Below are positions 1 to 64,000 of a stretch of 64,000 nt of DNA, one piece after another. The stretch lies in contig NZ_BBWJ01000006.1 in NCBI RefSeq assembly GCF_001463745.1, positions 1 to 64,000 on the forward strand. Direction: 5' to 3'. This DNA is from Aureimonas sp. AU22 (GTDB taxonomy: Bacteria > Pseudomonadota > Alphaproteobacteria > Rhizobiales > Rhizobiaceae). The position numbers were made by a program, and so were the translations under genes. The notes below the pieces were generated by a model. The model had not been told where the DNA came from, did not search any database, and worked only from the letters and a program-made list of their open reading frames with translations. Position 1 is the first letter of the stretch. Every line of letters starts with the position of its first letter.

Positions 1-196
1 GCGTGTAGCCCCCGCCCCGCCCCTTGCGTGCATGGATCATGCCGGCGACGCGCAGTTCGCCGAGGATGGTGTCGAGGAACTTCTTGGAAATGTTGTGGGC
101 CCTTGCGATCTCCTCCGAGAGCGCGCGCTGGCCCGCGGGGAGTTCGGCAAGATGCAGCATGGCCTTGAGGCCGTACTTGCCCTTCATCGTCAACAT
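1..196 (-). CDS. Rrf2-family transcriptional regulator, N-terminal part
   Basis: The first 65 codons of an Rrf2-family winged-helix repressor; the rest lies beyond the left edge. It opens with MLTMKGKYGLKAMLHLAEL, followed by the helix-turn-helix (SEEIARAHNISKKFLDTIL, residues 27-45) and the glycine-rich wing KGRGGGYT, which is the standard Rrf2 start. Family members such as IscR, NsrR and RirA sense Fe-S, NO or iron through C-terminal cysteines; those residues are not visible, so the class cannot be decided. The ATG at 196 is chosen because no earlier ATG is close; an in-frame ATG at 187 is possible. The 127-base gap to the next gene holds no recognisable site. Confidence 0.85.
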   Translation of the reverse strand, partial: MLTMKGKYGLKAMLHLAELPAGQRALSEEIARAHNISKKFLDTILGELRVAGMIHARKGRGGGYT

Positions 197-323
197 GGAA
201 AAGACTTCGTTGGCGGGACGCGGGTCGGGTGCCCCTGACAGGTAGTCCGCCCCGCACCTGATTTCCAGCGTCGATGGATGGCGATAGGGGGGCGCAGCGG
301 CCGATGCCGCTGCGCCATCCGTA

Positions 324-1271
324 TCAGAAAGGCGAATCGGGGTAGTAGAACTCCTGCGCGTTCTCCTTCGTCACCAGCGTCGCGTCGAGCACGTAGTTGC
401 CTCGCACCGGGTTCTGGTCGAAGAGACCGGCCGCCGTCAGGTCCATGGCCGTTGCGATCATCGCGGGCGGGTAGAGCACGTCGACCGGCACCATCTTGTC
501 GCCGTCGGCCACCTTCTTGATCATGTCCTTCATGCCGGCACCGCCGACGACGAACTGGATGTCGCTGCGGTTGCTCTGCGCGATCGCCTCCAGGATGCCG
601 ACCACCATGTCGTCGTCCTGCGCCCAGACCGCGTCGATCTTGGGGTACTTGGCGAGGTAGTCCTGCATCACCTTGAAGGCGTCGTCACGCGACCAGTTGC
701 CGAACTGGCGGTCGAGGACGTTGACCTTCGAACCGGCGATCCCCTCGTCGAAGCCCTTCTGGCGCTCCTCGTCGATCACGATGGGCAGGCCGCGGATCAC
801 GACGATGTCGCCGCCCTCGGTCATGCGCTTCTTCATGTACTCGCCGGCCACCTTGCCGAGGCCGTGGTTGTCGCCCGCGATGTAGAGGTCCTGGATGGTG
901 GGATCGGACAGGGCGCGGTCGACCACGGTGACGAAGACGCCGCTCTCCTTTACCTGGCGGATCGGATCGGTCAGCTCGTCCGAGTTGTGCGGCAGGGTGA
1001 CGAGGGCGTCGATCCCCTGGGCCGTCAGATCCTCCAGCGCATTGGCCTGGGAGGCGCCGTCGGGCGAGGTCTTCACCACGACGTCGAGGCCGGGATAGCG
1101 CTCCTCGAGGAGCTTGGCTTCGCGCTCGGCATGGTAGACGACGCCGCCCGTCCAGCCGTGGTCGGCGGCGGGAATCGAGACGGCCATGGTGAGCTTCTTG
1201 TCCTGGGCCTGGACGAGGCCGGCGGTGGACAGGACGGCGAGAGCCGCGAGCCCGGCGACGATGCGTTTCAT
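324..1271 (-). CDS. Sugar ABC transporter substrate-binding protein (RbsB/LacI-type fold)
   Basis: A 315-residue periplasmic binding protein of the ribose/LacI-fold class. A Sec signal peptide covers residues 1-22 (cut after VQA), then the mature domain begins with KKLTMAVSIPAADHGWTGGV, a typical first strand of type I sugar-binding proteins. Later hallmarks include the DGASQANALEDL segment and the strand around VWAQDDDMVVGILEAI. It should deliver a monosaccharide or polyol to the permease encoded just upstream in the transcript. The ATG at 1271 has a good GGGAGGA ribosome site. It is the last gene of the leftward sugar operon, 77 bases after the permease. The ligand cannot be read from the sequence. 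Confidence 0.93.
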   Translation of the reverse strand: MKRIVAGLAALAVLSTAGLVQAQDKKLTMAVSIPAADHGWTGGVVYHAEREAKLLEERYPGLDVVVKTSPDGASQANALEDLTAQGIDALVTLPHNSDELTDPIRQVKESGVFVTVVDRALSDPTIQDLYIAGDNHGLGKVAGEYMKKRMTEGGDIVVIRGLPIVIDEERQKGFDEGIAGSKVNVLDRQFGNWSRDDAFKVMQDYLAKYPKIDAVWAQDDDMVVGILEAIAQSNRSDIQFVVGGAGMKDMIKKVADGDKMVPVDVLYPPAMIATAMDLTAAGLFDQNPVRGNYVLDATLVTKENAQEFYYPDSPF

Positions 1272-1348
1272 GAGGGTTCCTCCCGAGTGCCGGAGCTTTC
1301 GTTGGTGGCCCGGGCGGCGCGCCCCGGACAGGGCGCCGCTTGGCCTTC

Positions 1349-2347
1349 TCATCGCCGCACGAGGGAGCGCTGGATCAGCATCGCCAGAATGATGATCGCC
1401 CCCTGCACCGCACCGATAAGATATTCGCTGACGAGATCCGACAGGACCATGATGTTGCCGACGAGTTCCAGGATCAGGGCCCCGCAGATCGTGCCCCACA
1501 CCCGGCCGACGCCGCCGCGCAGCGCCGTGCCGCCGATCACGACGGCGGTGATCGCCTGGAGTTCCCAGAGAAGGCCGGTGGTCGCCGTCGCGGCGCCCAG
1601 GCGCGGCACGTAGACGAGGACGGCAACGGCCACGCACAGGCCCTGGATGACGTAGGTGATCGTGCGCACCCGGTTGACGCGGATGCCCGAATAGCGCGCG
1701 ACGTCCTCGCTGGAGCCGACCGCCATGACATGGCGGCCGAAGCGCGTGCGATACAGGATGAAGGCGCCGATCGCGGCGACGGCCAGGAACGCGATCACCG
1801 GATAGGGCACGCCGAACAGGTTGCCGAAATAGACCGGACGATAGGCGGCGCGCAGTTCCTGCGAGCGCATCGCGATCGAGCCGCCTTCCGCCAGCCAGAT
1901 CGTCAGGGCGCGGAATATGCCCATGGTGCCGAGCGTGACGATGAAGGGCTCGATGCGGCCGAGCGTCGTCATCAGCCCGTTGGCCAGGCCGCAGAGAGCC
2001 CCGACGCCGAGCGCCATCGCCATGCCGAGCGCGATGGTCGGCACCGCCCCGTCCACGGGCGCGGAATTCAGGAACAGGATCATCGTGCCGGCGACGAAGG
2101 CGGCCATGGAGCCGACCGAGAGGTCGAGCCCGCCCGCGGAGATCACGAAGGTCGCGCCCACCGCGATGATGGCGATGAAGGCCGATCGGGTGACGACGTT
2201 GGAGAGATTGTCCATCCCGAGGAAGTTCGGATTGACCAGCGCGCCGAAGACGAGAAGCGCGGCGAGCGCCACGAAGGGCGCGACGGCCCTCAGATCGATC
2301 TCGCGGCGCGGCGCGGGGGTGGGTGCGGCCGAAGCGGCGTCGGTCAT
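1349..2347 (-). CDS. Sugar ABC transporter permease (RbsC type)
   Basis: A 332-residue inner-membrane permease of the ribose/xylose/galactose family. About 8-10 hydrophobic helices begin near residue 20 (VAPFVALAALLVFGALVNP). The family signature is visible as SAGGLDLSVGSMAAFVAG and, near the C-terminus, AITAVVIGGTALRGGVGRVW. It forms the transmembrane channel with the double ATPase encoded upstream; its start overlaps that gene's stop by four bases (ATGA), so translation is coupled. Length and topology are normal for the family. Confidence 0.94.
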   Translation of the reverse strand: MTDAASAAPTPAPRREIDLRAVAPFVALAALLVFGALVNPNFLGMDNLSNVVTRSAFIAIIAVGATFVISAGGLDLSVGSMAAFVAGTMILFLNSAPVDGAVPTIALGMAMALGVGALCGLANGLMTTLGRIEPFIVTLGTMGIFRALTIWLAEGGSIAMRSQELRAAYRPVYFGNLFGVPYPVIAFLAVAAIGAFILYRTRFGRHVMAVGSSEDVARYSGIRVNRVRTITYVIQGLCVAVAVLVYVPRLGAATATTGLLWELQAITAVVIGGTALRGGVGRVWGTICGALILELVGNIMVLSDLVSEYLIGAVQGAIIILAMLIQRSLVRR

Positions 2348-3903
2348 GCGGGTTCAGCTCCCTCCACCGCCAGGGCGGCTTCCTTCTCGCCGGCGCCGGT
2401 CGCCAGCATCACGATGTCCCGCTCGGTCATCGTCTCGCCCGACACCTCGCCGGCGACGATTCCCTCGCGCATCACGAGGATGCGGTCGCACAGGCCGATG
2501 AGTTCGGGCATCTCGGACGAGATCACGATCACCGCCCGCCCCTCGGCGGCAAGCCCCGCGAGGAAGCGGTAGATCTGCTCCTTGGTGCCGATGTCGATGC
2601 CCCGCGTCGGCTCGTCGACGACCACAACGCGCGGGTTCAGAAGCATCATCTTGGCGAGCAGCAGCTTCTGCTGGTTGCCGCCCGAAAGCTGTCCGGCGAG
2701 AAGGTCGCGCCGGCGCGTGCGGATGTCGAAGTCGCGGATCGCCGACGTCAGCGCCTCCTCCTCGCGGGCGGGCTGGAGCAGCGGGCCGCTGGCGAAGCGG
2801 TCGAGCGCGGCCAGCGTCAGGTTGGTGCGCAGGGTCTGGCCGAGCAGCAGGCCCTTACCCTTGCGGTCCTCACTGAGGTAGACGATGCCGGCGTCCATGC
2901 TGTCGCGCCCGTCGCGAAAGCGCACGGGCTTGCCGTCGAGCCGCACGGTGCCCTCGGCCGGACGAAGGCCGAGAACGCCCTCCAGAAGCTCGGTGCGCCC
3001 GGCGCCGACGAGACCCGCAAGGCCGAGGATCTCGCCCTTCGACACCGTGAAGCCGGCCGAGTGCACATAGCCCGGCACCCGCATGCCCTCCGCCGCCAGA
3101 ACCGGCGCGCCGGCCGGCTCGCTTGCGCGATCGGGATAGAGCTTGGAGACGTCGCGTCCCACCATCAGACGCGCCATGTCGGCCGGCTCCAGCGCGGCGG
3201 CGTCATTGGTGCCGACCTGCCGTCCGTCGCGCAGCACCGTGACGCGGTCGGCCAGGCGCTTCACCTCCGGCAGGCGGTGCGAGATATAGAGAACGCCGAT
3301 GCCTCGCGCGCGGATCGCATCGATGACCTTGAGGAGCGCTTCCGTTTCATGCGGCGTGAGCGATGCGGTCGGCTCGTCGAAGATCACCACGTCGTGCGGC
3401 ACGAGGAGCGCGCGGGCTATCTGAACGAGCTGACGCTGCGCGATGGACAGGGCACCGACGCGCACGCGCGGGTCGATGGCGGCTCCAAGCCCCTCGAGCG
3501 CTGCCGCGGCCGAGGCGTTCATGCCGCGATCGTCGAGCGTGAGGCCGCGACGCACCTCGCGTCCGAGATGGATGTTCTGCGCAACCGTCAGATCGGGTGC
3601 GAGCAGGATTTCCTGGTGCACGAGGACGACGCCGCGTCGCTCCGCCTCCACCGGCCCGGAGAAGCGCACCGGTTCTCCTTTGAGAACAAGTCGGCCGCCC
3701 GTCGGCTGGAGATGGCCGGCCAGGATCTTCATCAGGGTGGATTTGCCGGCGCCGTTCTCGCCGATGATGGCGTGGACCTCGCCCGCCGCCAAGTCGAAGC
3801 GAATGTCGTTCAGGACCTCGACGGGCCCGAACGACTTGGATACGCCCTCGGCCGCGATCGCGATGGGCGCGCCGTTGCCGGCTCCCTTCACGAGATCCGC
3901 CAT
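2344..3903 (-). CDS. Sugar ABC transporter ATP-binding protein (RbsA/MglA type, duplicated)
   Basis: A 519-residue tandem ATPase. The first half has a full Walker A (GENGAGKST), signature LSIAQRQLVQIARAL and Walker B VVIFDEPTASLT. The second half carries the family's degenerate Walker A (GLVGAGRTE) with signature LSGGNQQKLLLAK and VVVVDEPTRGID. This asymmetry is normal for RbsA, MglA and XylG. The ATG at 3903 is preferred because GGAGG lies about 8 bases upstream and homology starts there; the longer in-frame extension to 4023 shows no family similarity. A 141-base gap separates it from the dehydrogenase, so a separate promoter for the transporter is possible. Confidence 0.94.
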   Translation of the reverse strand: MADLVKGAGNGAPIAIAAEGVSKSFGPVEVLNDIRFDLAAGEVHAIIGENGAGKSTLMKILAGHLQPTGGRLVLKGEPVRFSGPVEAERRGVVLVHQEILLAPDLTVAQNIHLGREVRRGLTLDDRGMNASAAAALEGLGAAIDPRVRVGALSIAQRQLVQIARALLVPHDVVIFDEPTASLTPHETEALLKVIDAIRARGIGVLYISHRLPEVKRLADRVTVLRDGRQVGTNDAAALEPADMARLMVGRDVSKLYPDRASEPAGAPVLAAEGMRVPGYVHSAGFTVSKGEILGLAGLVGAGRTELLEGVLGLRPAEGTVRLDGKPVRFRDGRDSMDAGIVYLSEDRKGKGLLLGQTLRTNLTLAALDRFASGPLLQPAREEEALTSAIRDFDIRTRRRDLLAGQLSGGNQQKLLLAKMMLLNPRVVVVDEPTRGIDIGTKEQIYRFLAGLAAEGRAVIVISSEMPELIGLCDRILVMREGIVAGEVSGETMTERDIVMLATGAGEKEAALAVEGAEPA

Positions 3904-4044
3904 CTCATTTCCTCCCCGGAAGACTGCGGAAGAACCCTCCCAGGTTCCTTCGTCCGCCCGTCCGTCCTGCCGCGCAAGCTTGTCGATTTGTCGGACTAAA
4001 TCAATCGTTCTGCGCGAGTTCACACAACCGTCAACGCGTGGCCA

Positions 4045-5223
4045 TCAACCGACCGGTGTCCACACGCTGCCGCCTCGCGAGGAGGCCACCGCCGCTTCGA
4101 TGAAGCGCATGCCGTCGAGGCCGTCCTCGACGCTCGGATAGGTGACGGCGGCGTCGGGCTCGCCCCCCTCGCGCGCAGCCAGGATCGCCGCCGCCACCTC
4201 CGAGTAGATGTTCGCGAAGCCCTCGAGATACCCCTCCGGATGGCCCGGCGGCACGCGCGACATGCGGGCATTGGCGGGCAGAGCGCCGGCGCCGTTGCGC
4301 GTCAGGAGCTGCTTCGGCTGGCCCAGCCGGGAGAACCAGAGCTGATTGGGGTTCTCCTGGCTCCATTCGAGCCCGCCCTTCGTGCCGTAGACCTGGAGCC
4401 GCAAGGCGTTCTCGTTTCCGACCGCGACCTGGCTCGCCCAGAGCATGCCCTTGGCGCCGCCTTCGAAGCGCAGGAGCACCCGGACGTCGTCGTCGAGCGC
4501 GCGTCCCTCGACGAAGGTGGAGAGCTCGGCCAGCAGTTCGCGCGTCTTCAGGCCGGAAACGAAGCGGCCGAGATTGTAGGCGTGGGTCCCGATGTCGCCG
4601 ATGCAGCCGCCGGCGCCCGAGCGTGCGGGATCGGTGCGCCATTCCGCCTGCTTGGAGCCGGTGGTTTCCGCGCGCTCGGTGAGCCAGTCCTGCGCGTATT
4701 CCATCTGCACGAGGCGGATGTCGCCGAGCTCGCCCGCCTCGACCATGGCCCGGGCCTGCCGGATCATGGGATAGCCGGTGTAGTTGTGGGTGAGCGCGAA
4801 GATACGGCCCGTGCGCTTGCGAAGGGCCACCAGTTCCTTGGCTTCCGCCACGGACACCGAGAGCGGCTTGTCGCAGATCACATGGATGCCGGCTTCCAGA
4901 AACGCCTTGGCGGCCGGCGCGTGCATGTGGTTGGGGGTGACGATCGCAACGGCCTCGATGCCGTCGCTGCGCGCGGCTTCCGCCTTCGCCATTTCCGCGA
5001 AGCTTGCATAGGCACGGTCCGGCTCGAGCCCGAGCGCCTGACCGGAGGCGCGGGCGCGCTCCGGATCGGAGGACAGCGCGCCCGCCGTCAGCTCGTAGCG
5101 ATCGTCGAGCCGTGCGGCGATGCGGTGCACCGCACCGATGAAGGCGCCCTGCCCGCCGCCCACCATGCCGAGCCGGATGCGGCGCGCGCCGCCTTCGTGT
5201 CCCTTGCCTGCCTCGATGGCCAT
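4045..5223 (-). CDS. Gfo/Idh/MocA-family NAD(P)-dependent sugar/polyol dehydrogenase
   Basis: A 392-residue oxidoreductase. The N-terminal Rossmann fold starts with LGMVGGGQGAFIGAVH, and the cofactor-binding EKP-type motif appears as CDKPLS near residue 120. The second domain has GDIGTHAYNL, matching the conserved GxHxxD-like catalytic region. Family members oxidise a hydroxyl of inositols, glucosides or related sugars. It lies 13 bases after the isomerase and upstream of the transporter genes, so it probably acts on the imported sugar. The C-terminal segment (EGYLEGFANIYSEVAAAI) is common in members working with IolE/IolH-like partners. Substrate is unknown. Confidence 0.92.
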   Translation of the reverse strand: MAIEAGKGHEGGARRIRLGMVGGGQGAFIGAVHRIAARLDDRYELTAGALSSDPERARASGQALGLEPDRAYASFAEMAKAEAARSDGIEAVAIVTPNHMHAPAAKAFLEAGIHVICDKPLSVSVAEAKELVALRKRTGRIFALTHNYTGYPMIRQARAMVEAGELGDIRLVQMEYAQDWLTERAETTGSKQAEWRTDPARSGAGGCIGDIGTHAYNLGRFVSGLKTRELLAELSTFVEGRALDDDVRVLLRFEGGAKGMLWASQVAVGNENALRLQVYGTKGGLEWSQENPNQLWFSRLGQPKQLLTRNGAGALPANARMSRVPPGHPEGYLEGFANIYSEVAAAILAAREGGEPDAAVTYPSVEDGLDGMRFIEAAVASSRGGSVWTPVG

Positions 5224-5236
5224 CGACCGGTTCTCC

Positions 5237-6295
5237 TTAAGCGTCCAGGCCGAGCATGCGGCGGTTGGCGGCTTCGTCGGTTCCGGCGCCGGCGAAATCG
5301 TCGAAGGCGCGTTCCGTCACCTGGATGATGTGGGCCGCGATGAACGGTGCGCCCTCGGCCGCGCCCTGCTCCGGATGCTTGATCGCGCACTCCCATTCGA
5401 GCACCGCCCAGCCGTCGAAGCCGGCCTGCGTCAGCTTGGAGAAGACGCCGCCGAAATCCACCTGCCCGTCGCCGAGCGAGCGGAAGCGGCCTGCCCGGTT
5501 CGCCCAGGGTTGGAAGCCGCCGTAGACGCCCTGGCGCCCGGTCGGGTTGAACTCGGCGTCCTTGGCATGGAAGGCGCGGATGCGCTCGGCGTAGATGTCG
5601 ATATAGGCGAGGTAATCGAGCCCCTGCAGCACGAAATGCGAGGGGTCGTAGAGAAGGTTCGCCCGTGCGTGGTTGCCGACCCGCTCCAGGAACATCTCGT
5701 AGGACGCGCCGTCGTGAAGGTCCTCGCCCGGGTGGATCTCGTAGGCGACGTCGACGCCTTGGGTCTCCGCATGGTCGAGGATCGGTCGCCAGCGGCGCGC
5801 CAGTTCGTCGAAGGCGGCTTCCACCAAGCCCGCCGGCCGTTGCGGCCAGGGATAGACGAAGGGCCAGGCCAGCGCGCCCGAGAAGGTGGCGTGCGCAGAC
5901 AGGCCAAGATGCCGCGAGGCGGTGAGCGCGCGCTTCACCTGATCCACGGCCCATTCCTGCCGGGCGGCCGGTTTGCCGCGCACCTCCGGCGCCGCAAATC
6001 CGTCGAAGGCCTCGTCATAGGCGGGATGCACGGCGACGAGCTGGCCCTGGAGGTGCGTCGAGAGCTCGGTGATCGCCAGGCCGTGACCGGCCGCCACGCC
6101 TGCGATCTCGTCGCAATAGTCCTTGGATTCCGAGGCTCGCTTCAGGTCGAAGAGCCTGTTGTCCCAGGTCGGGATCTGCACGCCCTTGTAGCCATGGCCG
6201 GCGGCCCAGCCGCAGATGGCGTCGAACGAATTGAACGGGGCGGCGTCGCCCGCGAACTGCGCCAGGAAGATGCCCGGCCCCTTGATGGTCTTCAA
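5237..6295 (-). CDS. Sugar phosphate isomerase/epimerase, AP-endonuclease-2-like TIM barrel
   Basis: A 352-residue TIM-barrel enzyme of the IolE/IolH/xylose-isomerase-like superfamily. It starts KTIKGPGIFLAQF and carries the metal-site segments typical of the fold: AYEIHPGEDLHDG, NLLYDPSHFVLQG and the RAFHAKDAEF strand. The proposed start is TTG at 6295, six bases after a GGAGGG site, where homology begins; an ATG-initiated extension to 6484 would add unrelated residues. It is the first gene of the leftward operon. Together with the dehydrogenase and importer it suggests catabolism of a cyclitol or rare sugar, which is inference. Confidence 0.9.
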   Translation of the reverse strand: MKTIKGPGIFLAQFAGDAAPFNSFDAICGWAAGHGYKGVQIPTWDNRLFDLKRASESKDYCDEIAGVAAGHGLAITELSTHLQGQLVAVHPAYDEAFDGFAAPEVRGKPAARQEWAVDQVKRALTASRHLGLSAHATFSGALAWPFVYPWPQRPAGLVEAAFDELARRWRPILDHAETQGVDVAYEIHPGEDLHDGASYEMFLERVGNHARANLLYDPSHFVLQGLDYLAYIDIYAERIRAFHAKDAEFNPTGRQGVYGGFQPWANRAGRFRSLGDGQVDFGGVFSKLTQAGFDGWAVLEWECAIKHPEQGAAEGAPFIAAHIIQVTERAFDDFAGAGTDEAANRRMLGLDA

Positions 6296-6620
6296 AGCGA
6301 TCCCTCCCCAACTATTCAGACCCCGGAGCAAGCCGATGGACCACGCGTCCGCAAAGGGACGGGGAACGGCAGGCATACGGCGCCGCGCGACCGTCTCCTC
6401 CCGGCCGGCGCGGGCGCACGATGGCATGATTCGTCCCGGCCTCCCACCCGTCATGCGACGGTGCACACGCGACACGCGCATCACCGCTTGGCGGATCGGT
6501 TCCGAAGGCGCACCAGCCGATCCTGGTTTCCGCCGAAAGGTTTCCCATCAAATTGTTGTGCACGACCGGAACGCGGAGAGGGCCCGGCGCCTTCATGGGG
6601 CAACAAGAAAGGATACCTTC
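6296..6620. other. Divergent intergenic region, sugar operon versus secreted repeat protein
   Basis: A gap of 325 bases between two divergent genes, so it must hold both promoters. I see no convincing coding frame. A less GC-rich patch at about 6540-6560 (TCAAATTGTTGTGCACGACC) could be promoter DNA for the rightward gene. No clear repressor dyad was found. Confidence 0.5.
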
Positions 6621-7004
6621 ATGAAGCTCACGATCATCGCCGCCGTTTCCGCTCTGGCTCTGTCGGGCGGCGCAGCCTTCGCGCAGTCGGCCCCTTCGGT
6701 CGACACCCCCCAGAACTCGAGCCCGAGCCCGGTCCCCGGCAGCAGCGCCGGGTTGAGTAGCGTCGTCCCCGCCGAAGAGGCCTCGCAGGTCGTCACCGGC
6801 CGCGACGCGCCGCCGGCCACCACCGACGCGGCGACGAGCTCGATCCCCGTTCCCGGCAACACGTCCGGTATCGGCTCCGCCATCCCCGCCGAGGCGGCCA
6901 GCACGGTGGTCGTGCCGCGCGACGCGGTTCCGGTCCGTCGGGACACGTCGAACCCGGTTCCGGGCACGAGTGCCGGCGATGATTCGGTCGCTCCCGCGAA
7001 CTGA
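6621..7004 (+). CDS. Small secreted protein with PVPG repeats, function unknown
   Basis: A 127-residue exported protein. A Sec signal peptide spans residues 1-21 (cut at AFA-QS). The mature part is built from degenerate repeats of 36-39 residues: PVPG occurs at residues 37-40, 76-79 and 112-115, each followed by a Ser/Thr/Gly stretch and a VPAE/IPAE motif, with VVTGRDAPP and VVVPRDAVP closing the first two units. It has no cysteine, little predicted secondary structure and many Pro, Ser and Ala residues. A strong terminator follows directly, so it is probably monocistronic. No family or function is recognised; a periplasmic or surface-associated disordered protein is plausible. Confidence 0.8.
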   Translation: MKLTIIAAVSALALSGGAAFAQSAPSVDTPQNSSPSPVPGSSAGLSSVVPAEEASQVVTGRDAPPATTDAATSSIPVPGNTSGIGSAIPAEAASTVVVPRDAVPVRRDTSNPVPGTSAGDDSVAPAN

Positions 7005-7018
7005 TCCGCCTGTCCGAA

Positions 7019-7055
7019 CAAAGGCCGCCACACTCCGGTGCGGCGGCCTTTTTGT
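7019..7055 (+). terminator. Rho-independent terminator
   Basis: A hairpin with GGCCGCC/GGCGGCC arms and an inner CAC/GTG pair around a TCCG loop, followed by TTTTTGTG. It sits 15-50 bases after the stop codon of the secreted repeat protein. Confidence 0.88.
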
Positions 7056-7099
7056 GTTCGGGTTTTCCGCAAGGCGCCTTCAGCGCCCTGAGGCGCCGG

Positions 7100-7861
7100 T
7101 CAGGTGCGGATGCGCCAGCCGGTCCGGAAGATCCACCAGATCCCGACGATGCACAGGACCATGAAGCCGAGCGTCGCGGCGAGACTGATGCCGACGCCCA
7201 CATCCGACGTGCCGTAGAAGCTCCAGCGGAAACCGCTGACGAGATAGACCACCGGGTTGAACAGCGTCACCGTCTGCCAGAAGGGCGGCAGCATGGAGAT
7301 GGAGTAGAAGCTCCCGCCGAGGAAGGTCAGCGGCGTCACGATCAGGAGCGGCACGATCTGCAGCTTCTCGAACCCCTCCGCCCAGATGCCGATGATGAAG
7401 CCGAGAAGGCTGAAGGTCACGGCGGTCAACACCAGAAACGCCAGCATGAAGCCGGGATGCAGGATGCGCAGCGGCACGAAGAGCGCGGCCGTTGCCAGGA
7501 TGATCAACCCGAGGATGACGGACTTCGTCGCCGCCGCGCCGACATAGGCGATCGTGACCTCGATGGCCGAGACGGGAGCCGACAGGATCTCGTAGATCGT
7601 GCCCGTGAACTTCGGAAAGTAGATGCCGAAGGAGGCATTCGAGATGCTCTGCGTGAGAAGCGAGAGCATGATCAGGCCCGGCACGATGAAGGCGCCGTAG
7701 GACACGCCCTCGATCGCATCCATGCGCGAGCCGATGGCCGAGCCGAACACCACGAAGTAGAGCGAGGTCGAGATGACCGGGGCGACGAGGCTCTGCAGCA
7801 GCGTGCGCCAGGCGCGCGCCATCTCGAAGAGATAGATGGCGCGGATCGCGTGACCATTCAT
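7100..7861 (-). CDS. ABC-2 type transporter permease (YadH-like)
   Basis: A 253-residue inner-membrane permease with six hydrophobic segments and the ABC-2 signature region ([20 protein letters not shown]) before the last two helices. The N-terminus ([20 protein letters not shown]) closely resembles the YadH/NodJ class of exporters. It overlaps the ATPase gene by four bases (ATGA) and must form the membrane half of that exporter. Substrates of this class include drugs, lipids and polysaccharides; none is indicated here. Confidence 0.93.
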
Positions 7862-8820
7862 GAGCGCGTCTCCACGAGGCTGACGAAGATGTCCTCGAGC
7901 GTGCTCTGGCGCGTCGTCACATCGCGCAGACGGATGCCCGCGACGGACAGGTCCTCCAGCAGTCTGCTGATCCCCGGCCGCTCGCTCTGGCTATCGTAGA
8001 CATAGGTGAGTTCGCTGCCGTCGCCCGACAGCGACAGGTCGTAGAGGCCGAACGCCGGCGGCACAGCGGCAAGCGGCTCCTGCAGGGTCAGCACCATTTC
8101 CTTGCGGCCGAGCTTGCGCATCAGAGCGCTCTTCTCCTCGACGAGCACGATGCGCCCGCCCCGGATGACACCGACCCGATCGGCCATCTCCTCGGCTTCC
8201 TCGATATAGTGTGTGGTGAGGATCACGGTCACGCCGCCCGCCCGCAGCTCGCGCACCACCTGCCACATGTCCTGCCGCAGCCGGACGTCGACGCCCGCGG
8301 TCGGCTCGTCGAGAAACAGGACGCGCGGTTCGTGGCTGAGCGCCTTCGCGATCAGAACGCGCCGCTTCATGCCGCCCGACAGGGTCATGATCTTGGCGTC
8401 GCGCTTGTCCCATAGCGAGAGCTGGCGGAGGATCCGCTCGATATGCGCAGGGTTCGCGGGAAGGCCGAACAGGCCGCGACTGAAGCTCACCGTCGCCCAC
8501 ACCGTCTCGAAGGCGTCGGTGGTGAGCTCCTGCGGCACCAGCCCGATCAGCGAACGCGTCTTGCGGTAGTCGCGCACGACGTCGTGGCCACCGACCCTGA
8601 CCGTGCCCTCGCCGGGGTTCACGATGCCGCAGATGATGCTGATCAGCGTCGTCTTGCCCGCGCCGTTGGGGCCGAGCAAGGCAAAGATCTCGCCGGGCGC
8701 GATTTCGAGGTTGATGTCGTCGAGTACGCGCGGGCCGCCGCTGTAGGACTTCGAGAGCCCCCGGATCGAAAGAATGGACTGCGGCGCGAGTGGGACGGGT
8801 GCGGTGGTCGGGTTCAGCAT
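7858..8820 (-). CDS. ABC transporter ATP-binding protein (YadG-like exporter ATPase)
   Basis: A 320-residue ATPase with Walker [10 protein letters not shown], signature [15 protein letters not shown], Walker [13 protein letters not shown] and switch histidine in [15 protein letters not shown]. The C-terminal 90 residues form the extension seen in YadG/NodI-type ATPases ([16 protein letters not shown]-like end). The ATG at 8820 is chosen because it follows GGAGAG and matches the family start; an in-frame extension to 8928 is unlikely. It is translationally coupled to the permease gene downstream. Confidence 0.93.
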
Positions 8821-9196
8821 GGGCTCTCCGTCCGGCGCGAGCGCGCCGATCGCCCGGACAATTCGGGCGGCTTGCGATTTGGACAAGGCCCGTAGCTCGA
8901 TCCACGCGGATGTGCAGCCGTCGGCCATGCCTGATGCGGCGCGCCCATCAACGTGTCAGCGCATACGCATTCCCGCGAACCCGAAGAGGCAACGGGCGAC
9001 CGGTCGACATCGCATGCCGCATGCCCAAGGCCCTGGCAACGCGTCGCATTCCCGAGGAACACACCCCGAGCTTTGTTCACAAGGCGTCGTTCACCCGCGA
9101 AAAAGGTCAGCGCCCCGAGCTTCAGTCAAAGGCCACAACACCCCAGCTGCATTTCAGCAAGTGGCCACAGGGGCATCGATATCCCGGAAAAATCGG
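8821..9196. other. Intergenic region without a supported gene
   Basis: 376 bases between the exporter operon and tRNA-His. Short frames cross it on both strands, but some run into the tRNA and none shows family features or a good ribosome site. It should contain the exporter promoter (leftward). No repeat or clear hairpin was noticed. Confidence 0.5.
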
Positions 9197-9273
9197 TGGT
9201 ACGGTTGAGTGGGTTCGAACCACCGACCTTCGGAGCCACAATCCGACGCTCTAACCAACTGAGCTACAACCGC
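9197..9273 (-). tRNA. tRNA-His (GTG anticodon)
   Basis: Read leftwards from 9273, the acceptor arm GCGGTTG pairs with CAACCGT. It is followed by a D arm (GCTCAGTTGGTTAGAGC), an anticodon arm TCGGA-TTGTGGC-TCCGA with anticodon GTG, a TTCGAAC T-loop, discriminator A73 and an encoded CCA at 9199-9197. The base before G1 is T, so the usual G-1 of tRNA-His is not encoded, and position 73 is A rather than C. This matches the atypical histidine tRNA known from a group of alphaproteobacteria with a divergent HisRS. Confidence 0.96.
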
Positions 9274-9316
9274 ATGCCGACGGGCCCGCAATAGAAAATT
9301 TTGCGGGCAAAGGCAA

Positions 9317-9345
9317 GCCTCGGGCGCGAGATCGGCGCCCGAGGC
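9317..9345 (-). terminator. Hairpin downstream of the phasin gene
   Basis: A perfect 11-bp stem (GCCTCGGGCGC with its complement) around a 7-base loop, 10 bases after the phasin stop. The following leftward sequence is only moderately T-rich (TTGCCTTTG), so termination is plausible but not certain. Confidence 0.55.
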
Positions 9346-9354
9346 GGGGTGGGA

Positions 9355-9843
9355 TCAGAAACGATCCTGTCCGGTGGCCTTCTGGGCGGCGTCCCGCCCC
9401 GGGCGGATGACGTCCTGCGCCACGCTCTGGGACAGGGCCTGCATCTCCTTGGCCTGGTCGGCGACCATCTCGACCTGGCGACGCATGTAGCTCGTCTGGA
9501 GTTCCATGAACTCGGCCATGGATTTGGCGGACGCGAGCTTCTCCATATGCGCGAAGTTCATCTCGGCCTGGGCGCGCATGCCTTCGAGCGCGCGCTTGGT
9601 CAGGTTGAGCGAACCCGAATGGGCGTTCTCGATCGTCGCCTCCAGCGTCTGCGTCGCCTGGTCGGCCGCCGACTTCATGCGCGCATAGGCTTCCTTGGAC
9701 TGCTCGATCGACTTCTGCGTCATCGTGCGGAAGGCCTCGCCCATCTTGGACGGATCGAGCCCCAAGGCGGCTTGCGCGCGCTGTGCGCTGTCGAAGGCGT
9801 CGCGCGCCGGATCTCCGGAGTTGAAGTTCTCGGTATCGGACAT
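9355..9843 (-). CDS. Phasin family protein
   Basis: A 162-residue, almost entirely helical protein of the alphaproteobacterial phasin family. The conserved stretch FRTMTQKSIEQSKEAYARM is followed by the ATIENAHSG region and the MRAQAEMNFAHMEKLA helix, with a late segment LQTSYMRRQVEMVADQAKEM. Phasins coat polyhydroxybutyrate granules and act with PhaR and PHB synthase; some family members have other roles. It stands alone between tRNA-His and the divergent sensor kinase, with no pha genes in view, so the granule role is inferred from family only. Confidence 0.92.
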   Translation of the reverse strand: MSDTENFNSGDPARDAFDSAQRAQAALGLDPSKMGEAFRTMTQKSIEQSKEAYARMKSAADQATQTLEATIENAHSGSLNLTKRALEGMRAQAEMNFAHMEKLASAKSMAEFMELQTSYMRRQVEMVADQAKEMQALSQSVAQDVIRPGRDAAQKATGQDRF

Positions 9844-10020
9844 GTCGGCGTTCTCCTCAGCCGGACGATGGCGGATCCATAGCCCGCACCGAAGAAACTA
9901 GGGGCCTGCGTAGGCAACGAACAGGGCCGCGCGCAGAAACACGCAGGCCCATTAACCCTGCGCCCGCTTTGGCGCGCGGCAGCGGCCCGAAGTTCTGGAT
10001 TTGATCTCCGAGGGGCCTTA

Positions 10021-10041
10021 TTAACGGATCGGTAACCGATC
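10021..10041. promoter_or_regulatory. CtrA-like box overlapped by an inverted repeat
   Basis: TTAA at 10021, seven bases, then GTAAC at 10032 differs by one base from the CtrA consensus TTAA-N7-TTAAC. A perfect dyad GATCGGT-A-ACCGATC at 10027-10041 overlaps it. Both lie about 45-65 bases before the kinase start codon. This is sequence resemblance only. Confidence 0.4.
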
Positions 10042-10084
10042 GACGTTCCTGGGAGCCGAGGCCATTCCGTCCGCCCTCGACATC

Positions 10085-13000
10085 ATGGCGCTGAAGTCCG
10101 TCCGAGCCGCCGCCTCGGCGGGCTCTGCCGTAGCGGTGCTGGACGCCGGCCTCTCGGCCGTCCTCTGGTCCAACCGCGCCGGCAGCCGCCTGTTCGGGCG
10201 TTGCGACGACGCATGCGCCGAAGACGACGACGTCATGCGGCAGATCCGCTCGGCGCGCGAAGCCTTTGCCGGCAAGGGTCGAACGCAGCTTCTCCTGCGC
10301 CCGCCGCAAGGCAGCGGCCTCGGCAAGGCGCTGCTTGCGCGACTGGAAGCGATCACGGCCGGCGGCACGCATCTCGCCCTTCTTTCGATGAAGCTCGGCC
10401 TCGAAGCCGTGCCCGCCGAAGAACTGGCGGCCGACCTCCTGCATGATGCCGGCGTGTCGGACGGGCTCGCCTGCGTGGTGAACCGGAACGGCATCGTGGC
10501 GGCCACCCGCCGCCTTCCCGAGGACGAGCATTCGCTTCTCGCGGTGCAGGGCCGCGAGTTCCTTCTGGCGGACGAAGACCGGCTGGTGGTGGAGGACGAG
10601 GCCGGCGCCCTGTCGTTTGCGCGCGTCGGCGAGTCGCTCGTGCTGATTCATATCGACATGCCGGACGAAGCGGTCGACGCCGAGGAGGCGTTGGCCGATC
10701 CCGTCGAGCCATCCGAAGCCGCGACGGACGATACCGCGGCTCAGATCGAGGACGAAACCGTATCGCGGGAGAGCGAAGCGCTCGCCGGCGACGACGAGGC
10801 GTCCTCGACCGACATGGCGCTCGAAGACGGGGCGGCCGAACCGGCGACGATGGCCGGCGAGCCCGCACCGGACACGGCGCCCCCCCTCTTCCAACCCCCT
10901 CTTCCCGAGCCGCTCGACACGGCGTCGGCGGCGCCCACGCCTTCCGCCGGCCCGTTCCGTGCGGCGCTGGACGCCGAACCCGTGCGCTTCGTCTGGCAGA
11001 CCGACGCCGAAGCCTGCTTCTCGCAGCTTTCGCCGGAGTTTGCCGCAACGGTCGGGCCGCGCGCCGCGGACGTGATCGGCCGCCCTTTCGCCGATGTCGC
11101 GCGCGTCTTCGGCTTCGACGATTCCGGCGAGATCGAGCGCCTGCTCTTGCGCCGCGACACCTGGTCGGGCCGCACCATCCTGTGGCCGCTGGAGGGGACC
11201 GATCAGCGCGCGCCGATCGATCTGGCGGGCCTGCCGATCTACAGCCGGGATCGCGAGTTCCAGGGGTTCCGGGGCTTCGGCGTGGTGCGCCCGGCCGAGC
11301 ATGAGGACGACCCGGCGGCAATCGGCCTCGCCCTTGCCCTGCCCGAGCGCGCCATTCCGGTCGATGCGCCCGAAGTCGAGCCTGAGGCGGCAGCCGAGCC
11401 GGCCGAGCGATCCGGCGCAGACGGTGCGCCGGCCTTCGGTCGCCGCCCGGCGCCCCCTGCCCCCGCCAGCGAAACGGCGGCGGAGCGCCGGCGTCGCGAG
11501 GCCAACCTGTCCAATACCGAGGCGGCCGCCTTCCGCGCGATCGGCGCCAAGCTGGGAATGCGCGCCCCGGCCAGCCAGCCCGAGCGGCAGGCGACTGCCC
11601 GGCAGCCCGCTCCCGACATCGAAGCGAGCGAAGCCGAGGCCGACGGCGCCACCCTGCTCCTGCCGGTGCAGGAGCTGGAGGACATGCTGGACGCCCTGCC
11701 GCTGGCCGTCCTCGTGCAGATGCAGGAGCGGCTGATCTTCGCCAACCGGCGGTTCTTCTCGCTGACGCGCTACGACGATCTCGACGCTCTGGAGGCGGCG
11801 GGCGGCCTCGACCACCTCGTCCAGACCTCGGGCTCGGGAACGGGCGACGAGGACGCGGTGATCCTGTGCGCCGACGGCTCGTTCGAGCGCGCCCGCCTGC
11901 ATCTGCAGCGCATCAGCGTCGCGGGGCGTTCCTGCCTTCTCATGTCCTTCCCGCCCGTGGCGGCGGAGCCGGACGAGGACATGACCCCGATCCTCCTCGA
12001 TCTCCAGGGCGAGGTGGAGGAGTTGCAGGCCGTGCTCGACACGGCGACCGACGGTATCCTTCTCCTCGACGAGGGAGAGCGTCTGCGCAAGATGAACGGC
12101 GCCGCCGAAGCGCTGTTCGGCCTCAGGCCCGAAGCCTATGCCGGCCTGCCGCTGCAGGATCTTCTTGCGGCGGACAGCCGCCGGGTGCTGACCGACTACA
12201 TCGGAACGCTGCGCGACAACGGTCTCGCCTCGATCCTCAATGACGGGCGCGAGGTCGAGGCCCGGGTCGCCGGAAGCGAGGCCACGATCCCGCTCTTCAT
12301 GACGCTCGGCCGCCTCAGCCAGGGGCGGGGCTGGTGCGTCGTGATCCGCGACATCGCCCAGTGGAAGAGCGCGGAGACCGACCTGATCGAGGCGCGGCGG
12401 CTGGCCGAGGACGCGAGCCTCCACAAGAGCCGCTTCCTCGCCAATATCAGCCACGAGTTGCGCACCCCGCTCAACGCCATCATCGGCTTTGCCGACGTCA
12501 TGGCGTCGGAATGCTTCGGCCCGATCGGCCACGAGCGCTATCTCGAATATCTCGGCGACATCAAGCGCTCGGGCCATCACGTGCTCGATCTCGTCAACGA
12601 CCTCCTCGACATCTCCAAGATCGAGGCGGGCAAGGTCGATCTCGCCTTCGAGGCGGTCTCGCTCAACGACGTGGTCGCCGAGGTCGTCTCGCTCATGCAA
12701 CCGCAGGCCAACCGGGAGCGGGTGATCGTGCGGTCGGTGCTGCCGGCCACCGTGCCGAGCGTCGTCGCCGACCGGCGCTCCGTGCGCCAGATCGCGCTCA
12801 ACCTGATCGCCAACGCCGTGCGCTTCACGCCGGCCGGCGGCCAGATCGTCGCCTCGACGCACTATGGCGCGGGCGGCGAGGTGGCCCTGCGCTTCCGCGA
12901 TTCGGGCATCGGCATGACGGAACGCGAGATCGAGATCGCGCTGACCCCGTTCCAGCAGGTCAACGCCGGCCGTGACGAACGGGGTGAAGGCACCGGGCTC

Positions 13001-13123
13001 GGCCTGCCGCTGACCAAGGCCATGGCCGAGGCGAACCGGGCGCAGTTCTCCATCGCCTCCACACCGGGCGAGGGAACGCTGGTGGAGATCGTGTTCCCCG
13101 CCCAGCGCGTTCTGGCCGACTAG
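10085..13123 (+). CDS. Multi-PAS sensor histidine kinase, PdhS/PleC/DivJ-like
   Basis: A 1012-residue soluble histidine kinase without membrane helices. The first 200 residues form a poorly conserved sensory region, followed by an acidic, Pro/Ala-rich linker (about 200-290). PAS-like segments start near 298 (VRFVWQTDAEACFSQLSPEF), 530 (LEDMLDALPLAVLVQ) and 655 (LDTATDGILLLDEGERL). The HisKA domain has ISHELRTPLNAIIGF with phospho-acceptor His790 and the typical PdhS/PleC continuation FGPIGHERYLEYL. The ATPase has LNLIANAVRFTP (N box), FRDSGIGM (G1) and GEGTGLGLPL (G2). Such kinases control DivK/CtrA and the division cycle in Brucella and Caulobacter; the size and soluble layout fit PdhS best, but the exact paralogue is not certain. 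The ATG at 10085 lacks a clear ribosome site and an upstream start is possible. Confidence 0.9.
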   Translation: MALKSVRAAASAGSAVAVLDAGLSAVLWSNRAGSRLFGRCDDACAEDDDVMRQIRSAREAFAGKGRTQLLLRPPQGSGLGKALLARLEAITAGGTHLALLSMKLGLEAVPAEELAADLLHDAGVSDGLACVVNRNGIVAATRRLPEDEHSLLAVQGREFLLADEDRLVVEDEAGALSFARVGESLVLIHIDMPDEAVDAEEALADPVEPSEAATDDTAAQIEDETVSRESEALAGDDEASSTDMALEDGAAEPATMAGEPAPDTAPPLFQPPLPEPLDTASAAPTPSAGPFRAALDAEPVRFVWQTDAEACFSQLSPEFAATVGPRAADVIGRPFADVARVFGFDDSGEIERLLLRRDTWSGRTILWPLEGTDQRAPIDLAGLPIYSRDREFQGFRGFGVVRPAEHEDDPAAIGLALALPERAIPVDAPEVEPEAAAEPAERSGADGAPAFGRRPAPPAPASETAAERRRREANLSNTEAAAFRAIGAKLGMRAPASQPERQATARQPAPDIEASEAEADGATLLLPVQELEDMLDALPLAVLVQMQERLIFANRRFFSLTRYDDLDALEAAGGLDHLVQTSGSGTGDEDAVILCADGSFERARLHLQRISVAGRSCLLMSFPPVAAEPDEDMTPILLDLQGEVEELQAVLDTATDGILLLDEGERLRKMNGAAEALFGLRPEAYAGLPLQDLLAADSRRVLTDYIGTLRDNGLASILNDGREVEARVAGSEATIPLFMTLGRLSQGRGWCVVIRDIAQWKSAETDLIEARRLAEDASLHKSRFLANISHELRTPLNAIIGFADVMASECFGPIGHERYLEYLGDIKRSGHHVLDLVNDLLDISKIEAGKVDLAFEAVSLNDVVAEVVSLMQPQANRERVIVRSVLPATVPSVVADRRSVRQIALNLIANAVRFTPAGGQIVASTHYGAGGEVALRFRDSGIGMTEREIEIALTPFQQVNAGRDERGEGTGLGLPLTKAMAEANRAQFSIASTPGEGTLVEIVFPAQRVLAD

Positions 13124-13509
13124 GGCCACGACTGAGGGCTCCGGACTGACGCCGGGCGCCGGATCGCGTCGGGCAAGGAAACCGGGCGGGATAGCGGCGC
13201 TCATCGCATAAAGACGCCGTCCGATCCGCAGGCATCGCAGGCCAGCCGGCGGAGTTCTGATGGGCGTTGCCGGTGCAAAATGCCGGTTCTCGCAAGAACT
13301 CGGTTCGCGCGTTACTTTTGGAACGATTCCAACGTAATAGCTCAACGGAACGTTACTGCGTTTTCGTCTTGATTCCCGTGACCGTCTGCGGCATCGAAAA
13401 CCGGACTGCGTCGTGCAAGTTTCGCAGTCGCGCCAGGCAGGCCACCCGGCTCCGCCTTCCCGTTACTGCGAACCCGCCGCGACGCGTGCGGTGCCCCGAG
13501 GACCTGAGG
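13124..13509. other. Promoter region of the ferric-iron importer
   Basis: 386 bases with no supported gene. It holds an Irr-box-like dyad (listed separately), a second inverted repeat GTTCT-CGCA-AGAAC at 13286-13299, and the ten-base word CGTTACTGCG twice, at 13351 and 13461, exactly 110 bases apart. The area is less GC-rich than its surroundings around 13310-13380, as expected for promoter DNA. Confidence 0.55.
13317..13333. promoter_or_regulatory. Irr-box (ICE)-like dyad upstream of the iron transporter
   Basis: The core TTGGAA-CGA-TTCCAA (13318-13332) is a perfect inverted repeat. It resembles the iron-control element bound by Irr in Hyphomicrobiales (TTTAGAA-N3-TTCTAAA), matching 11 of 14 positions, and one pair of changes is symmetric. 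Flanking TTAC (13312) and GTAA (13334) extend the symmetry. It lies about 175 bases before the binding-protein start codon. Confidence 0.5.
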
Positions 13510-14556
13510 ATGACCAAGCTTCTTTCGAGCCGCACGGCCTTTGCGATGGGTGTCGGCATGCTGGCTGTCGCAAGCCCGACCCTCGCGCAGGCTGCGGATG
13601 TCAACATCTACTCCTCGCGACAGCCCGCCCTGATCCAGCCGCTGCTCGACGCCTTCACGAAGGAGACGGGCCTCACCACGGCGACGATCTTCATCGAGAA
13701 GGGTTTGGAAGAGCGCATCAAGGCGGAAGGGGCGAACTCGCCCGCCGACGTCGTGCTGACGGTCGATATCGGACGTCTCGACGCCACCAAGCAGGCGGGC
13801 GTGCTGCAGGCGCTGGACGATGCGGTGATCGAGAAGGACATCCCGGCCGCGTTCCGCGACGCGGGCAAGGAATGGTCGGGCCTCACGTCGCGGGCGCGTG
13901 TCGTCTACGCCTCCAAGGAGCGCGTCGGTGACGAGGCCCTCACCTACGAAGGGCTCGCCGACCCGAAGTGGAAGGGCAAGATCTGCATCCGCTCCGGCCA
14001 GCATCAGTACAACGTGGCGCTCGTCGCGGCCTATCTCGCCCACCACGGCGAGGAGGCGACGCGCACATGGCTGACGGGTCTTCGCGACAATCTGGCGAGC
14101 GCGCCGGAAGGCGGCGACCGCGATCAGGCCCGCAACGTCGCGGCCGGCCAGTGCGATATCGCGATCGGCAACACCTATTACGTCGGCTTGATGCGCAACA
14201 ACGAAAAGGAGCCCGAGCAGAAGGAATGGGCCGAGGCGATCAAGGTGATCCTGCCGACCTTCGAGAACGGCGGTACCCATGTCAACATTTCCGGCATGGG
14301 CCTCGCCAGACACGCGCCCAACCGCGATAACGCGGTCAAGTTCATGGAATTCCTGACCACCGACGAGGCGCAGCGCATCTACGCCGAGGTCAATTACGAA
14401 TACCCGCTGAAGGACGGCGTCGCGGTATCCGAGACCGTGAAGAGCTTCGGCGAGCTGAAGCCGGACACGCTGTCGCTCGGCGACATCGCCGCGAACCGGG
14501 CTCGTGCGTCCGAGCTGATCGACGAGGTCGGTTTCGACAACGGCCCGAAGTCCTGA
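13510..14556 (+). CDS. Ferric-iron ABC transporter substrate-binding protein (FbpA/AfuA type)
   Basis: A 348-residue periplasmic binding protein. The signal peptide ends near residue 30 (LAQAADVNIYSSRQ). The family opening VNIYSSRQPALIQPLLDAF is followed by PADVVLTVDIGRLD, IGNTYYVGLM (the tyrosine pair used to bind Fe3+ in FbpA) and GTHVNISGMGLARHAPN. These features place it in the Fe(III) group of the extracellular-solute-binding family. A GAGG site precedes the ATG at 13510. The permease follows 94 bases later. Iron specificity is supported by the tyrosine pair and by the Irr-like dyad upstream, the latter by inference. Confidence 0.92.
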   Translation: MTKLLSSRTAFAMGVGMLAVASPTLAQAADVNIYSSRQPALIQPLLDAFTKETGLTTATIFIEKGLEERIKAEGANSPADVVLTVDIGRLDATKQAGVLQALDDAVIEKDIPAAFRDAGKEWSGLTSRARVVYASKERVGDEALTYEGLADPKWKGKICIRSGQHQYNVALVAAYLAHHGEEATRTWLTGLRDNLASAPEGGDRDQARNVAAGQCDIAIGNTYYVGLMRNNEKEPEQKEWAEAIKVILPTFENGGTHVNISGMGLARHAPNRDNAVKFMEFLTTDEAQRIYAEVNYEYPLKDGVAVSETVKSFGELKPDTLSLGDIAANRARASELIDEVGFDNGPKS

Positions 14557-14650
14557 TCACCCGGCCGAACCCGATCGAGGCGCGGGCGGCTGAACGGGCC
14601 GCCTTCTCCATCGTGCGACTGCGGACGACGCCGTGGTGAGCGAGCTTTCG

Positions 14651-16330
14651 ATGAAACACGAGGGCGCGGCGCCGGCTCTTCGCCGCGCGATGGGATCGGA
14701 GCGCCTGTTCCTTCTCGCGGCGATCGCGCTCGGGGTTCTCGTCGCGCTGCCCGTCCTGTCGCTTCCCGTGATCGCGCTCAGTGGCACGGCCGACAACTGG
14801 AGCCATCTCGCGCGCACCGTGCTGCCGCGCGCGGCCGGGACGACGCTGATGCTGATGGCGGGCGTCGGTCTCGCGACGGCGACCGTCGGCACCCTCACCG
14901 CCTGGCTGGTGACGAGCTTCCGCTTTCCCGGCCGGTGCATCTTCGCCTGGGCGCTCGTCCTGCCGCTGGCCGTTCCGACCTATATCGCCGCCTACTGCTT
15001 CAACGAGCTCCTGCACTATGTCGGGCCCGTTCAGTCCGGTCTTCGGTCGCTGTTCGGCTGGACCGCGCGGTCCGACTACTGGTTCCCCGACATCCGGTCC
15101 CCCGGCGGCGCGGTGCTGGTGCTGTCCAGCGTTCTCTATCCTTATGTCTTCCTGACCGTGCGCCTCGTGCTTCTGATGCAGGGGCGCAAGGCATCCGACG
15201 TCGCGCGCACGCTCGGCGCCGGGCGCCTGCGCATCCTTCTCACCGTGCTCCTGCCGATGGCCCGCCCGGCGATCGCGGTGGGTGTGGCGCTGGTGCTGAT
15301 GGAAACCGTCAACGACATCGGCGCGGTGGAATTTCTGGGCGTCCAGACCCTCACCTTCGCCGTCTATGCCACCTGGCTCAATCGCGGGGATCTTGCCGGC
15401 GCCACGCAGATCGCGCTTCTGATGCTCGCCGTCATCTTCGCCCTTCTCTGGGCCGAACGCTTTGCCCGGCGCCGCCAACGCTTCTCGACGGCGCGGGCCG
15501 ACACGGTGCGGGCCGGCGCGGACCGGCTGCGGGGCCTCAAGGGCTGGGCCGCCGCCCTCGCCTGTCTGCTTCCGATCCTCGCCGGCTTCGGCGTGCCCTT
15601 CGCGATCCTTGGAAGCTACGCGTGGCGGCGGCCGGACGACTTTGCCGATCCGCAACTGTGGCGCGCGCTCCAGAACACCGTCGCGGTGGCCGGGGCGGCG
15701 GCGCTCCTGACCGTCGCCATCGGGTTCCTCGTCGCCTACGGCATCCGCCTCAGCAACGCACGGCCTCTCCGCCTCCTGTCGCGCCTCGCCGCCTTCGGCT
15801 ACGCGGTGCCGGGCACGATCCTCGCCATGGGTATCCTCGTGCCCTTCGCGGCCTTCGACAACGCGCTGGACGCCCGGATGCGCGAGTGGTTCGGGGTCTC
15901 GACGGGACTCCTCCTGTCGGGATCGGGCTTTGCCATCGTCTTCGCATGCACCGCGCGCTTCATGGCAATGGGCCACGGCTCGCTCGACAACGGCTTCGCC
16001 AAGCTCTCGCCCCATCTCGACATGGCTTCGCGCGCGCTCGGCCACGGGCCCGGCGGCACGCTGAGACGCGTCCTCCTGCCCCTGATGCGCCCGGCCCTTC
16101 TGACGGCATTGCTCCTGGTCTTCGTGGAGGCCGCCAAGGAGCTTTCCGCGACGATCCTCCTGCGCCCGTTCGACTTCGACACGCTGGCGACCTTCGTCTA
16201 TGCTCAGGCCTCGCGCGCCGCCTTCGAGGACGGAGCGATCGCCGCGCTCCTCATCGTGGCGACCGGCATCCTGCCCGTCATCGTGCTGACGCGCAGCCTG
16301 GCGGCAACGCAGGATCGACGGGACGACTGA
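14651..16330 (+). CDS. Ferric-iron ABC transporter permease, fused two-domain (FbpB/AfuB type)
   Basis: About 560 residues with roughly 12 membrane helices in two homologous halves. Each half has the cytoplasmic loop that contacts the ATPase: SDVARTLGAGRLRILLTVLL in the first and a matching SRALGHGPGGTLRRVLLPLM in the second. This duplicated layout is standard for FbpB/AfuB/SfuB. The start is uncertain: ATG at 14651 or GTG at 14633, both in frame. No ATPase gene follows; the next gene is an AsmA-like protein. The importer must therefore use an ATPase encoded elsewhere. Confidence 0.92.
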   Translation: MKHEGAAPALRRAMGSERLFLLAAIALGVLVALPVLSLPVIALSGTADNWSHLARTVLPRAAGTTLMLMAGVGLATATVGTLTAWLVTSFRFPGRCIFAWALVLPLAVPTYIAAYCFNELLHYVGPVQSGLRSLFGWTARSDYWFPDIRSPGGAVLVLSSVLYPYVFLTVRLVLLMQGRKASDVARTLGAGRLRILLTVLLPMARPAIAVGVALVLMETVNDIGAVEFLGVQTLTFAVYATWLNRGDLAGATQIALLMLAVIFALLWAERFARRRQRFSTARADTVRAGADRLRGLKGWAAALACLLPILAGFGVPFAILGSYAWRRPDDFADPQLWRALQNTVAVAGAAALLTVAIGFLVAYGIRLSNARPLRLLSRLAAFGYAVPGTILAMGILVPFAAFDNALDARMREWFGVSTGLLLSGSGFAIVFACTARFMAMGHGSLDNGFAKLSPHLDMASRALGHGPGGTLRRVLLPLMRPALLTALLLVFVEAAKELSATILLRPFDFDTLATFVYAQASRAAFEDGAIAALLIVATGILPVIVLTRSLAATQDRRDD

Positions 16331-16457
16331 CAAGGCTCGCGCAAGCCAGGCTTGCCAACGCCTTCCCTCCGGCACAATTCGGTGCGAAACAACGCTTTCC
16401 CGGCCGTCACCGACAGCGCGCCGCATCCGTCTGATTCCGCCATCCGAAAGGCCGTTC

Positions 16458-18341
16458 TTGACCCCAGCGCGCGATCCGTCTCCTCGTGTCCCGACGGACA
16501 CGGGCCCGCGCCGCCGCAAGGTCAAGCGGTCCCTGGCGATCGGGGGTGCGCTGGCGCTGGTCGTGGCCGGCGGGATCGTCGCGGCGTTCTCCACGTTTTC
16601 GCTCACCCTGCCAACCGCTCAGGCCGAGATCGAGGCACGACTCAGCCGGCTCGTCGGCGCACCGGTGGCCGTCGCCGGCACCGCCGAGTTCGCCCTTCTG
16701 CCGCGCCCGAGCGTGATCCTGTCGGACGTGCGGGCGCTGACCGTGTCGAACGGAGCCCCCCTCCAGCTGGACGTCGACCGCCTGGAGGCCGACTTCAACC
16801 TGCTGGACGCCCTGGCGGGGCGTGCGGACATCCGCCGGGTGACGCTGGTGCGCCCGGAACTCGGCCCCGCCGACCCCGCCCCTTCGTCGGCGGGGGTCTC
16901 GGCCGCTCCCGCGCCGCCCGCGCCGACATCCACGGCCCCCTTGCCCGCCACTGCCGACGGACGCGAAACCCTGCGCGCGCTGCTGGACCGTTTCCAGGGG
17001 CTCGACGAGTTGCGGCTGCGCGACGGCCTCGTTCGTCTGCCCGGCATGGACGGTGCGGTCTCCAGCGCCGACCTCGACTTCCGCTGGGCGGGCAACGGGT
17101 CGCCGGCCAGCCTGTCCGGCAGCTTCGTCTGGAACGGGCAGCCGGCCAAGGTGCAGGGGCAGATCGACCGCCCCGTCCCCTTCTTCGACGGGGAAACGAG
17201 CCCTTTGCGTCTCGTCCTGTCGGCGCCGTCGGGCGAGATCGGCTTTTCGGGCGACGGGTCGGGCGCCAGACCGTTGCGCCTGTCGGGCGTCCTGCGGCTG
17301 GCGACGCCCTCGCTGTCGCGCGCCGCGCGCTGGCTGGGTGAGCCGTCCGTGCCAGATCTCGGCGCCCTGGCCCTCGAGACGCGGATCGAGCTGTCGGGAG
17401 AACGGGTCAATTTCGGCGCCGTGCAGCTCGATCTCGGAGGCAACCAGGCGCGCGGCGCCATGGAGGCCGATCTTTCGGGATCGGCGCGGCGCCGGTCGCT
17501 GTCGGGAACCCTCGCCTTCGCCAATCTCGACCTCGGTCGCGCCTTCCAGGCGATCGCCCCCGTGCCGCGCAACATCCTGGATCTTCAGCGTCCCGTGAGC
17601 TTCGATCTCGGGCGTGATCTCGACATCGACCTGCGGCTTTCCGCGCAGCGCGCCCAGCTCGGTCCGGTACCGGCCACCGAGGTGGCAGCCGCGATCAAGG
17701 TCGTGGCCGGTTCCGGCACGCTTGATATCGGCGACATGGCGGCACTGGGCGGCAGGGGCGGCCTTCGCTTACGCTTCGGCCCGACGAACGGGCATCCGAT
17801 GCTGGATGCCAGCCTCCGCCTGTCGGCGGTGAGCATGGCTGATATCGACGCCCTGTCGGTCGTCCCGCTCCCCGTCTCGACGGGCTCGGCGGATCTCGAT
17901 CTGACGCTCCAGAGCCCGGCGGCGAGCTGGGGCGAGCTCCTCACCAGCGGACGGACGGCACTCAATCTGCGGGTCACCGACGGCCGGCTGCGCGGCTTTC
18001 CGGCAGAGCTGATGCGCGCGCCCGGCCGGCACGAGATCGAGGCCACGACCGGCTCGCCCGCCGAAGGCTTCCGGACCCTCACCGCCTCCCTTCAGGGCAC
18101 GGGACTGCGCATGCGTCTGGAGACCCTCGTCATGACCACGAGCACGGGCACCAGCGAGGCACAGGGCGTGTTCGACGTCCACACGCGCCGCCTGAACCTG
18201 TCCGGCACCTCGCAGCCCACGGTGGTCGAGGCATCGGGAACGGGGTCCGCGTTCACTTCCTCTCAACCCATTCCGTTTACGATACGGGGAGAATGGCCCC
18301 GCCCGGTCATGACCGTGGACGCGCCCGAGGCGCCGATCTGA
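16458..18341 (+). CDS. AsmA-family protein
   Basis: A 627-residue protein anchored by one N-terminal helix (residues about 24-46, SLAIGGALALVVAGGIVAAF), with the rest predicted periplasmic and beta-rich. The AsmA signature lies right after the helix: LSRLVGAPVAVAGTAEFALL and PRPSVILSDVRAL. AsmA-like proteins are thought to move or help distribute phospholipids between the two membranes or to affect outer-membrane assembly. A Pro/Ala/Ser-rich linker occurs near residues 135-160. Translation appears to start at TTG (16458), with GAAAGG nearby. It is not obviously linked to the iron genes upstream. Confidence 0.87.
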   Translation: MTPARDPSPRVPTDTGPRRRKVKRSLAIGGALALVVAGGIVAAFSTFSLTLPTAQAEIEARLSRLVGAPVAVAGTAEFALLPRPSVILSDVRALTVSNGAPLQLDVDRLEADFNLLDALAGRADIRRVTLVRPELGPADPAPSSAGVSAAPAPPAPTSTAPLPATADGRETLRALLDRFQGLDELRLRDGLVRLPGMDGAVSSADLDFRWAGNGSPASLSGSFVWNGQPAKVQGQIDRPVPFFDGETSPLRLVLSAPSGEIGFSGDGSGARPLRLSGVLRLATPSLSRAARWLGEPSVPDLGALALETRIELSGERVNFGAVQLDLGGNQARGAMEADLSGSARRRSLSGTLAFANLDLGRAFQAIAPVPRNILDLQRPVSFDLGRDLDIDLRLSAQRAQLGPVPATEVAAAIKVVAGSGTLDIGDMAALGGRGGLRLRFGPTNGHPMLDASLRLSAVSMADIDALSVVPLPVSTGSADLDLTLQSPAASWGELLTSGRTALNLRVTDGRLRGFPAELMRAPGRHEIEATTGSPAEGFRTLTASLQGTGLRMRLETLVMTTSTGTSEAQGVFDVHTRRLNLSGTSQPTVVEASGTGSAFTSSQPIPFTIRGEWPRPVMTVDAPEAPI

Positions 18342-18383
18342 TCCGGCGGGCGGGGTGCCTCCTTGCCCGGGAACCAGACGCCC

Positions 18384-19595
18384 ATGGCCGAAACGACCCG
18401 CTCCTCCGCTGTCGCGGCGCGCGCCTTCCTCTACGCTCTTGCGGCTTCGTCGATCCTCGCCGGCCCAGCCGCCGCCGCCTCGTCCGTGGTGGTCGCCGGA
18501 CAGGACGCACGCACCCCGAGCGTCACGCAGACGAGGCACGTGGAAACACGGCGCCAAACGCCCGCCCAATGCGCGGCCGCCTTCCATGCCCGTTTCGGAG
18601 CGATCCGCGAAGGCGCGTTCGCCGCGCTGAAGACGGCAACGGGCGTCGAGCCGGGTCCGATGGACGAGACGTTGCCGGGCACCCTTCTCTTTCCGCCGTC
18701 CGGGCGGGCCCAGGCCGGCGACAACAGTGCCGCGCTCCGCACGGCGGCCGCGCTCGCGAAGGCACGAGGGCGTACGGTCGGCCCGCTCGATGCCAACGCC
18801 CGCTGGATCGCCGCCCGCATCCGCGAGGATCTCGGCGACTTCCTCTCCCAGAAGGAGACCCCCTATCTCTGCAGCGGGATCGACGCCTATCTCGAAACGC
18901 TGCGCGCGCAGGCAGCGCGGATCGGCCAGTCGCCCGACCGGCTCGCCGCGCAGGTGAATGCCCAGCGCGAGGCCGCCCGGTCCAGCCTGATCGCGGCTCG
19001 TGCCGCCCTGCGTCCCGCCCCCCTCCCCCGCTTCGCGCCCAGCGATCGTCCCGGCGACGCGTTGGTCGCCACGAACCTGCGCACCAGCGTCGGGCTTGAT
19101 GGGAACGAAGTGTATGGGCCGGCGATGCGGGTCGCCAATCGCGGCGACATTCGCGTCTCGGAAGGCAGTTCCGATCCCGATCTTCCGCCGCTGAAGGCGT
19201 CGGACGCGTTGGCGAGCGAGGAGGACATCGCCCGCACGGTTCGCGATCTCGGCACCCGCGCCGACGCCGCGGGGGCGCTGGGCAGTTCCACCATCGCCGG
19301 TACCGACCCGGTCAGCACGGGGGCGATCGCCGTCATCGGTCCGGCTCGCCCCGACACGAGGGCGAGCTTGCGCCTTCTGGCCGAATTGCGCCCGCGTCTC
19401 CTCGGCCCAGCCGCGCCTGTCCAAGCGGACGCGAACCAGCGCGCCGATCTTGTGCGTGCGCTTTCCGATCTCGAAGCGCTGGACTATCTCCTGGCCGCCG
19501 AGCGCGAGCCCTCGCATCCGTTGCCGGCAGCGCTGGAGGCGACCTTCGGTGCCATCGCGACGGCGCACGCCGACGCTTGCGCCTGCAAGCCCTGA
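18384..19595 (+). CDS. Exported protein of unknown function
   Basis: About 403 residues with an N-terminal signal peptide (FLYALAASSILAGPAAAAS). I recognise no family. The mature protein is Ala/Arg-rich and mostly helical, with cysteines at PAQCAAAF and PYLCSGI and a closing ADACACKP; the four positions could form disulfides. A low-complexity centre contains SSTIAGTDPVSTGAIAVIG. A TTG at 18363 gives an alternative start seven codons earlier. It follows the AsmA-like gene after about 40 bases in the same direction, so co-transcription is likely and an envelope role is plausible. Confidence 0.75.
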   Translation: MAETTRSSAVAARAFLYALAASSILAGPAAAASSVVVAGQDARTPSVTQTRHVETRRQTPAQCAAAFHARFGAIREGAFAALKTATGVEPGPMDETLPGTLLFPPSGRAQAGDNSAALRTAAALAKARGRTVGPLDANARWIAARIREDLGDFLSQKETPYLCSGIDAYLETLRAQAARIGQSPDRLAAQVNAQREAARSSLIAARAALRPAPLPRFAPSDRPGDALVATNLRTSVGLDGNEVYGPAMRVANRGDIRVSEGSSDPDLPPLKASDALASEEDIARTVRDLGTRADAAGALGSSTIAGTDPVSTGAIAVIGPARPDTRASLRLLAELRPRLLGPAAPVQADANQRADLVRALSDLEALDYLLAAEREPSHPLPAALEATFGAIATAHADACACKP

Positions 19596-19600
19596 GACGG

Positions 19601-19622
19601 CTGCGCCGGAGCGCCGGCGCAG
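19601..19622. terminator. Hairpin between convergent genes
   Basis: CTGCGCCGG and CCGGCGCAG form a perfect 9-bp stem around AGCG, six bases after the rightward stop. It has no T-run on either side, so it may only stabilise RNA ends. The rest of the 156-base gap shows nothing else. Confidence 0.35.
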
Positions 19623-19751
19623 GATCCGCAGGGGATCGCCTCGGCTAGCGAAGCGTCAGGCACCGTCGAGCCCAACGGCACCCATCCCGCAACATCCGGC
19701 GGAAGGCGCCATTGGGCCCACCCGGCGGACCTGCGATACGCGCTCCACGGG

Positions 19752-20570
19752 TCAGGTCCCGGCGGCCAGCCGTTCGTCGCGCAAGCGCCGGACTTCCTGG
19801 CGCTTGGTGAGAAGCGAGGCGATCACGACGCCGACTGCCACCACCGCGATGAGGATGGTGGAGATGGCGTTGATCTCGGGCGTCACGCCAAGCCGCACCT
19901 GGCTGTAGATGCGCATCGGGAGCGTCGTCGCGCCCGGTCCCGAGGTGAAGCTCGCGATCACGAGATCGTCGAGCGACAGCGTGAAGGCGAGCATCCAGCC
20001 GGCCGCCACCGCCGGCCAGATCACCGGCAGGGTGATGAGGAAGAACGCCTTCCACGGCGGACAGCCCAGATCCTGAGCGGCCTCCTCCAGCGACAGGTCG
20101 AACGACACCAGCCGCGACTGCACCACCACGGCCACGAAGCACATGGTGAGCGTCGTGTGGGCGAGGGTCACCGTCCAGAAGCCGCGGTCGAAATCGATGG
20201 CGACGAACAAGAGCAGCAGCGACAGGCCGGTGATCACCTCGGGCATGACGAGCGGCGCGAAGACCATGCCCGAAAACAGGAGGCGGCCGCGGAAGCGCTT
20301 GTGGCGTACGAGAGCCAGCGCGGCGAGCGTGCCGAGCACGGTCGCCAGCGTCGCCGACACGATGCCGACGCGCAGCGTCACGAAGGCCGCGTCGAGAAAC
20401 AGGCGATTGCCGGCGAGCGCCGTATACCAGCGCGTCGAGAAGCCGCCCCAGACGGTGACGAGCTGCGAGGCGTTGAAGGAATAGATGACGAGAAGCAGGA
20501 TCGGCAGGTAGAGGAAGCCGAAGCCCGCCACCAGCGACACGACGTTGAACGACGACAACCCGCGCCGCAT
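19752..20570 (-). CDS. potC: Polyamine ABC transporter permease (PotC/PotI type)
   Basis: A 272-residue permease with six helices. The ATPase-contact loop reads EEAAQDLGCPPWKAFFLITL, the PotC-type EAA motif, and TLSLDDLVIASFTSGPG is typical of polyamine permeases. It starts at ATG 20570 with a one-base stop/start overlap (TGATG) with the PotB gene, so the two are coupled. It is the last gene of the leftward pot operon, with the convergent hypothetical gene beyond. The exact polyamine (putrescine or spermidine) cannot be assigned. Confidence 0.92.
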   Translation of the reverse strand: MRRGLSSFNVVSLVAGFGFLYLPILLLVIYSFNASQLVTVWGGFSTRWYTALAGNRLFLDAAFVTLRVGIVSATLATVLGTLAALALVRHKRFRGRLLFSGMVFAPLVMPEVITGLSLLLLFVAIDFDRGFWTVTLAHTTLTMCFVAVVVQSRLVSFDLSLEEAAQDLGCPPWKAFFLITLPVIWPAVAAGWMLAFTLSLDDLVIASFTSGPGATTLPMRIYSQVRLGVTPEINAISTILIAVVAVGVVIASLLTKRQEVRRLRDERLAAGT

Positions 20571-21475
20571 CAGTCGATCCTCGCCTGGACGCGCTGGAAC
20601 AGCGTGATCGGGATCACCAGCACGAGAAGCAGAAGCACCGCCACCGCCGAGGCCACCGGCCAGTCGCGGTTGGCGAAGAACTCGTCCCAGAGCGTCTTGC
20701 CGATCATCAGCGTCTGCGATCCGCCGAGAAGATCGGGGATCACGAACTCGCCGACGGCCGGGATGAAGACGAGGAAGGCACCCGCCAGGACGCCGGGCAG
20801 CGACAGTGGGAAGGTCACGCTCCAGAAGGCGCGCAGCGGCGTGCAGCCAAGATCGCTCGCCGCCTCCAGGAGGCGATGGTCCAGCCGCTCGAGGCTGGCA
20901 TAGATCGGCAGCACCATGAAGGGCAGATAGGAATAGACGATGCCGATATAGACGGCCGTCTCGGTGTTGAGGATCTCGAGCGGCGTCGAGACGAGGCCGG
21001 TCCCAAGGAGGACCTGGTTGAGGTAGCCCTCGTTCCGCAATATGCCGATCCAGGCGTAGACGCGGATCAGGAAGCTCGTCCAGAACGGCAGGATGACCAG
21101 CATCACCAGGATCTGGCGCATGGTGCTCGACGCGCGCGACATGGCGTAGGCGAGCGGATAGGCGACCAGAAGCGCCAGCACCGTCGAGATCGCGGCGATC
21201 CGCAGCGACGAGAGGTAGGCGTCGAGATAGAGCGGATCGTCGCCGAGCCACAGGTAGCTGTCGAAGCTCAAGCCCCGGACCGCCGCCACGAACGCGGCCC
21301 AGCTCTCCGCCGTGAAGACCGGCGTATAGGGAGGCTGCGCGATCGTCGTCGTCGACAGCGAGATCTTGAGGACGATCGCGAAGGGAACGAGGAAGAGCGC
21401 GACGAGCCAGAGATAGGGCACGCCGATCACCGCGCCCCGCCACCACCCGCCCTGCGTCTTGGAGCTGCCGGCCAT
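20570..21475 (-). CDS. potB: Polyamine ABC transporter permease (PotB/PotH type)
   Basis: A 301-residue permease with six helices; the first (VIGVPYLWLVALFLVPFAIV) follows a short polar N-terminus. The EAA loop is LEAASDLGCTPLRAFWSVTF, and the late GEFVIPDLLGGSQTLMIGKT stretch is characteristic of PotB/PotH. It pairs with PotC to form the channel. Five bases separate it from the ATPase stop codon upstream in the transcript. Confidence 0.93.
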   Translation of the reverse strand: MAGSSKTQGGWWRGAVIGVPYLWLVALFLVPFAIVLKISLSTTTIAQPPYTPVFTAESWAAFVAAVRGLSFDSYLWLGDDPLYLDAYLSSLRIAAISTVLALLVAYPLAYAMSRASSTMRQILVMLVILPFWTSFLIRVYAWIGILRNEGYLNQVLLGTGLVSTPLEILNTETAVYIGIVYSYLPFMVLPIYASLERLDHRLLEAASDLGCTPLRAFWSVTFPLSLPGVLAGAFLVFIPAVGEFVIPDLLGGSQTLMIGKTLWDEFFANRDWPVASAVAVLLLLVLVIPITLFQRVQARID

Positions 21476-21480
21476 ATCAG

Positions 21481-22632
21481 CTACTCCGCCAGGACCACGC
21501 CGGCGTCGCGCTCGAAGGTGAGCGTGACCTCCTCCTCCCAGGCGATCTGCTCCGGCGCCACGCGAGCCGCGTTGATCACGGTGGAGCGCACCGTCTCGCC
21601 GCCCGAGAGCCGGATGTTGAAGAGGGTGACGTCCCCGAGATAGGCGATGTCCCAGACCGTGCCGGACAGCGTGTTGGCGGCACCCGCCTCGGCTGCGCGG
21701 CGCGACAGTCGCACCTTTTCCGGCCGGATCGCGAAGGCCACCGTCTGGCCGGGCGTCAGCGCCGCCGCGGTCTCGGTCTCGATGCGCCCCGCAGGCGAGC
21801 GGAGCGTCGCCATGCCGCTCGAAACGCTTTCCACCTCGGCCTCGATCAGCGACACGTTGCCGACGAAATCGGCGACGTAGCGCGAGGTCGGAGCCTCGTA
21901 GACGACCGCGGGCGGTGCGACCTGGCAGATCTTGCCGGCGCGCATCACGGCCATGCGGTCGGCCATGGTCATCGCCTCTTCCTGGTCATGGGTGACGATC
22001 ACGAAGGTGAGGCCGAGTTCCTGCTGGAGGTCCATCAGCTCGAACTGGGTTTCCTCGCGCAGCTTCTTGTCGAGTGCGCCGAGAGGCTCGTCGAGAAGCA
22101 GCACCTTGGGCCGCTTGGCGAGCGAGCGCGCGAGCGCGACGCGCTGCTGCTGGCCGCCCGACAGCTGGCTGGGCTTGCGCCGGCGGAAGGGCTCGAGCTT
22201 GACGAGCCGCAGCATCTCCTCGACCCGCGCATCGATCTCCGAGCGCGCCATGCCGTCCTGCCGGAGACCGAAGGCGATGTTCTTCTCGACGTTCATGTGC
22301 GGGAAGAGCGCATAGGACTGGAACATCATGTTGAGCGGACGCCGGTAGGGCGGCACGCCCTTGAGGCTCTCGCCCCCTAAGCGGATGTCGCCGTCCGTTG
22401 GCTCTTCGAAGCCGGCCAGCATGCGCAGCAGCGTGGACTTGCCGCAACCCGAAGGTCCGAGAAGCGCGAAGAACTCCCGGTCGTAGATGCCGAGCGACAG
22501 GTCGTCCACGGCCACCGAGCCCCCGAAGCGCTTGGTGACGTGGTCGAACTCGATGAGGGGCTTGGCGGCGGGGTCGTTCCAGGGGTCGAAGTTGCGGCGA
22601 ATATTGCCGAGGGATTTCTGTGCGCCCGCCAT
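21481..22632 (-). CDS. potA: Polyamine ABC transporter ATP-binding protein
   Basis: A 383-residue ATPase. It has Walker A GPSGCGKST, signature LSGGQQQRVALARSL, Walker B VLLLDEPLGALD and the switch THDQEEAMTMADRMAVM. A TOBE domain fills the C-terminal 110 residues (ending with the ALTPGQTVAFAIRPEKVRL region). These are PotA/PotG hallmarks. It lies between the binding-protein gene and the two permeases. Confidence 0.94.
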   Translation of the reverse strand: MAGAQKSLGNIRRNFDPWNDPAAKPLIEFDHVTKRFGGSVAVDDLSLGIYDREFFALLGPSGCGKSTLLRMLAGFEEPTDGDIRLGGESLKGVPPYRRPLNMMFQSYALFPHMNVEKNIAFGLRQDGMARSEIDARVEEMLRLVKLEPFRRRKPSQLSGGQQQRVALARSLAKRPKVLLLDEPLGALDKKLREETQFELMDLQQELGLTFVIVTHDQEEAMTMADRMAVMRAGKICQVAPPAVVYEAPTSRYVADFVGNVSLIEAEVESVSSGMATLRSPAGRIETETAAALTPGQTVAFAIRPEKVRLSRRAAEAGAANTLSGTVWDIAYLGDVTLFNIRLSGGETVRSTVINAARVAPEQIAWEEEVTLTFERDAGVVLAE

Positions 22633-22692
22633 GCCCGTCCTTCGTGTCCCGTGTCCGACTGCCGGTCGGCCCCTTGGCCCGGCACCGCGCCC

Positions 22693-23784
22693 TCAGCGGC
22701 CGGTCTTCACCGTCGTGAAGGCGCGAGTCGCCAGACGCTGCGCGCGCGAGTCGTAGGGTCGCTTGATGAAGAGCTTTTGAAGGGTCGCCTCGTCCGGATA
22801 GATCGCGGGATCCTCCAGGATCTCCTTATCGATCAGCGGCTGCGAGGCGAGGTTTCCGTTGGCGTAGGACACGTAGTTGGTCGCCCTCGCGATCACCTCG
22901 GGGCGCATCATGTAGTTGATGAAGACGTGCGCTTCCTCGACATGCGGGGCGTCCGCGGGGATCGCCATCTGGTCGAACCACATCATCGCGCCCTCCTTCG
23001 GGATGGCATAGGCGACCTCGACGCCGCGGCCGGCCTCCTCGGCGCGCGTCGCGGCCTGCAGGACGTCGCCCGAGAAGCCGATCGCCACGCAGATGTCGCC
23101 GTTGGCGAGGGCGTTGATGTATTCCGACGAATGGAACTTGCGGATGAAGGGGCGCACGCCCTTCAGGAGTTCCTCCGCCTTGCCGATGGATTCCGCATCG
23201 CTCGCGTTGGGGTCGAGACCGAGATACTGCAGCACTGCCGGCAGGATCTCGCCCGGCGCGTCGAGCATGTCGATGCCGCACTTGGACAGAACCTCGGCGT
23301 TCTTCGGGTCGAAGACGAGGGCCCACGAATCCACCGGGGCGTCGGGCAGGAGCTCCTTGACCTTAGCGGGATTGTAGCCGACGCCGGTGGTGCCCCACAT
23401 GTAGTTGACCGAATGGGCGTTGCCCGGATCGTAGGCGGCGACGCGCTCGGTGACGAGCGGCCACATGTTCTTGAGGTTGGGCAGCTTCGACGCGTCGAGC
23501 GTCTGGAAGACGCCCGCGTCGATCTGGCGCGACAGGTACTCGGCCGAGGGCACCACGATATCGTAGCCGCTGCCGCCGGCCAGCAGGCGGGTCTCGAGGA
23601 TCTCGTTGGAATCGTAGGTGTCGTAGACGACCCGGATCCCCGTTTCCTTCGTGAAGTCGTCAATGATCGAGGTGTCGATGTAGTCCGACCAGTTGAAGAC
23701 GTTGAGCACCTTCTCCTGGGCCGAAGCCGCGTGGACGCCGAGGCTCGCAACGACGCTGGCCAGCAGGAAGGAGGTCAATCGCAT
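22693..23784 (-). CDS. potF: Polyamine ABC transporter substrate-binding protein (PotF/PotD type)
   Basis: A 363-residue periplasmic binding protein. Signal peptide residues 1-21 end at ASA. The mature start KVLNVFNWSDYIDTSIIDDF is the classic PotF/PotD opening, and YDIVVPSAEYLSRQI, NYMWGTTGVGYN and FIKRPYDSRAQRL follow at the expected places. The ATG at 23784 matches the signal peptide; the extension to 23832 is unlikely. It is the first gene of the pot operon. A 12-bp palindrome sits 36 bases upstream. Confidence 0.94.
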   Translation of the reverse strand: MRLTSFLLASVVASLGVHAASAQEKVLNVFNWSDYIDTSIIDDFTKETGIRVVYDTYDSNEILETRLLAGGSGYDIVVPSAEYLSRQIDAGVFQTLDASKLPNLKNMWPLVTERVAAYDPGNAHSVNYMWGTTGVGYNPAKVKELLPDAPVDSWALVFDPKNAEVLSKCGIDMLDAPGEILPAVLQYLGLDPNASDAESIGKAEELLKGVRPFIRKFHSSEYINALANGDICVAIGFSGDVLQAATRAEEAGRGVEVAYAIPKEGAMMWFDQMAIPADAPHVEEAHVFINYMMRPEVIARATNYVSYANGNLASQPLIDKEILEDPAIYPDEATLQKLFIKRPYDSRAQRLATRAFTTVKTGR

Positions 23785-23819
23785 CGGACGGGCACCTTTT
23801 CGGATTGCTCTGTTGCAAG

Positions 23820-23831
23820 GCAATATTGCCA
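23820..23831. promoter_or_regulatory. Palindrome upstream of potF
   Basis: GGCAATATTGCC is a perfect 12-bp palindrome, 36 bases upstream of the potF start, in an AT-rich patch of an otherwise GC-rich region. Its place suggests an operator for the polyamine import operon. No regulator gene is adjacent. Confidence 0.4.
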
Positions 23832-23866
23832 AAGCCCTGCGCTTTGCCTAGGGCCGCCCGGCGTTT

Positions 23867-24391
23867 TTACCCTTCCTTCATGCTCTCGCGCAGCATGAAC
23901 ACGGCACCCTCGCCATAGCCCGCCAGTTTGGGAGCAAGGGCCGGATCGTCCACGCGGGCGAACCCGAAGCGTGCCCAGAAGGGCCATGTGCCGTAGACGG
24001 AGACGAGAACCGCCGCCCCGAAAGGCTCGGCGAGCGTCAGGAGGCGGCGGATCGCCGGCTCGGCCAGCCCGTGCCCCCGCCATTCCGGCGCCACCGCGAC
24101 GTCGTGGAGGTAGAGCGCGTCGGCATCGGCAGGCAGGGTGCCGAGCACGGTGTCGAGCGGAGGCGGCGCGAAGCGATGTACGGGATAGGCGATCGCATAG
24201 GCGGCGAGCGCCCCGTCCGCATGGGCAAGCACGAGCGAGCCCTCCGGAAACAGCCGCAGCCGATCCAAGAACATCGCCTCGCCCTCATGGAAGGTGGGAT
24301 GCACGCGCTCCGAGAGGGCCATCACGGCGGGCAGGTCTTCCGCCTCCATCGGACGCCAGCCGGCCGGTGACGGCAGGGCGACCCGGCTCAT
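23867..24391 (-). CDS. GNAT-family N-acetyltransferase
   Basis: A 174-residue acetyltransferase. The acetyl-CoA binding motif A is LHDVAVAPEWRGHGLAEPAI (Q/RxxGxG/A variant), after an EDLPAVMALSERVHP opening typical of GNAT enzymes, and the C-terminal WPFWARFGFARVDD matches the last strand pair. It overlaps the beta-hydroxylase-like gene by four bases (ATGA), so they form one transcription unit. Next to polyamine genes, an acetylase acting on polyamines or their breakdown products is conceivable, but the substrate is unknown. Confidence 0.87.
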   Translation of the reverse strand: MSRVALPSPAGWRPMEAEDLPAVMALSERVHPTFHEGEAMFLDRLRLFPEGSLVLAHADGALAAYAIAYPVHRFAPPPLDTVLGTLPADADALYLHDVAVAPEWRGHGLAEPAIRRLLTLAEPFGAAVLVSVYGTWPFWARFGFARVDDPALAPKLAGYGEGAVFMLRESMKEG

Positions 24392-25197
24392 CGATGCTGG
24401 CGCCCCGCGCCGTAGAACATCTTCTCCCAAGCCTTGTGCGCCTTGTAGCCCTCGCGGATGAAGGGCGTGAACACGGCGAGATTGAGCACCGCCTTGTTGG
24501 CGACGTTGGCGGGAAAGCGCAGCGGCTTCTCGAAATCCACGAACAGGACCACCCGCACCGCGTCCGAATGGTTCCATGCCTCGTGCTCGTAGGCGTCGTC
24601 GAAGATCAACGCCTCGCCTTCGCGCCAGTGGCGCGTCTGGTCGGAGATGCGGATACCGATCTTGTCGGGCTGATCGGGCACCACGAGGCCGAGATGGAAG
24701 CGCAGGACGCCGTTGTAGGGTCCGCGGTGCGGCGGCAGGTGCTTGCCGGGCTCGAAGATCGAGAACATGGCCGACTTCAGGCCCGGGATCTTCTGGAGGA
24801 TGCGCCAGGTCTCGGGGCACTGGCGGATCGCCTCCTCCGACTTGATGCCGTAGCCGCACAGGAAGAAGGTCTTCCAGTTCTGGTCCGACGAGATCGAGCG
24901 CACCTCGGACGAAATCTCGTGGAAGGCCGGCAGATCGCCCTTGCGCACCAGGATCTTGTCGAGCTCGGCACGGATCAGGCGCCATTCGGCCTCGACCTCG
25001 CGCGCCCAGGGAAAGTCGTCGGTCGGGTAGACCGGCGGATTGCCGACCGCCGAATACTTGAGGTTCAGCGCCTCCGCCCTGTCGACGAGCCCTTGCACGA
25101 CTCGCGCGGCAGCCCCCTGCCGGCTCATCGTGTCCTGGAGGCCTTCCGTCTTGGTGGTCTGCTGCGGGGTGGTCTGCTTGGGGGCCGTGTCTGTCAT
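24388..25197 (-). CDS. Aspartyl/asparaginyl beta-hydroxylase-domain protein
   Basis: A 269-residue protein of the Asp/Asn beta-hydroxylase (LpxO-like) cupin dioxygenase family. The Fe(II)/2-oxoglutarate core is visible as HRGPYNGVLRFHLGLVV (first metal histidine and the RxH-type oxoglutarate segment) and DDAYEHEAWN (second histidine). There is no membrane anchor, so it is likely cytoplasmic. A Thr/Gln-rich N-terminal tail of about 25 residues precedes the domain. Family members hydroxylate lipid A fatty acids or amino-acid side chains. Here it is coupled to a GNAT gene and divergent from the PuuA-like gene; its substrate is not known. Confidence 0.86.
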   Translation of the reverse strand: MTDTAPKQTTPQQTTKTEGLQDTMSRQGAAARVVQGLVDRAEALNLKYSAVGNPPVYPTDDFPWAREVEAEWRLIRAELDKILVRKGDLPAFHEISSEVRSISSDQNWKTFFLCGYGIKSEEAIRQCPETWRILQKIPGLKSAMFSIFEPGKHLPPHRGPYNGVLRFHLGLVVPDQPDKIGIRISDQTRHWREGEALIFDDAYEHEAWNHSDAVRVVLFVDFEKPLRFPANVANKAVLNLAVFTPFIREGYKAHKAWEKMFYGAGRQHR

Positions 25198-25452
25198 GGT
25201 TCTTCCAATACTCGCCCGGCGATGAAGCCGATCGCTCCTGCATGTCGCTCTTCTGCATGGCGTTTCAACGGAAATCTCGAGGCGTCAAGCGCCAAACCCG
25301 TTCGCCGGGTGCGTCCGGGCACCGGATGGACGCTCGCCGGCAGGTCGCGGCGCCGGGGATCACGACCGCCGCCGCGTCCGCGCGCCGGAGCCTTCCCGGC
25401 TCCGCAGGGACGGGCTATGCTCGGCCCATCCGCCCCTTGTCCGCAGGACCGC

Positions 25453-27000
25453 ATGCAAGACCGCACCCGACCGCCCAAGCTCGATGCCGGCGCCTTGTCC
25501 AAGATCAAGCGCGACAAGCCCAAGCGGCGCGGGGTCTCCGACGGCGTCGGGATCGGCAAGGCGAGCGGGGCACGCGTCGATCGCCCGCGCGTGTCTCCGG
25601 CCGCGCCCCGTTCGGGCCGCGCCGATTACCTCGATTCCCGGCGCGGCGTGCGCTCCATGGCGGAAGCCGCCGAATGGCTGCGCGTGCGCGGCATCGAGGA
25701 CATCGAGTGCATCACGCCGGACCTTGCGGGCGTCGCCCGCGGCAAGATGATGCCGGCCAAGAAATTCACCGGCAACACCTCGCTGGCCCTGCCCTCGGCT
25801 CTGTTCATGCACACGATCTCGGGCGAGTATCCGGAAGAGACGGGCTCGTTCCGCTATTCGCCGAACGACGGCGACCTCAAGCTCGTGCCCGATCTTTCGA
25901 CCCTCTCGGCGGTCCCCTGGGAGAGCGATCCTACGGCGCAGGTGATCTGCGACCTGATCGACACCGCCGGCGAGGCGGTCGGCTACACGCCGCGCAACGT
26001 GCTCAAACGGGTCATGAAGCTCTACGAGGATCGCGGGTGGCGGCCGGTGGTGGCGCCGGAGATCGAGTTCTACCTCGTCTCCAAGAACGTCGATCCCGAC
26101 TATCCCCTGACGCCCCCGATCGGCCGCTCGGGTCGGCAGATCCAGGGCGGACAGGCCTATTCGATCGGTGGCATCAACGAGTTCGACGAACTGATCGACG
26201 ACATCTACCATTTCTCCGACGGGCAGGGCCTCGAGATCGACACGCTGATCCACGAGGACGGCGCCGCGCAGCTCGAGATCAACCTGCGCCACGGCGATCC
26301 CGTGGAACTCGCCGATCAGGTGTTCATGTTCAAGCGCACGATCCGCGAGGCGGCGCTGAAGCACGACATCTACGCGACCTTCATGGCCAAACCCATCCAG
26401 GGCCAGCCGGGATCGGCCATGCACATCCACCAGTCGGTGGTGGACGTCGAGACCGGACGCAACGTGTTCTCGGCCGAGGACGGCAGCCCTTCCCCGCTCT
26501 TTCACCACTTCATCGGCGGCATGCAACGCTTCGTGCCCGCCGCCCTCGTGATGATGGCCCCTTACGTCAACTCCTACCGTCGCCTCACCTACGGCATGTC
26601 GGCGCCGACCAACAACGCCTGGGGCTTCGACAACCGCACCACGGCCTTCCGCGTGCCGGCCTCGGACGCCGCCGCGCGGCGCGTCGAGAACCGGCTGCCC
26701 TCCTCGGACGCCAACCCCTATCTCGCGCTCGCGGCCTCGCTCGCCTGCGGCTGGCTCGGCATGGTCAACGCGGTGGAGCCGGACCAGCCGACCGACCGCA
26801 CGGTCAACGAGGACGGGGTCATCTCGCTGCCGCGCGGCCTCCTCGAGGCCGTCGCTGCGTTCGAGGCGGAAGAAGCGTTCCAGGAGGTGCTCTCCAAGGA
26901 ATTCGTCGGCACCTATGCCGGCATCAAGCGCGGCGAACACGAGACCTTCATGCAGGTCATCAGCCCGTGGGAGCGCGAGTTCCTGCTCCTGAATGTCTGA
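25453..27000 (+). CDS. Glutamine synthetase family protein, gamma-glutamylpolyamine synthetase (PuuA-like)
   Basis: A glutamine-synthetase-fold ligase of about 450-515 residues. The core matches PuuA: VAPEIEFYLV (catalytic glutamates), EINLRHGDP, ATFMAKPIQGQPGSAMHIHQ (metal/glutamate histidines), NSYRRLTYGMSAPTN and NRTTAFRVPASD (ATP-side arginines). PuuA joins glutamate to putrescine using ATP. Placement between the polyamine importer and a PuuB-like oxidase supports that role over ammonia assimilation. The start is uncertain: ATG 25453 would give an unusual basic tail of about 68 residues, while ATG 25657 gives a normal 447-residue enzyme. It overlaps the oxidase gene by eight bases. Confidence 0.9.
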   Translation: MQDRTRPPKLDAGALSKIKRDKPKRRGVSDGVGIGKASGARVDRPRVSPAAPRSGRADYLDSRRGVRSMAEAAEWLRVRGIEDIECITPDLAGVARGKMMPAKKFTGNTSLALPSALFMHTISGEYPEETGSFRYSPNDGDLKLVPDLSTLSAVPWESDPTAQVICDLIDTAGEAVGYTPRNVLKRVMKLYEDRGWRPVVAPEIEFYLVSKNVDPDYPLTPPIGRSGRQIQGGQAYSIGGINEFDELIDDIYHFSDGQGLEIDTLIHEDGAAQLEINLRHGDPVELADQVFMFKRTIREAALKHDIYATFMAKPIQGQPGSAMHIHQSVVDVETGRNVFSAEDGSPSPLFHHFIGGMQRFVPAALVMMAPYVNSYRRLTYGMSAPTNNAWGFDNRTTAFRVPASDAAARRVENRLPSSDANPYLALAASLACGWLGMVNAVEPDQPTDRTVNEDGVISLPRGLLEAVAAFEAEEAFQEVLSKEFVGTYAGIKRGEHETFMQVISPWEREFLLLNV

Positions 27001-28285
27001 GGCGCACCAGTCTCCCATCTCGCCCGGCCGCTCCTGGTACGAGGATTCGGTGGGCGAGCGTGCGCGCTACCCCAGCCTCGACGGCTCGACGCGGGCCGAC
27101 GTCCTCGTGGTCGGTGGCGGGTTCACCGGGCTCTCGGCCGCCCTCCATCTCGCCCGCGCCGGCGTCGACGTGGTTCTCTGCGAAGCGGCCCGGCTCGGCG
27201 ACGGCGCCTCGGGGCGCAACGGTGGCCAGTTCGGCACCGGGCAGCGCCGCTGGCCGGAGGAGATGGAAGACCTGTACGGGCCGGAGCGCGCCCGGCGCCT
27301 CTTCGCCATGGCCGAGGACGCCAAGGCCGGTCTCCACGAGACCATGCTGCGCGAGGGCATCGAGGCCGACTTCCGGCCCGGCCAGATCTCGCTGGCCCAC
27401 CGGGCACGCTATGTCGACGAGTTCCGCCGCCACGCCGACTGGCTGGCCGAGCGCTACGACTACCCGCACCTGCGCTTCATGGACCGCGAGGAGACAGCAG
27501 GGCGCCTCGGCTCGGGCGTCTACCATGCGGGCCTGCGGGACGTCGGAACCGGTCATCTCCACCCGATGAAGCTCTTGGTCGGGCTCGGCCGTGCGGCCAG
27601 GCGCGCCGGCGCGCGGCTCCACGAGGATACGAAGATCGAGGCGCTGACGCGGGGCGAAGGCGGGCTCTGGCAGGCTCGAACGGCGCGCGGCACGGTCACG
27701 GCCGCGCGCGTCCTCCTCGCCACCAACGCCCACGGCGGCCGGCTGGAGCCGAAGAGCGCGGCCCATGTCATGCCGATCCGTTCCTTCATCGCGTCGACGG
27801 AACCGCTGGCCGAACCGCATAGGGTCCTGCCGGGAAACGAGGCGGCCGACGATTCCCGCTTCGTGGTGCGCTATTTCCGCAAGAGCGCCGACGGCCGGCT
27901 GCTGTTCGGCGGGCGCGAGGCTTATACGTCGGCGTCCGGCGACATCGCCGGCCAGATCCGTCGGCAGGTCGTCTCCATCTGGCCGCATCTCTCGGACGTG
28001 CGCTTCACCCATGCCTGGGGCGGCTCGGTCGCCGTCACCATGCCCCGCATGCCCTATGTCGCGGAACCCCAGCCCGGACTCGACGTGATCGCCGGCTTTT
28101 CCGGCCACGGCGTGATGCTGACGCACTGGTTGGGACGGCTCTACGCCGGACGCCTCACCGGCGAAGGCGAGACGCTGGCCGACTTGAGGGATCTCGACAT
28201 CCCGGCCTTTCCCGGCGGCACCTGGCTTCGCGCGCCGCTCCTGTTTCTTGCGATGACCTGGTACGCCTTGCGCGATCGACTGTGA
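26993..28285 (+). CDS. FAD-dependent oxidoreductase, gamma-glutamylputrescine oxidase-like (PuuB/OrdL)
   Basis: A 430-residue DAO-family flavoprotein. The FAD dinucleotide motif is VLVVGGGFTGLSAALHLARA, and ASGRNGGQFGTGQRRW matches the PuuB/OrdL group (SGRNGGQ). The C-terminal VIAGFSGHGVMLTHWLGRL closes the FAD site. PuuB oxidises gamma-glutamylputrescine to the aldehyde with H2O2 release. It starts eight bases inside the PuuA-like gene, so expression is coupled. The PuuC aldehyde dehydrogenase and PuuD hydrolase are not in the window. Confidence 0.91.
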   Translation: MSEAHQSPISPGRSWYEDSVGERARYPSLDGSTRADVLVVGGGFTGLSAALHLARAGVDVVLCEAARLGDGASGRNGGQFGTGQRRWPEEMEDLYGPERARRLFAMAEDAKAGLHETMLREGIEADFRPGQISLAHRARYVDEFRRHADWLAERYDYPHLRFMDREETAGRLGSGVYHAGLRDVGTGHLHPMKLLVGLGRAARRAGARLHEDTKIEALTRGEGGLWQARTARGTVTAARVLLATNAHGGRLEPKSAAHVMPIRSFIASTEPLAEPHRVLPGNEAADDSRFVVRYFRKSADGRLLFGGREAYTSASGDIAGQIRRQVVSIWPHLSDVRFTHAWGGSVAVTMPRMPYVAEPQPGLDVIAGFSGHGVMLTHWLGRLYAGRLTGEGETLADLRDLDIPAFPGGTWLRAPLLFLAMTWYALRDRL

Positions 28286-28349
28286 TGGCGGAGAAGGGCG
28301 CGCGGCGTTCCCCGCATCCCCTGTTGCCGCCATTTTCGAAGTTTCCGTC

Positions 28350-28955
28350 GTGAGCGCATCCCCTTCCTCCCAGTCCGTCCCCTCGCTCCGCGACCGGCTG
28401 CGGGCGGACACGCGCGAGGCGCACGAGGCGCTGGACGCCTCGTTCGCGGGCATGTTCGCCGATGCGACCGGCACGCGTTACGCCCGCTTCATCGCCATGA
28501 ACCGGGCGGCCCACGCGGCGATCGACCCGGTCCTGGCGGCCAGTCCGCTCGCCGGCCTGAAGGACGAGGAGGCACCGGCGGACCGCCTCGACGCGGCGCA
28601 TCGGGACGCCTTGGCGCTCGGTCTCGCCCCCGCCCCGCCGGTGCGATTTCCTTTGCCAGGACCCGATCTATTCGAGGCGTTCGGCATCGCCTATGTGCTG
28701 GAAGGATCGAGGCTTGGCGCCAAGTATATGTTGCGCGCCATCAAAATTGATCAGCGCACCGATGACGTGCGGTGGCCGACTGACTATCTGGAGGCCTCCA
28801 GCGATGCACGCCCCTTCACCCGACTGCTCGATCGCATGGCGGCCGAACGGGCGGACGAGCCTGCCATTCGGCGTGCGGTCGAGGCGGCGGACGTGACGTT
28901 CCGCTTCTTCCGCAGCCTATGCGGGGACGACGATAAGAGGACGACCCGCGCTTGA
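28350..28955 (+). CDS. Biliverdin-producing heme oxygenase
   Basis: A 201-residue, all-helical heme oxygenase of the bacterial BphO/HmuO type. The proximal heme ligand is most likely His25 in RADTREAHEALD, and the distal helix is recognisable as AYVLEGSRLGAKYM. The enzyme opens heme to biliverdin, CO and iron. GTG at 28350 is the start. Its stop overlaps the phytochrome start (TTGA), a coupling that strongly indicates that it makes the phytochrome chromophore. No iron-uptake genes are directly adjacent. Confidence 0.91.
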   Translation: MSASPSSQSVPSLRDRLRADTREAHEALDASFAGMFADATGTRYARFIAMNRAAHAAIDPVLAASPLAGLKDEEAPADRLDAAHRDALALGLAPAPPVRFPLPGPDLFEAFGIAYVLEGSRLGAKYMLRAIKIDQRTDDVRWPTDYLEASSDARPFTRLLDRMAAERADEPAIRRAVEAADVTFRFFRSLCGDDDKRTTRA

Positions 28956-31543
28956 CGATCCAGCCCCAGCCGTTCGGCGACGTCGACATCACCAACTGCG
29001 AGCGCGAGCCGATCCAGTTCCTGGGGCGCATCCAGAACTTCGGCTATCTTCTCGCCGTGTCCACCGACTGGCTGATCGAGCGCGTCTCGGCCAATATCGG
29101 CGACGTGATCGACCGCACCGCCGAGAGCCTGCTCGGCGAGTCCGTCCTGTCGGTGGTCTCCGAAGGCGCGCTTCATTCCATCCGCGGCCGGCTTCAGATC
29201 CTGTCGGGCGAGAGCGGGGGCGAGCGCATCGTCGGCCTCGATCTCTTCGGCACGGGCATGCGCTTCGACGTGGCGATCCATGTCTCGGCAGGCTCCATCA
29301 TCATCGAGGCCGAGCCCCAGGCCGAGCGCCCGTCCACCAACCCCGGCGCGCTGGTCAAGAGCATGATCACCCGCGTCCAGAAGACGCAAGGGCTAGAGGG
29401 GCTCTACAAGGAAAGCGTGCGCCAGCTGCGCGGCATCACCGGTTTCGACCGTGTGATGCTGTATCGCTTCGCGGACGGGGGCGCCGGCTCGGTGATCGCG
29501 GAGGCCGCACGGTCCGGCATCGGCTCGTTTCTCGGCCTGAACTACCCCGCGACCGACATTCCGCCCCAGGCCCGCGCGCTCTACGTGCGCAACCAGGTAC
29601 GGCTGATCGCGGACGTCGGGTCCGAGACCGTACCCGTGATCCCCGAACTCGATCCCCATGGACGGCCGATCGACCTCTCGCAGTCGGTGCTTCGGTCGGT
29701 GTCGCCGATCCATATCGAGTATCTCGGCAACATGGGCGTGTCCGCCTCCATGTCGGTCTCGATCGTCATCGACGGACAGCTCTGGGGCCTGTTCGCGCTT
29801 CACAACTACGCGCCCCGACACCTTGCGATGGAAGTGCGCGCCGCAGCCGAGCTCTTCGGTCAGATGGTGTCGCTCATCATCGAGGGTCGCCTCGCCAAGG
29901 AGCAGCGCCAGCTCGAGGAAGCCGGGCGCGTGCTGCACGACCGGTTCGTCTCGCGCATCGTCGCCGCCTCGTCGACGCTGGATACGATCGGTGAATTCGC
30001 CGACGACCTGCGCGAGATCATCCCCGCCGACGGGTTCGCGATCTTCGTGAAGGGCGACGCCCAGTGCTACGGCCACTGCCCGACGCCCGAAGAGATCGCG
30101 AGCCTGGCGCGCTTCCTCAACCGGGCAGGCTCGGGCCGCATCTATGCGACCGACGAGATCTCGGCGGTCCATCTTCCGGGCGCCGACTATATCGACCGGG
30201 CGGCGGGTGTCCTCGCCATTCCGATCTCCCGCTCCCCGCGCGACTACCTCCTGTTCTTCCGCCGCGAGATCATCCAGACGGTCACCTGGGCGGGCGACCC
30301 GAAGACCAAGGAGCGCATGATCGGGCCGAACGGCGTTCGCCTGACGCCGCGCAAGAGCTTCGAGGCCTGGAAGGAAACCGTGCACGGTCGCAGTCACCCT
30401 TGGACGGTGAGCGAGACCAAGGCGGCCGAGGGGCTGCGCGTGTCCATCCTCGAGGTGCTGCTGCGCTTCAACGAGGAGAGCGAGCGGCAGCAATCGCTCG
30501 CGGCCCAGCGCCAGGAACTCCTGATCGCCGAACTGAACCACCGCGTGCGCAACATCCTCAGCCTGATCCGGGCGCTGGTGGTCCAGTCCAAGCCCGGCGC
30601 GACGACGGTGGACAGCTTCGCCGCGATCATCGGCGGGCGCATCCAGGCACTGGCGCGTGCGCACGACCAGATCACCAGTGCGGATGCCGGCGCCGTGACG
30701 CTGCGCGATATCGTCCGCACCGAGATTTCCGCCTATATCGGCGGCAAGGCCGGACGGGTTGCCTTGTCGGGGCCCGACATCTTCGTCGAGGCCGTGACCT
30801 TCTCGACCCTGGCGCTGGTGTTCCACGAACTCGTCACCAACTCGGCGAAATACGGTGCCCTCTCCGATTCGTCGGGCAGCGTCGAGGTGAACTGGTGGCT
30901 CGACGACAACGACGCCTGCCGCATCGAGTGGATCGAGAGCGGCGGACCGCCGGTAGCAGCCCCCCAGCGTCGCGGCTTCGGCTCCACCATCATCGAGCGT
31001 TCCATCCCGCACGACCTGTCGGGCGAAGCGCGCATCGATTACCACCTGTCGGGCGTGCGGGCCCATTTCACCCTTCCGGCCAACGTGTTCCACCTCGAGG
31101 GAACCCGGACGGACCTTCCCGCCCCCGACGCCAGAACCGATACGATGGCGGCGTCCGAGCCCGCTGCGTCGCTGGCCGGCCTTCGCGGCCTCGTCGTCGA
31201 GGACAACCTCATCATCTCGCTCGATGCCGAGCAGATGCTGTTCGACCACGGCATGGTCGAGGTCTTCACCGCGGCCAGCGTCGACGAAGCCCGCAAGGTG
31301 ATTGAATCCCAATCGATCGACGTCGCGCTTCTCGACGTCAATCTCGGTTCGGAAACGTCCTTCCCCCTGGTTCGTGACCTCAACGCACGGCACATTCCCT
31401 TCGTGTTCGTCACGGGCTACGGCGAAAAGATCGAACTGCCGTTGGAGGCGGGCGATGCGGACGCCGTCAAGAAGCCGTTCGTGAGCGAGCTTCTCGTCGG
31501 CGCGATCGCGCGCGCGGCAATGCGCCGTCCGCGCCCGTCATGA
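28952..31543 (+). CDS. Bacteriophytochrome with HWE histidine kinase and C-terminal receiver
   Basis: An 863-residue red/far-red photoreceptor. It has an N-terminal PAS domain with Cys16 (DITNCEREPIQFLG), the expected biliverdin attachment residue, then a GAF domain with the YPATDIPPQAR motif and SPIHIEYLGNMGV, and a PHY domain whose tongue contains TPRKSFEAW (the PRxSF motif). The kinase is of the HWE class: His530 in ELNHRVRN, N-box FHELVTNSAKYGALS and WIESGG. A receiver domain follows at about 745-863 with Asp795 (LLDVNLG) and KKPF. It starts at TTG, overlapping the heme oxygenase stop. The fused receiver implies an internal phosphorelay or phosphate sink; no downstream output gene is adjacent. 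Confidence 0.95.
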   Translation: MTIQPQPFGDVDITNCEREPIQFLGRIQNFGYLLAVSTDWLIERVSANIGDVIDRTAESLLGESVLSVVSEGALHSIRGRLQILSGESGGERIVGLDLFGTGMRFDVAIHVSAGSIIIEAEPQAERPSTNPGALVKSMITRVQKTQGLEGLYKESVRQLRGITGFDRVMLYRFADGGAGSVIAEAARSGIGSFLGLNYPATDIPPQARALYVRNQVRLIADVGSETVPVIPELDPHGRPIDLSQSVLRSVSPIHIEYLGNMGVSASMSVSIVIDGQLWGLFALHNYAPRHLAMEVRAAAELFGQMVSLIIEGRLAKEQRQLEEAGRVLHDRFVSRIVAASSTLDTIGEFADDLREIIPADGFAIFVKGDAQCYGHCPTPEEIASLARFLNRAGSGRIYATDEISAVHLPGADYIDRAAGVLAIPISRSPRDYLLFFRREIIQTVTWAGDPKTKERMIGPNGVRLTPRKSFEAWKETVHGRSHPWTVSETKAAEGLRVSILEVLLRFNEESERQQSLAAQRQELLIAELNHRVRNILSLIRALVVQSKPGATTVDSFAAIIGGRIQALARAHDQITSADAGAVTLRDIVRTEISAYIGGKAGRVALSGPDIFVEAVTFSTLALVFHELVTNSAKYGALSDSSGSVEVNWWLDDNDACRIEWIESGGPPVAAPQRRGFGSTIIERSIPHDLSGEARIDYHLSGVRAHFTLPANVFHLEGTRTDLPAPDARTDTMAASEPAASLAGLRGLVVEDNLIISLDAEQMLFDHGMVEVFTAASVDEARKVIESQSIDVALLDVNLGSETSFPLVRDLNARHIPFVFVTGYGEKIELPLEAGDADAVKKPFVSELLVGAIARAAMRRPRPS

Positions 31544-31591
31544 ACCGGCAGGCCATTCGGGCACATCCCCGAACGGCCTGCCCTTCCCATT

Positions 31592-31605
31592 TTCAATCGA
31601 TTGAA
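31592..31605. promoter_or_regulatory. 14-bp palindrome upstream of zwf
   Basis: TTCAATCGATTGAA is a perfect 14-bp palindrome in an AT-rich island, 66 bases before the zwf GTG start. It is a good candidate operator for the Entner-Doudoroff operon. It does not match the gammaproteobacterial HexR box closely. Confidence 0.5.
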
Positions 31606-31670
31606 TTATCCACGGTCGAAGGACCGGATCGGGCGCTGCCCGGTTCCCTGCTGAATGGAGTTGGCCCCGC

Positions 31671-33149
31671 GTGTCCAGTCAGATCATTCCCGTCGAATGC
31701 TTCGACTACATCGTCTTCGGCGGCAACGGCGATCTTGCCGAACGCAAGCTGCTTCCCGCTCTGTTCCACCGTGACCTCGACGGGCAGATCCCGCCGGGCG
31801 CCCGCATCATCGGCGCCTCGCGCACGCCCTTCTCGGACGAGGAGTACCGCGCCTTCGGCCGCGAGGCCCTGACCGCCTTCGTCGCCGAATCGGACCGCAA
31901 GGACGAAGCCGTCGACCGCTTCCTCGCGCGCTTGTTCTATCGCCAGGTGGATGCGAGGAGCGAGACCGGCTGGGCGGAGCTGAAGAGCCTTCTGGACGAA
32001 GCGGGCCAGGATCGCATCCGCGCCTTCTATCTCGCCGTCAGCCCGAGCCTCTTCGGCGACCTCGCTTCGAGCGTGAAGCGCCACGGTCTCGCGCACGAGA
32101 AGACGCGCATCGTGGTCGAGAAGCCGGTCGGGCGCGACCTCGCCTCCGCCAAGGCACTCAACGCCCTGATCGGCGAGCACTTCGACGAAAGCCAGGTGTT
32201 CCGCATCGACCACTACCTCGGCAAGGAGACGGTGCAGAACCTGATGGCGCTGCGCTTTGCCAACATGCTCTACGAGCCGCTGTGGAACTCGGCCTATGTC
32301 GACCACGTGCAGATCACCGTGGCCGAGAGCGTCGGCCTCGAGGGGCGCGCGGGCTACTACGACAAGGCCGGCGCACTGCGCGACATGGTGCAGAACCACA
32401 TCCTGCAGCTCGTCTGCCTCGTGGCGCTGGAGCCGCCGTCGGCCATGGACGCCGACGCGCTGCGCGACGAGAAGCTGAAGATCCTGCGCTCCTTGAAGCG
32501 CATCGACGAGAGCAACATCGAGCACCTCAGCGTGCGCGGCCAGTACAAGGCCGGCGCCTCGAACGGTGGTGCGGTGAAAGGCTACCTCGAGGACCTCGGC
32601 GAACCGACGAGCGACACGGAGACCTTCGTCGCCATCAAGGCCGAGATCAACAACTGGCGCTGGGCCGGCGTGCCCTTCTACATCCGCACCGGCAAGCGCC
32701 TGTCGGAGCGGATGAGCGAGATCGTGGTCACCTTCCGCCCGATCCCGCACTCGATCTTCGAGGGCTCCGCGGGCCACGTGCAGCAGAACCAGCTCGTGAT
32801 GCGCCTTCAGCCCGACGAGGGCGTGAAGCAGTGGCTGATGATCAAGGACCCCGGCCCCGGCGGCATGCGCCTTCGCCACGTGCCGCTCGACATGAGCTTC
32901 GCCGAGAGCTTTCATGTGCGCAACCCCGACGCCTATGAGCGCCTTCTGATGGACGTGATCCGGGGCAACCAGACCCTCTTCATGCGCCGCGACGAGGTCG
33001 AGGCCGCCTGGGAATGGGTGGACCCGATCCTCAAGGCCTGGGAAGCGCGCGCCGTGCGCCCGCAGGGCTACACGTCCGGCACCTGGGGCCCGTCCTCCTC
33101 CATCGCACTGATCGAGCGCGACGGGCGGACGTGGCACGAACCCGATTGA
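31671..33149 (+). CDS. zwf: Glucose-6-phosphate 1-dehydrogenase
   Basis: A 492-residue enzyme oxidising glucose 6-phosphate to 6-phosphoglucono-lactone with NAD(P)+. The cofactor motif is FGGNGDLAERKLLPAL, EKPVGRDL is present, and the catalytic signature RIDHYLGKETVQNLMALRF contains the active-site histidine. Full length for the family. Translation starts at GTG 31671, with TGGAG about 11 bases before. It is the first gene of zwf-pgl-edd, with only seven bases to pgl. A palindromic candidate operator lies upstream. Confidence 0.97.
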   Translation: MSSQIIPVECFDYIVFGGNGDLAERKLLPALFHRDLDGQIPPGARIIGASRTPFSDEEYRAFGREALTAFVAESDRKDEAVDRFLARLFYRQVDARSETGWAELKSLLDEAGQDRIRAFYLAVSPSLFGDLASSVKRHGLAHEKTRIVVEKPVGRDLASAKALNALIGEHFDESQVFRIDHYLGKETVQNLMALRFANMLYEPLWNSAYVDHVQITVAESVGLEGRAGYYDKAGALRDMVQNHILQLVCLVALEPPSAMDADALRDEKLKILRSLKRIDESNIEHLSVRGQYKAGASNGGAVKGYLEDLGEPTSDTETFVAIKAEINNWRWAGVPFYIRTGKRLSERMSEIVVTFRPIPHSIFEGSAGHVQQNQLVMRLQPDEGVKQWLMIKDPGPGGMRLRHVPLDMSFAESFHVRNPDAYERLLMDVIRGNQTLFMRRDEVEAAWEWVDPILKAWEARAVRPQGYTSGTWGPSSSIALIERDGRTWHEPD

Positions 33150-33156
33150 GGCCGTC

Positions 33157-33858
33157 ATGACGATCCGCGAGCACGACTACCCGACCCGCGAGGCCCTGGC
33201 CGAGGCGCTGGCGACGGGCGTCGCCGCCGTCCTTTGCGGGGGCATCTCGACGCGCGGCCATGCGGTGCTGGCCGTCTCCGGCGGCTCGACGCCCAAGCGC
33301 TTCTTCGGCGCCCTCGCCCAAGCCGACATGGACTGGTCGCGCGTCACCGTGTGCCTCGTGGACGAGCGCTGGGTGCCCGAGACGAGCGAGCGATCCAACG
33401 CCCGGCTCGTGCGCGAGAACCTCCTCGTCGGCCGCGCCGCGGGAGCACGGCTCGAGCCGCTGTTCGAGGACGGACCGACGGCGCGCGAGGCGCAGGACGA
33501 CGTGTCCCGGCGCCTGTCCGCCCTGCCCCGCCCCTTCGACGCCGTGATCCTCGGGATGGGCAACGATGGTCACACCGCATCGTTCTTCCCCGGCGCCGAC
33601 CGGCTGGCCGAGGCGATCGACGCGCAAGCGGGCCACCGCGTCCTCGCCATCGAGGCACCCGGCGCCGGCGAGCCGCGCATCACGCTGGCTCTTCCCTTCC
33701 TCCTGGAAGCCCGTTTCCTCGCCCTCCATATCGAAGGGCAGGACAAGCGCGACACCCTGGCGAAGGCGATGGGCGACGGGCCGGTCGAGGCCATGCCCAT
33801 CCGCTCGGTCCTTCGTGCCGCGCGCGAGGACCCTTTGCAGATCTTCTGGGCGCCCTGA
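33157..33858 (+). CDS. pgl: 6-phosphogluconolactonase
   Basis: A 233-residue lactonase of the DevB/NagB-like family, which hydrolyses 6-phosphogluconolactone. Visible hallmarks are AVSGGSTPKRFFGAL near the N-terminus, CLVDERWVP and GMGNDGHTASFFPGAD, which holds the catalytic histidine. It sits seven bases after zwf and 42 before edd. Confidence 0.96.
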   Translation: MTIREHDYPTREALAEALATGVAAVLCGGISTRGHAVLAVSGGSTPKRFFGALAQADMDWSRVTVCLVDERWVPETSERSNARLVRENLLVGRAAGARLEPLFEDGPTAREAQDDVSRRLSALPRPFDAVILGMGNDGHTASFFPGADRLAEAIDAQAGHRVLAIEAPGAGEPRITLALPFLLEARFLALHIEGQDKRDTLAKAMGDGPVEAMPIRSVLRAAREDPLQIFWAP

Positions 33859-33900
33859 GGCGCCGAACCGACCCGCCCTCCGACCCGAAGGGGTGATGCC

Positions 33901-35715
33901 ATGGCCGCCGACCGCCGCATCGAAGAGATCACCGCCCGCATCCGCGAGCGCTCCAAGCCGACGCGCGAGCCCTATCTCGACCGCATCCGTTCGAAGGGCG
34001 AGACCGCGCCCAAGCGTGCCGCCCTCAACTGCGGCAACCTCGCCCACGGTTTTGCCGCCTGCGGGCCGACCGACAAGGCGCGGCTGACCGGCGACGCGAC
34101 GCTGAACCTCGGCATCATCACGTCCTACAACGACATGCTGTCGGCGCATCAGCCGTTCGAGACCTACCCTGAGATCATCCGCCAGACGGCGCGCGAGGCC
34201 GGTGCGACGGCGCAGGTCGCGGGCGGCGTGCCGGCGATGTGCGACGGCGTCACGCAAGGCCAGATCGGCATGGAGCTGTCGCTCTTCTCGCGCGACGTCA
34301 TCGCCATGTCGGCCGCGGTCGGCCTTTCCCACGACATGTACGACGCCGCCGTCTATCTCGGCGTCTGCGACAAGATCGTGCCGGGCCTCGTGATCGCGGC
34401 GCTGTCCTTCGGCCACCTGCCGGCGATCTTCGTGCCGGCGGGGCCGATGACAACGGGTCTTCCGAACGACGAGAAGGCGCGCATCCGCCAGCTCTACGCC
34501 GAAGGCAAGGTCGGGCGTGACGCGCTTCTGGAGGCCGAGTCGAAGAGCTACCACGGGCCGGGCACCTGCACCTTCTACGGCACGGCGAACTCCAACCAGA
34601 TGCTGATGGAGATCATGGGCCTGCATACGCCGGGCTCGTCCTTCGTCAATCCGAACACGCCCCTGCGCGACGCGCTGACGCGCGAGGCGACGCGCCGGGC
34701 GCTCTCCATCACCGCGCTCGGCAACGAATACACGCCGGCCGGCCTCGTGGTGGACGAGCGGGCCGTGGTGAACGGCGTCGTCGGCCTTCATGCGACCGGC
34801 GGCTCGACCAACCACACGCTGCATCTCGTGGCCATGGCGGCGGCGGCCGGCATCAAGCTCACCTGGGCCGACATTTCCGAGCTTTCGGACGTGACGCCCC
34901 TCCTCGCCCGCGTCTACCCCAACGGCCTTGCCGACGTGAACCACTTCCAGGCGGCCGGCGGCATGGGCTTCCTGATCCGCGAACTCCTCTCCCACGGCCT
35001 CCTGCACGACGACGTGCGCACGGCCTGGGGTACCGGGCTCGGCGCCTATACGGTGGAGGCGAGGCTCGGCGAGGACGGACAGGTCGTGCGCGTTCCCGCG
35101 CCCGAGGCGAGCGGCGATGCCAAGGTCCTGACGACCGCCGACCAGCCCTTCTCCGCCAACGGCGGCCTTCGCATGCTGACGGGCAATGTCGGCAAGGCGG
35201 TGATCAAGGTCTCGGCCGTGAAGCCCGAGAAGCGTGTCGTCGAGGCGCCCGCCCGCGTCTTCCACGATCAGGACGCCCTGCAGCGCGCCTTCAAGGCGGG
35301 CGAGCTGACGGGCGACTTCGTCGCCGTCGTCCGTTTCCAGGGGCCGAAATGCAACGGCATGCCGGAGCTCCACAAGCTCACCCCCTCGCTCGGCGTCCTG
35401 CAGGATCGCGGGCAGCGCGTGGCGCTCGTCACCGACGGGCGCATGTCGGGCGCCTCCGGCAAGGTGCCTGCCGCGATCCACGTGACGCCGGAGGCGCTCG
35501 ACGGCGGTCCGATCGGCAAGATCCGCGACGGCGACCTGATCCGCCTCGACGGCGAGGCCGGCACGCTGGAAGTGCTGGTCGATCCGGCCGAGTTCGCCCG
35601 TCGTCCGAACGCCGAGGCCGACCACTCGGCCAACGAGACCGGCCTCGGGCGCGAGCTCTTCGCCGTGTTCCGGCGGGCCGTGGGCACCGCCGACACGGGC
35701 GCCAGCGTCTTCTGA
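33901..35715 (+). CDS. edd: Phosphogluconate dehydratase
   Basis: A 604-residue IlvD/Edd-family dehydratase that converts 6-phosphogluconate to KDPG. Fe-S cysteines appear in [14 protein letters not shown] and [12 protein letters not shown], with another in [16 protein letters not shown]. Edd-specific length and [12 protein letters not shown] are present. The aldolase gene eda is not in the window, since the next gene belongs to the polysaccharide locus. It is the last gene of the operon. Confidence 0.96.
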
Positions 35716-35826
35716 AGCCGCGGCGGGCCCGGCCCGCCGCGTGACATTTCGCGCCGTTCGGTTAGAGGTGCGCCTGAGGTGAAGCCGCCCCGGCGGCTCC
35801 GCCACGCCCCTGCCGCGGAATCGCCG

Positions 35827-37782
35827 ATGCTGCCTCGCCTCCTGTCCCTCCTGCCCCGCGGCTCGTTCCGCTCGCTCGGCATCGTGCACGACGTCCTGGT
35901 GGCGGCGGTCGCCATCTCGCTGGCGCTCGGCCTCGCGTTCGGTTTCCGCATCACCTTCAACAACTGGCAGATCTGGTCGCTGATCGTCGCCTTCACGGCC
36001 TTGTCGGCCGCGATGTTCCCGCTCTTCTCGCTCAACAGCGGCGCGTGGCGTTACGCCTCGCTCCTCGACGTCTTGTCCATCGTGAAGGCGGTGACGGCGA
36101 TCAACGTCGTGTTCCTAGCCGGCCACTTCATCCTGTTCCGCGGCCTCTACCTGCCCCGATCCTCGCTGGTGATGACGTGGTTCATCATGATCGTCGGGCT
36201 CGGCGGCCCGCGCCTTGCGTATCGCCTGTGGAAGGAGCGCGGCCTGTCGGCGCGCTTCTTCGACACGAGCGGCATCCGGGTGCCCGTCGAGAACGTCGTG
36301 ATCTACGGTTTCACCGACAATGCCGATCTCTTCATCCGCGACGCGCGCCGCTCCCACCACGGCGTCCATCTTCTCGGCCTCGTGGACGACAAGCCGAAGA
36401 ACCAGGGCCGCCAGCTCCACGGCGTGAAGGTGCTGGGCTCGCTCGCCGACCTTCCGGAGATCGCTCGCCGGGCGGAGCTCGGCGCGACACCGATCAACCA
36501 GCTCATCGTCGCCAAGGGGCAGGTGCCCCCTGCCGAACTCTCGGCCGTCGTGGAGGTCGCCGCGCCCCTGAAGATCGCGGTGAAGCGTCTGCCCGACATT
36601 TCTCGCGCCGGCGATCTCGGCGAGACGCCGATCGAGGTCCTGCCCGTATCGCTCGAGGACCTTCTCGGGCGCCACGAGATCCGCCTCGACATCGAGGAGG
36701 TGGCGCGACTGATCGAGGGCCGCTGCATCGCGGTGACGGGCGCCGGCGGCTCCATCGGCTCCGAGCTCGTCGCGCAGATCGCCTCCTTCGGCCCGAAGCG
36801 CCTCGTGCTCATCGATGCCGGCGAGTTCAACCTCTACACGGTCGGCCGCCGCATGGCCGATCACCATGCCCACGTCGAGACGGTGGAGCGCGTCGCCGAC
36901 GTGCGCCAGCGCGAGCGGATCCTGGCGATCTTCGACGAATGGCGGCCGGAGGTAATCTTCCACGCCGCGGCACTCAAGCACGTGCCGATCGTGGAAGAGA
37001 ACCCGCTGGAGGGGATCGAAACCAATCTCCTCGGCTCGCGCAACGTGGCGGACGCCGCGCTTGCCTGCGGCGCGCTCGCCTTCGTCATGGTCTCCACCGA
37101 CAAGGCGGTGAACCCGACCAACGTGATGGGTGCCACCAAGCGCGCGGCGGAGGCCTATTGCCAGGCGCTGGATCTCGGCCAGGCCGGCACCCGGTTCATG
37201 ACGGTGCGCTTCGGCAACGTCATGGGCTCCGCCGGTTCGGTGATCCCGCTGTTCCAGAGCCAGCTGGCGCGCGGCGGGCCGCTGACCGTCACCGATCCCG
37301 ACATCACCCGCTTCTTCATGACGATTCCGGAAGCCTCGCGGCTGATCCTTCACGCCGCCGGCCACGGCATCGCCGACCGGGCGGCGGAAGGGCAGATCTT
37401 CGTGCTCGACATGGGCGAGCCGATCCGCATCACCGAGCTTGCCGAGCGCCTGATCCAGCTGGCGGGCCTCAGGCCCCACAAGGACATCGCGATCGAATAT
37501 ACCGGGCTTCGCAAGGGCGAGAAGCTCTACGAGGAACTCTTCGGCGAGGGTGAGACGCGAGAGGATACCGGGCTCCCCGGCCTCCTGATCGCCCGCTCGC
37601 GCGTCTCCGACGTCGCCTTCCTCAACGCCCGTTTCGAGGCGATCGCCGGCGCGCTGGCGAGAGGTGATGCGAGCCGGGCGATCGAACTCCTGTCCGAGGT
37701 CGTGCCGGAGTTCGGACGCGCTCGCCTGTCCAACGCCGCGTCGCTCAACCCGGCCCTCGCCGCGCCCCGGGCGGGGGCCTGA
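35827..37782 (+). CDS. Membrane-bound UDP-sugar 4,6-dehydratase/epimerase (PglF/WbpM/CapD family)
   Basis: About 650 residues. Four N-terminal helices anchor it in the membrane (from [20 protein letters not shown]), then a CoA-binding-like Rossmann domain ([13 protein letters not shown]) precedes the catalytic SDR domain with [16 protein letters not shown]. The active site [17 protein letters not shown] is the Ser/Met/Lys-type site of WbpM, PglF and FlaA1. These enzymes make 4-keto-6-deoxy UDP-HexNAc for polysaccharides and glycans. A GTG start at 35779, with AGAGG upstream, is an alternative. It begins the surface polysaccharide locus and ends six bases from the convergent Wzz-like gene. Confidence 0.93.
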
Positions 37783-37788
37783 GCCCCC
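37773..37788. terminator. Hairpin at convergent gene ends
   Basis: GGGGGC-CTGA-GCCCCC lies across the end of the epimerase gene and just before the stop of the opposing gene. It is symmetric and could serve both strands, but there is no T-run. Confidence 0.3.
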
Positions 37789-39972
37789 TCAGCCCCGATC
37801 GACCTCGGCCTGCGTCAGCGTCGAAGCGGCCTCGCTTCGGCGGCCACGGGCCGCAGCCAGGCGAAGGCTGATGCGCTCGCGCCGCTCCACCGCCGTCATG
37901 CTCTCGCCGCCGGCAGCGGCAAGATCCGGCGCGGCCGCCGTCGCGCGCCCTGTGCGGCGAACGCCGAGCTCGCGGATTCGCTGGCGCAACGCCTCGCGCC
38001 GCGCCTCGATCTCCGTCATCTCGCCGGGGAACGCAGCGGCTGGCGTCGTCTCGTCCGCCACCGCTTGGTCGTCGCAGGGCATCTCGAGGGGCTCGGCGGT
38101 CTGATCCGCGTCTTCGATCGCCTGCACCGGCGCTTCCGCAGCGGCCACCGGCTCGTCGTGGGTGCCGTCGGCATTTCCGACCGCCATGGGGTCGGCGGCG
38201 ACGTCGTTTTCTTCGGCCGCTTCAGCCCGAAGCTCCGGGTCTCGTCCTCGCGTTTCGCTTTCGCCGCTGGCCTCCGGGTGGTCGAACGTGCCGCCCCGCA
38301 GCGACCAATCCCCTTCGGCGGGATCGAGGGCCGGCGCAGCGACTTCGGACGCTTCGGCCTCGGCCGGCGCGGCTTCGGCGGCCGGAGCGAAGTTCGGCTC
38401 CGTCGCCGGCCGGCGCATGGGGGCAGCGGCGATATCGTAGGCGCCGTAGGAAAAGGCGGGGCGGAAGGGCTTCGGCTCGTCGGCGATGCGGTCGGCCGCG
38501 ACCGAGGCGGGGGTCGCGGTCCCGCGCAGGGCCCGGACGGCGGCCACCACGAGCGCCAGCGCGACGCCGAGACCGATCCCGCCGATGAGCCCCAGGATGA
38601 CCACCAGCTTGCGCGACAGGCTGGAGGGATGGAACGGCACCGTGGCGTCGGAAATGACGCGCACGTTGGTGGTGTTCAGGCTTTCCTGCTCGCTCGTCTG
38701 GCGCGCGCGCAGAAGATAGGCCTCGTAGACCGCCCGCGAAGCATCGACTTCGCGCTCGAGTTCGCGAAGGCGCACAAAGGCGCCGCTCGTCTCGATCTGG
38801 CGGGTGCGCAGGGTATCGATCTGGCCCGCAAGATCGCGCTCGGTGGCCTGGGCACGGGCGAGCTCGGTCTGCGCCGAGGCGACGATCCGCGACAGCTCCG
38901 TCTCGATGCCGCGCCGCGCCGTCGTCACGGCCTGATCGGCGGCCATGCGCTGCGGATGGCGCGGACCAAGGCGCGAGGCGAGGATCGCCTGGTTCTGGGC
39001 GGCCTCGGAATAGACCTGACGAAGACGCAGCAGCGCCTCCGAGTTCAGCCCCTCGGGGAAGTTGCCGGCGGCGATGTCCTCGACGCTCGCCTCGCGCAGC
39101 GAACGAGCGCGCACGTTGAGGGAGGTGATCTGCGAGCGCACGTCCGCGAGCTGGTTGTTGACGCGCGTGATGTAGTCGTCGTCGATCAGGCGGCCGCCGA
39201 CGCCGACGAGCTGGTTCTGAGCCTTGTAGGCTTCGGCCGCGTCCTCGGCTTCCACCACCCGTGCGCGCAGCTCGGCGAGGCGCGACGACAGGGCGGTCGT
39301 GGCGCGGCGGGCGAGGTCCGACTGCGCCCGGCCCTGCTCGGCGATGAAGATCTGCGTCGTCAGATTGGCGAGGCGGGCCGCCTTCTCGGCGTCCTCGCTC
39401 TCCACCGACACGTTGATGACGAAGCTGTTGGCGTTGCGCACGGCGGAGATGTGGCGCCACAGGTTGGTGACGGTGCGCAGTTCGCGCGTGTCGGCGGCCT
39501 GGGCGGGATCGTCCGACGTGAGGGCCGCCACCGTCGCCGACAGGCCGCCGAGCCAGCTCTGGCGCAGGCCATTGAACTCGGTGTCGGCGGTGAGGTCGGC
39601 CTCGCGCACCACGCGCAGAAGCACGCTGTTCGACGTCATCACCGCGATCTGGCTTTCCACGAGAGCCAGCGCCGCATCCGTGTTGAGCCCGTTCGACGTC
39701 GGCGTCAGTTCGTTCTGAACGAGGTTGAGCTCGCGCGGATCCAGCACGATCTGCGCGGTCGCCGTGTACTGCTTGGGCTGGGACATGGCGAGCGCGCCGG
39801 CCGCCACGGCGCCGACGACGCCCAGAAGCAGGATCTTGCGATGCGCCTTCCAGACGGCGCCGGCGAGATAGGCGGGGTCGAGAAAGCTCTGCTGGCGGCG
39901 CTCGGCGTCCTGCGCCGGGACGGGATCCCAGCGCGAAGCGGGGCGGGATGCGGCATCCTCGGCATAGAACAT
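37789..39972 (-). CDS. Wzz/GumC-family polysaccharide chain-length or export protein, kinase domain absent
   Basis: A 727-residue inner-membrane polysaccharide co-polymerase. An N-terminal helix (about residues 46-64, ILLLGVVGAVAAGALAM) and a second one near 470 (VVILGLIGGIGLGVALALVV) flank a large periplasmic coiled-coil region. QYTATAQIVLDPRELNLVQN and PFHPSSLSRKL are family motifs. Unlike ExoP, no Walker-type tyrosine-kinase domain follows; instead there is a cytoplasmic tail of about 230 residues, acidic and Ala/Glu-rich, closing with basic helices such as LRQRIRELGVRRTG. It is transcribed towards the epimerase gene. Confidence 0.9.
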   Translation of the reverse strand: MFYAEDAASRPASRWDPVPAQDAERRQQSFLDPAYLAGAVWKAHRKILLLGVVGAVAAGALAMSQPKQYTATAQIVLDPRELNLVQNELTPTSNGLNTDAALALVESQIAVMTSNSVLLRVVREADLTADTEFNGLRQSWLGGLSATVAALTSDDPAQAADTRELRTVTNLWRHISAVRNANSFVINVSVESEDAEKAARLANLTTQIFIAEQGRAQSDLARRATTALSSRLAELRARVVEAEDAAEAYKAQNQLVGVGGRLIDDDYITRVNNQLADVRSQITSLNVRARSLREASVEDIAAGNFPEGLNSEALLRLRQVYSEAAQNQAILASRLGPRHPQRMAADQAVTTARRGIETELSRIVASAQTELARAQATERDLAGQIDTLRTRQIETSGAFVRLRELEREVDASRAVYEAYLLRARQTSEQESLNTTNVRVISDATVPFHPSSLSRKLVVILGLIGGIGLGVALALVVAAVRALRGTATPASVAADRIADEPKPFRPAFSYGAYDIAAAPMRRPATEPNFAPAAEAAPAEAEASEVAAPALDPAEGDWSLRGGTFDHPEASGESETRGRDPELRAEAAEENDVAADPMAVGNADGTHDEPVAAAEAPVQAIEDADQTAEPLEMPCDDQAVADETTPAAAFPGEMTEIEARREALRQRIRELGVRRTGRATAAAPDLAAAGGESMTAVERRERISLRLAAARGRRSEAASTLTQAEVDRG

Positions 39973-40071
39973 CGAAAGGCCTTGGAACGGGGAAGGCTTG
40001 TGGTCGCTGCCCCTACCTTTCGTCGCTCATGGCAAAGAAAGCGTTAAGAGTGTGGATCGCCTTCCGTTGGG

Positions 40072-41181
40072 TCAGCCCTGCGCCAGCCTCCGGCGGAGAT
40101 CGGCGTACCAGGCCTTGGGCTTGAGTTCGGCATCGAACGGCAGAGGACGACAGGGCTGGCCGTCGCCGCGCGGCATCACGTCCTCCACCCAGTTGTAGCG
40201 ATCCGTCATGCCCCAGGTGATCACGGTCTCGGGGCGTTGCCCGCCCAGCAGTCCGTCGAGGAAGTCGCCGACGACCTTGGCCGCGGCCGCGTCGACCTCG
40301 ACCGTCCCGCCGGGAATCTGGAAATCGATGACGTCGAGCTCCGTCGCCAGGAGGCCGACGCCAAGCGCCTTCAAGTCCGCGCCGAAGCGGGCGAGCGCCT
40401 CCACGTCGATTTCCTGATGCGCGTAGAGATGGCCCTGGATGCCGACGGCGTCGATGCGGATGCCGGCGTCCTGAAGCTGACGCACGATTGAGAGCGCGAT
40501 CGCGCGGCGCTGGTCGAAGCGGGGGCCGCGGAATTCGAGATCGTAGTCGTTGAGCACCAGCCGTGCCTTCGGATCGGCGCGCGCGGCCGCCTGGAAGGCG
40601 ATCGGAATGTGCCGGGGGCCGAGCGTCCGCACCCAAAACGTGTCGCGCAGCGGACCGCCCGTCTCCTCGGGGTCGTGCGCGATCACCTCGTTGACGACGT
40701 CCCAGCTCGTGAGCCGGCCCCGGCAGTGGTCGGCCACGCGCTCGATGTGCTCGACGAGCGCGCGCTCGAGATCGCGCGCATCCTCGATCGCTTCCAGCCA
40801 GGGCGGGTTGGTGGACCACCAGACGAAGGTGGTGCCGCGGGCAAGCTGGCCGTTGCGCTCCGACCATTCGAGCAACCGATCGGCGCGGCTGAAATCGAAC
40901 GCGCCGCGTTCGGGTTGCACGAGCGCGAACTTCAGTTCGTTCATCGGCATCACGAGGTCGCATTCGCGCTTGAACAGGTCGCGATAGCCGGTATCGTCGA
41001 AATACTCGGCCTGGATCGCCGCGCCGAAAGGGATGCCAGGGCCGGCGGCGGCAGCGCTGCCGGGCCATCCGCCTGCCAGGGCGGCGGCGGCGCCCAGGAA
41101 CGAACGGCGCGTTAAGTTCGCGCCGTTATGGAAGGGCATGCGCGGCGCGGCGCGGAACGCGCCGTCTCGGTCCTTCGTCAT
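40072..41181 (-). CDS. Endo-1,4-beta-xylanase-like GH10 glycoside hydrolase, Tat-exported
   Basis: A 369-residue GH10 enzyme with a twin-arginine signal (LTRRSFLGAAAALAGG). The acid/base glutamate is in WDVVNEVI and the nucleophile glutamate in LLATELDVID, both at GH10 positions; NELKFALVQPERGAFDF and TFVWWSTNPPW are also typical. GH10 enzymes cleave beta-1,4-xylan or related chains. Inside a surface polysaccharide locus it may instead trim the strain's own polymer, as GH10-like proteins near rhizobial and xanthan-like loci have been proposed to do. ATG 41181 has GGGAGG about 10 bases upstream; the start codon lies only 26 bases from the divergent flippase start. Confidence 0.9.
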   Translation of the reverse strand: MTKDRDGAFRAAPRMPFHNGANLTRRSFLGAAAALAGGWPGSAAAAGPGIPFGAAIQAEYFDDTGYRDLFKRECDLVMPMNELKFALVQPERGAFDFSRADRLLEWSERNGQLARGTTFVWWSTNPPWLEAIEDARDLERALVEHIERVADHCRGRLTSWDVVNEVIAHDPEETGGPLRDTFWVRTLGPRHIPIAFQAAARADPKARLVLNDYDLEFRGPRFDQRRAIALSIVRQLQDAGIRIDAVGIQGHLYAHQEIDVEALARFGADLKALGVGLLATELDVIDFQIPGGTVEVDAAAAKVVGDFLDGLLGGQRPETVITWGMTDRYNWVEDVMPRGDGQPCRPLPFDAELKPKAWYADLRRRLAQG

Positions 41182-41207
41182 CCGTCCGCTGCCTCCCAAG
41201 GTGCTTC

Positions 41208-42500
41208 ATGCGACGCCCCGGATTCCTGACAGGAAGTCTTGAAGCAAAGCTGAACATGGCGCGCGACTACGCCAAGCTCCTCGGCGGGTCGGGCGGGCGC
41301 CTCGTTCTGTCGCTCGCCTATTTCACCGCCGTCGCCAATGTCCTCACCGTGTCGGAGTTCGGCCTCTTCGCCACCGCCTCGGCCACCGGCATCGTCCTGT
41401 CGCGCATCGCCGGTCTCGGCTTCGTCTCGCCGCTCTACCGCTCGGCGACGCGCAAGCCCCAGCTCGTCGGAACCTACACGGCCGGGCTCCTGGCCGCCTT
41501 CGCCCTGTCTCTGCCGCTTGTGGCACTGGCCGGCGCCCTGTTCTTTCTCGGCGTCTTCGCCGGCGACATGGCGCCCCTGCCCTTCGCAGCCATCGTGGCG
41601 GCGGAAGTGGTCTGCTGGCGGGCGCTGGAGGTCGTCTGCATCGTCAACAACGGCATGAACCGCTTCGGGCGCGCCTCCGTGCTCGTGGTGGCGGGCACGG
41701 GCGCCAAGGCGCTCGCCGCCCTTCTGTTCGCCGGAACGGTCGGCCGCGAGGGCGGGCTCGCCGCCTGGAGCCTCTTCTACCTCGCGGCCAACGGCGCGGC
41801 GGCGCTCGGCGGCATCGTCCTCCTCTACCCGCGCCAGCGCCTGCGCTGGCGCCCCGATCTCTACCGCCGCCGGGCCGCCGACAGCTTCGCCGTGGCGGGC
41901 GCCGAGGCGCTCTTCTATCTCCAGTCCGAACTCGACAAGCTCCTGGTCCTGTCGCTCGGCGGACCGCACGTCGCCGGTCTCTACGCCATGCTGATGCGCC
42001 TCGTGGACCTCACGGCCCTGCCGGTCCGCTCGTTCAACATGATGGCGGTGCAGGCGTTGATGCGTCGGCCGGATCGCCTGGATTCGTGGCGCGTGCGCTG
42101 GGGGGTGGAGGCCGGCATCGCCCTCGTGTCCGCCGGGGGCCTCGCCGCGCTCGGCCTCGTTCTGCACGTTCGACCGACGCTGCTGGGCGCCAACGTCGCC
42201 GACGCCGCGCCCCTTGTGCTGATGGCGCTTCTGGTCCCCGCCTTCCGCAACCTCGTGGAATACGAGGGCGAGCTTCTCTACGCCCGCGGTCGCACGGGTG
42301 TGCGGGCCACCATCCTCGCGTTCCTGACGGTGATGAAGGGCGGGCTCTTGACGCTGGTGCTCGGCGGCGGTCAGGCGACCGGCGACACGGCCTGGGTGCT
42401 CGGCCTCAACGGCGTCTTCGCCGCCCTCTGGCTGGCGTCAGCCATGTCGACCTACATGGCGCTTGACATGCGCCGTGCGCCGCTGCCGCGTCCGGCCTGA
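41208..42500 (+). CDS. Wzx-like polysaccharide flippase (oligosaccharide/polysaccharide exporter superfamily)
   Basis: A 430-residue protein with about 12 membrane helices and the MATE/OPX-like N-terminus GGRLVLSLAYFTAVANVLTV followed by FGLFATASATGIVLSRIAGL. Members move lipid-linked repeat units across the inner membrane. The middle QSELDKLLVLSLGG segment resembles Wzx and PST exporters. AAGGTG lies eight bases before ATG 41208. The stop codon TGA directly abuts the stop of the next, opposing gene with no base between. Confidence 0.86.
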   Translation: MRRPGFLTGSLEAKLNMARDYAKLLGGSGGRLVLSLAYFTAVANVLTVSEFGLFATASATGIVLSRIAGLGFVSPLYRSATRKPQLVGTYTAGLLAAFALSLPLVALAGALFFLGVFAGDMAPLPFAAIVAAEVVCWRALEVVCIVNNGMNRFGRASVLVVAGTGAKALAALLFAGTVGREGGLAAWSLFYLAANGAAALGGIVLLYPRQRLRWRPDLYRRRAADSFAVAGAEALFYLQSELDKLLVLSLGGPHVAGLYAMLMRLVDLTALPVRSFNMMAVQALMRRPDRLDSWRVRWGVEAGIALVSAGGLAALGLVLHVRPTLLGANVADAAPLVLMALLVPAFRNLVEYEGELLYARGRTGVRATILAFLTVMKGGLLTLVLGGGQATGDTAWVLGLNGVFAALWLASAMSTYMALDMRRAPLPRPA

Positions 42501-43382
42501 CTACAGCCCGGCGGCGCGCCGGATCAGCGCCGGGTCGGTGCCGGTGAAGGACTGGAGGCCGACCGCGACCTGATGGTCTCCGAGGTTCGCGAAGAAGTCG
42601 GACAGGCCGGCCGCGTCGAGCGGGGGGCCGTCCCAGTAGACGGCGCACCGGCCGAGCGCTTCGGGTCGATGACGGTCCGGACGCTCCTCCGCCTCGTCGA
42701 CGAAGCGACCGTAGATCGTGCATTCCGACAGGGCGCGCGAGGCGCACAAGGCGGCCATCGCCGGGCGCCGCGCGATGGCGGCGATCCGGTCGAGAAGATC
42801 GCGCACCGTGTCGCGCCGCCAAGCGATCAGCGTGCCGATATAGGTGGTGCGCGTCGGGACAGGGGGCTTCAGGCCGATGAGGCGAGCGGCCCGCTGCGCC
42901 CAGACCTCGTGTTCGGCCTGGAGATGGGGAAGCACCTCGTCCATGCCGTCGGGCACGCGATAGAAGGCGACCCGCCCCCCCTCCTCCATGGAACCGACGT
43001 CGAACGGCCTCACGAAGACGACGTCGGAATCGAGGGAGACCATCGCCCCCTCGTCCATCGTCGCTGCCATGGAGAAGCGGCGCAGCTGCTGGACGTGCCA
43101 GCCGTGGAGGGGCAGGCCGAACGGGGAGACCCAGAGGCGCCGCCCGCGCTGGCGCGGATGGTTCACCGGGCGCAGCCACCAGGGCAGAAGCGCGCGTTCC
43201 GAGACGATCCGGCGCTTGGGTCCGGCAAGCGGCCGGAACAGGTCGAGATCGCGCGCCTCGACCAGGATGTAGTGGGTCTCGAAGCCCGTCACGAAGCGGT
43301 CGATGCTGTGGCACAGGAGACGGCAACGCTCGAAGTCGCCGCGATAGCTCGACGTGACGAGCGCGAAGCGCATCGGGCTCAT
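42501..43382 (-). CDS. Glycosyltransferase-like protein (DUF6492-type)
   Basis: A 293-residue protein resembling nucleotide-sugar transferases of the GT-A fold, best assigned to the DUF6492 group. It opens RFALVTSSYRGDFERCRLLC and carries a DxD-type motif in SLDSDVVFVRPFD. It ends GLQSFTGTDPALIRRAAGL. No membrane helix is seen. It overlaps the WecG-like gene by four bases (ATGA), so it is the third gene of a coupled leftward operon of three transferases. Donor and acceptor are unknown. Confidence 0.8.
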   Translation of the reverse strand: MSPMRFALVTSSYRGDFERCRLLCHSIDRFVTGFETHYILVEARDLDLFRPLAGPKRRIVSERALLPWWLRPVNHPRQRGRRLWVSPFGLPLHGWHVQQLRRFSMAATMDEGAMVSLDSDVVFVRPFDVGSMEEGGRVAFYRVPDGMDEVLPHLQAEHEVWAQRAARLIGLKPPVPTRTTYIGTLIAWRRDTVRDLLDRIAAIARRPAMAALCASRALSECTIYGRFVDEAEERPDRHRPEALGRCAVYWDGPPLDAAGLSDFFANLGDHQVAVGLQSFTGTDPALIRRAAGL

Positions 43383-44185
43383 TTGCGGATGCGCTGGCGT
43401 GCGATCCGCGCAAGGAACACCGGATTGCCCGCAAGGTAGCGCTTGGCGAGGCGCCGCGGCTCCATCAGAAGCCGCCAGACCCATTCGAGGCGCATGCGCC
43501 GCACCCAGGCCGGCGCGCGAGCCACCTTCCCGGCAGTGAAATCGAGCAACGCACCGACCCCGAAGGAGACCGGCGCTTCGCGTGCGCCCACATGCCGGGC
43601 GATGAAGAGTTCCTGTCGCGGCACCCCGATGCCGACCAGAAGAACGTCGAGCCGCGCGAGCCGGATCCAGTCGAGGATCTGCTCCGTCTCCGGGCCTTCC
43701 GAAAAGAAGCCGTGCGAGACCGCGAGGAACCGATGGCGGGGAAAGCGCTCGCCGAACCGCTCGGCCGCCCGATCGACGACGCCGGGCTCGCCGCCCACGA
43801 GGCCGACGCGCAGCTCGAACCGCGTCTCCGAGAAGAAGCGAGGCAGGAAGTCCGTGCCGTTGAGGTTTTCCGGGAAGGGCTCGCCGAAGAGCATGCGCGA
43901 GCCGACATCGACGCCGATGCCATCGGGAAGACAGAGCATCTGCGCCATCACGGCGCTGTAGTCGGCATCCGTCACCGACACGTTGACGCAATGCGCGTTG
44001 ACGAAGGCGATCTGGAGGCGCCTGCGGGCGGCGAGCGCCGCCTCGATGCGGGCGATCGCCTCCGCGCCGGTCACGGCGGCCACATCGAGCCCCCCGAGAC
44101 GCCTGGTCACGGCCGGCGTCTCGGTGGTCTGGCGCACCTTCACGGGTGTGCCGGCAGCGGGACGTTTCGGCGCGGGATCGATCAT
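43379..44185 (-). CDS. WecG/TagA/CpsF-family glycosyltransferase
   Basis: A 268-residue GT26-family enzyme. Family features include FVNAHCVNVSVTDADYSAVM, LPDGIGVDVGSRMLFG, the LNGTDFLPRFF segment and VGIGVPRQELFIARH. These enzymes add N-acetylmannosamine(-uronate) or similar sugars to lipid-linked carriers. The start at ATG 44185 overlaps the upstream glycosyltransferase stop by four bases. Downstream it is coupled to the DUF6492-type gene. Confidence 0.92.
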   Translation of the reverse strand: MIDPAPKRPAAGTPVKVRQTTETPAVTRRLGGLDVAAVTGAEAIARIEAALAARRRLQIAFVNAHCVNVSVTDADYSAVMAQMLCLPDGIGVDVGSRMLFGEPFPENLNGTDFLPRFFSETRFELRVGLVGGEPGVVDRAAERFGERFPRHRFLAVSHGFFSEGPETEQILDWIRLARLDVLLVGIGVPRQELFIARHVGAREAPVSFGVGALLDFTAGKVARAPAWVRRMRLEWVWRLLMEPRRLAKRYLAGNPVFLARIARQRIRK

Positions 44186-45402
44186 GACGCGAGAGCCTCC
44201 TCTACCACCGGGACGGAAGGAACGTCCTCGTCGCCGGGGCCGAGCCCCAGAAGCCGCAGCCCCGCCCGCACACCCCGTTCCAGATCGGCGCGCTGGCGGG
44301 CCGCGAAGGCACGCCCGTCGAGGCGCAGCGCCTCGCCGGATCGCTCGCGGCGCACGAGGTCCGTCAGCGCCTGCGCGAAAGTCTCGGGATCGTCGGCGAT
44401 GCGCACGTTGCCGGGCAACGCCGCGCCGATGCCGCGCAGGGCGGACGGCGTCGCAACGGCAGGCATGCCCTCCTCCAGGGTTTCGATCGTCTTGAGCTGG
44501 ACGCCGGTGCCGCCGCGCGTCGCCAGGGCCACGACGCGGCCCGATCGCACGAAGGCCTGGGCGTCGGGCACCCGTCCGAGAAAGGACACGTGAGCGGGGG
44601 CGGCCGGCGGCGCTCCGTCGAAGCGCCCGGCGACGGCGACCCGGATGTCCGCGCCAAGCCGAGGCGCGACCTCGGCGGCGAACCAATCGAGGCCGAGACG
44701 GTTCGGCGCCCAACTCCAGGTCCCGATCATCACCACGTCGAACCGGCGCGAACCATCGTCGGCAGCGGCGTCGCCGCGCCCGACGCTGAGGCTGAGCGGG
44801 ATCGAGCGGGCATCGCCCGCGAGGCCGAGGCGCTCGGCGTCGGCGGTGGCAAGGCTGTGGATGACCCGCGCTGCGGCACAGAGCCGCGCCTCGCCCGCCT
44901 GCAGGAGCCTAGCCTCGCGCCGATAGAGGAGGCGCGAGCCGAGGCCCCGCGCACTGCGGCTCATCTCGGCTGCCGAAAGGTGCTCGACATTGTGGGCGAC
45001 GAAGATCGAGGGCGCGAGCGACAGAAGCCCGGGAAAGGCGAGCGGAAGTTGCGCCGCCGACACGACCACCGCATCGAAGGGGCCGGCGCCGCGAAGCCTG
45101 TCGAGGAGATCGCGCTCCGGCATGACCCGAAGCTTGGCCGCACCGACCGGCAGGCCGAATCGGAGCGCTGCGATGACCCAGAGGAACTTGCGTGCGGCCC
45201 CCGCCCCGGCGTTCTCGATCGCAAGCTCGCCGAGATCCACGTGCGGCCCGTCGGCCGGCGCGGCGCCGGGCCGGCGAAACCCCGCCACCGTCACGCGTGC
45301 GCCCGCCGTGCGGTAGGCTTCGGCGATCGCGCGGTTGGCGATTTCGAAGCCTGTCGCCGGCTCCCGTTCGGGCAGGAGCGATGTCACGAAAAGGATATGC
45401 AT
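44182..45402 (-). CDS. Glycosyltransferase, GT4-like
   Basis: A 406-residue GT-B enzyme. The N-terminal domain starts HILFVTSLLPEREPATGFEI, the acceptor side contains FVAHNVEHLSAAEMSRSA, and the donor domain has FDVVMIGTWSWAPNRLGLDW and RGGTGVQLKTIETLEEGMP, close to GT4 proteins of exopolysaccharide loci. It is the first gene of the coupled three-gene transferase operon. The intergenic region before it, 125 bases shared with the divergent GT2 gene, should hold promoters for both. Confidence 0.9.
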   Translation of the reverse strand: MHILFVTSLLPEREPATGFEIANRAIAEAYRTAGARVTVAGFRRPGAAPADGPHVDLGELAIENAGAGAARKFLWVIAALRFGLPVGAAKLRVMPERDLLDRLRGAGPFDAVVVSAAQLPLAFPGLLSLAPSIFVAHNVEHLSAAEMSRSARGLGSRLLYRREARLLQAGEARLCAAARVIHSLATADAERLGLAGDARSIPLSLSVGRGDAAADDGSRRFDVVMIGTWSWAPNRLGLDWFAAEVAPRLGADIRVAVAGRFDGAPPAAPAHVSFLGRVPDAQAFVRSGRVVALATRGGTGVQLKTIETLEEGMPAVATPSALRGIGAALPGNVRIADDPETFAQALTDLVRRERSGEALRLDGRAFAARQRADLERGVRAGLRLLGLGPGDEDVPSVPVVEEALAS

Positions 45403-45527
45403 CGACGTTCGGTTCTGTCCTGTTCGATATCCAGTCTGTCATGCGCCAGTTGCGATTTCGTCAAAGCCTCGGTTTTTGCGCGTCACGTTCGCGGGATATT
45501 CAGCACTCCGCCGCTAGCGTGGCCGTC

Positions 45528-46511
45528 ATGGAAGACCAACGCACCGCCTCCCCTTGCGTCACGATCGAAGCGCGCTCGCCCCACGATGCGGCGGGTTTCG
45601 ACACGGTGGCGATCGTTCCCACCTTCCGGCGGCCGGAGGGGCTCCTGCGCACGCTCGCCTCGCTTCGCGCCCAGCGCACGACGCGCCGGCTTGCCGTGAT
45701 CGTGATGGAGAACGATGCGGAAGGGCGCGAGGGCCTGTCGGCCGCCCGCACCCTTTTCGAGACGGGCGCGATGGCCGGCCTCGTCCTGATCGCGCACGAG
45801 CGGGGCAACTGCTCGGCCTATAATGCGGGCTTCCAGGCGGCGCTCAGCGAGTTTCCCGCCATGCGCCATTGCCTCGTCATCGACGACGACGAGGCGGCGG
45901 AGGAGAGCTGGGCCGAGCGCATGACCGAGGCGCTGGTGCGCCTCGACGTCGACGTCGTAGGCGGGCCGCAGGTGCCGGTCTTCGAGGGCGGCGCGCGGGA
46001 CGCGGTCGCCCGCCATCCCGTGTTCCGAGCACCCTACAGGGCGACCGGCCGGGTTCCGATCCTCTTCTCGTCCGGCAATCTATGCCTGTCGCGCGCGCTA
46101 CTGGAGCGCATGGGCGATCCCCTCTTCGATACTGCGTTCAACTTTACCGGCGGGGGCGACGCGGACTTTTTCTCCCGCGCGGCGCGCTCGGGCGCGCGCT
46201 TTGGCTGGTGCGCTGAGGCCCGGGTATCCGAGACCGTTCCGGCCCGGCGCACGCAGTGGTCGTGGATCCATGCGCGCTCGCTGCGCAACGGGGCGCTGTC
46301 GAGCGAGATCCACCGGCGTCGTCAGGGACGCCTGCGCTCAGGGCTCAAGACCGCCGCGCTTCTCCTGGCGTCGCCGCCGCGCGCCCTCGCGCAGGGCCTG
46401 CGCCAGCGCTCCCTTCTCATCGGCCTTTACCCGATGCAGGTCGCCCTCGGCAGGCTTCAGGGCGAATTCGGCCGGATCGGCGAGCAGTACCGCAAGCCGG
46501 AGGCGAACTGA
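45528..46511 (+). CDS. Glycosyltransferase family 2 protein
   Basis: A 327-residue GT-A enzyme. VAIVPTFRRPEGLLRTLASL is the first nucleotide-binding strand, and the metal-binding acidic motif is VIDDDEAAEESW. The GRVPILFSSGNLCLSRALLE region matches GT2 acceptor sites. The C-terminal 60 residues are basic and hydrophobic and may lie on the membrane. ATG 45528 is chosen at the homology start; ATG 45439 is possible. It is divergent from the GT4-like gene. Confidence 0.88.
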   Translation: MEDQRTASPCVTIEARSPHDAAGFDTVAIVPTFRRPEGLLRTLASLRAQRTTRRLAVIVMENDAEGREGLSAARTLFETGAMAGLVLIAHERGNCSAYNAGFQAALSEFPAMRHCLVIDDDEAAEESWAERMTEALVRLDVDVVGGPQVPVFEGGARDAVARHPVFRAPYRATGRVPILFSSGNLCLSRALLERMGDPLFDTAFNFTGGGDADFFSRAARSGARFGWCAEARVSETVPARRTQWSWIHARSLRNGALSSEIHRRRQGRLRSGLKTAALLLASPPRALAQGLRQRSLLIGLYPMQVALGRLQGEFGRIGEQYRKPEAN

Positions 46512-46637
46512 CCGGCGGGGACGAGGACCCCTTTCCATCGCGGGATCGATGGGTTAGACGGGCCGCCCCGCCCCTTCCCCCGTCCCGAAGCCTCGCCCGG
46601 CCGAGGTGGCGACGCCGTTTTCCGTGAGCCCATCGCC

Positions 46638-47897
46638 ATGTCCGTCACCTTTGCCGGCCTCGATTTCGGCACCACCAATTCGACGCTTTCGATCTGCGCC
46701 CCGGGCGGCACGCCGCGTCTTCTCGCCGTCGAGGGCGAGCACCTGACCATTCCGTCCGCCCTGTTCTTCTCGCTCGAGGATGGGCAGACCTATTTCGGGC
46801 GTCGCGCCGTGTTCGAATACGTGGATGGCGCCGAAGGGCGCTTCATGCGGGCCCTCAAGAGCATCCTCGGCTCCTCGCTGATGAAGGAGACGACGCAGGT
46901 CGGGCGCCAGCGCATGAGCTTCGAGGCGCTGATCGGCACGTTTCTGGAGCACCTGCGCAAGACGCTGGAACGCGAGGCCGACGCGCCGGTGGACCGCATC
47001 GTGCTCGGCCGCCCCGTGCGCTTCGTGGACGAGAGCGACGCGGCCGACCGGGAAGCCGAGGACCAGCTCGCCTCGGCCGCGCGCGCCCAAGGCTTCGCCC
47101 ATGTCGAATTCCAGTACGAGCCGGTGGCGGCCGCGCTCTACTTCGAAAGCAGCGTGAATGCCGAGCAGATCGCGCTCGTGGTCGACATCGGCGGCGGCAC
47201 CTCGGACTTCTCGATCCTGCGGCTCGGCCCCGACCGCGCCCGCCTTCCCGACCGGGCGGACGACATTCTCGGCACCACCGGCGTGCATGTCGGCGGGACC
47301 GACTTCGATCGCCTCCTCAACATCGCGCGGATGCAGCCGCTCCTCGGTCTCGGCTCGGCCACCGCCGACGGAAAGCGCACCCTGCCGGTCTGGTACTTCA
47401 ACGACCTGGCCACATGGCACCGGATCAACACCCTCTATACGGCGAAGGTGATCGCCGACATCCGCTCGCTCGCCAAGGAAGCGGCGGAACCCGAGAAACT
47501 GAAGCGCATGGAGCATGTCCTCACCCATCGCTCCGGCCACCGGCTGGCGGGGGCGGTGGAAAAGGCGAAGATCGCGCTGACGCACGACGAGGAAACGGCG
47601 ATCCTCCTTCGCGAGCCGGGACTGACGCTCGAAGCGCCGGTGACGCGCGGCGAGTTCGAGGCGGCGACCGGCGAGCTGGTGGAGCGGATCGGCGGTGCGA
47701 TCGAGGCGGCGCTGCGACTGGCGGGTCTCGAACCGCAAGCGATCCAGACCGTGATCCTCACCGGCGGCGGCGCGCAGGTGCCGGCGGTGGCCCAGGCGGC
47801 GACCTCGCGCTTCCCCGATGCGCGCGTGGCCCTGTCCGACGCCTTCGGCTCGGTCGGTCTCGGTCTCGGCATCGACGCCGCGCGCCGCTTCGCCTGA
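46638..47897 (+). CDS. Hsp70-family protein, YegD-like
   Basis: A 419-residue protein with the actin/Hsp70 ATPase fold: phosphate-1 motif FAGLDFGTTNST, phosphate-2 VVDIGGGTSDFSILRLG and adenosine motif ILTGGGAQVPAV. It lacks the substrate-binding domain and lid of DnaK, which is usual for YegD-type proteins. Its cellular role is not known for this class. ATG 46638 follows a GTGAG stretch. No co-chaperone is adjacent. Confidence 0.92.
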   Translation: MSVTFAGLDFGTTNSTLSICAPGGTPRLLAVEGEHLTIPSALFFSLEDGQTYFGRRAVFEYVDGAEGRFMRALKSILGSSLMKETTQVGRQRMSFEALIGTFLEHLRKTLEREADAPVDRIVLGRPVRFVDESDAADREAEDQLASAARAQGFAHVEFQYEPVAAALYFESSVNAEQIALVVDIGGGTSDFSILRLGPDRARLPDRADDILGTTGVHVGGTDFDRLLNIARMQPLLGLGSATADGKRTLPVWYFNDLATWHRINTLYTAKVIADIRSLAKEAAEPEKLKRMEHVLTHRSGHRLAGAVEKAKIALTHDEETAILLREPGLTLEAPVTRGEFEAATGELVERIGGAIEAALRLAGLEPQAIQTVILTGGGAQVPAVAQAATSRFPDARVALSDAFGSVGLGLGIDAARRFA

Positions 47898-47958
47898 CGG
47901 TTTGCCAGGGCGCGGCGCGGCGCGCTAGGGAGGGGTCCCGGAACACAAGGAGCCCGCC

Positions 47959-48387
47959 ATGACCACGCTTACGCTCGACACCGCCCGCCGCATCGTGGAA
48001 GTCGCCCGTGCCAAGGGACGCGAGCTCGGCCTGAAGCCGCTCACCGTCGCGGTGCTGGATGCCGGCGGCGACCTCCTGGTGCTGGAGCGCGAGGACGGCG
48101 CCTCGCCGCTGCGCCCGGCGATCGCGATCGGCAAGGCCAATGGCGCGGTGCAGATGGGCGTCGGCTCGCGCGCGCTCTGGAAGCGGGCCGAGGAGCAGGC
48201 CTATTTCGTCAACGCGGTGAACGCGCTGGCCGGCGGCTCGCTGGTGCCGGTTCCGGGCGGTGTCCTGATCCGGGACGGCGGCAAGGTGGTGGGCGCGGTC
48301 GGCATCACCGGCGACACCTCCGACAACGACGAGGCGGCCGCGGCCGCCGGCATCGCGGCCGTCGGCCTGACCGCCGACGCGGGCTGA
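47959..48387 (+). CDS. GlcG/HbpS-family heme-binding-like protein
   Basis: A 142-residue protein of the GlcG/HbpS family (PF03928). The opening LTLDTARRIVEVARAKGREL, VAVLDAGGDLLVLEREDGAS and GGVLIRDGGKVVGAVGITGD are characteristic. It has no signal peptide. Some members bind heme or cobalamin; many are uncharacterised. An AAGGAG ribosome site precedes the ATG. A terminator-like hairpin follows. Confidence 0.92.
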   Translation: MTTLTLDTARRIVEVARAKGRELGLKPLTVAVLDAGGDLLVLEREDGASPLRPAIAIGKANGAVQMGVGSRALWKRAEEQAYFVNAVNALAGGSLVPVPGGVLIRDGGKVVGAVGITGDTSDNDEAAAAAGIAAVGLTADAG

Positions 48388-48427
48388 GGAACGCCTGTCG
48401 AGAGCGCCTGTGCTGCTCGGCCCTGCT

Positions 48428-48465
48428 GCGCGGGCGCGTTTCGGCGCACCCGCGCGGTCTTGTTT
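48428..48465 (+). terminator. Terminator-like hairpin after the GlcG-family gene
   Basis: GCGCGGG pairs with CCCGCGC, with three further pairs beyond a C-A mismatch and a TTTCGG loop, followed by GGTCTTGTTTC. The T-run is broken, so strength is uncertain. Confidence 0.5.
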
Positions 48466-48593
48466 CGGCGACGAGGCAGACGACATGGAAAGGGCGATGG
48501 TCGCCGGCCGTGCGAGCCCCGCCGCCAGCGGCCGAAGCTTGCGGGCCGGGACGAATCGTGGCTCCTGCAGATCAGAGATCCAGGGATAGATCG

Positions 48594-50123
48594 ATGCGGC
48601 ACGACGCGTCCTCCAGCTCAGACAACGCCGCCGGCGCCCGCCAGCGCCCGCAGCGCATGGGCGCCCTCGCGACCCTCCCCATCTTCTTCGATCTGAGGGC
48701 CAAGCGCGCCGTGATGGCCGGCGGCACGGACGGCGCAGCCTGGAAGGCCGAACTCCTGGCCGCATCCGGAGCCACCGTCGACCTGTATTGCCCCGCTGCC
48801 GAGATCGGCGATGAAATGCGCGTGGTTCTCGAGCTCCCCTATCCGGACGGCGCGATCCGGCACCACGACCGCCCCTGGGGCACGGATATCTTCCCGGCCG
48901 CCGCCCTGGCCGTCGCCGACTGCGAAACGGATGCCGAGGCGAAGGCCTTCTTCTGCGCCGCCCAGGCGGCCGGCGTACCCGTCAACGTGATCGACAAGCC
49001 GCCGTTCTGCCAGTTCCGCTTCGGCACGATCGTCAACCGCTCGCCCGTGGTCGTCGGCATCTCGACGGACGGGGCGGCGCCGATCCTCGGCCAGGCGATC
49101 CGCCGCCGCATCGAGACGCTGCTGCCCGCCACCCTCGCCGGATGGGCGAAGATGGCGGCGCGCGTGCGGGCCGAGGTGATGGACCGACTTCAACCGGGGC
49201 CGGCACGCCGCGCCTTCTGGGAGCGTTTCTCCGACGACGCCTTCACGCGCCGCGTGCCGGACGAGACGGCCGAACTCGAGGCGCGTGCCTTCGTGCGCGA
49301 ACTCTCCGCCCGCCCCCAGGCCGGCGGCCGCGTCACCCTGGTCGGAGCGGGACCGGGCGATGCCGAACTCCTGACGCTCAAGGCCGTCCGCGCGCTTCAG
49401 GCCGCCGACGTCATTCTCTTCGACGATCTCGTCTCGGATGACATCCTGGAGCTCGCCCGCCGCGAGGCCAAGCGCATGCTCGTCGGCAAGCGGGGCGGAC
49501 GCGAAAGCTGCCGCCAGGAGGACATCAACGCGATGATGACCCGCTTCGCGCATGCCGGGAAGCATGTCGTGCGGCTGAAGTCGGGCGACGTGTCCGTGTT
49601 CGGTCGCTCGGGCGAGGAGATCGCGGACCTTCGCGCGCAGGGCATTCCCGTCGCCATCGTGCCGGGCATCACGGCGGCATCGGCGATGGCCGGCGCCTTC
49701 GGCGTCTCGCTCACCCACCGCGACCGCGCCCAGCAGGTGCGCTTCGTCACCGCCCACTCGCAGAAGGGCGACCTGCCGGACGAGATGGACTGGCGGGCCC
49801 TCGCCGACGACCATGCCACCACGATCTTCTACATGGGCGGGCGGATGGCCTCGCGCATCGCCGAGCAGCTCATCGCGCATGGCCTGGCGGGGGAAACGCC
49901 GGTGGCCGTCGCGGCCGCCCTGTCGCGACCGGACGAGATCCGAGCGGTCGGCACCCTGTCGCAGCTCGGCGAGATCGTCGGGCACGTCGGCATCGATCGC
50001 CCCATCCTCATCGGCGTCGGCCGCGTCTTCGCCGATGTCGAGGCCGCAGCGCTTCTCGGTTACGAACCGGAGCGGCTCGATCCCTCTCGCCAAACCTCGC
50101 GCCTTCAGGCAAAGGCCGTCTGA
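48594..50123 (+). CDS. cysG: Siroheme synthase (trifunctional)
   Basis: A 509-residue fusion. The N-terminal half is the precorrin-2 dehydrogenase/ferrochelatase (LPIFFDLRAKRAVMAGGTDG, a diverged NAD motif, then VNVIDKPPFCQFRFGTI and GISTDGAAPILGQAI). The C-terminal half is uroporphyrinogen-III methyltransferase with VTLVGAGPGDAELLTLKAV, GKRGGRESCRQEDINAMM and VVRLKSGDVSVFGRSGEE. It makes siroheme for sulfite or nitrite reductase; neither enzyme is in the window. ATG 48594 has AGGGAT just upstream. It is followed after 18 bases by a small kinase gene. Confidence 0.95.
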   Translation: MRHDASSSSDNAAGARQRPQRMGALATLPIFFDLRAKRAVMAGGTDGAAWKAELLAASGATVDLYCPAAEIGDEMRVVLELPYPDGAIRHHDRPWGTDIFPAAALAVADCETDAEAKAFFCAAQAAGVPVNVIDKPPFCQFRFGTIVNRSPVVVGISTDGAAPILGQAIRRRIETLLPATLAGWAKMAARVRAEVMDRLQPGPARRAFWERFSDDAFTRRVPDETAELEARAFVRELSARPQAGGRVTLVGAGPGDAELLTLKAVRALQAADVILFDDLVSDDILELARREAKRMLVGKRGGRESCRQEDINAMMTRFAHAGKHVVRLKSGDVSVFGRSGEEIADLRAQGIPVAIVPGITAASAMAGAFGVSLTHRDRAQQVRFVTAHSQKGDLPDEMDWRALADDHATTIFYMGGRMASRIAEQLIAHGLAGETPVAVAAALSRPDEIRAVGTLSQLGEIVGHVGIDRPILIGVGRVFADVEAAALLGYEPERLDPSRQTSRLQAKAV

Positions 50124-50141
50124 AACGACGGAGGACGAACG

Positions 50142-50783
50142 ATGGGCGAGCAGGTGACGCTGGCGGGGTTGACGGACGCGCTCCTCAGCGAAGAGGGCGA
50201 GCGCCGGCGCATCGTGGCGATCGCCGGCGCGCCGGGATCGGGCAAGTCGACGACGGCCGAACAGCTGAAGGAGCGGCTGAACGCGCGCCGCGAGGGCGTC
50301 GCCGACATCCTCCCGATGGATGGCTTCCACTACGACGACCTCGTGCTGAATGCGCGGGGTCACCGCGCGCGCAAGGGCGCGCCGCATACGTTCGACCTCG
50401 ACGGCTTCCGCACGGCGCTGGAGCGTCTGCGGGCGGACGACGGGCGCGAAGTGGCCGTGCCCGTCTTCGACCGCTCGATCGAGATCGCGCGGGCCGGCGG
50501 GCGCATCATCGAGCCCGAGGCCCGCATCATCCTGGTGGAGGGCAATTACCTCCTCCTCGACGAGCCCGGCTGGCGCGATCTCGGCGCCCTCTTCGACGTC
50601 ACGGTCATGGTCGAGGCGAGCGAGGAGGTGCTGATCGATCGGCTCACCGAACGCTGGATGGGCTTCCAGCTGGAGCCGGAAGCCATGGTGCGCCAGATGG
50701 AGGGCAACGATCTGCCGAACATGCGCCTCGTTCTGGCGAAGAGCCGCCCGGCCGACCTCGTGCTGCGCTCGGACGCAGGCTGA
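50142..50783 (+). CDS. P-loop kinase of the pantothenate/uridine kinase-like family (FrcK/YggC-like)
   Basis: A 213-residue kinase with Walker A GAPGSGKSTTAEQL, the conserved PMDGFHYDDLVLNARG segment, LVEGNYLLLDEPGW and a closing DLPNMRLVLAKSRPADLVL. It resembles the YggC/FrcK set related to PanK and Udk, whose substrates (sugars or nucleosides) are mostly not proven. GGAGG precedes ATG 50142. It follows cysG closely but is unlikely to act in siroheme synthesis. Confidence 0.87.
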   Translation: MGEQVTLAGLTDALLSEEGERRRIVAIAGAPGSGKSTTAEQLKERLNARREGVADILPMDGFHYDDLVLNARGHRARKGAPHTFDLDGFRTALERLRADDGREVAVPVFDRSIEIARAGGRIIEPEARIILVEGNYLLLDEPGWRDLGALFDVTVMVEASEEVLIDRLTERWMGFQLEPEAMVRQMEGNDLPNMRLVLAKSRPADLVLRSDAG

Positions 50784-50789
50784 GGCGTC

Positions 50790-51716
50790 TCACGACGCCG
50801 CCAGCCACACCCCGACCGCGATCCAGAAAGGCAGCGTGACGATCGAGGCGAAGGTGGTGGCGACGAGCGCGCCGCCCGATTTCGCCGTCCCCTCGCGATA
50901 GATCGCCGACAGGATCGTCCCGATGAAACCCGCGGGGATCGCCAGGGCCACCACGATCCGCGCCTCGATGGCGGGCGGCAGGGCGACGACGAGGCAAAGC
51001 GCGAGAGCCAGCGCCGGTCGAAGGATGTTGGACAGAAGCACGGCGAGGACGCTCGTGCGCGACAGACGCAGGCGCTGCGTCGACAGGATGACGCCCGTCA
51101 GGAAGAGGCCGGCCCCGCCCGTCGCCTGCGCCAGCGGCTTCAGGACCGCGATGGCGAGGTCCGGAAACGGCAGGCCGGCGAACGCGATGAGGAAGCCGAG
51201 CAGCGGCAGGATCGTCATCGGCTTGACCAGGGCCGCGGCGAGCGCCCGGCCGACGTGCCCGCCGCCCTGCATCTCCAGCCGCATGAAGCAGTAGAGCGTC
51301 ACCGTGAACGTGCCGACGAGGTTGGCGACGGCCAGCGTCACTTCGGAACCCGGCCCCTCCAGCGACTGGAACAGGCCGAGGCCGATACCCCCGAGATTGG
51401 GCATTCCGACCGTCTGGACGTAGAGCGCCGTGGTGATTGCCGGTAGCCGCCAAGCCCGCGCGAAGACGAGCGCAAGGCCGAGCAGCGCCAGAAACGTCAG
51501 GAGATAGACGGCGGTCGGCACGAGTTCGGCGGCCAGGAGCGCGCGCGGCGCCGTGACGATCGCCAGGAACAGCGCGACCGGGAGGGCGAACTGGGCGACG
51601 AAGGCACCGAGCATGCCGGTCGCGCGTGCATCCACCCAGCCGCGCCGGCCGGCCGTGAACCCGAGGCCGATCACGAAGAAGACCGGCGCGAGCGCGAAGA
51701 GGAGAATCGTGAACAT
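50790..51716 (-). CDS. AEC-family (auxin efflux carrier-like) transporter
   Basis: A 308-residue permease with about 10 helices in two related halves. Family traits include QTVGMPNLGGIGLGLFQSLE and, in the second half, AIPAGFIGTILSAIYRE. AEC carriers export organic acids such as malate or malonate, or auxin-like acids. ATG 51716 places the first helix at the N-terminus as in the family; ATG 51773 is an alternative, and neither has a strong ribosome site. It lies 6 bases from the convergent kinase gene. Confidence 0.87.
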   Translation of the reverse strand: MFTILLFALAPVFFVIGLGFTAGRRGWVDARATGMLGAFVAQFALPVALFLAIVTAPRALLAAELVPTAVYLLTFLALLGLALVFARAWRLPAITTALYVQTVGMPNLGGIGLGLFQSLEGPGSEVTLAVANLVGTFTVTLYCFMRLEMQGGGHVGRALAAALVKPMTILPLLGFLIAFAGLPFPDLAIAVLKPLAQATGGAGLFLTGVILSTQRLRLSRTSVLAVLLSNILRPALALALCLVVALPPAIEARIVVALAIPAGFIGTILSAIYREGTAKSGGALVATTFASIVTLPFWIAVGVWLAAS

Positions 51717-51837
51717 CGGGCCGGGCCGCAGCGCAAGAAGGGCCGGCGGAGCGACCGCCGACCCTTGTGGCATCGTTTGGAACCGGACGCGAGAGACTTT
51801 CGCCGGCCGAGCGTCAGTGCAGCAGGGTCGCGGGCCT

Positions 51838-51900
51838 CAGCGCATGACGGGACCCGCGCGTCAGCGCATCGCGGGCCCCGCGCGTCAGCGCATCACGGGC
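51838..51900 (-). repeat. 24-bp tandem repeat overlapping the end of mmsA
   Basis: Two full 24-bp units (51838-51861 and 51862-51885, 21 of 24 bases identical) and a 15-base third unit (51886-51900, 14 of 15 identical to the second). The third unit contains the last codons of mmsA, and the stop codon spans the junction, so the repeats copy the gene end downstream of itself. Confidence 0.88.
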
Positions 51901-53381
51901 ATCGAGAACTCGGCGCCCGACTTGATGCCGGACGGCCAGCGGCTCGTCACCGTTTTGGTGCGGGTCCAGAACTTGATCGAGTCCGGGCCGTGCTGGTTGA
52001 GATCGCCGAAGGACGAGCGCTTCCAGCCGCCGAAGGAATGGTAGGCAAGCGGCGTCGGGATTGGCACGTTGATGCCGATCATGCCGATGGGAACGCGGCT
52101 GGCGAAGTCGCGCGCGGCGTCGCCGTCGCGGGTGTAGATGGCGACGCCGTTGCCGTATTCGTGTTGTGTGGGCAGGGCGAGCGCGTCCTCGTAGTCCTTG
52201 GCGCGCACCACCGAAAGGACCGGACCGAAGATCTCCGCCTTGTAGATCTCCATGTCGGGCGTGACGTGGTCGAAGAGGCAGGAGCCGACGAAGAACCCGT
52301 CCTCGTAGCCCTGCATGCGGAAGCGGCGACCGTCGACGACGAGCTTGGCGCCCTCCCGGACGCCCGCCTCGACGAGCCCGAGGATCTTCTCCTGCGACGC
52401 CTTGGTGACGACTGGGCCGTAGTCGGCGGCAGCGTCCGTGTAGGGGCCGATCTTCAGCGCCTCGACCTTCGGGATCAGCTTCTCGACGAGGGCGTTCGCC
52501 GTCGCCTCGCCGACCGGCACGGCGACCGAGATCGCCATGCAGCGCTCGCCGGCCGAGCCGTAGCCCGCGCCGATCAGGGCGTCCGCGGCCATGTCGAGAT
52601 CGGCGTCCGGCATGATGATCATGTGGTTCTTGGCGCCGCCGAACGTGTGGGCGCGTTTCCCCCGCTTGGTCGCCTCGGCATAGACATGCGCCGCGATCGG
52701 CGTCGAGCCGACGAAGGAGATCGCGGAGATGTCGGGATGCTCGAGCACGGCGTCCACCGCGTCCTTGTCGCCGTTGACGACCTGCAGGATGCCCTTCGGC
52801 AGCCCCGCCTCCATCATCAGTTCGGCGAGGCGCATCGGCACGGACGGGTCGCGCTCGGAGGGCTTCAGGATGAAGGCGTTGCCGCAGGCGATGGCCGGCG
52901 CGAACATCCACATCGGGATCATCGCTGGGAAGTTGAAGGGCGTGATGCCCGCCCCGATCCCGACGGGCTGGCGGATCGAGTACATGTCGATGCCCGGCCC
53001 CGCGCCTTCGGTGAACTCGCCCTTCATGAGGTGCGGAATGCCGATCACGAACTCGCAGACCTCCAGCCCGCGCACGATGTCGCCCTTGGAGTCCTCGACC
53101 GTCTTGCCGTGCTCCGACGACAGGAGCTCGGCGAGGTCCTGCATGTGAGCGTTGAGAAGCTCGACGAACTTGATGAAGACGCGGGCGCGGCGCTGCGGGT
53201 TGGTGGCGGCCCATTTCGGCTGGGCCTCCCGGGCTGCGTCCACGGCGCGCTGCAGATCGTCCCGGCTGGCCAGCGCAAGCCGGGCGGTGGCCTGGCCCGT
53301 CGCCGGGTTGAAGACGTCCGCATAGCGTCCGCCCGTGCCCGCAACGCGCTCGCCGTCGATGAAGTGACCGATCTCGTTCAT
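51885..53381 (-). CDS. mmsA: Methylmalonate-semialdehyde dehydrogenase (CoA-acylating)
   Basis: A 498-residue ALDH-superfamily enzyme. It has GITPFNFPAMIPMWMF, KPSERDPSVPM, the MMSDH-specific TFGGAKNHMIIMPDAD and the catalytic Cys in GSAGERCMAI. It converts malonate- or methylmalonate-semialdehyde to acetyl- or propionyl-CoA in valine, inositol or beta-alanine catabolism. It may link to the cyclitol-type operon at 0.3-6.3 kb, which is inference. It is divergent from the LysR gene, 111 bases away. Its 3' end is part of a tandem repeat. Confidence 0.95.
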   Translation of the reverse strand: MNEIGHFIDGERVAGTGGRYADVFNPATGQATARLALASRDDLQRAVDAAREAQPKWAATNPQRRARVFIKFVELLNAHMQDLAELLSSEHGKTVEDSKGDIVRGLEVCEFVIGIPHLMKGEFTEGAGPGIDMYSIRQPVGIGAGITPFNFPAMIPMWMFAPAIACGNAFILKPSERDPSVPMRLAELMMEAGLPKGILQVVNGDKDAVDAVLEHPDISAISFVGSTPIAAHVYAEATKRGKRAHTFGGAKNHMIIMPDADLDMAADALIGAGYGSAGERCMAISVAVPVGEATANALVEKLIPKVEALKIGPYTDAAADYGPVVTKASQEKILGLVEAGVREGAKLVVDGRRFRMQGYEDGFFVGSCLFDHVTPDMEIYKAEIFGPVLSVVRAKDYEDALALPTQHEYGNGVAIYTRDGDAARDFASRVPIGMIGINVPIPTPLAYHSFGGWKRSSFGDLNQHGPDSIKFWTRTKTVTSRWPSGIKSGAEFSMPVMR

Positions 53382-53492
53382 GCTGTGTCTCCCTGTCTCC
53401 CCTTTCGTTCTGGCGCCTGGTGCGGCTTGAACGCAAGGGGCCCGATCGTGCATCCATTGTGCGAAAATCGTAGTCTTGCCGGCGGAGCGTGC

Positions 53493-54374
53493 ATGAACTG
53501 GGACGATGTGCGGGTGTTCCTGGCCGTCGCGCGGGCCGGACAGATCCTGTCCGCTTCGCGGCGGCTCGGCCTCAACCACGCGACGGTGGGGCGCCGTCTG
53601 GACGCTCTGGAGGGCGCGCTCGGCGTGCGTCTCTTCGAACGCCGACCCGGCGGTTGCACGCTGACGGGCGAAGGCGCGGCGTTTCTGCCCGCCGCCGAAC
53701 GGATGGAGGCGGAAGCGCAGAGCGCTCGCGCCCTCGTCGCCGAAACCGACCTCTCCCTGTTGGGCACGGTCCGCATCGGAGCGCCGGACGGGTTCGGCAC
53801 CGCCTTTCTCGCGCCGCGGCTGAAAGGCCTGATGGAACGCCATCCCGCCCTCGTTCTGCAACTCGTACCGGTGCCCCGCGCCTTCTCCCTGTCGCGCCGC
53901 GAGGCCGACATCGCGATCACCGTGGAGCGGCCGGACCAAGGGCGGCTGGTCGCGCGCAAGCTCGTGTCCTACAGCCTCCGGGCCTACGCGGCGAAGGCCT
54001 ATCTCGCCCGCGCGGGACGCCCGCAACGCCTGGAGGATCTCGCCGATCATCCCTTGATCGGATATGTCGACGACCTCCTCTACAGTCCGTCGCTGCAATA
54101 TGCGGGCGAGTTCTCGCCGGGCTGGCAGAGCCGGCTGGAGATTTCCTCCGCCCTCGGCCAGATGGAGGCGGTGGCCGCAGGGCTCGGCATCGGCATTCTC
54201 CATGCCTTCGCCGCCGCAGATCGGCCGGATCTCGAACAGGTGCTGCCCGAGCGCGAGATCCGCCGCGAATACTGGCTGGTCTATCACGAGAGCGCCAGGG
54301 GTCAGGCCCGCGTGCAGGCCGTCGCCCGCTACATTGCAGAACTCGTGGACGAGGAGCGCGCACGGTTCGGATGA
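53493..54374 (+). CDS. LysR-family transcriptional regulator
   Basis: A 293-residue regulator with an N-terminal winged helix (MNWDDVRVFLAVARAGQIL, then SASRRLGLNHATVGRRLDAL) and a C-terminal effector domain beginning near residue 92 (TVRIGAPDGFGTAFLAPRLK). GGAG precedes ATG 53493. LysR proteins usually control the divergent neighbour, here mmsA, with an intermediate as inducer. The 111-base shared region has no perfect dyad, so the operator is not assigned. Confidence 0.93.
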   Translation: MNWDDVRVFLAVARAGQILSASRRLGLNHATVGRRLDALEGALGVRLFERRPGGCTLTGEGAAFLPAAERMEAEAQSARALVAETDLSLLGTVRIGAPDGFGTAFLAPRLKGLMERHPALVLQLVPVPRAFSLSRREADIAITVERPDQGRLVARKLVSYSLRAYAAKAYLARAGRPQRLEDLADHPLIGYVDDLLYSPSLQYAGEFSPGWQSRLEISSALGQMEAVAAGLGIGILHAFAAADRPDLEQVLPEREIRREYWLVYHESARGQARVQAVARYIAELVDEERARFG

Positions 54375-54713
54375 TCATGTCACCCCCCAACGACACGCGT
54401 TTTTTGCACTGCAACATATCGGACGCGATGGACAAGCGTTGCCTCAAGGGACGGCCTCAAGCCCCTCCACATGGTGCTCACGCTTCGTTTCTCGCCGGTA
54501 ATAACGATTTACCTGCCGAAAATCCGGGGGTTTCCTGCCCACGCAACACATTGGGATGGTGAATGAATCGTCCCCGACCCATGCCATTTGTCGCACAGCG
54601 AGCGTCGCCAGCGGCTACTCCTTCTGTGCAGGTGCGAAACAATCCGTTGCCGGAATGCATCTACTCCTTTATAGGATGCTTACCGTTCTTTTAAGAACTC
54701 GGCGAGAATTGCG
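54375..54713. other. Long leader region before the sugar transferase gene
   Basis: 339 bases without a supported gene, less GC-rich than its neighbours. It contains T6 at about 54402, several A/T-rich patches (GGTAATAACGATTTACC at about 54497), a -10-like TATAGGAT at 54670 and the inverted repeat listed separately. It probably holds the promoter and a long untranslated leader for the polysaccharide-initiating gene. Confidence 0.5.
54685..54698. promoter_or_regulatory. Inverted repeat just before the sugar transferase ribosome site
   Basis: GTTCTT-TT-AAGAAC is a perfect 6-bp dyad 16 bases before ATG 54714, next to a GGCGAGAA ribosome site. It could be an operator or a small RNA stem that hides the start. 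Confidence 0.35.
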
Positions 54714-55406
54714 ATGGCTAAGATCACCACGTTGGCGGCTGGCACCAAGAGCAACGTCACGCAGCAGCCTGTGGCGGTCGACCTGTCCCGCCCGGTCGGC
54801 GGTTCGCTCAAGCGGGCGGTCGACGTCACCTTGACGATCGGCGCGCTGCTCGTGCTCAGCCCGCTCATGCTCCTCATCATCGTCGCCATGAAGATCAGCG
54901 ACCCCGGTCCGGTCTTCTTCGGCCACAAGCGCGTCGGCTTCGACGGACGTCATTTCCGCTGCTACAAGTTCCGCTCCATGGCGACGAACTCGGCGGAGCT
55001 GCTTCAGCGCCTGCTGCAGAGCGACCCGGCCGCGCGTGCCGAATGGGAGGCGACGCAGAAGCTGCGCGACGATCCTCGCGTCACCCGCCTCGGACGCCTC
55101 CTGCGCGAGACGAGCCTCGACGAACTCCCGCAGCTCTTCAACGTCCTGCGCGGCGAGATGAGCCTGATCGGTCCGCGCCCGATCGTGGACGAGGAGGTGC
55201 ACCGCTACACGCACCGCTTCGAGGCCTACAAGCGCACCCGCCCCGGCGTTACCGGCATGTGGCAGGTCAACGGGCGCTCCAACACGAGCTACGCTTCGCG
55301 CGTGAAGTTCGACACCTACTACGTCCGACACTGGTCGCTGTGGCTCGACATCCAGATCCTGTTCAAGACGGTCAAGGTCGTCATGAACCGCGAAGGCAGC
55401 TGCTGA
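54714..55406 (+). CDS. Undecaprenyl-phosphate sugar phosphotransferase (ExoY/WbaP-type initiating enzyme)
   Basis: A 230-residue bacterial sugar transferase. The membrane re-entrant helix begins after KRAVDV (residues about 34-57), then [20 protein letters not shown], the catalytic [24 protein letters not shown] and [14 protein letters not shown] follow, all family hallmarks. It transfers a sugar phosphate to the lipid carrier to start polymer synthesis; the size and sequence fit ExoY, a galactose-1-phosphate enzyme, but the sugar is not proven. It stands 8 kb from the other polysaccharide genes, followed by a strong terminator. Confidence 0.93.
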
Positions 55407-55436
55407 GGCATCTGCCCGGCAGGACGAAACGATCAG

Positions 55437-55461
55437 GGAGGGTCTTCGGGCCCTCCTTTTT
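55437..55461 (+). terminator. Rho-independent terminator after the sugar transferase gene
   Basis: GGAGGGTC-TTCG-GGCCCTCC forms an 8-bp stem (one G-T pair) closed by a TTCG tetraloop, followed by TTTTT. It separates the sugar transferase gene from cysQ. Confidence 0.9.
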
Positions 55462-55515
55462 GCGTAGGGGTATCCCCGCTTCCGCCCTGCGCGGCTTCGT
55501 GCGAGGAAGAACGCC

Positions 55516-56367
55516 ATGACGTCCGCTTCCGCCCCCTCGCCCGCCCGCCTCGACCTCGACGCGCTCGTCGACCCCCTCGCCGACCTCGCGATGGAGGCCG
55601 GCGCCTGCATCATGCGTCATTACCGGCCGGACGTCGCCGTCTCCCGAAAGGGCGACGGCTCGCCGGTGACGCAGGCCGATTGCGAGGCCGAAGCGGTGAT
55701 CCTGGCGGGTCTGCGGCGACTGGCGCCCGGCGTGCCCGTGGTTGCGGAAGAGGAGGCCGCGGCCGGCCGCGTGCCGGACGCCTGCCCTCGGTTCTTCCTC
55801 GTCGATCCGCTCGATGGAACGCGCGAGTTCATCACGGGCAACGGCGAGTTCACAGTCAACATCGCCCTCGTCGAGAACGGCGTGCCGGTACTCGGCGTGG
55901 TGTTCGCGCCCGCGATCGGCCGATTGTTCGCGGCTAGCCCGTCCGGAGCATGGCGGAGCGAAGGCGATGGTGAACGCCACGCGATCGGGGTGCGCGCGGC
56001 TCCCGGCGCGCTCACCGTGGTCGGGTCGCGCAGCCATGGATCGCAGGAGACGGAGACCTTCCTCCAGGGCCTCCCCGTCGCGGGCTTCGCCGCCTGCGGA
56101 TCGTCGCTCAAGTTCTGCCTCCTGGCGGCAGGCGAGGCCGATCTCTACCCCCGGTTCGGCCGCACGATGGAGTGGGACACGGCGGCTGGCGATGCGATCC
56201 TGCGGTCGGCCGGCGGTCTCGTGACGACCTGCGACGGCGAGGCGCTCCTCTATGGCAAGCGCGAACAGGAAGGCGACTGCGACTTCGCCAACCCGCATTT
56301 TCTCGCCTTCGGCGATCCCGCCCTCCTGCGGCTCGCCCGCATGGACAGGTCCGTAGCGGCACTCTAA
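55516..56367 (+). CDS. cysQ: 3'(2'),5'-bisphosphate nucleotidase
   Basis: A 283-residue inositol-monophosphatase-fold phosphatase. Metal-site motifs are VTQADCEAE, the VVAEEEAA glutamates, [16 protein letters not shown] and [11 protein letters not shown]. CysQ removes the 3' phosphate of PAP (or PAPS), the by-product of sulfotransferases or PAPS reductase. AGGAAGA precedes ATG 55516. The next gene, 32 bases on, encodes an APS-kinase fusion, so the two enzymes form a PAPS/PAP turnover pair. Confidence 0.95.
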
Positions 56368-56399
56368 TCCGGTGGCGTCCGTCCAGGAGGCCGCCATCC

Positions 56400-58070
56400 A
56401 TGTCCCCATCCGAGCCCGACCAGCCCGGCGCGTTGCGTATCCTCGTATGGGGCCGCACCACGGCGCACGGCTCGCCTCTCGTCTCGCGCCTACGGGCAGC
56501 GGACGGCGAGCGGAGCCCCGCGGTGATTGACCTGCGCGGCGAGACGGACAGTGCCGGCTTCGCACTCGCCGCGTCCCGCTGCGATGTCGCGGTGCTGGTC
56601 ACCGATGCACCGGCCGGCGTCGATCAAGATTTGCGGCAGCGGGTCGGGATCGCGCAGTTGTTGGGGCTCCGGCAGCTGATTCTCGCAATCCACACCGAAG
56701 GCGATACCGGCCCCGGAGCCTTCGCCCGGATCGCCGCCGACTTCACTCGCTTCGCTGAGCCGCTCGGCTTCGCCACATGCCTTGCGATCTCGCTTTCCCC
56801 CGATGCCGTCCCGGGGACCGACGATGGCGACGCCTTGCTTCTCTCTCTCCTCGAAGGTGCTCGGATCGCCCCCGAACACGCCGGCATGCCCTTCCGCATG
56901 CCGCTCGACGATGCATCGGAGGGAACCGCGCTCCGGGGAACCGTGGTGTCCGGCCGCGTTCGCCCGGGCGATGCGATCGTGGCGGCGGGATCGGGGCGCG
57001 GCGCGAAGGTTCTCACCGTCAGCACCGCGGGAGCCGAGCGGCCGGAGGCTGTTTCGGGAGAGATGGTCACCCTGCGTGTCGATACGGCGATGGATGCGCT
57101 TGCGGGCGAGGTCCTGGCTTCCGCCGCCGACCGACCGGAGACATGCGACCAGTTCGCCGCGCGCCTCCTGTGGGCGAGCGAGGAACCGCTCCTGCCCGGC
57201 CGCGCCTACCGAATGCAGGTCGGCACGCGGCAGGTTCCCGCCAGCGTCACGCGCATCAAGCATCGGATCGATGCGGCGAATGCCGCGCCGCTTGCCGCCG
57301 GCACGCTCCGGGCCGGGGATACGGGCCAGGTCAACCTGTCGCTTGCCGAAGCGATCGTCTTCGAGCCCTTCGAGCGCAACCGCGCGCTCGGCGCCTTCAC
57401 CCTGTCGGAGCCCCTGTCCGGGCGAACCGTGGCGGCCGGCCGGATCGACTTCGCGCTGCGCCGGGCCGCCAACATCCATCGCCAGGCGATCGACGTGACC
57501 AAGGCGGCGCGGGCGGCCGCCAAGGCGCAGCGCCCTGCGCTCCTGTGGTTCACCGGCCTGTCCGGCTCGGGCAAGTCCACCATCGCCAATCTGGTGGAGA
57601 AGCGCCTCTTCGCGCTCGGTCACCATACCTATCTTCTCGACGGCGACAATGTGCGCCATGGGCTGAACCGGGATCTCGGCTTCACAGCGGAGGATCGTGT
57701 GGAGAACATCCGGCGCGTCGCCGAAACGGCCAAGCTCATGGTGGATGCCGGGCTGATCACGCTCGCGTCGTTCATCTCGCCCTTTCGGGCCGAGCGGCGG
57801 CTGGCGCGCGACCTCCTGGCAGCGGGGGAGTTCATCGAGGTGTTCGTGGATGCGCCGCTCGGCGTCGCCGAGGCGCGGGATCCCAAGGGGCTCTATGCCC
57901 AGGCCCGGGCGGGCCGCATTCCGAACTTCACGGGCATCGACAGCCCCTACGAGGCCCCGGAAGCGCCGGAATTGCACCTGGAGACCGACCGACGGTCGGC
58001 CGAGGCGCTTGCCGACGAGGTCGTCGCCTATCTCGAGCGCGCCGGCTTCCTCGCCCCTGCGAGCGGTTGA
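56400..58070 (+). CDS. Degenerate CysN-like GTPase fused to APS kinase (CysC)
   Basis: A 556-residue CysNC/NodQ-type fusion. Residues about 378-556 are an intact APS kinase: [45 protein letters not shown] and [11 protein letters not shown]. Residues about 165-365 keep the two beta-barrel domains of CysN (FRMPLDDAS, then [16 protein letters not shown]). The first 150 residues align with the CysN GTPase but have lost its motifs: [10 protein letters not shown] replaces GSVDDGKST, DLRGE replaces DTPGH, and IHTEGD replaces the NKMD box. GTP-driven ATP sulfurylase activity is therefore unlikely, and no cysD is present. The intact domain should phosphorylate APS to PAPS. AGGAGG precedes ATG 56400. 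Confidence 0.88.
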
Positions 58071-58077
58071 GCGGCGC

Positions 58078-58260
58078 TCACGCCATCAACGCGAGATTGA
58101 CGACGGTCAGCCAGAGGATCGCCGACAGCGCGAGGCCGACGGCCAGACCGCGCGCCGGGCGCAGGATATCAGGGCATTCCACGTAGGCCCTGGCGGCTGC
58201 CCGCCGCAGAAGGGCGGCGATTTCGAGCGATCCCGTCATGGCAAAGGGCCTCATCTTCAT
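58078..58260 (-). CDS. Mini single-helix membrane protein A
   Basis: A 60-residue protein with a basic N-terminal half and one C-terminal helix (VGLALSAILWLTVVNLALMA). RPARGLAVGLALSAILW is nearly the same as the end of a second mini protein 1.3 kb away, which supports it as real. ATG 58260 is used; ATG 58239 gives a 53-residue form. It lies downstream of trmD on the same strand. Function unknown. Confidence 0.6.
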   Translation of the reverse strand: MKMRPFAMTGSLEIAALLRRAAARAYVECPDILRPARGLAVGLALSAILWLTVVNLALMA

Positions 58261-58314
58261 GTGTTCCGATCCGACCGTAGCCGAACGTCCGATCGCTGTC
58301 GCCTAAACTCGCGT

Positions 58315-59016
58315 TCAGGATTTGGTCACCCGCGCCTTGGCCCAAAGGTCGGGGCGTCGGTCCGCGGTGAGCCGCTCGGCTTCCTCCCGGCGCCAGCGCT
58401 CCACCGCGCCGTGATGGCCCGACAGGAGCACAGGGGGAATCTCGCGTCCCTCCCAGACGGTCGGACGCGTATAGTGCGGGTGCTCGAGAAGGCCGTTCTC
58501 GAAGCTTTCCGTCTGCCCCGACTGCGCGTTGCCCATGACGCCGGGCAGAAGACGCACGACGGCGTCGAGAAGCACGAGGGCCGCCATTTCGCCGCCCGAC
58601 AGGATGTAGTCGCCGATCGAAACCTCTTCGAGCCGCCGCGCCTCGATCACGCGTTCGTCCACTCCCTCGAACCGACCGCAGACGAGAAGGACGCCCGGTC
58701 CAGCGGCGAGGTCACGCACTTGGGCTTGATCGAGCGGGCGGCCGCGCGGGCTCAGAAGCAGGCGCGGACGCCCGTCGTCCGGCGCGCTCGCCGCATCGAT
58801 CGCCTCGGCAAGGACATCCGGCCTCAGCACCATGCCCGGCGAGCCGCCGGCCGGCGTGTCGTCCACGGTGCGATGACGACCGATCCCGTGGTCGCGGATC
58901 TGGCGCGCCTCGAGGCTCCAGTCGCCGCGCTCCAGAGCGCGGCCGGCGAGGGACACCCCGAGCGGACCGGGAAACATCTCGGGATAAAGGGTCAGCACGC
59001 TGGCGCGGAACGGCAT
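58315..59016 (-). CDS. trmD: tRNA (guanine37-N1)-methyltransferase
   Basis: A 233-residue SPOUT-class enzyme that methylates G37 of tRNAs for Leu, Pro and Arg using SAM. Knot and active-site motifs are [29 protein letters not shown] and [26 protein letters not shown] and EHPHYTRP are also conserved. Usually trmD sits in rpsP-rimM-trmD-rplS; none of these partners is adjacent here. It is 16 bases after the small monooxygenase gene. Confidence 0.96.
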
Positions 59017-59032
59017 CCGGCAGGCCTTCCCG

Positions 59033-59335
59033 TCAGGCGAAGGGTTCGACCGAAGCGGTCTCGACGAGCTTGAGGTCCAGGCCCTGGACCTCGACGGTCT
59101 TCAGGGCGTCGCGCCAGACGGTCATGTGCGGCGCACGGCCATGGGCGTCCAGCGCCTCGCGGCTTTCCCATTCCTCGTAGATGCGGATCAGGCCGGGCTC
59201 ACGCAGATCCTCGGCGAAGGCGTAGACGATGCAGCCGGCCTCGGCATTGGTCGCCGTCACGGTGGCGCGCGCCACCTCGCGCACGGCGGCCAGCCCTTCG
59301 GGCGTCAGTCTCAAGGTTCCGGCAACGACGATCAT
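59033..59335 (-). CDS. ABM-domain putative quinol monooxygenase
   Basis: A 100-residue dimeric-barrel protein of the antibiotic-biosynthesis-monooxygenase family (YgiN-like). [32 protein letters not shown] and [18 protein letters not shown] are the recognised family segments. ATG 59335 has AAGGGA nine bases before it; ATG 59344 is an alternative. It lies just upstream of trmD on the same strand, but a functional link is doubtful. Confidence 0.89.
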
Positions 59336-59445
59336 TTGGCCCATCCCTTTTCCGGTCGAGGCTAAACTGCCTTCGGACCGTGCGGGTCTGGCCTATCGCG
59401 GCGGCAACGCCGGCGCAACGCCCGGCCTGGCCGGAACGATCGGTG

Positions 59446-59601
59446 TCAGCGCAGGAAAAACGCGCCGATGCTGGTCCAGAGCAGGGCGGACAGGCCGAGC
59501 CCGACCATGATGCCGCGTGCGGGATTGGTCGCATCCTGCTCACGGGACGTGGTGCGTGCGCGGCGGCGGGACGAGCGGGCGGGAATGGCGGTGACGGTCA
59601 T
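59446..59601 (-). CDS. Mini single-helix membrane protein B
   Basis: A 51-residue protein with an Arg-rich N-terminal half (ARSSRRRARTTSREQ) and a C-terminal helix (MVGLGLSALLWTSIGAFFLR). NPARGIMVGLGLSALLW is shared with the mini protein at 58.1 kb. ATG 59601 is chosen; ATG 59634 is possible. It stands alone, 110 bases before the monooxygenase gene. Function unknown. Confidence 0.62.
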   Translation of the reverse strand: MTVTAIPARSSRRRARTTSREQDATNPARGIMVGLGLSALLWTSIGAFFLR

Positions 59602-59725
59602 GGCAGGTTCCCCGGTCGGATCTGCCGGGATCATGCGAGGGGTGCCCTAAGGATCCCCGAGGGGATTCCTTCGAATTCGAACGAACCCGCATTTTTCCGC
59701 CGGGGGGGAGCGATAAGCCTCGCCG

Positions 59726-60316
59726 TCAGCCGCCATCCGGCGCCATCGCGCCGAACCAGGCCAGCATGCGGGCGCGCCCCGCCGCCGACCAGAGCCCGTC
59801 CAGCTCCGGCCGGTCCCGTCCGCAGCGAAACAGCGGCGCGCGCCGGTCGGCGAACGCGGCGGCACGGTCGGGCGCCGAGCCCGACGGGCCGCCGGTATCC
59901 TCCACCGCGCCCACGAGGCACCCGGGTTCGTTGCCGCGCGCCGGCTTGAGAGCGAGAAGGACGTCCGCAGCGCCACCGGCGGCATCGGGAAAGCGATAGC
60001 GCAGGAGGGCGGCGACCGGTCGGTCGCCAAGGATGCGCCAGACCACGGAGCGACCGAGCCGGCCGCCGTCCGGGGGCGCCGGCAGAAAACCCTCGGGGCG
60101 CGCAAGCGCCAGTTCGCGCGCGTCCTCGGTTCCGCGAAGGAACACGTCGGTTCCCACAAGCCCGGCACAGCGCAGGACACCCTCGCCGCCGGCGCTCGCG
60201 TCCACGGGCCGGCAGAGGCTCGGCAGGAGCGGCGAGACCGCTCCCGTCGTCTCGGAAGCGGGCGGCGGGGCGGCGGGAGCCGAGAGCACGGCCAGAACCA
60301 GGAGAAAGGGATGCAT
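59726..60316 (-). CDS. Exported protein of unknown function
   Basis: A 196-residue protein with a short signal peptide (MHPFLLVLAVLSAPAA). The mature part has four cysteines (LPSLCRPVD, VLRCAGLV, NEPGCLVG, PLFRCGRDR), which could form two disulfides in the periplasm, and VGTDVFLRGTEDARELALAR. No family is recognised. It lies 36 bases after the PhzF-like gene on the same strand and may share its transcript. Confidence 0.68.
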   Translation of the reverse strand: MHPFLLVLAVLSAPAAPPPASETTGAVSPLLPSLCRPVDASAGGEGVLRCAGLVGTDVFLRGTEDARELALARPEGFLPAPPDGGRLGRSVVWRILGDRPVAALLRYRFPDAAGGAADVLLALKPARGNEPGCLVGAVEDTGGPSGSAPDRAAAFADRRAPLFRCGRDRPELDGLWSAAGRARMLAWFGAMAPDGG

Positions 60317-60352
60317 CGGCGGTCCTCCGAAAGCCGGGTGCGGGCCTTGCGG

Positions 60353-61189
60353 CTACAGGGTGAGCGTTCCCTCGATCAGGATCGTCACGGCGCCGCCGAT
60401 CAGGACGCGGCCTTCGCCGGCGGCCCGCACATGGACCCGTCCGAGCCGACCGATGGCCGTCCCCTGCGCCGCGACATAGGCCGAGGCCATGCGGCCTTCG
60501 CTTTCCATCCAGCGCGCCAGAGCGGCGTTGAGGGAGCCGGTGATGGGATCTTCCTTGAGGCTGTCGGAAATCGCCAGCATGCGCACCTCGACATCGGCCT
60601 CGCCGCCCGGCGCGTGGGGACCGATCAAGCCGATCCGTCGCTCGGGGGCAAAGCTCGCGCCGCGCGGATCGACGGCGAGCACCGCTGCCGCGCTTCGCAG
60701 TTCGATCGCATCCCATGTCGGACCGTTGTCGAGCCGGGCCGCGCGCACGACGTCGGCCGGGTCGATCCGCAGCGCCGACAGGGTCTCGGCAAGGCGATCG
60801 GGCTCCATAGGCGCGATGCGGGTCTGCGGCGCCACGAAGGCGGGAAGTGGACCGCTCCTGTCGATCTCGACGATCCCGATCGCGCATTCCTGGCGCACCG
60901 TGGACGCGTCCTGCGGAACACCGCCCGCATGAAGCCAGGCCGCGCAGCTACCCAGCGTCGGATGGCCGGCGAAGGGCAGCTCGCCCGCGGTGGTGAAGAT
61001 GCGCACCCGGTAGTCGGCGGCGGGGTCGCTCGGCGGCAGCAGAAACGTCGTCTCGGCCAGGTTCGTCCATGTGGCGAAGCGCTGCATCGCCGCATCGTCC
61101 AGTCCCTTGCCGTCGAGAACGACCGCAAGCCCGTTGCCGCGCGTCGGCACGTCCGAGAACACGTCGCACTGGATGAACCGTCTACGCAT
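60353..61189 (-). CDS. PhzF-family isomerase
   Basis: A 278-residue enzyme of the PhzF/YddE family (diaminopimelate-epimerase fold). The opening FIQCDVFSDVPTRGNGLAVV, ETTFLLPPSDPAADYRVRIF and GELPFAGHPTLGSC match the family, including the conserved acidic residue near 45. PhzF isomerises a phenazine precursor; homologues outside phenazine clusters have unknown substrates, as here. Full length. Confidence 0.92.
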   Translation of the reverse strand: MRRRFIQCDVFSDVPTRGNGLAVVLDGKGLDDAAMQRFATWTNLAETTFLLPPSDPAADYRVRIFTTAGELPFAGHPTLGSCAAWLHAGGVPQDASTVRQECAIGIVEIDRSGPLPAFVAPQTRIAPMEPDRLAETLSALRIDPADVVRAARLDNGPTWDAIELRSAAAVLAVDPRGASFAPERRIGLIGPHAPGGEADVEVRMLAISDSLKEDPITGSLNAALARWMESEGRMASAYVAAQGTAIGRLGRVHVRAAGEGRVLIGGAVTILIEGTLTL

Positions 61190-61334
61190 CGCTGCACTCC
61201 CCTGTCGCCGCCAGGTTTATGCGCCGCCGGCCGGATCGCGTCCAGCCGAACCGTTGCCCCGAGCTTCGCCTCGTCAGGCGCTGCAAAGCCGCGGCCATCA
61301 CGCGTCCGTCATCGTAAGACAGTCAGAGTATTAA

Positions 61335-63308
<1,974 letters not shown>

Positions 63309-63326
63309 GGCGTTCGTCCGCCAGCT

Positions 63327-63773
63327 CTATTGCGAGCGGGGCGGGCGCGGCGTCGGGCGCCAGTCGGGCGGCGCCATCTCGAAACTCTCGAAGCGAAAGC
63401 CCGGTGCGACCGTGCAGGTGACGAGCGTCCATTCGCCGAGGCTCGTCGCCGTCTGCCACCACCCGGCCGGCACGGTGAACTGCGGGACCTCGCCGGTCAG
63501 GACCCCGACGCCGAGACGCTGGGCCGACGCGTCATGGCCGTTCGGCGAAACGGTGATCACGAGCGGCGCCCCGGCGTGCCAGGCCCAGGTCTCGGCGGCA
63601 TCCGTGACACGGTGCCATTTGGAGGTCTCGCCGAGGTCGAGGAGGTAGTAGATCGCGGTGGAGCGGGGCCGGCCGGTTTCGTCCACCGCGGTGTCGCGGA
63701 AGGTCTCGCGATACCAGCCGCCTTCGGGATGCGGTGCCAGCTTCAGGGCCGCGATGACGTCGTGCGATCTCAA
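63327..63773 (-). CDS. Cupin protein, DUF985 family
   Basis: A 148-residue cupin. HPEGGWYRETFRD, TAIYYLLDLGETSKWHRV and VPAGWWQTATSLGEWTLVTC are family signatures (YML079-like). The start is TTG 63773, overlapping the stop of the gloB-like gene, so translation is coupled. The ligand of this family is unknown. Confidence 0.9.
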   Translation of the reverse strand: MRSHDVIAALKLAPHPEGGWYRETFRDTAVDETGRPRSTAIYYLLDLGETSKWHRVTDAAETWAWHAGAPLVITVSPNGHDASAQRLGVGVLTGEVPQFTVPAGWWQTATSLGEWTLVTCTVAPGFRFESFEMAPPDWRPTPRPPRSQ

Positions 63774-64000
63774 TAGCCGTTCCTCTTCTCGCGCAGCGCC
63801 GCGAAGACGGCGACCGGATCCTGTCCGGTCCTGTCGAAAGCCGCCTGGAGTTCGGGATCGTCCGCCCGCAGGAACGGGTTGGTCCGTTTCTCGCGACCGA
63901 GTTCGACGGGCAGCGTCGCCTCCCCTCGCACGCGCAGCCCCTCCACCTCCTTGACCCGCTCCTGCAAGAGGAGGTTGCCGGGATCGACATCGAGCGCGAA
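63770..64000 (-). CDS. gloB: Hydroxyacylglutathione hydrolase, C-terminal part
   Basis: The last 76 codons of glyoxalase II; the gene begins beyond the right edge. FALDVDPGNLLLQERV, GREKRTNPFLRADDPELQ and the FAALREKRNGY end are the C-terminal glutathione-binding helices of GloB. The enzyme hydrolyses S-lactoylglutathione to lactate and glutathione. Confidence 0.88.
   Translation of the reverse strand, partial: FALDVDPGNLLLQERVKEVEGLRVRGEATLPVELGREKRTNPFLRADDPELQAAFDRTGQDPVAVFAALREKRNGY

Follow-up and report, generated by a model that had tools for sequence, protein, structure and literature searches.

Does a CysN GTPase domain that has lost its nucleotide-binding motifs still serve the APS kinase to which it is fused, and where would such a kinase obtain its APS? 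These questions are raised by a gene in the stretch of Aureimonas sp. AU22 DNA analysed here (contig NZ_BBWJ01000006.1, positions 1 to 64,000; hereafter the window, of 64,000 nucleotides; source genome G000). A sequence-only reading had described the product as a non-catalytic CysN fused to a working APS kinase, and judged by sequence this description is well supported. We interpret the protein as an APS kinase whose CysN moiety is vestigial and GTP-free and which would be fed APS by intact CysDN encoded elsewhere, and put the probability of this interpretation at about 0.8. The features of the locus are as follows.

54714..55406, + strand: WbaP/ExoY-like undecaprenyl-phosphate sugar transferase, first gene of a trio (PF02397, 229.2 bits, cut-off 27)
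55516..56367, + strand: cysQ, 3'(2'),5'-bisphosphate nucleotidase for PAP recycling (TIGR01331, 281.6 bits, cut-off 228.8)
56385..56390, + strand: AGGAGG, likely ribosome-binding site of the fusion gene, read from the sequence
56400..58070, + strand: pseudo-CysN-APS kinase fusion, ATG at 56400 to stop at 58070, 556 aa
56400..56888, + strand: GTPase remnant, shrunken, without G1, G3, G4 and switch I (residues 1-163)
56451..56480, + strand: ten residues replacing the CysN P-loop (residues 18-27)
56529..56543, + strand: DLRGE replacing DTPGH (residues 44-48)
56688..56705, + strand: IHTEGD at the NKxD position (residues 97-102)
56889..57119, + strand: CysN beta-barrel domain II, eroded (residues 164-240; boundary by eye)
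57120..57464, + strand: CysN beta-barrel domain III, retained (residues 241-355; PF22594, 79.4 bits, cut-off 27)
57465..57530, + strand: linker to the kinase, 22 codons (residues 356-377; boundary by eye)
57531..58067, + strand: intact APS kinase (residues 378-556; P-loop GLSGSGKST 386-394, DGDN 414-417, lid DPKGLY 494-499)

The fused protein and its GTPase remnant

The ATG of the fusion gene lies 32 bases downstream of the cysQ stop codon on the same strand. Aligned intact proteins show GSVDDGKST, DTPGH and NK[IM]D at the positions of residues 18-27, 44-48 and 97-102, and the replacements listed above confirm that the CysN nucleotide motifs are lost from the window protein. Besides these point changes, a large deletion has removed the switch I region of intact CysN. 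In our alignment A3 (50 rows, 16 GTPase-dead and 34 intact) GSVDDGKST, DTPGH and NKID were each absent from all 16 GTPase-dead rows, and exact copies were present in 34/34, 32/34 and 24/34 of the intact rows, respectively. The GSVDDGKST count is no test because most intact rows were selected by that motif; independent motif counts come from 118 classified family loci and 80 named loci listed, given below. The N-terminal domain reached 16.2 bits against PF00009 (GTP_EFTU; cut-off 26.5) compared with 134.6 bits for the intact paralogue L005 of the same genome. The best full-length NCBIfam relative of the fusion is a bifunctional CysN-CysC model, with a score below its cut-off, and both curated CysN models scored below theirs (NF004035, 505.5 of 715 bits; TIGR02034, 185.9 of 336.1 bits). 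A new GTP site made from other residues was considered and is improbable: the seven full-length GTPase-dead rows share only three invariant columns in the GTPase domain (M1, G89, L151) and offer no conserved candidate residues. The GTPase part thus appears dead by sequence and would neither bind nor hydrolyse GTP.

AlphaFold prediction of the whole protein from A3 gave a pLDDT of 88 and a pTM of 0.68. Because A3 includes intact CysN rows, the N-terminal domain was remodelled from the seven GTPase-dead rows only, which yielded the same five strands at a pLDDT of 76 and a pTM of 0.75. Foldseek placed CysN (1zun_B) first for this domain model (E 1.4e-6), and VIA-align also ranked 1zun_B first with a Z score of 15.1 (rmsd 3.0, 150 aligned residues), tied with SelB (14.9) and EF-Tu (14.8). 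For the whole model, 1zun_B was again first in Foldseek, and VIA-align ranked EF1A chains first (Z 33.1) with 1zun_B at rank 14 (Z 30.2). The remnant is therefore predicted to fold still as a smaller translation-factor G domain without the nucleotide loops, and the models portray the N-terminal domain of the window protein as a pseudo-GTPase with the G-domain fold retained and the motifs lost.

The beta-barrel domains had likewise been called intact, which holds for domain III and not for domain II, the latter being present but fast-diverging. Pfam placed the EF1A-type barrel III at residues 251-349 and the APS kinase at residues 379-527 of the 556-residue protein, and PF22594 scored over its cut-off also in all eight GTPase-dead relatives scanned. 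PF03144 (domain II) had no match in the window protein, a result of little weight because L005, the intact control, is under the cut-off too (26 of 30.3 bits). The kinase proved as intact as had been claimed (PF01583, 221.9 of 21.1 bits; TIGR00455, 247.5 of 138.7 bits), and its P-loop lysine, DGDN and DxKGLY are found in all 50 rows of A3. PMC4373884 describes what the P-loop, the DGDN loop and the lysine of the lid do in APS kinase. With these residues in place the window protein should have APS kinase activity and make PAPS.

Distribution and selection

GTPase-dead CysN-APS kinases were found in 11 of 21 Aureimonas genomes (G000, G154, G162, G167, G079, G159, G166, G164, G165, G161 and G157). 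The GTPase domain is cut to about 110 residues in G157 and G165, and absent altogether from G161 and G164, which have the gene at the same sugar transferase-cysQ locus. An apparent TAG in the G161 copy turned out to be the gene's own stop codon (L043, 2818-2820). Four carriers additionally encode an intact CysN-CysC (G000, G159, G162, G164). Among the non-carriers, the only APS kinase match is that of G163, which has no CysN part; the other nine lack any match in the kinase region. A quick tree was built from the barrel III and kinase regions of 71 rows, comprising 16 GTPase-dead rows, 6 that are truncated or damaged and 49 of the 94 intact family loci described below. The 11 dead Aureimonas copies formed one branch of this tree (SH-aLRT 85), and the larger group to which it belongs also includes the intact Aureimonas copies. 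All three motifs were present in 73 of the 80 named loci listed; two could not be classified by script, and the five without G1 are all from Aureimonas genomes already among the carriers. The GTPase-dead fusion is a stable trait of a lineage.

We also searched 151 genomes of the family and classified 118 loci with E values of about 3e-67 or lower among the matches listed; the weaker matches left out cover the CysN part only. All three GTPase motifs are present in 94 of the 118. The remaining 24 comprise two Aureimonas dead copies, five fused copies without GTPase motifs inside contigs (G034, G132, G065 and two in G113), one cut copy (G150), one frameshifted copy, five kinases without barrel III, four copies cut by contig ends, one interrupted by an unknown letter, three missing only the strict NKxD pattern, one with an unknown letter in the P-loop and one with a changed G3. 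Similar GTPase losses occur in three other genera of the family, and the copies of G034 and G132 consist of barrel III and kinase only. On the tree the GTPase-dead label requires at least two changes, most simply three; the placement of L184 (G065) is unsure owing to its long branch. In G034 and G065 a cysQ gene lies next to the fusion. The two GTPase-dead copies of G113 (L185, L186) lie on different contigs, and a Sulfotransfer_3 gene directly follows one of them. In L183 (G057) the CysN-CysC GTPase motifs are out of frame with barrel and kinase, a frameshift in the record or assembly. Plasmid records matching the CysN part numbered 343, all below 60% identity; one of the 20 plasmid matches listed encodes a 640-aa product annotated as adenylyl-sulfate kinase beside cysD.

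Selection was estimated by Nei-Gojobori dN/dS in eight pairs among the seven full-length copies of the 11 GTPase-dead Aureimonas proteins. Values fell along the protein from 0.45-0.87 in the remnant to 0.24-0.59 in domain II, 0.18-0.41 in domain III and 0.08-0.15 in the kinase; since dS exceeded 1 in several comparisons the absolute values are rough, and the order of the domains is the result. No such gradient was seen in the intact CysN-CysC paralogue (five pairs, four sequences), with 0.12-0.33 in the GTPase domain, 0.04-0.21 in domain II, 0.03-0.30 in domain III and 0.11-0.24 in the kinase. The 22-codon linker had values of 0.28 or less in the eight pairs of dead copies, on which nothing rests because the same linker is noisy in the intact paralogue (0.12-0.97).

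These values bear on the suspicion that the fusion gene might be a pseudogene in decay or a product of misassembly. The motifs are indeed gone from the GTPase domain, and the family relative L183, outside the genus, carries its GTPase motifs in another frame. Against this, the fused reading frame is uninterrupted in each of the 11 Aureimonas carriers, a ribosome-binding site precedes the ATG, gene order is kept and the kinase has the lowest dN/dS range of the dead copies. The selection result refutes the pseudogene reading for the kinase part, and we regard an explanation by decay or artefact as exceedingly improbable.

By dN/dS, no part of the fusion protein is less constrained than the GTPase remnant. 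The remnant is not wholly unconstrained, as the upper bootstrap limit of pN/pS lay below 1 in six of the eight pairs; together with the predicted fold, this makes a weak residual role possible. One such role would be that of a regulatory domain sensing another ligand, for example a sulfur nucleotide, through a rebuilt site and thereby tuning the kinase. A fold predicted at a pLDDT of 76 from degenerate rows only and the pN/pS limits would fit such a domain, but the three invariant columns reveal no conserved new site and the domain is deleted in two sister species, so that we consider ligand sensing quite improbable. The proposal that the CysN part had become a scaffold or regulator stays hypothetical, and the remnant is better called vestigial because it is the least constrained part and has been deleted in two Aureimonas species.

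APS supply, barrel III and the use of PAPS

An APS kinase with a vestigial CysN moiety would depend on APS made elsewhere. The observation that no cysD is present holds for the window and fails for the genome: the search for a second intact cysDN, which the sequence-only reading had suggested, returned two cysD genes (PF01507; C41:38936-39619 and C32:144995-145678), each next to an intact CysN. The three PF01507 matches of the genome are on C41 and C32 with none on the window contig C6, and hence there is no CysD beside the fusion. A CysD-level PF01507 match (192 bits or more) was found in all 21 Aureimonas genomes, with two in each of the four that have the intact CysN-CysC.

With CysD present throughout the 21 genomes searched, the CysN part might act as a scaffold that docks CysD or CysDN without GTP and passes APS directly to the fused kinase. 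Purifying selection on barrel III in the seven copies compared and the CysN-like predicted fold of the remnant are in line with docking. However, PMC5770160 reports a cluster of CysN residues near switch I and II next to the region that contacts CysD, and switch I is deleted here; in two Aureimonas proteins the whole GTPase domain is gone. Barrel III is moreover kept in G034, G132, G065 and G150, genomes of two genera (loci L181, L182, L184 and L193) in which PF01507, covering CysD or CysH, had no match; in G113 both CysD and CysH are present. With no recognisable CysD in these four genomes, CysD docking cannot explain the persistence of barrel III there, and we hold a docking scaffold to be unlikely in the window protein. 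A scan with motif patterns for Sat, CysD and sulfotransferase, which covered about 0.4 of the 3.9 Mb of G034 and smaller stretches of G065, G132, G150 and G113, had no match in them; the sulfotransferase pattern also missed the PF13469 gene of L186, and the CysD pattern matched only L288, a plasmid that carries cysD.

Of the CysN domains, barrel III shows the clearest constraint. APS kinases without barrel III occur in the same family (L188, L189, L266-L268), so the kinase does not generally depend on it. A structural or stability role may account for its retention. More tentatively, barrel III, freed from the GTPase, could be an accessory module of APS kinase in its own right that several separate lineages have retained even without recognisable CysD. 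It would then dock the kinase to some partner outside the sulfurylase, for instance a glycan-sulfation machinery with an unrecognised sulfotransferase; we consider this idea possible, though not likely.

Under the preferred reading of an APS kinase with a vestigial CysN moiety, the ancestor would have been an ordinary CysN-CysC fusion. GTPase function was probably lost in the ancestor of one Aureimonas lineage, once cysD no longer adjoined the gene and intact CysDN elsewhere supplied APS. Afterwards the GTPase domain would have drifted, shrunk or vanished and barrel II loosened, with barrel III (less strictly), the linker and the kinase kept by selection. APS would reach the kinase by diffusion from CysDN, and the adjacent CysQ would remove PAP.

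The identities of CysQ and the sugar transferase, as first read, are confirmed by TIGR01331 and PF02397. The genome's best cysQ match adjoins the fusion in nine of the 11 carriers, G000 included, and the sugar transferase is there in the same nine (eight of the ten carriers other than G000). The fusions of G157 and G165 have another setting, alongside ABC transporter genes and a gene whose sequence resembles a sugar nucleotidylyltransferase. The conserved gene trio lends support to the suggested PAPS/PAP cycle with CysQ. A siroheme synthase gene, cysG (NF007922 over cut-off), related to sulfur assimilation, lies at 48510-50123 of the window, about 4.6 kb upstream of the trio.

The PAPS is probably not for cysteine synthesis because CysH of G000, the one CysH scanned, passes the APS-reductase model TIGR02055 (243 bits, cut-off 235.3); it is below the cut-off of TIGR00434. 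It also carries CC and CxxC motifs, whose cysteines we take to bear on the APS-reductase assignment. Cysteine synthesis is thus disfavoured, though not absolutely, as the protein also scores 257 bits (cut-off 154) against NF002537, whose name is phosphoadenylyl-sulfate reductase.

Sulfation of a surface polymer had been proposed as a possible use. PF00685 (Sulfotransfer_1) was matched in four of the 21 genomes, exactly those with the intact CysN-CysC, PF13469 in five and PF09037 in one (G157). The five genomes with a recognised sulfotransferase all belong to the 11 carriers, and the ten other genomes have none. Six carriers had no match to PF00685, PF13469 or PF09037, nor did the window contig. 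PF03567 and PF19798 had no match in the 21 genomes, with the controls for both models equally silent, so that this result says nothing against the presence of such genes. In G000 the best-scoring recognised sulfotransferases lie beside the intact cysDNC on another contig than the window, with the intact cysD-cysNC flanked by PF00685 genes at 37573-38292 and 41795-42334 (C41:37573-42334; L096, L001, L005). In G159 and G162 the intact pair likewise has PF00685 genes within about 5 kb on both sides, and in G164 on one side. The C41 locus is more likely than the window to be the sulfation locus of G000. Sulfation is plausible, and the link of the fusion gene to a sulfated surface polymer is suggestive at most.

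Comparison with known systems

No description of a GTPase-dead CysN-APS kinase was found among the titles and abstract openings of the open PMC papers listed. The graded natural series from intact to motif-less, shrunken and deleted forms captures a translation-factor GTPase dying inside a fusion whose partner enzyme remains under selection. Two questions become testable with it: of what use CysN barrel III is to an APS kinase without GTPase or CysD, and what consumes PAPS in species without a recognised sulfotransferase. Annotation is affected as well: by similarity, such proteins might receive the name sulfate adenylyltransferase even though the part that activates the sulfurylase appears dead.

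The closest known systems are CysN-CysC and NodQ (NF004035, TIGR02034; PDB 1zun_B for the CysN part, 4bzp for M. tuberculosis CysC), which have the same domain order and are homologous over the length of barrel III, linker and APS kinase. The window protein differs from them in having no GTP-binding motifs and no switch I, in scoring under the curated cut-offs and in having no cysD on its contig. Compared with stand-alone CysC (PF01583, TIGR00455), the kinase is over the cut-offs with the key residues kept, and the CysN-derived N-terminal half is extra. A published parallel to the G-domain disruption, from a different subfamily, is found in the archaeal SelB-like factors (aSelBL), for which PMC3037878 describes a stepwise disruption of the G domain with domains II and III better conserved. 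By that account G2 and G3 of aSelBL are altered but conserved and the change is not general decay, whereas no motif is conserved in the window lineage. Unlike aSelBL as presented there, the window protein is fused to a metabolic kinase, and the domain has been deleted outright in some species.
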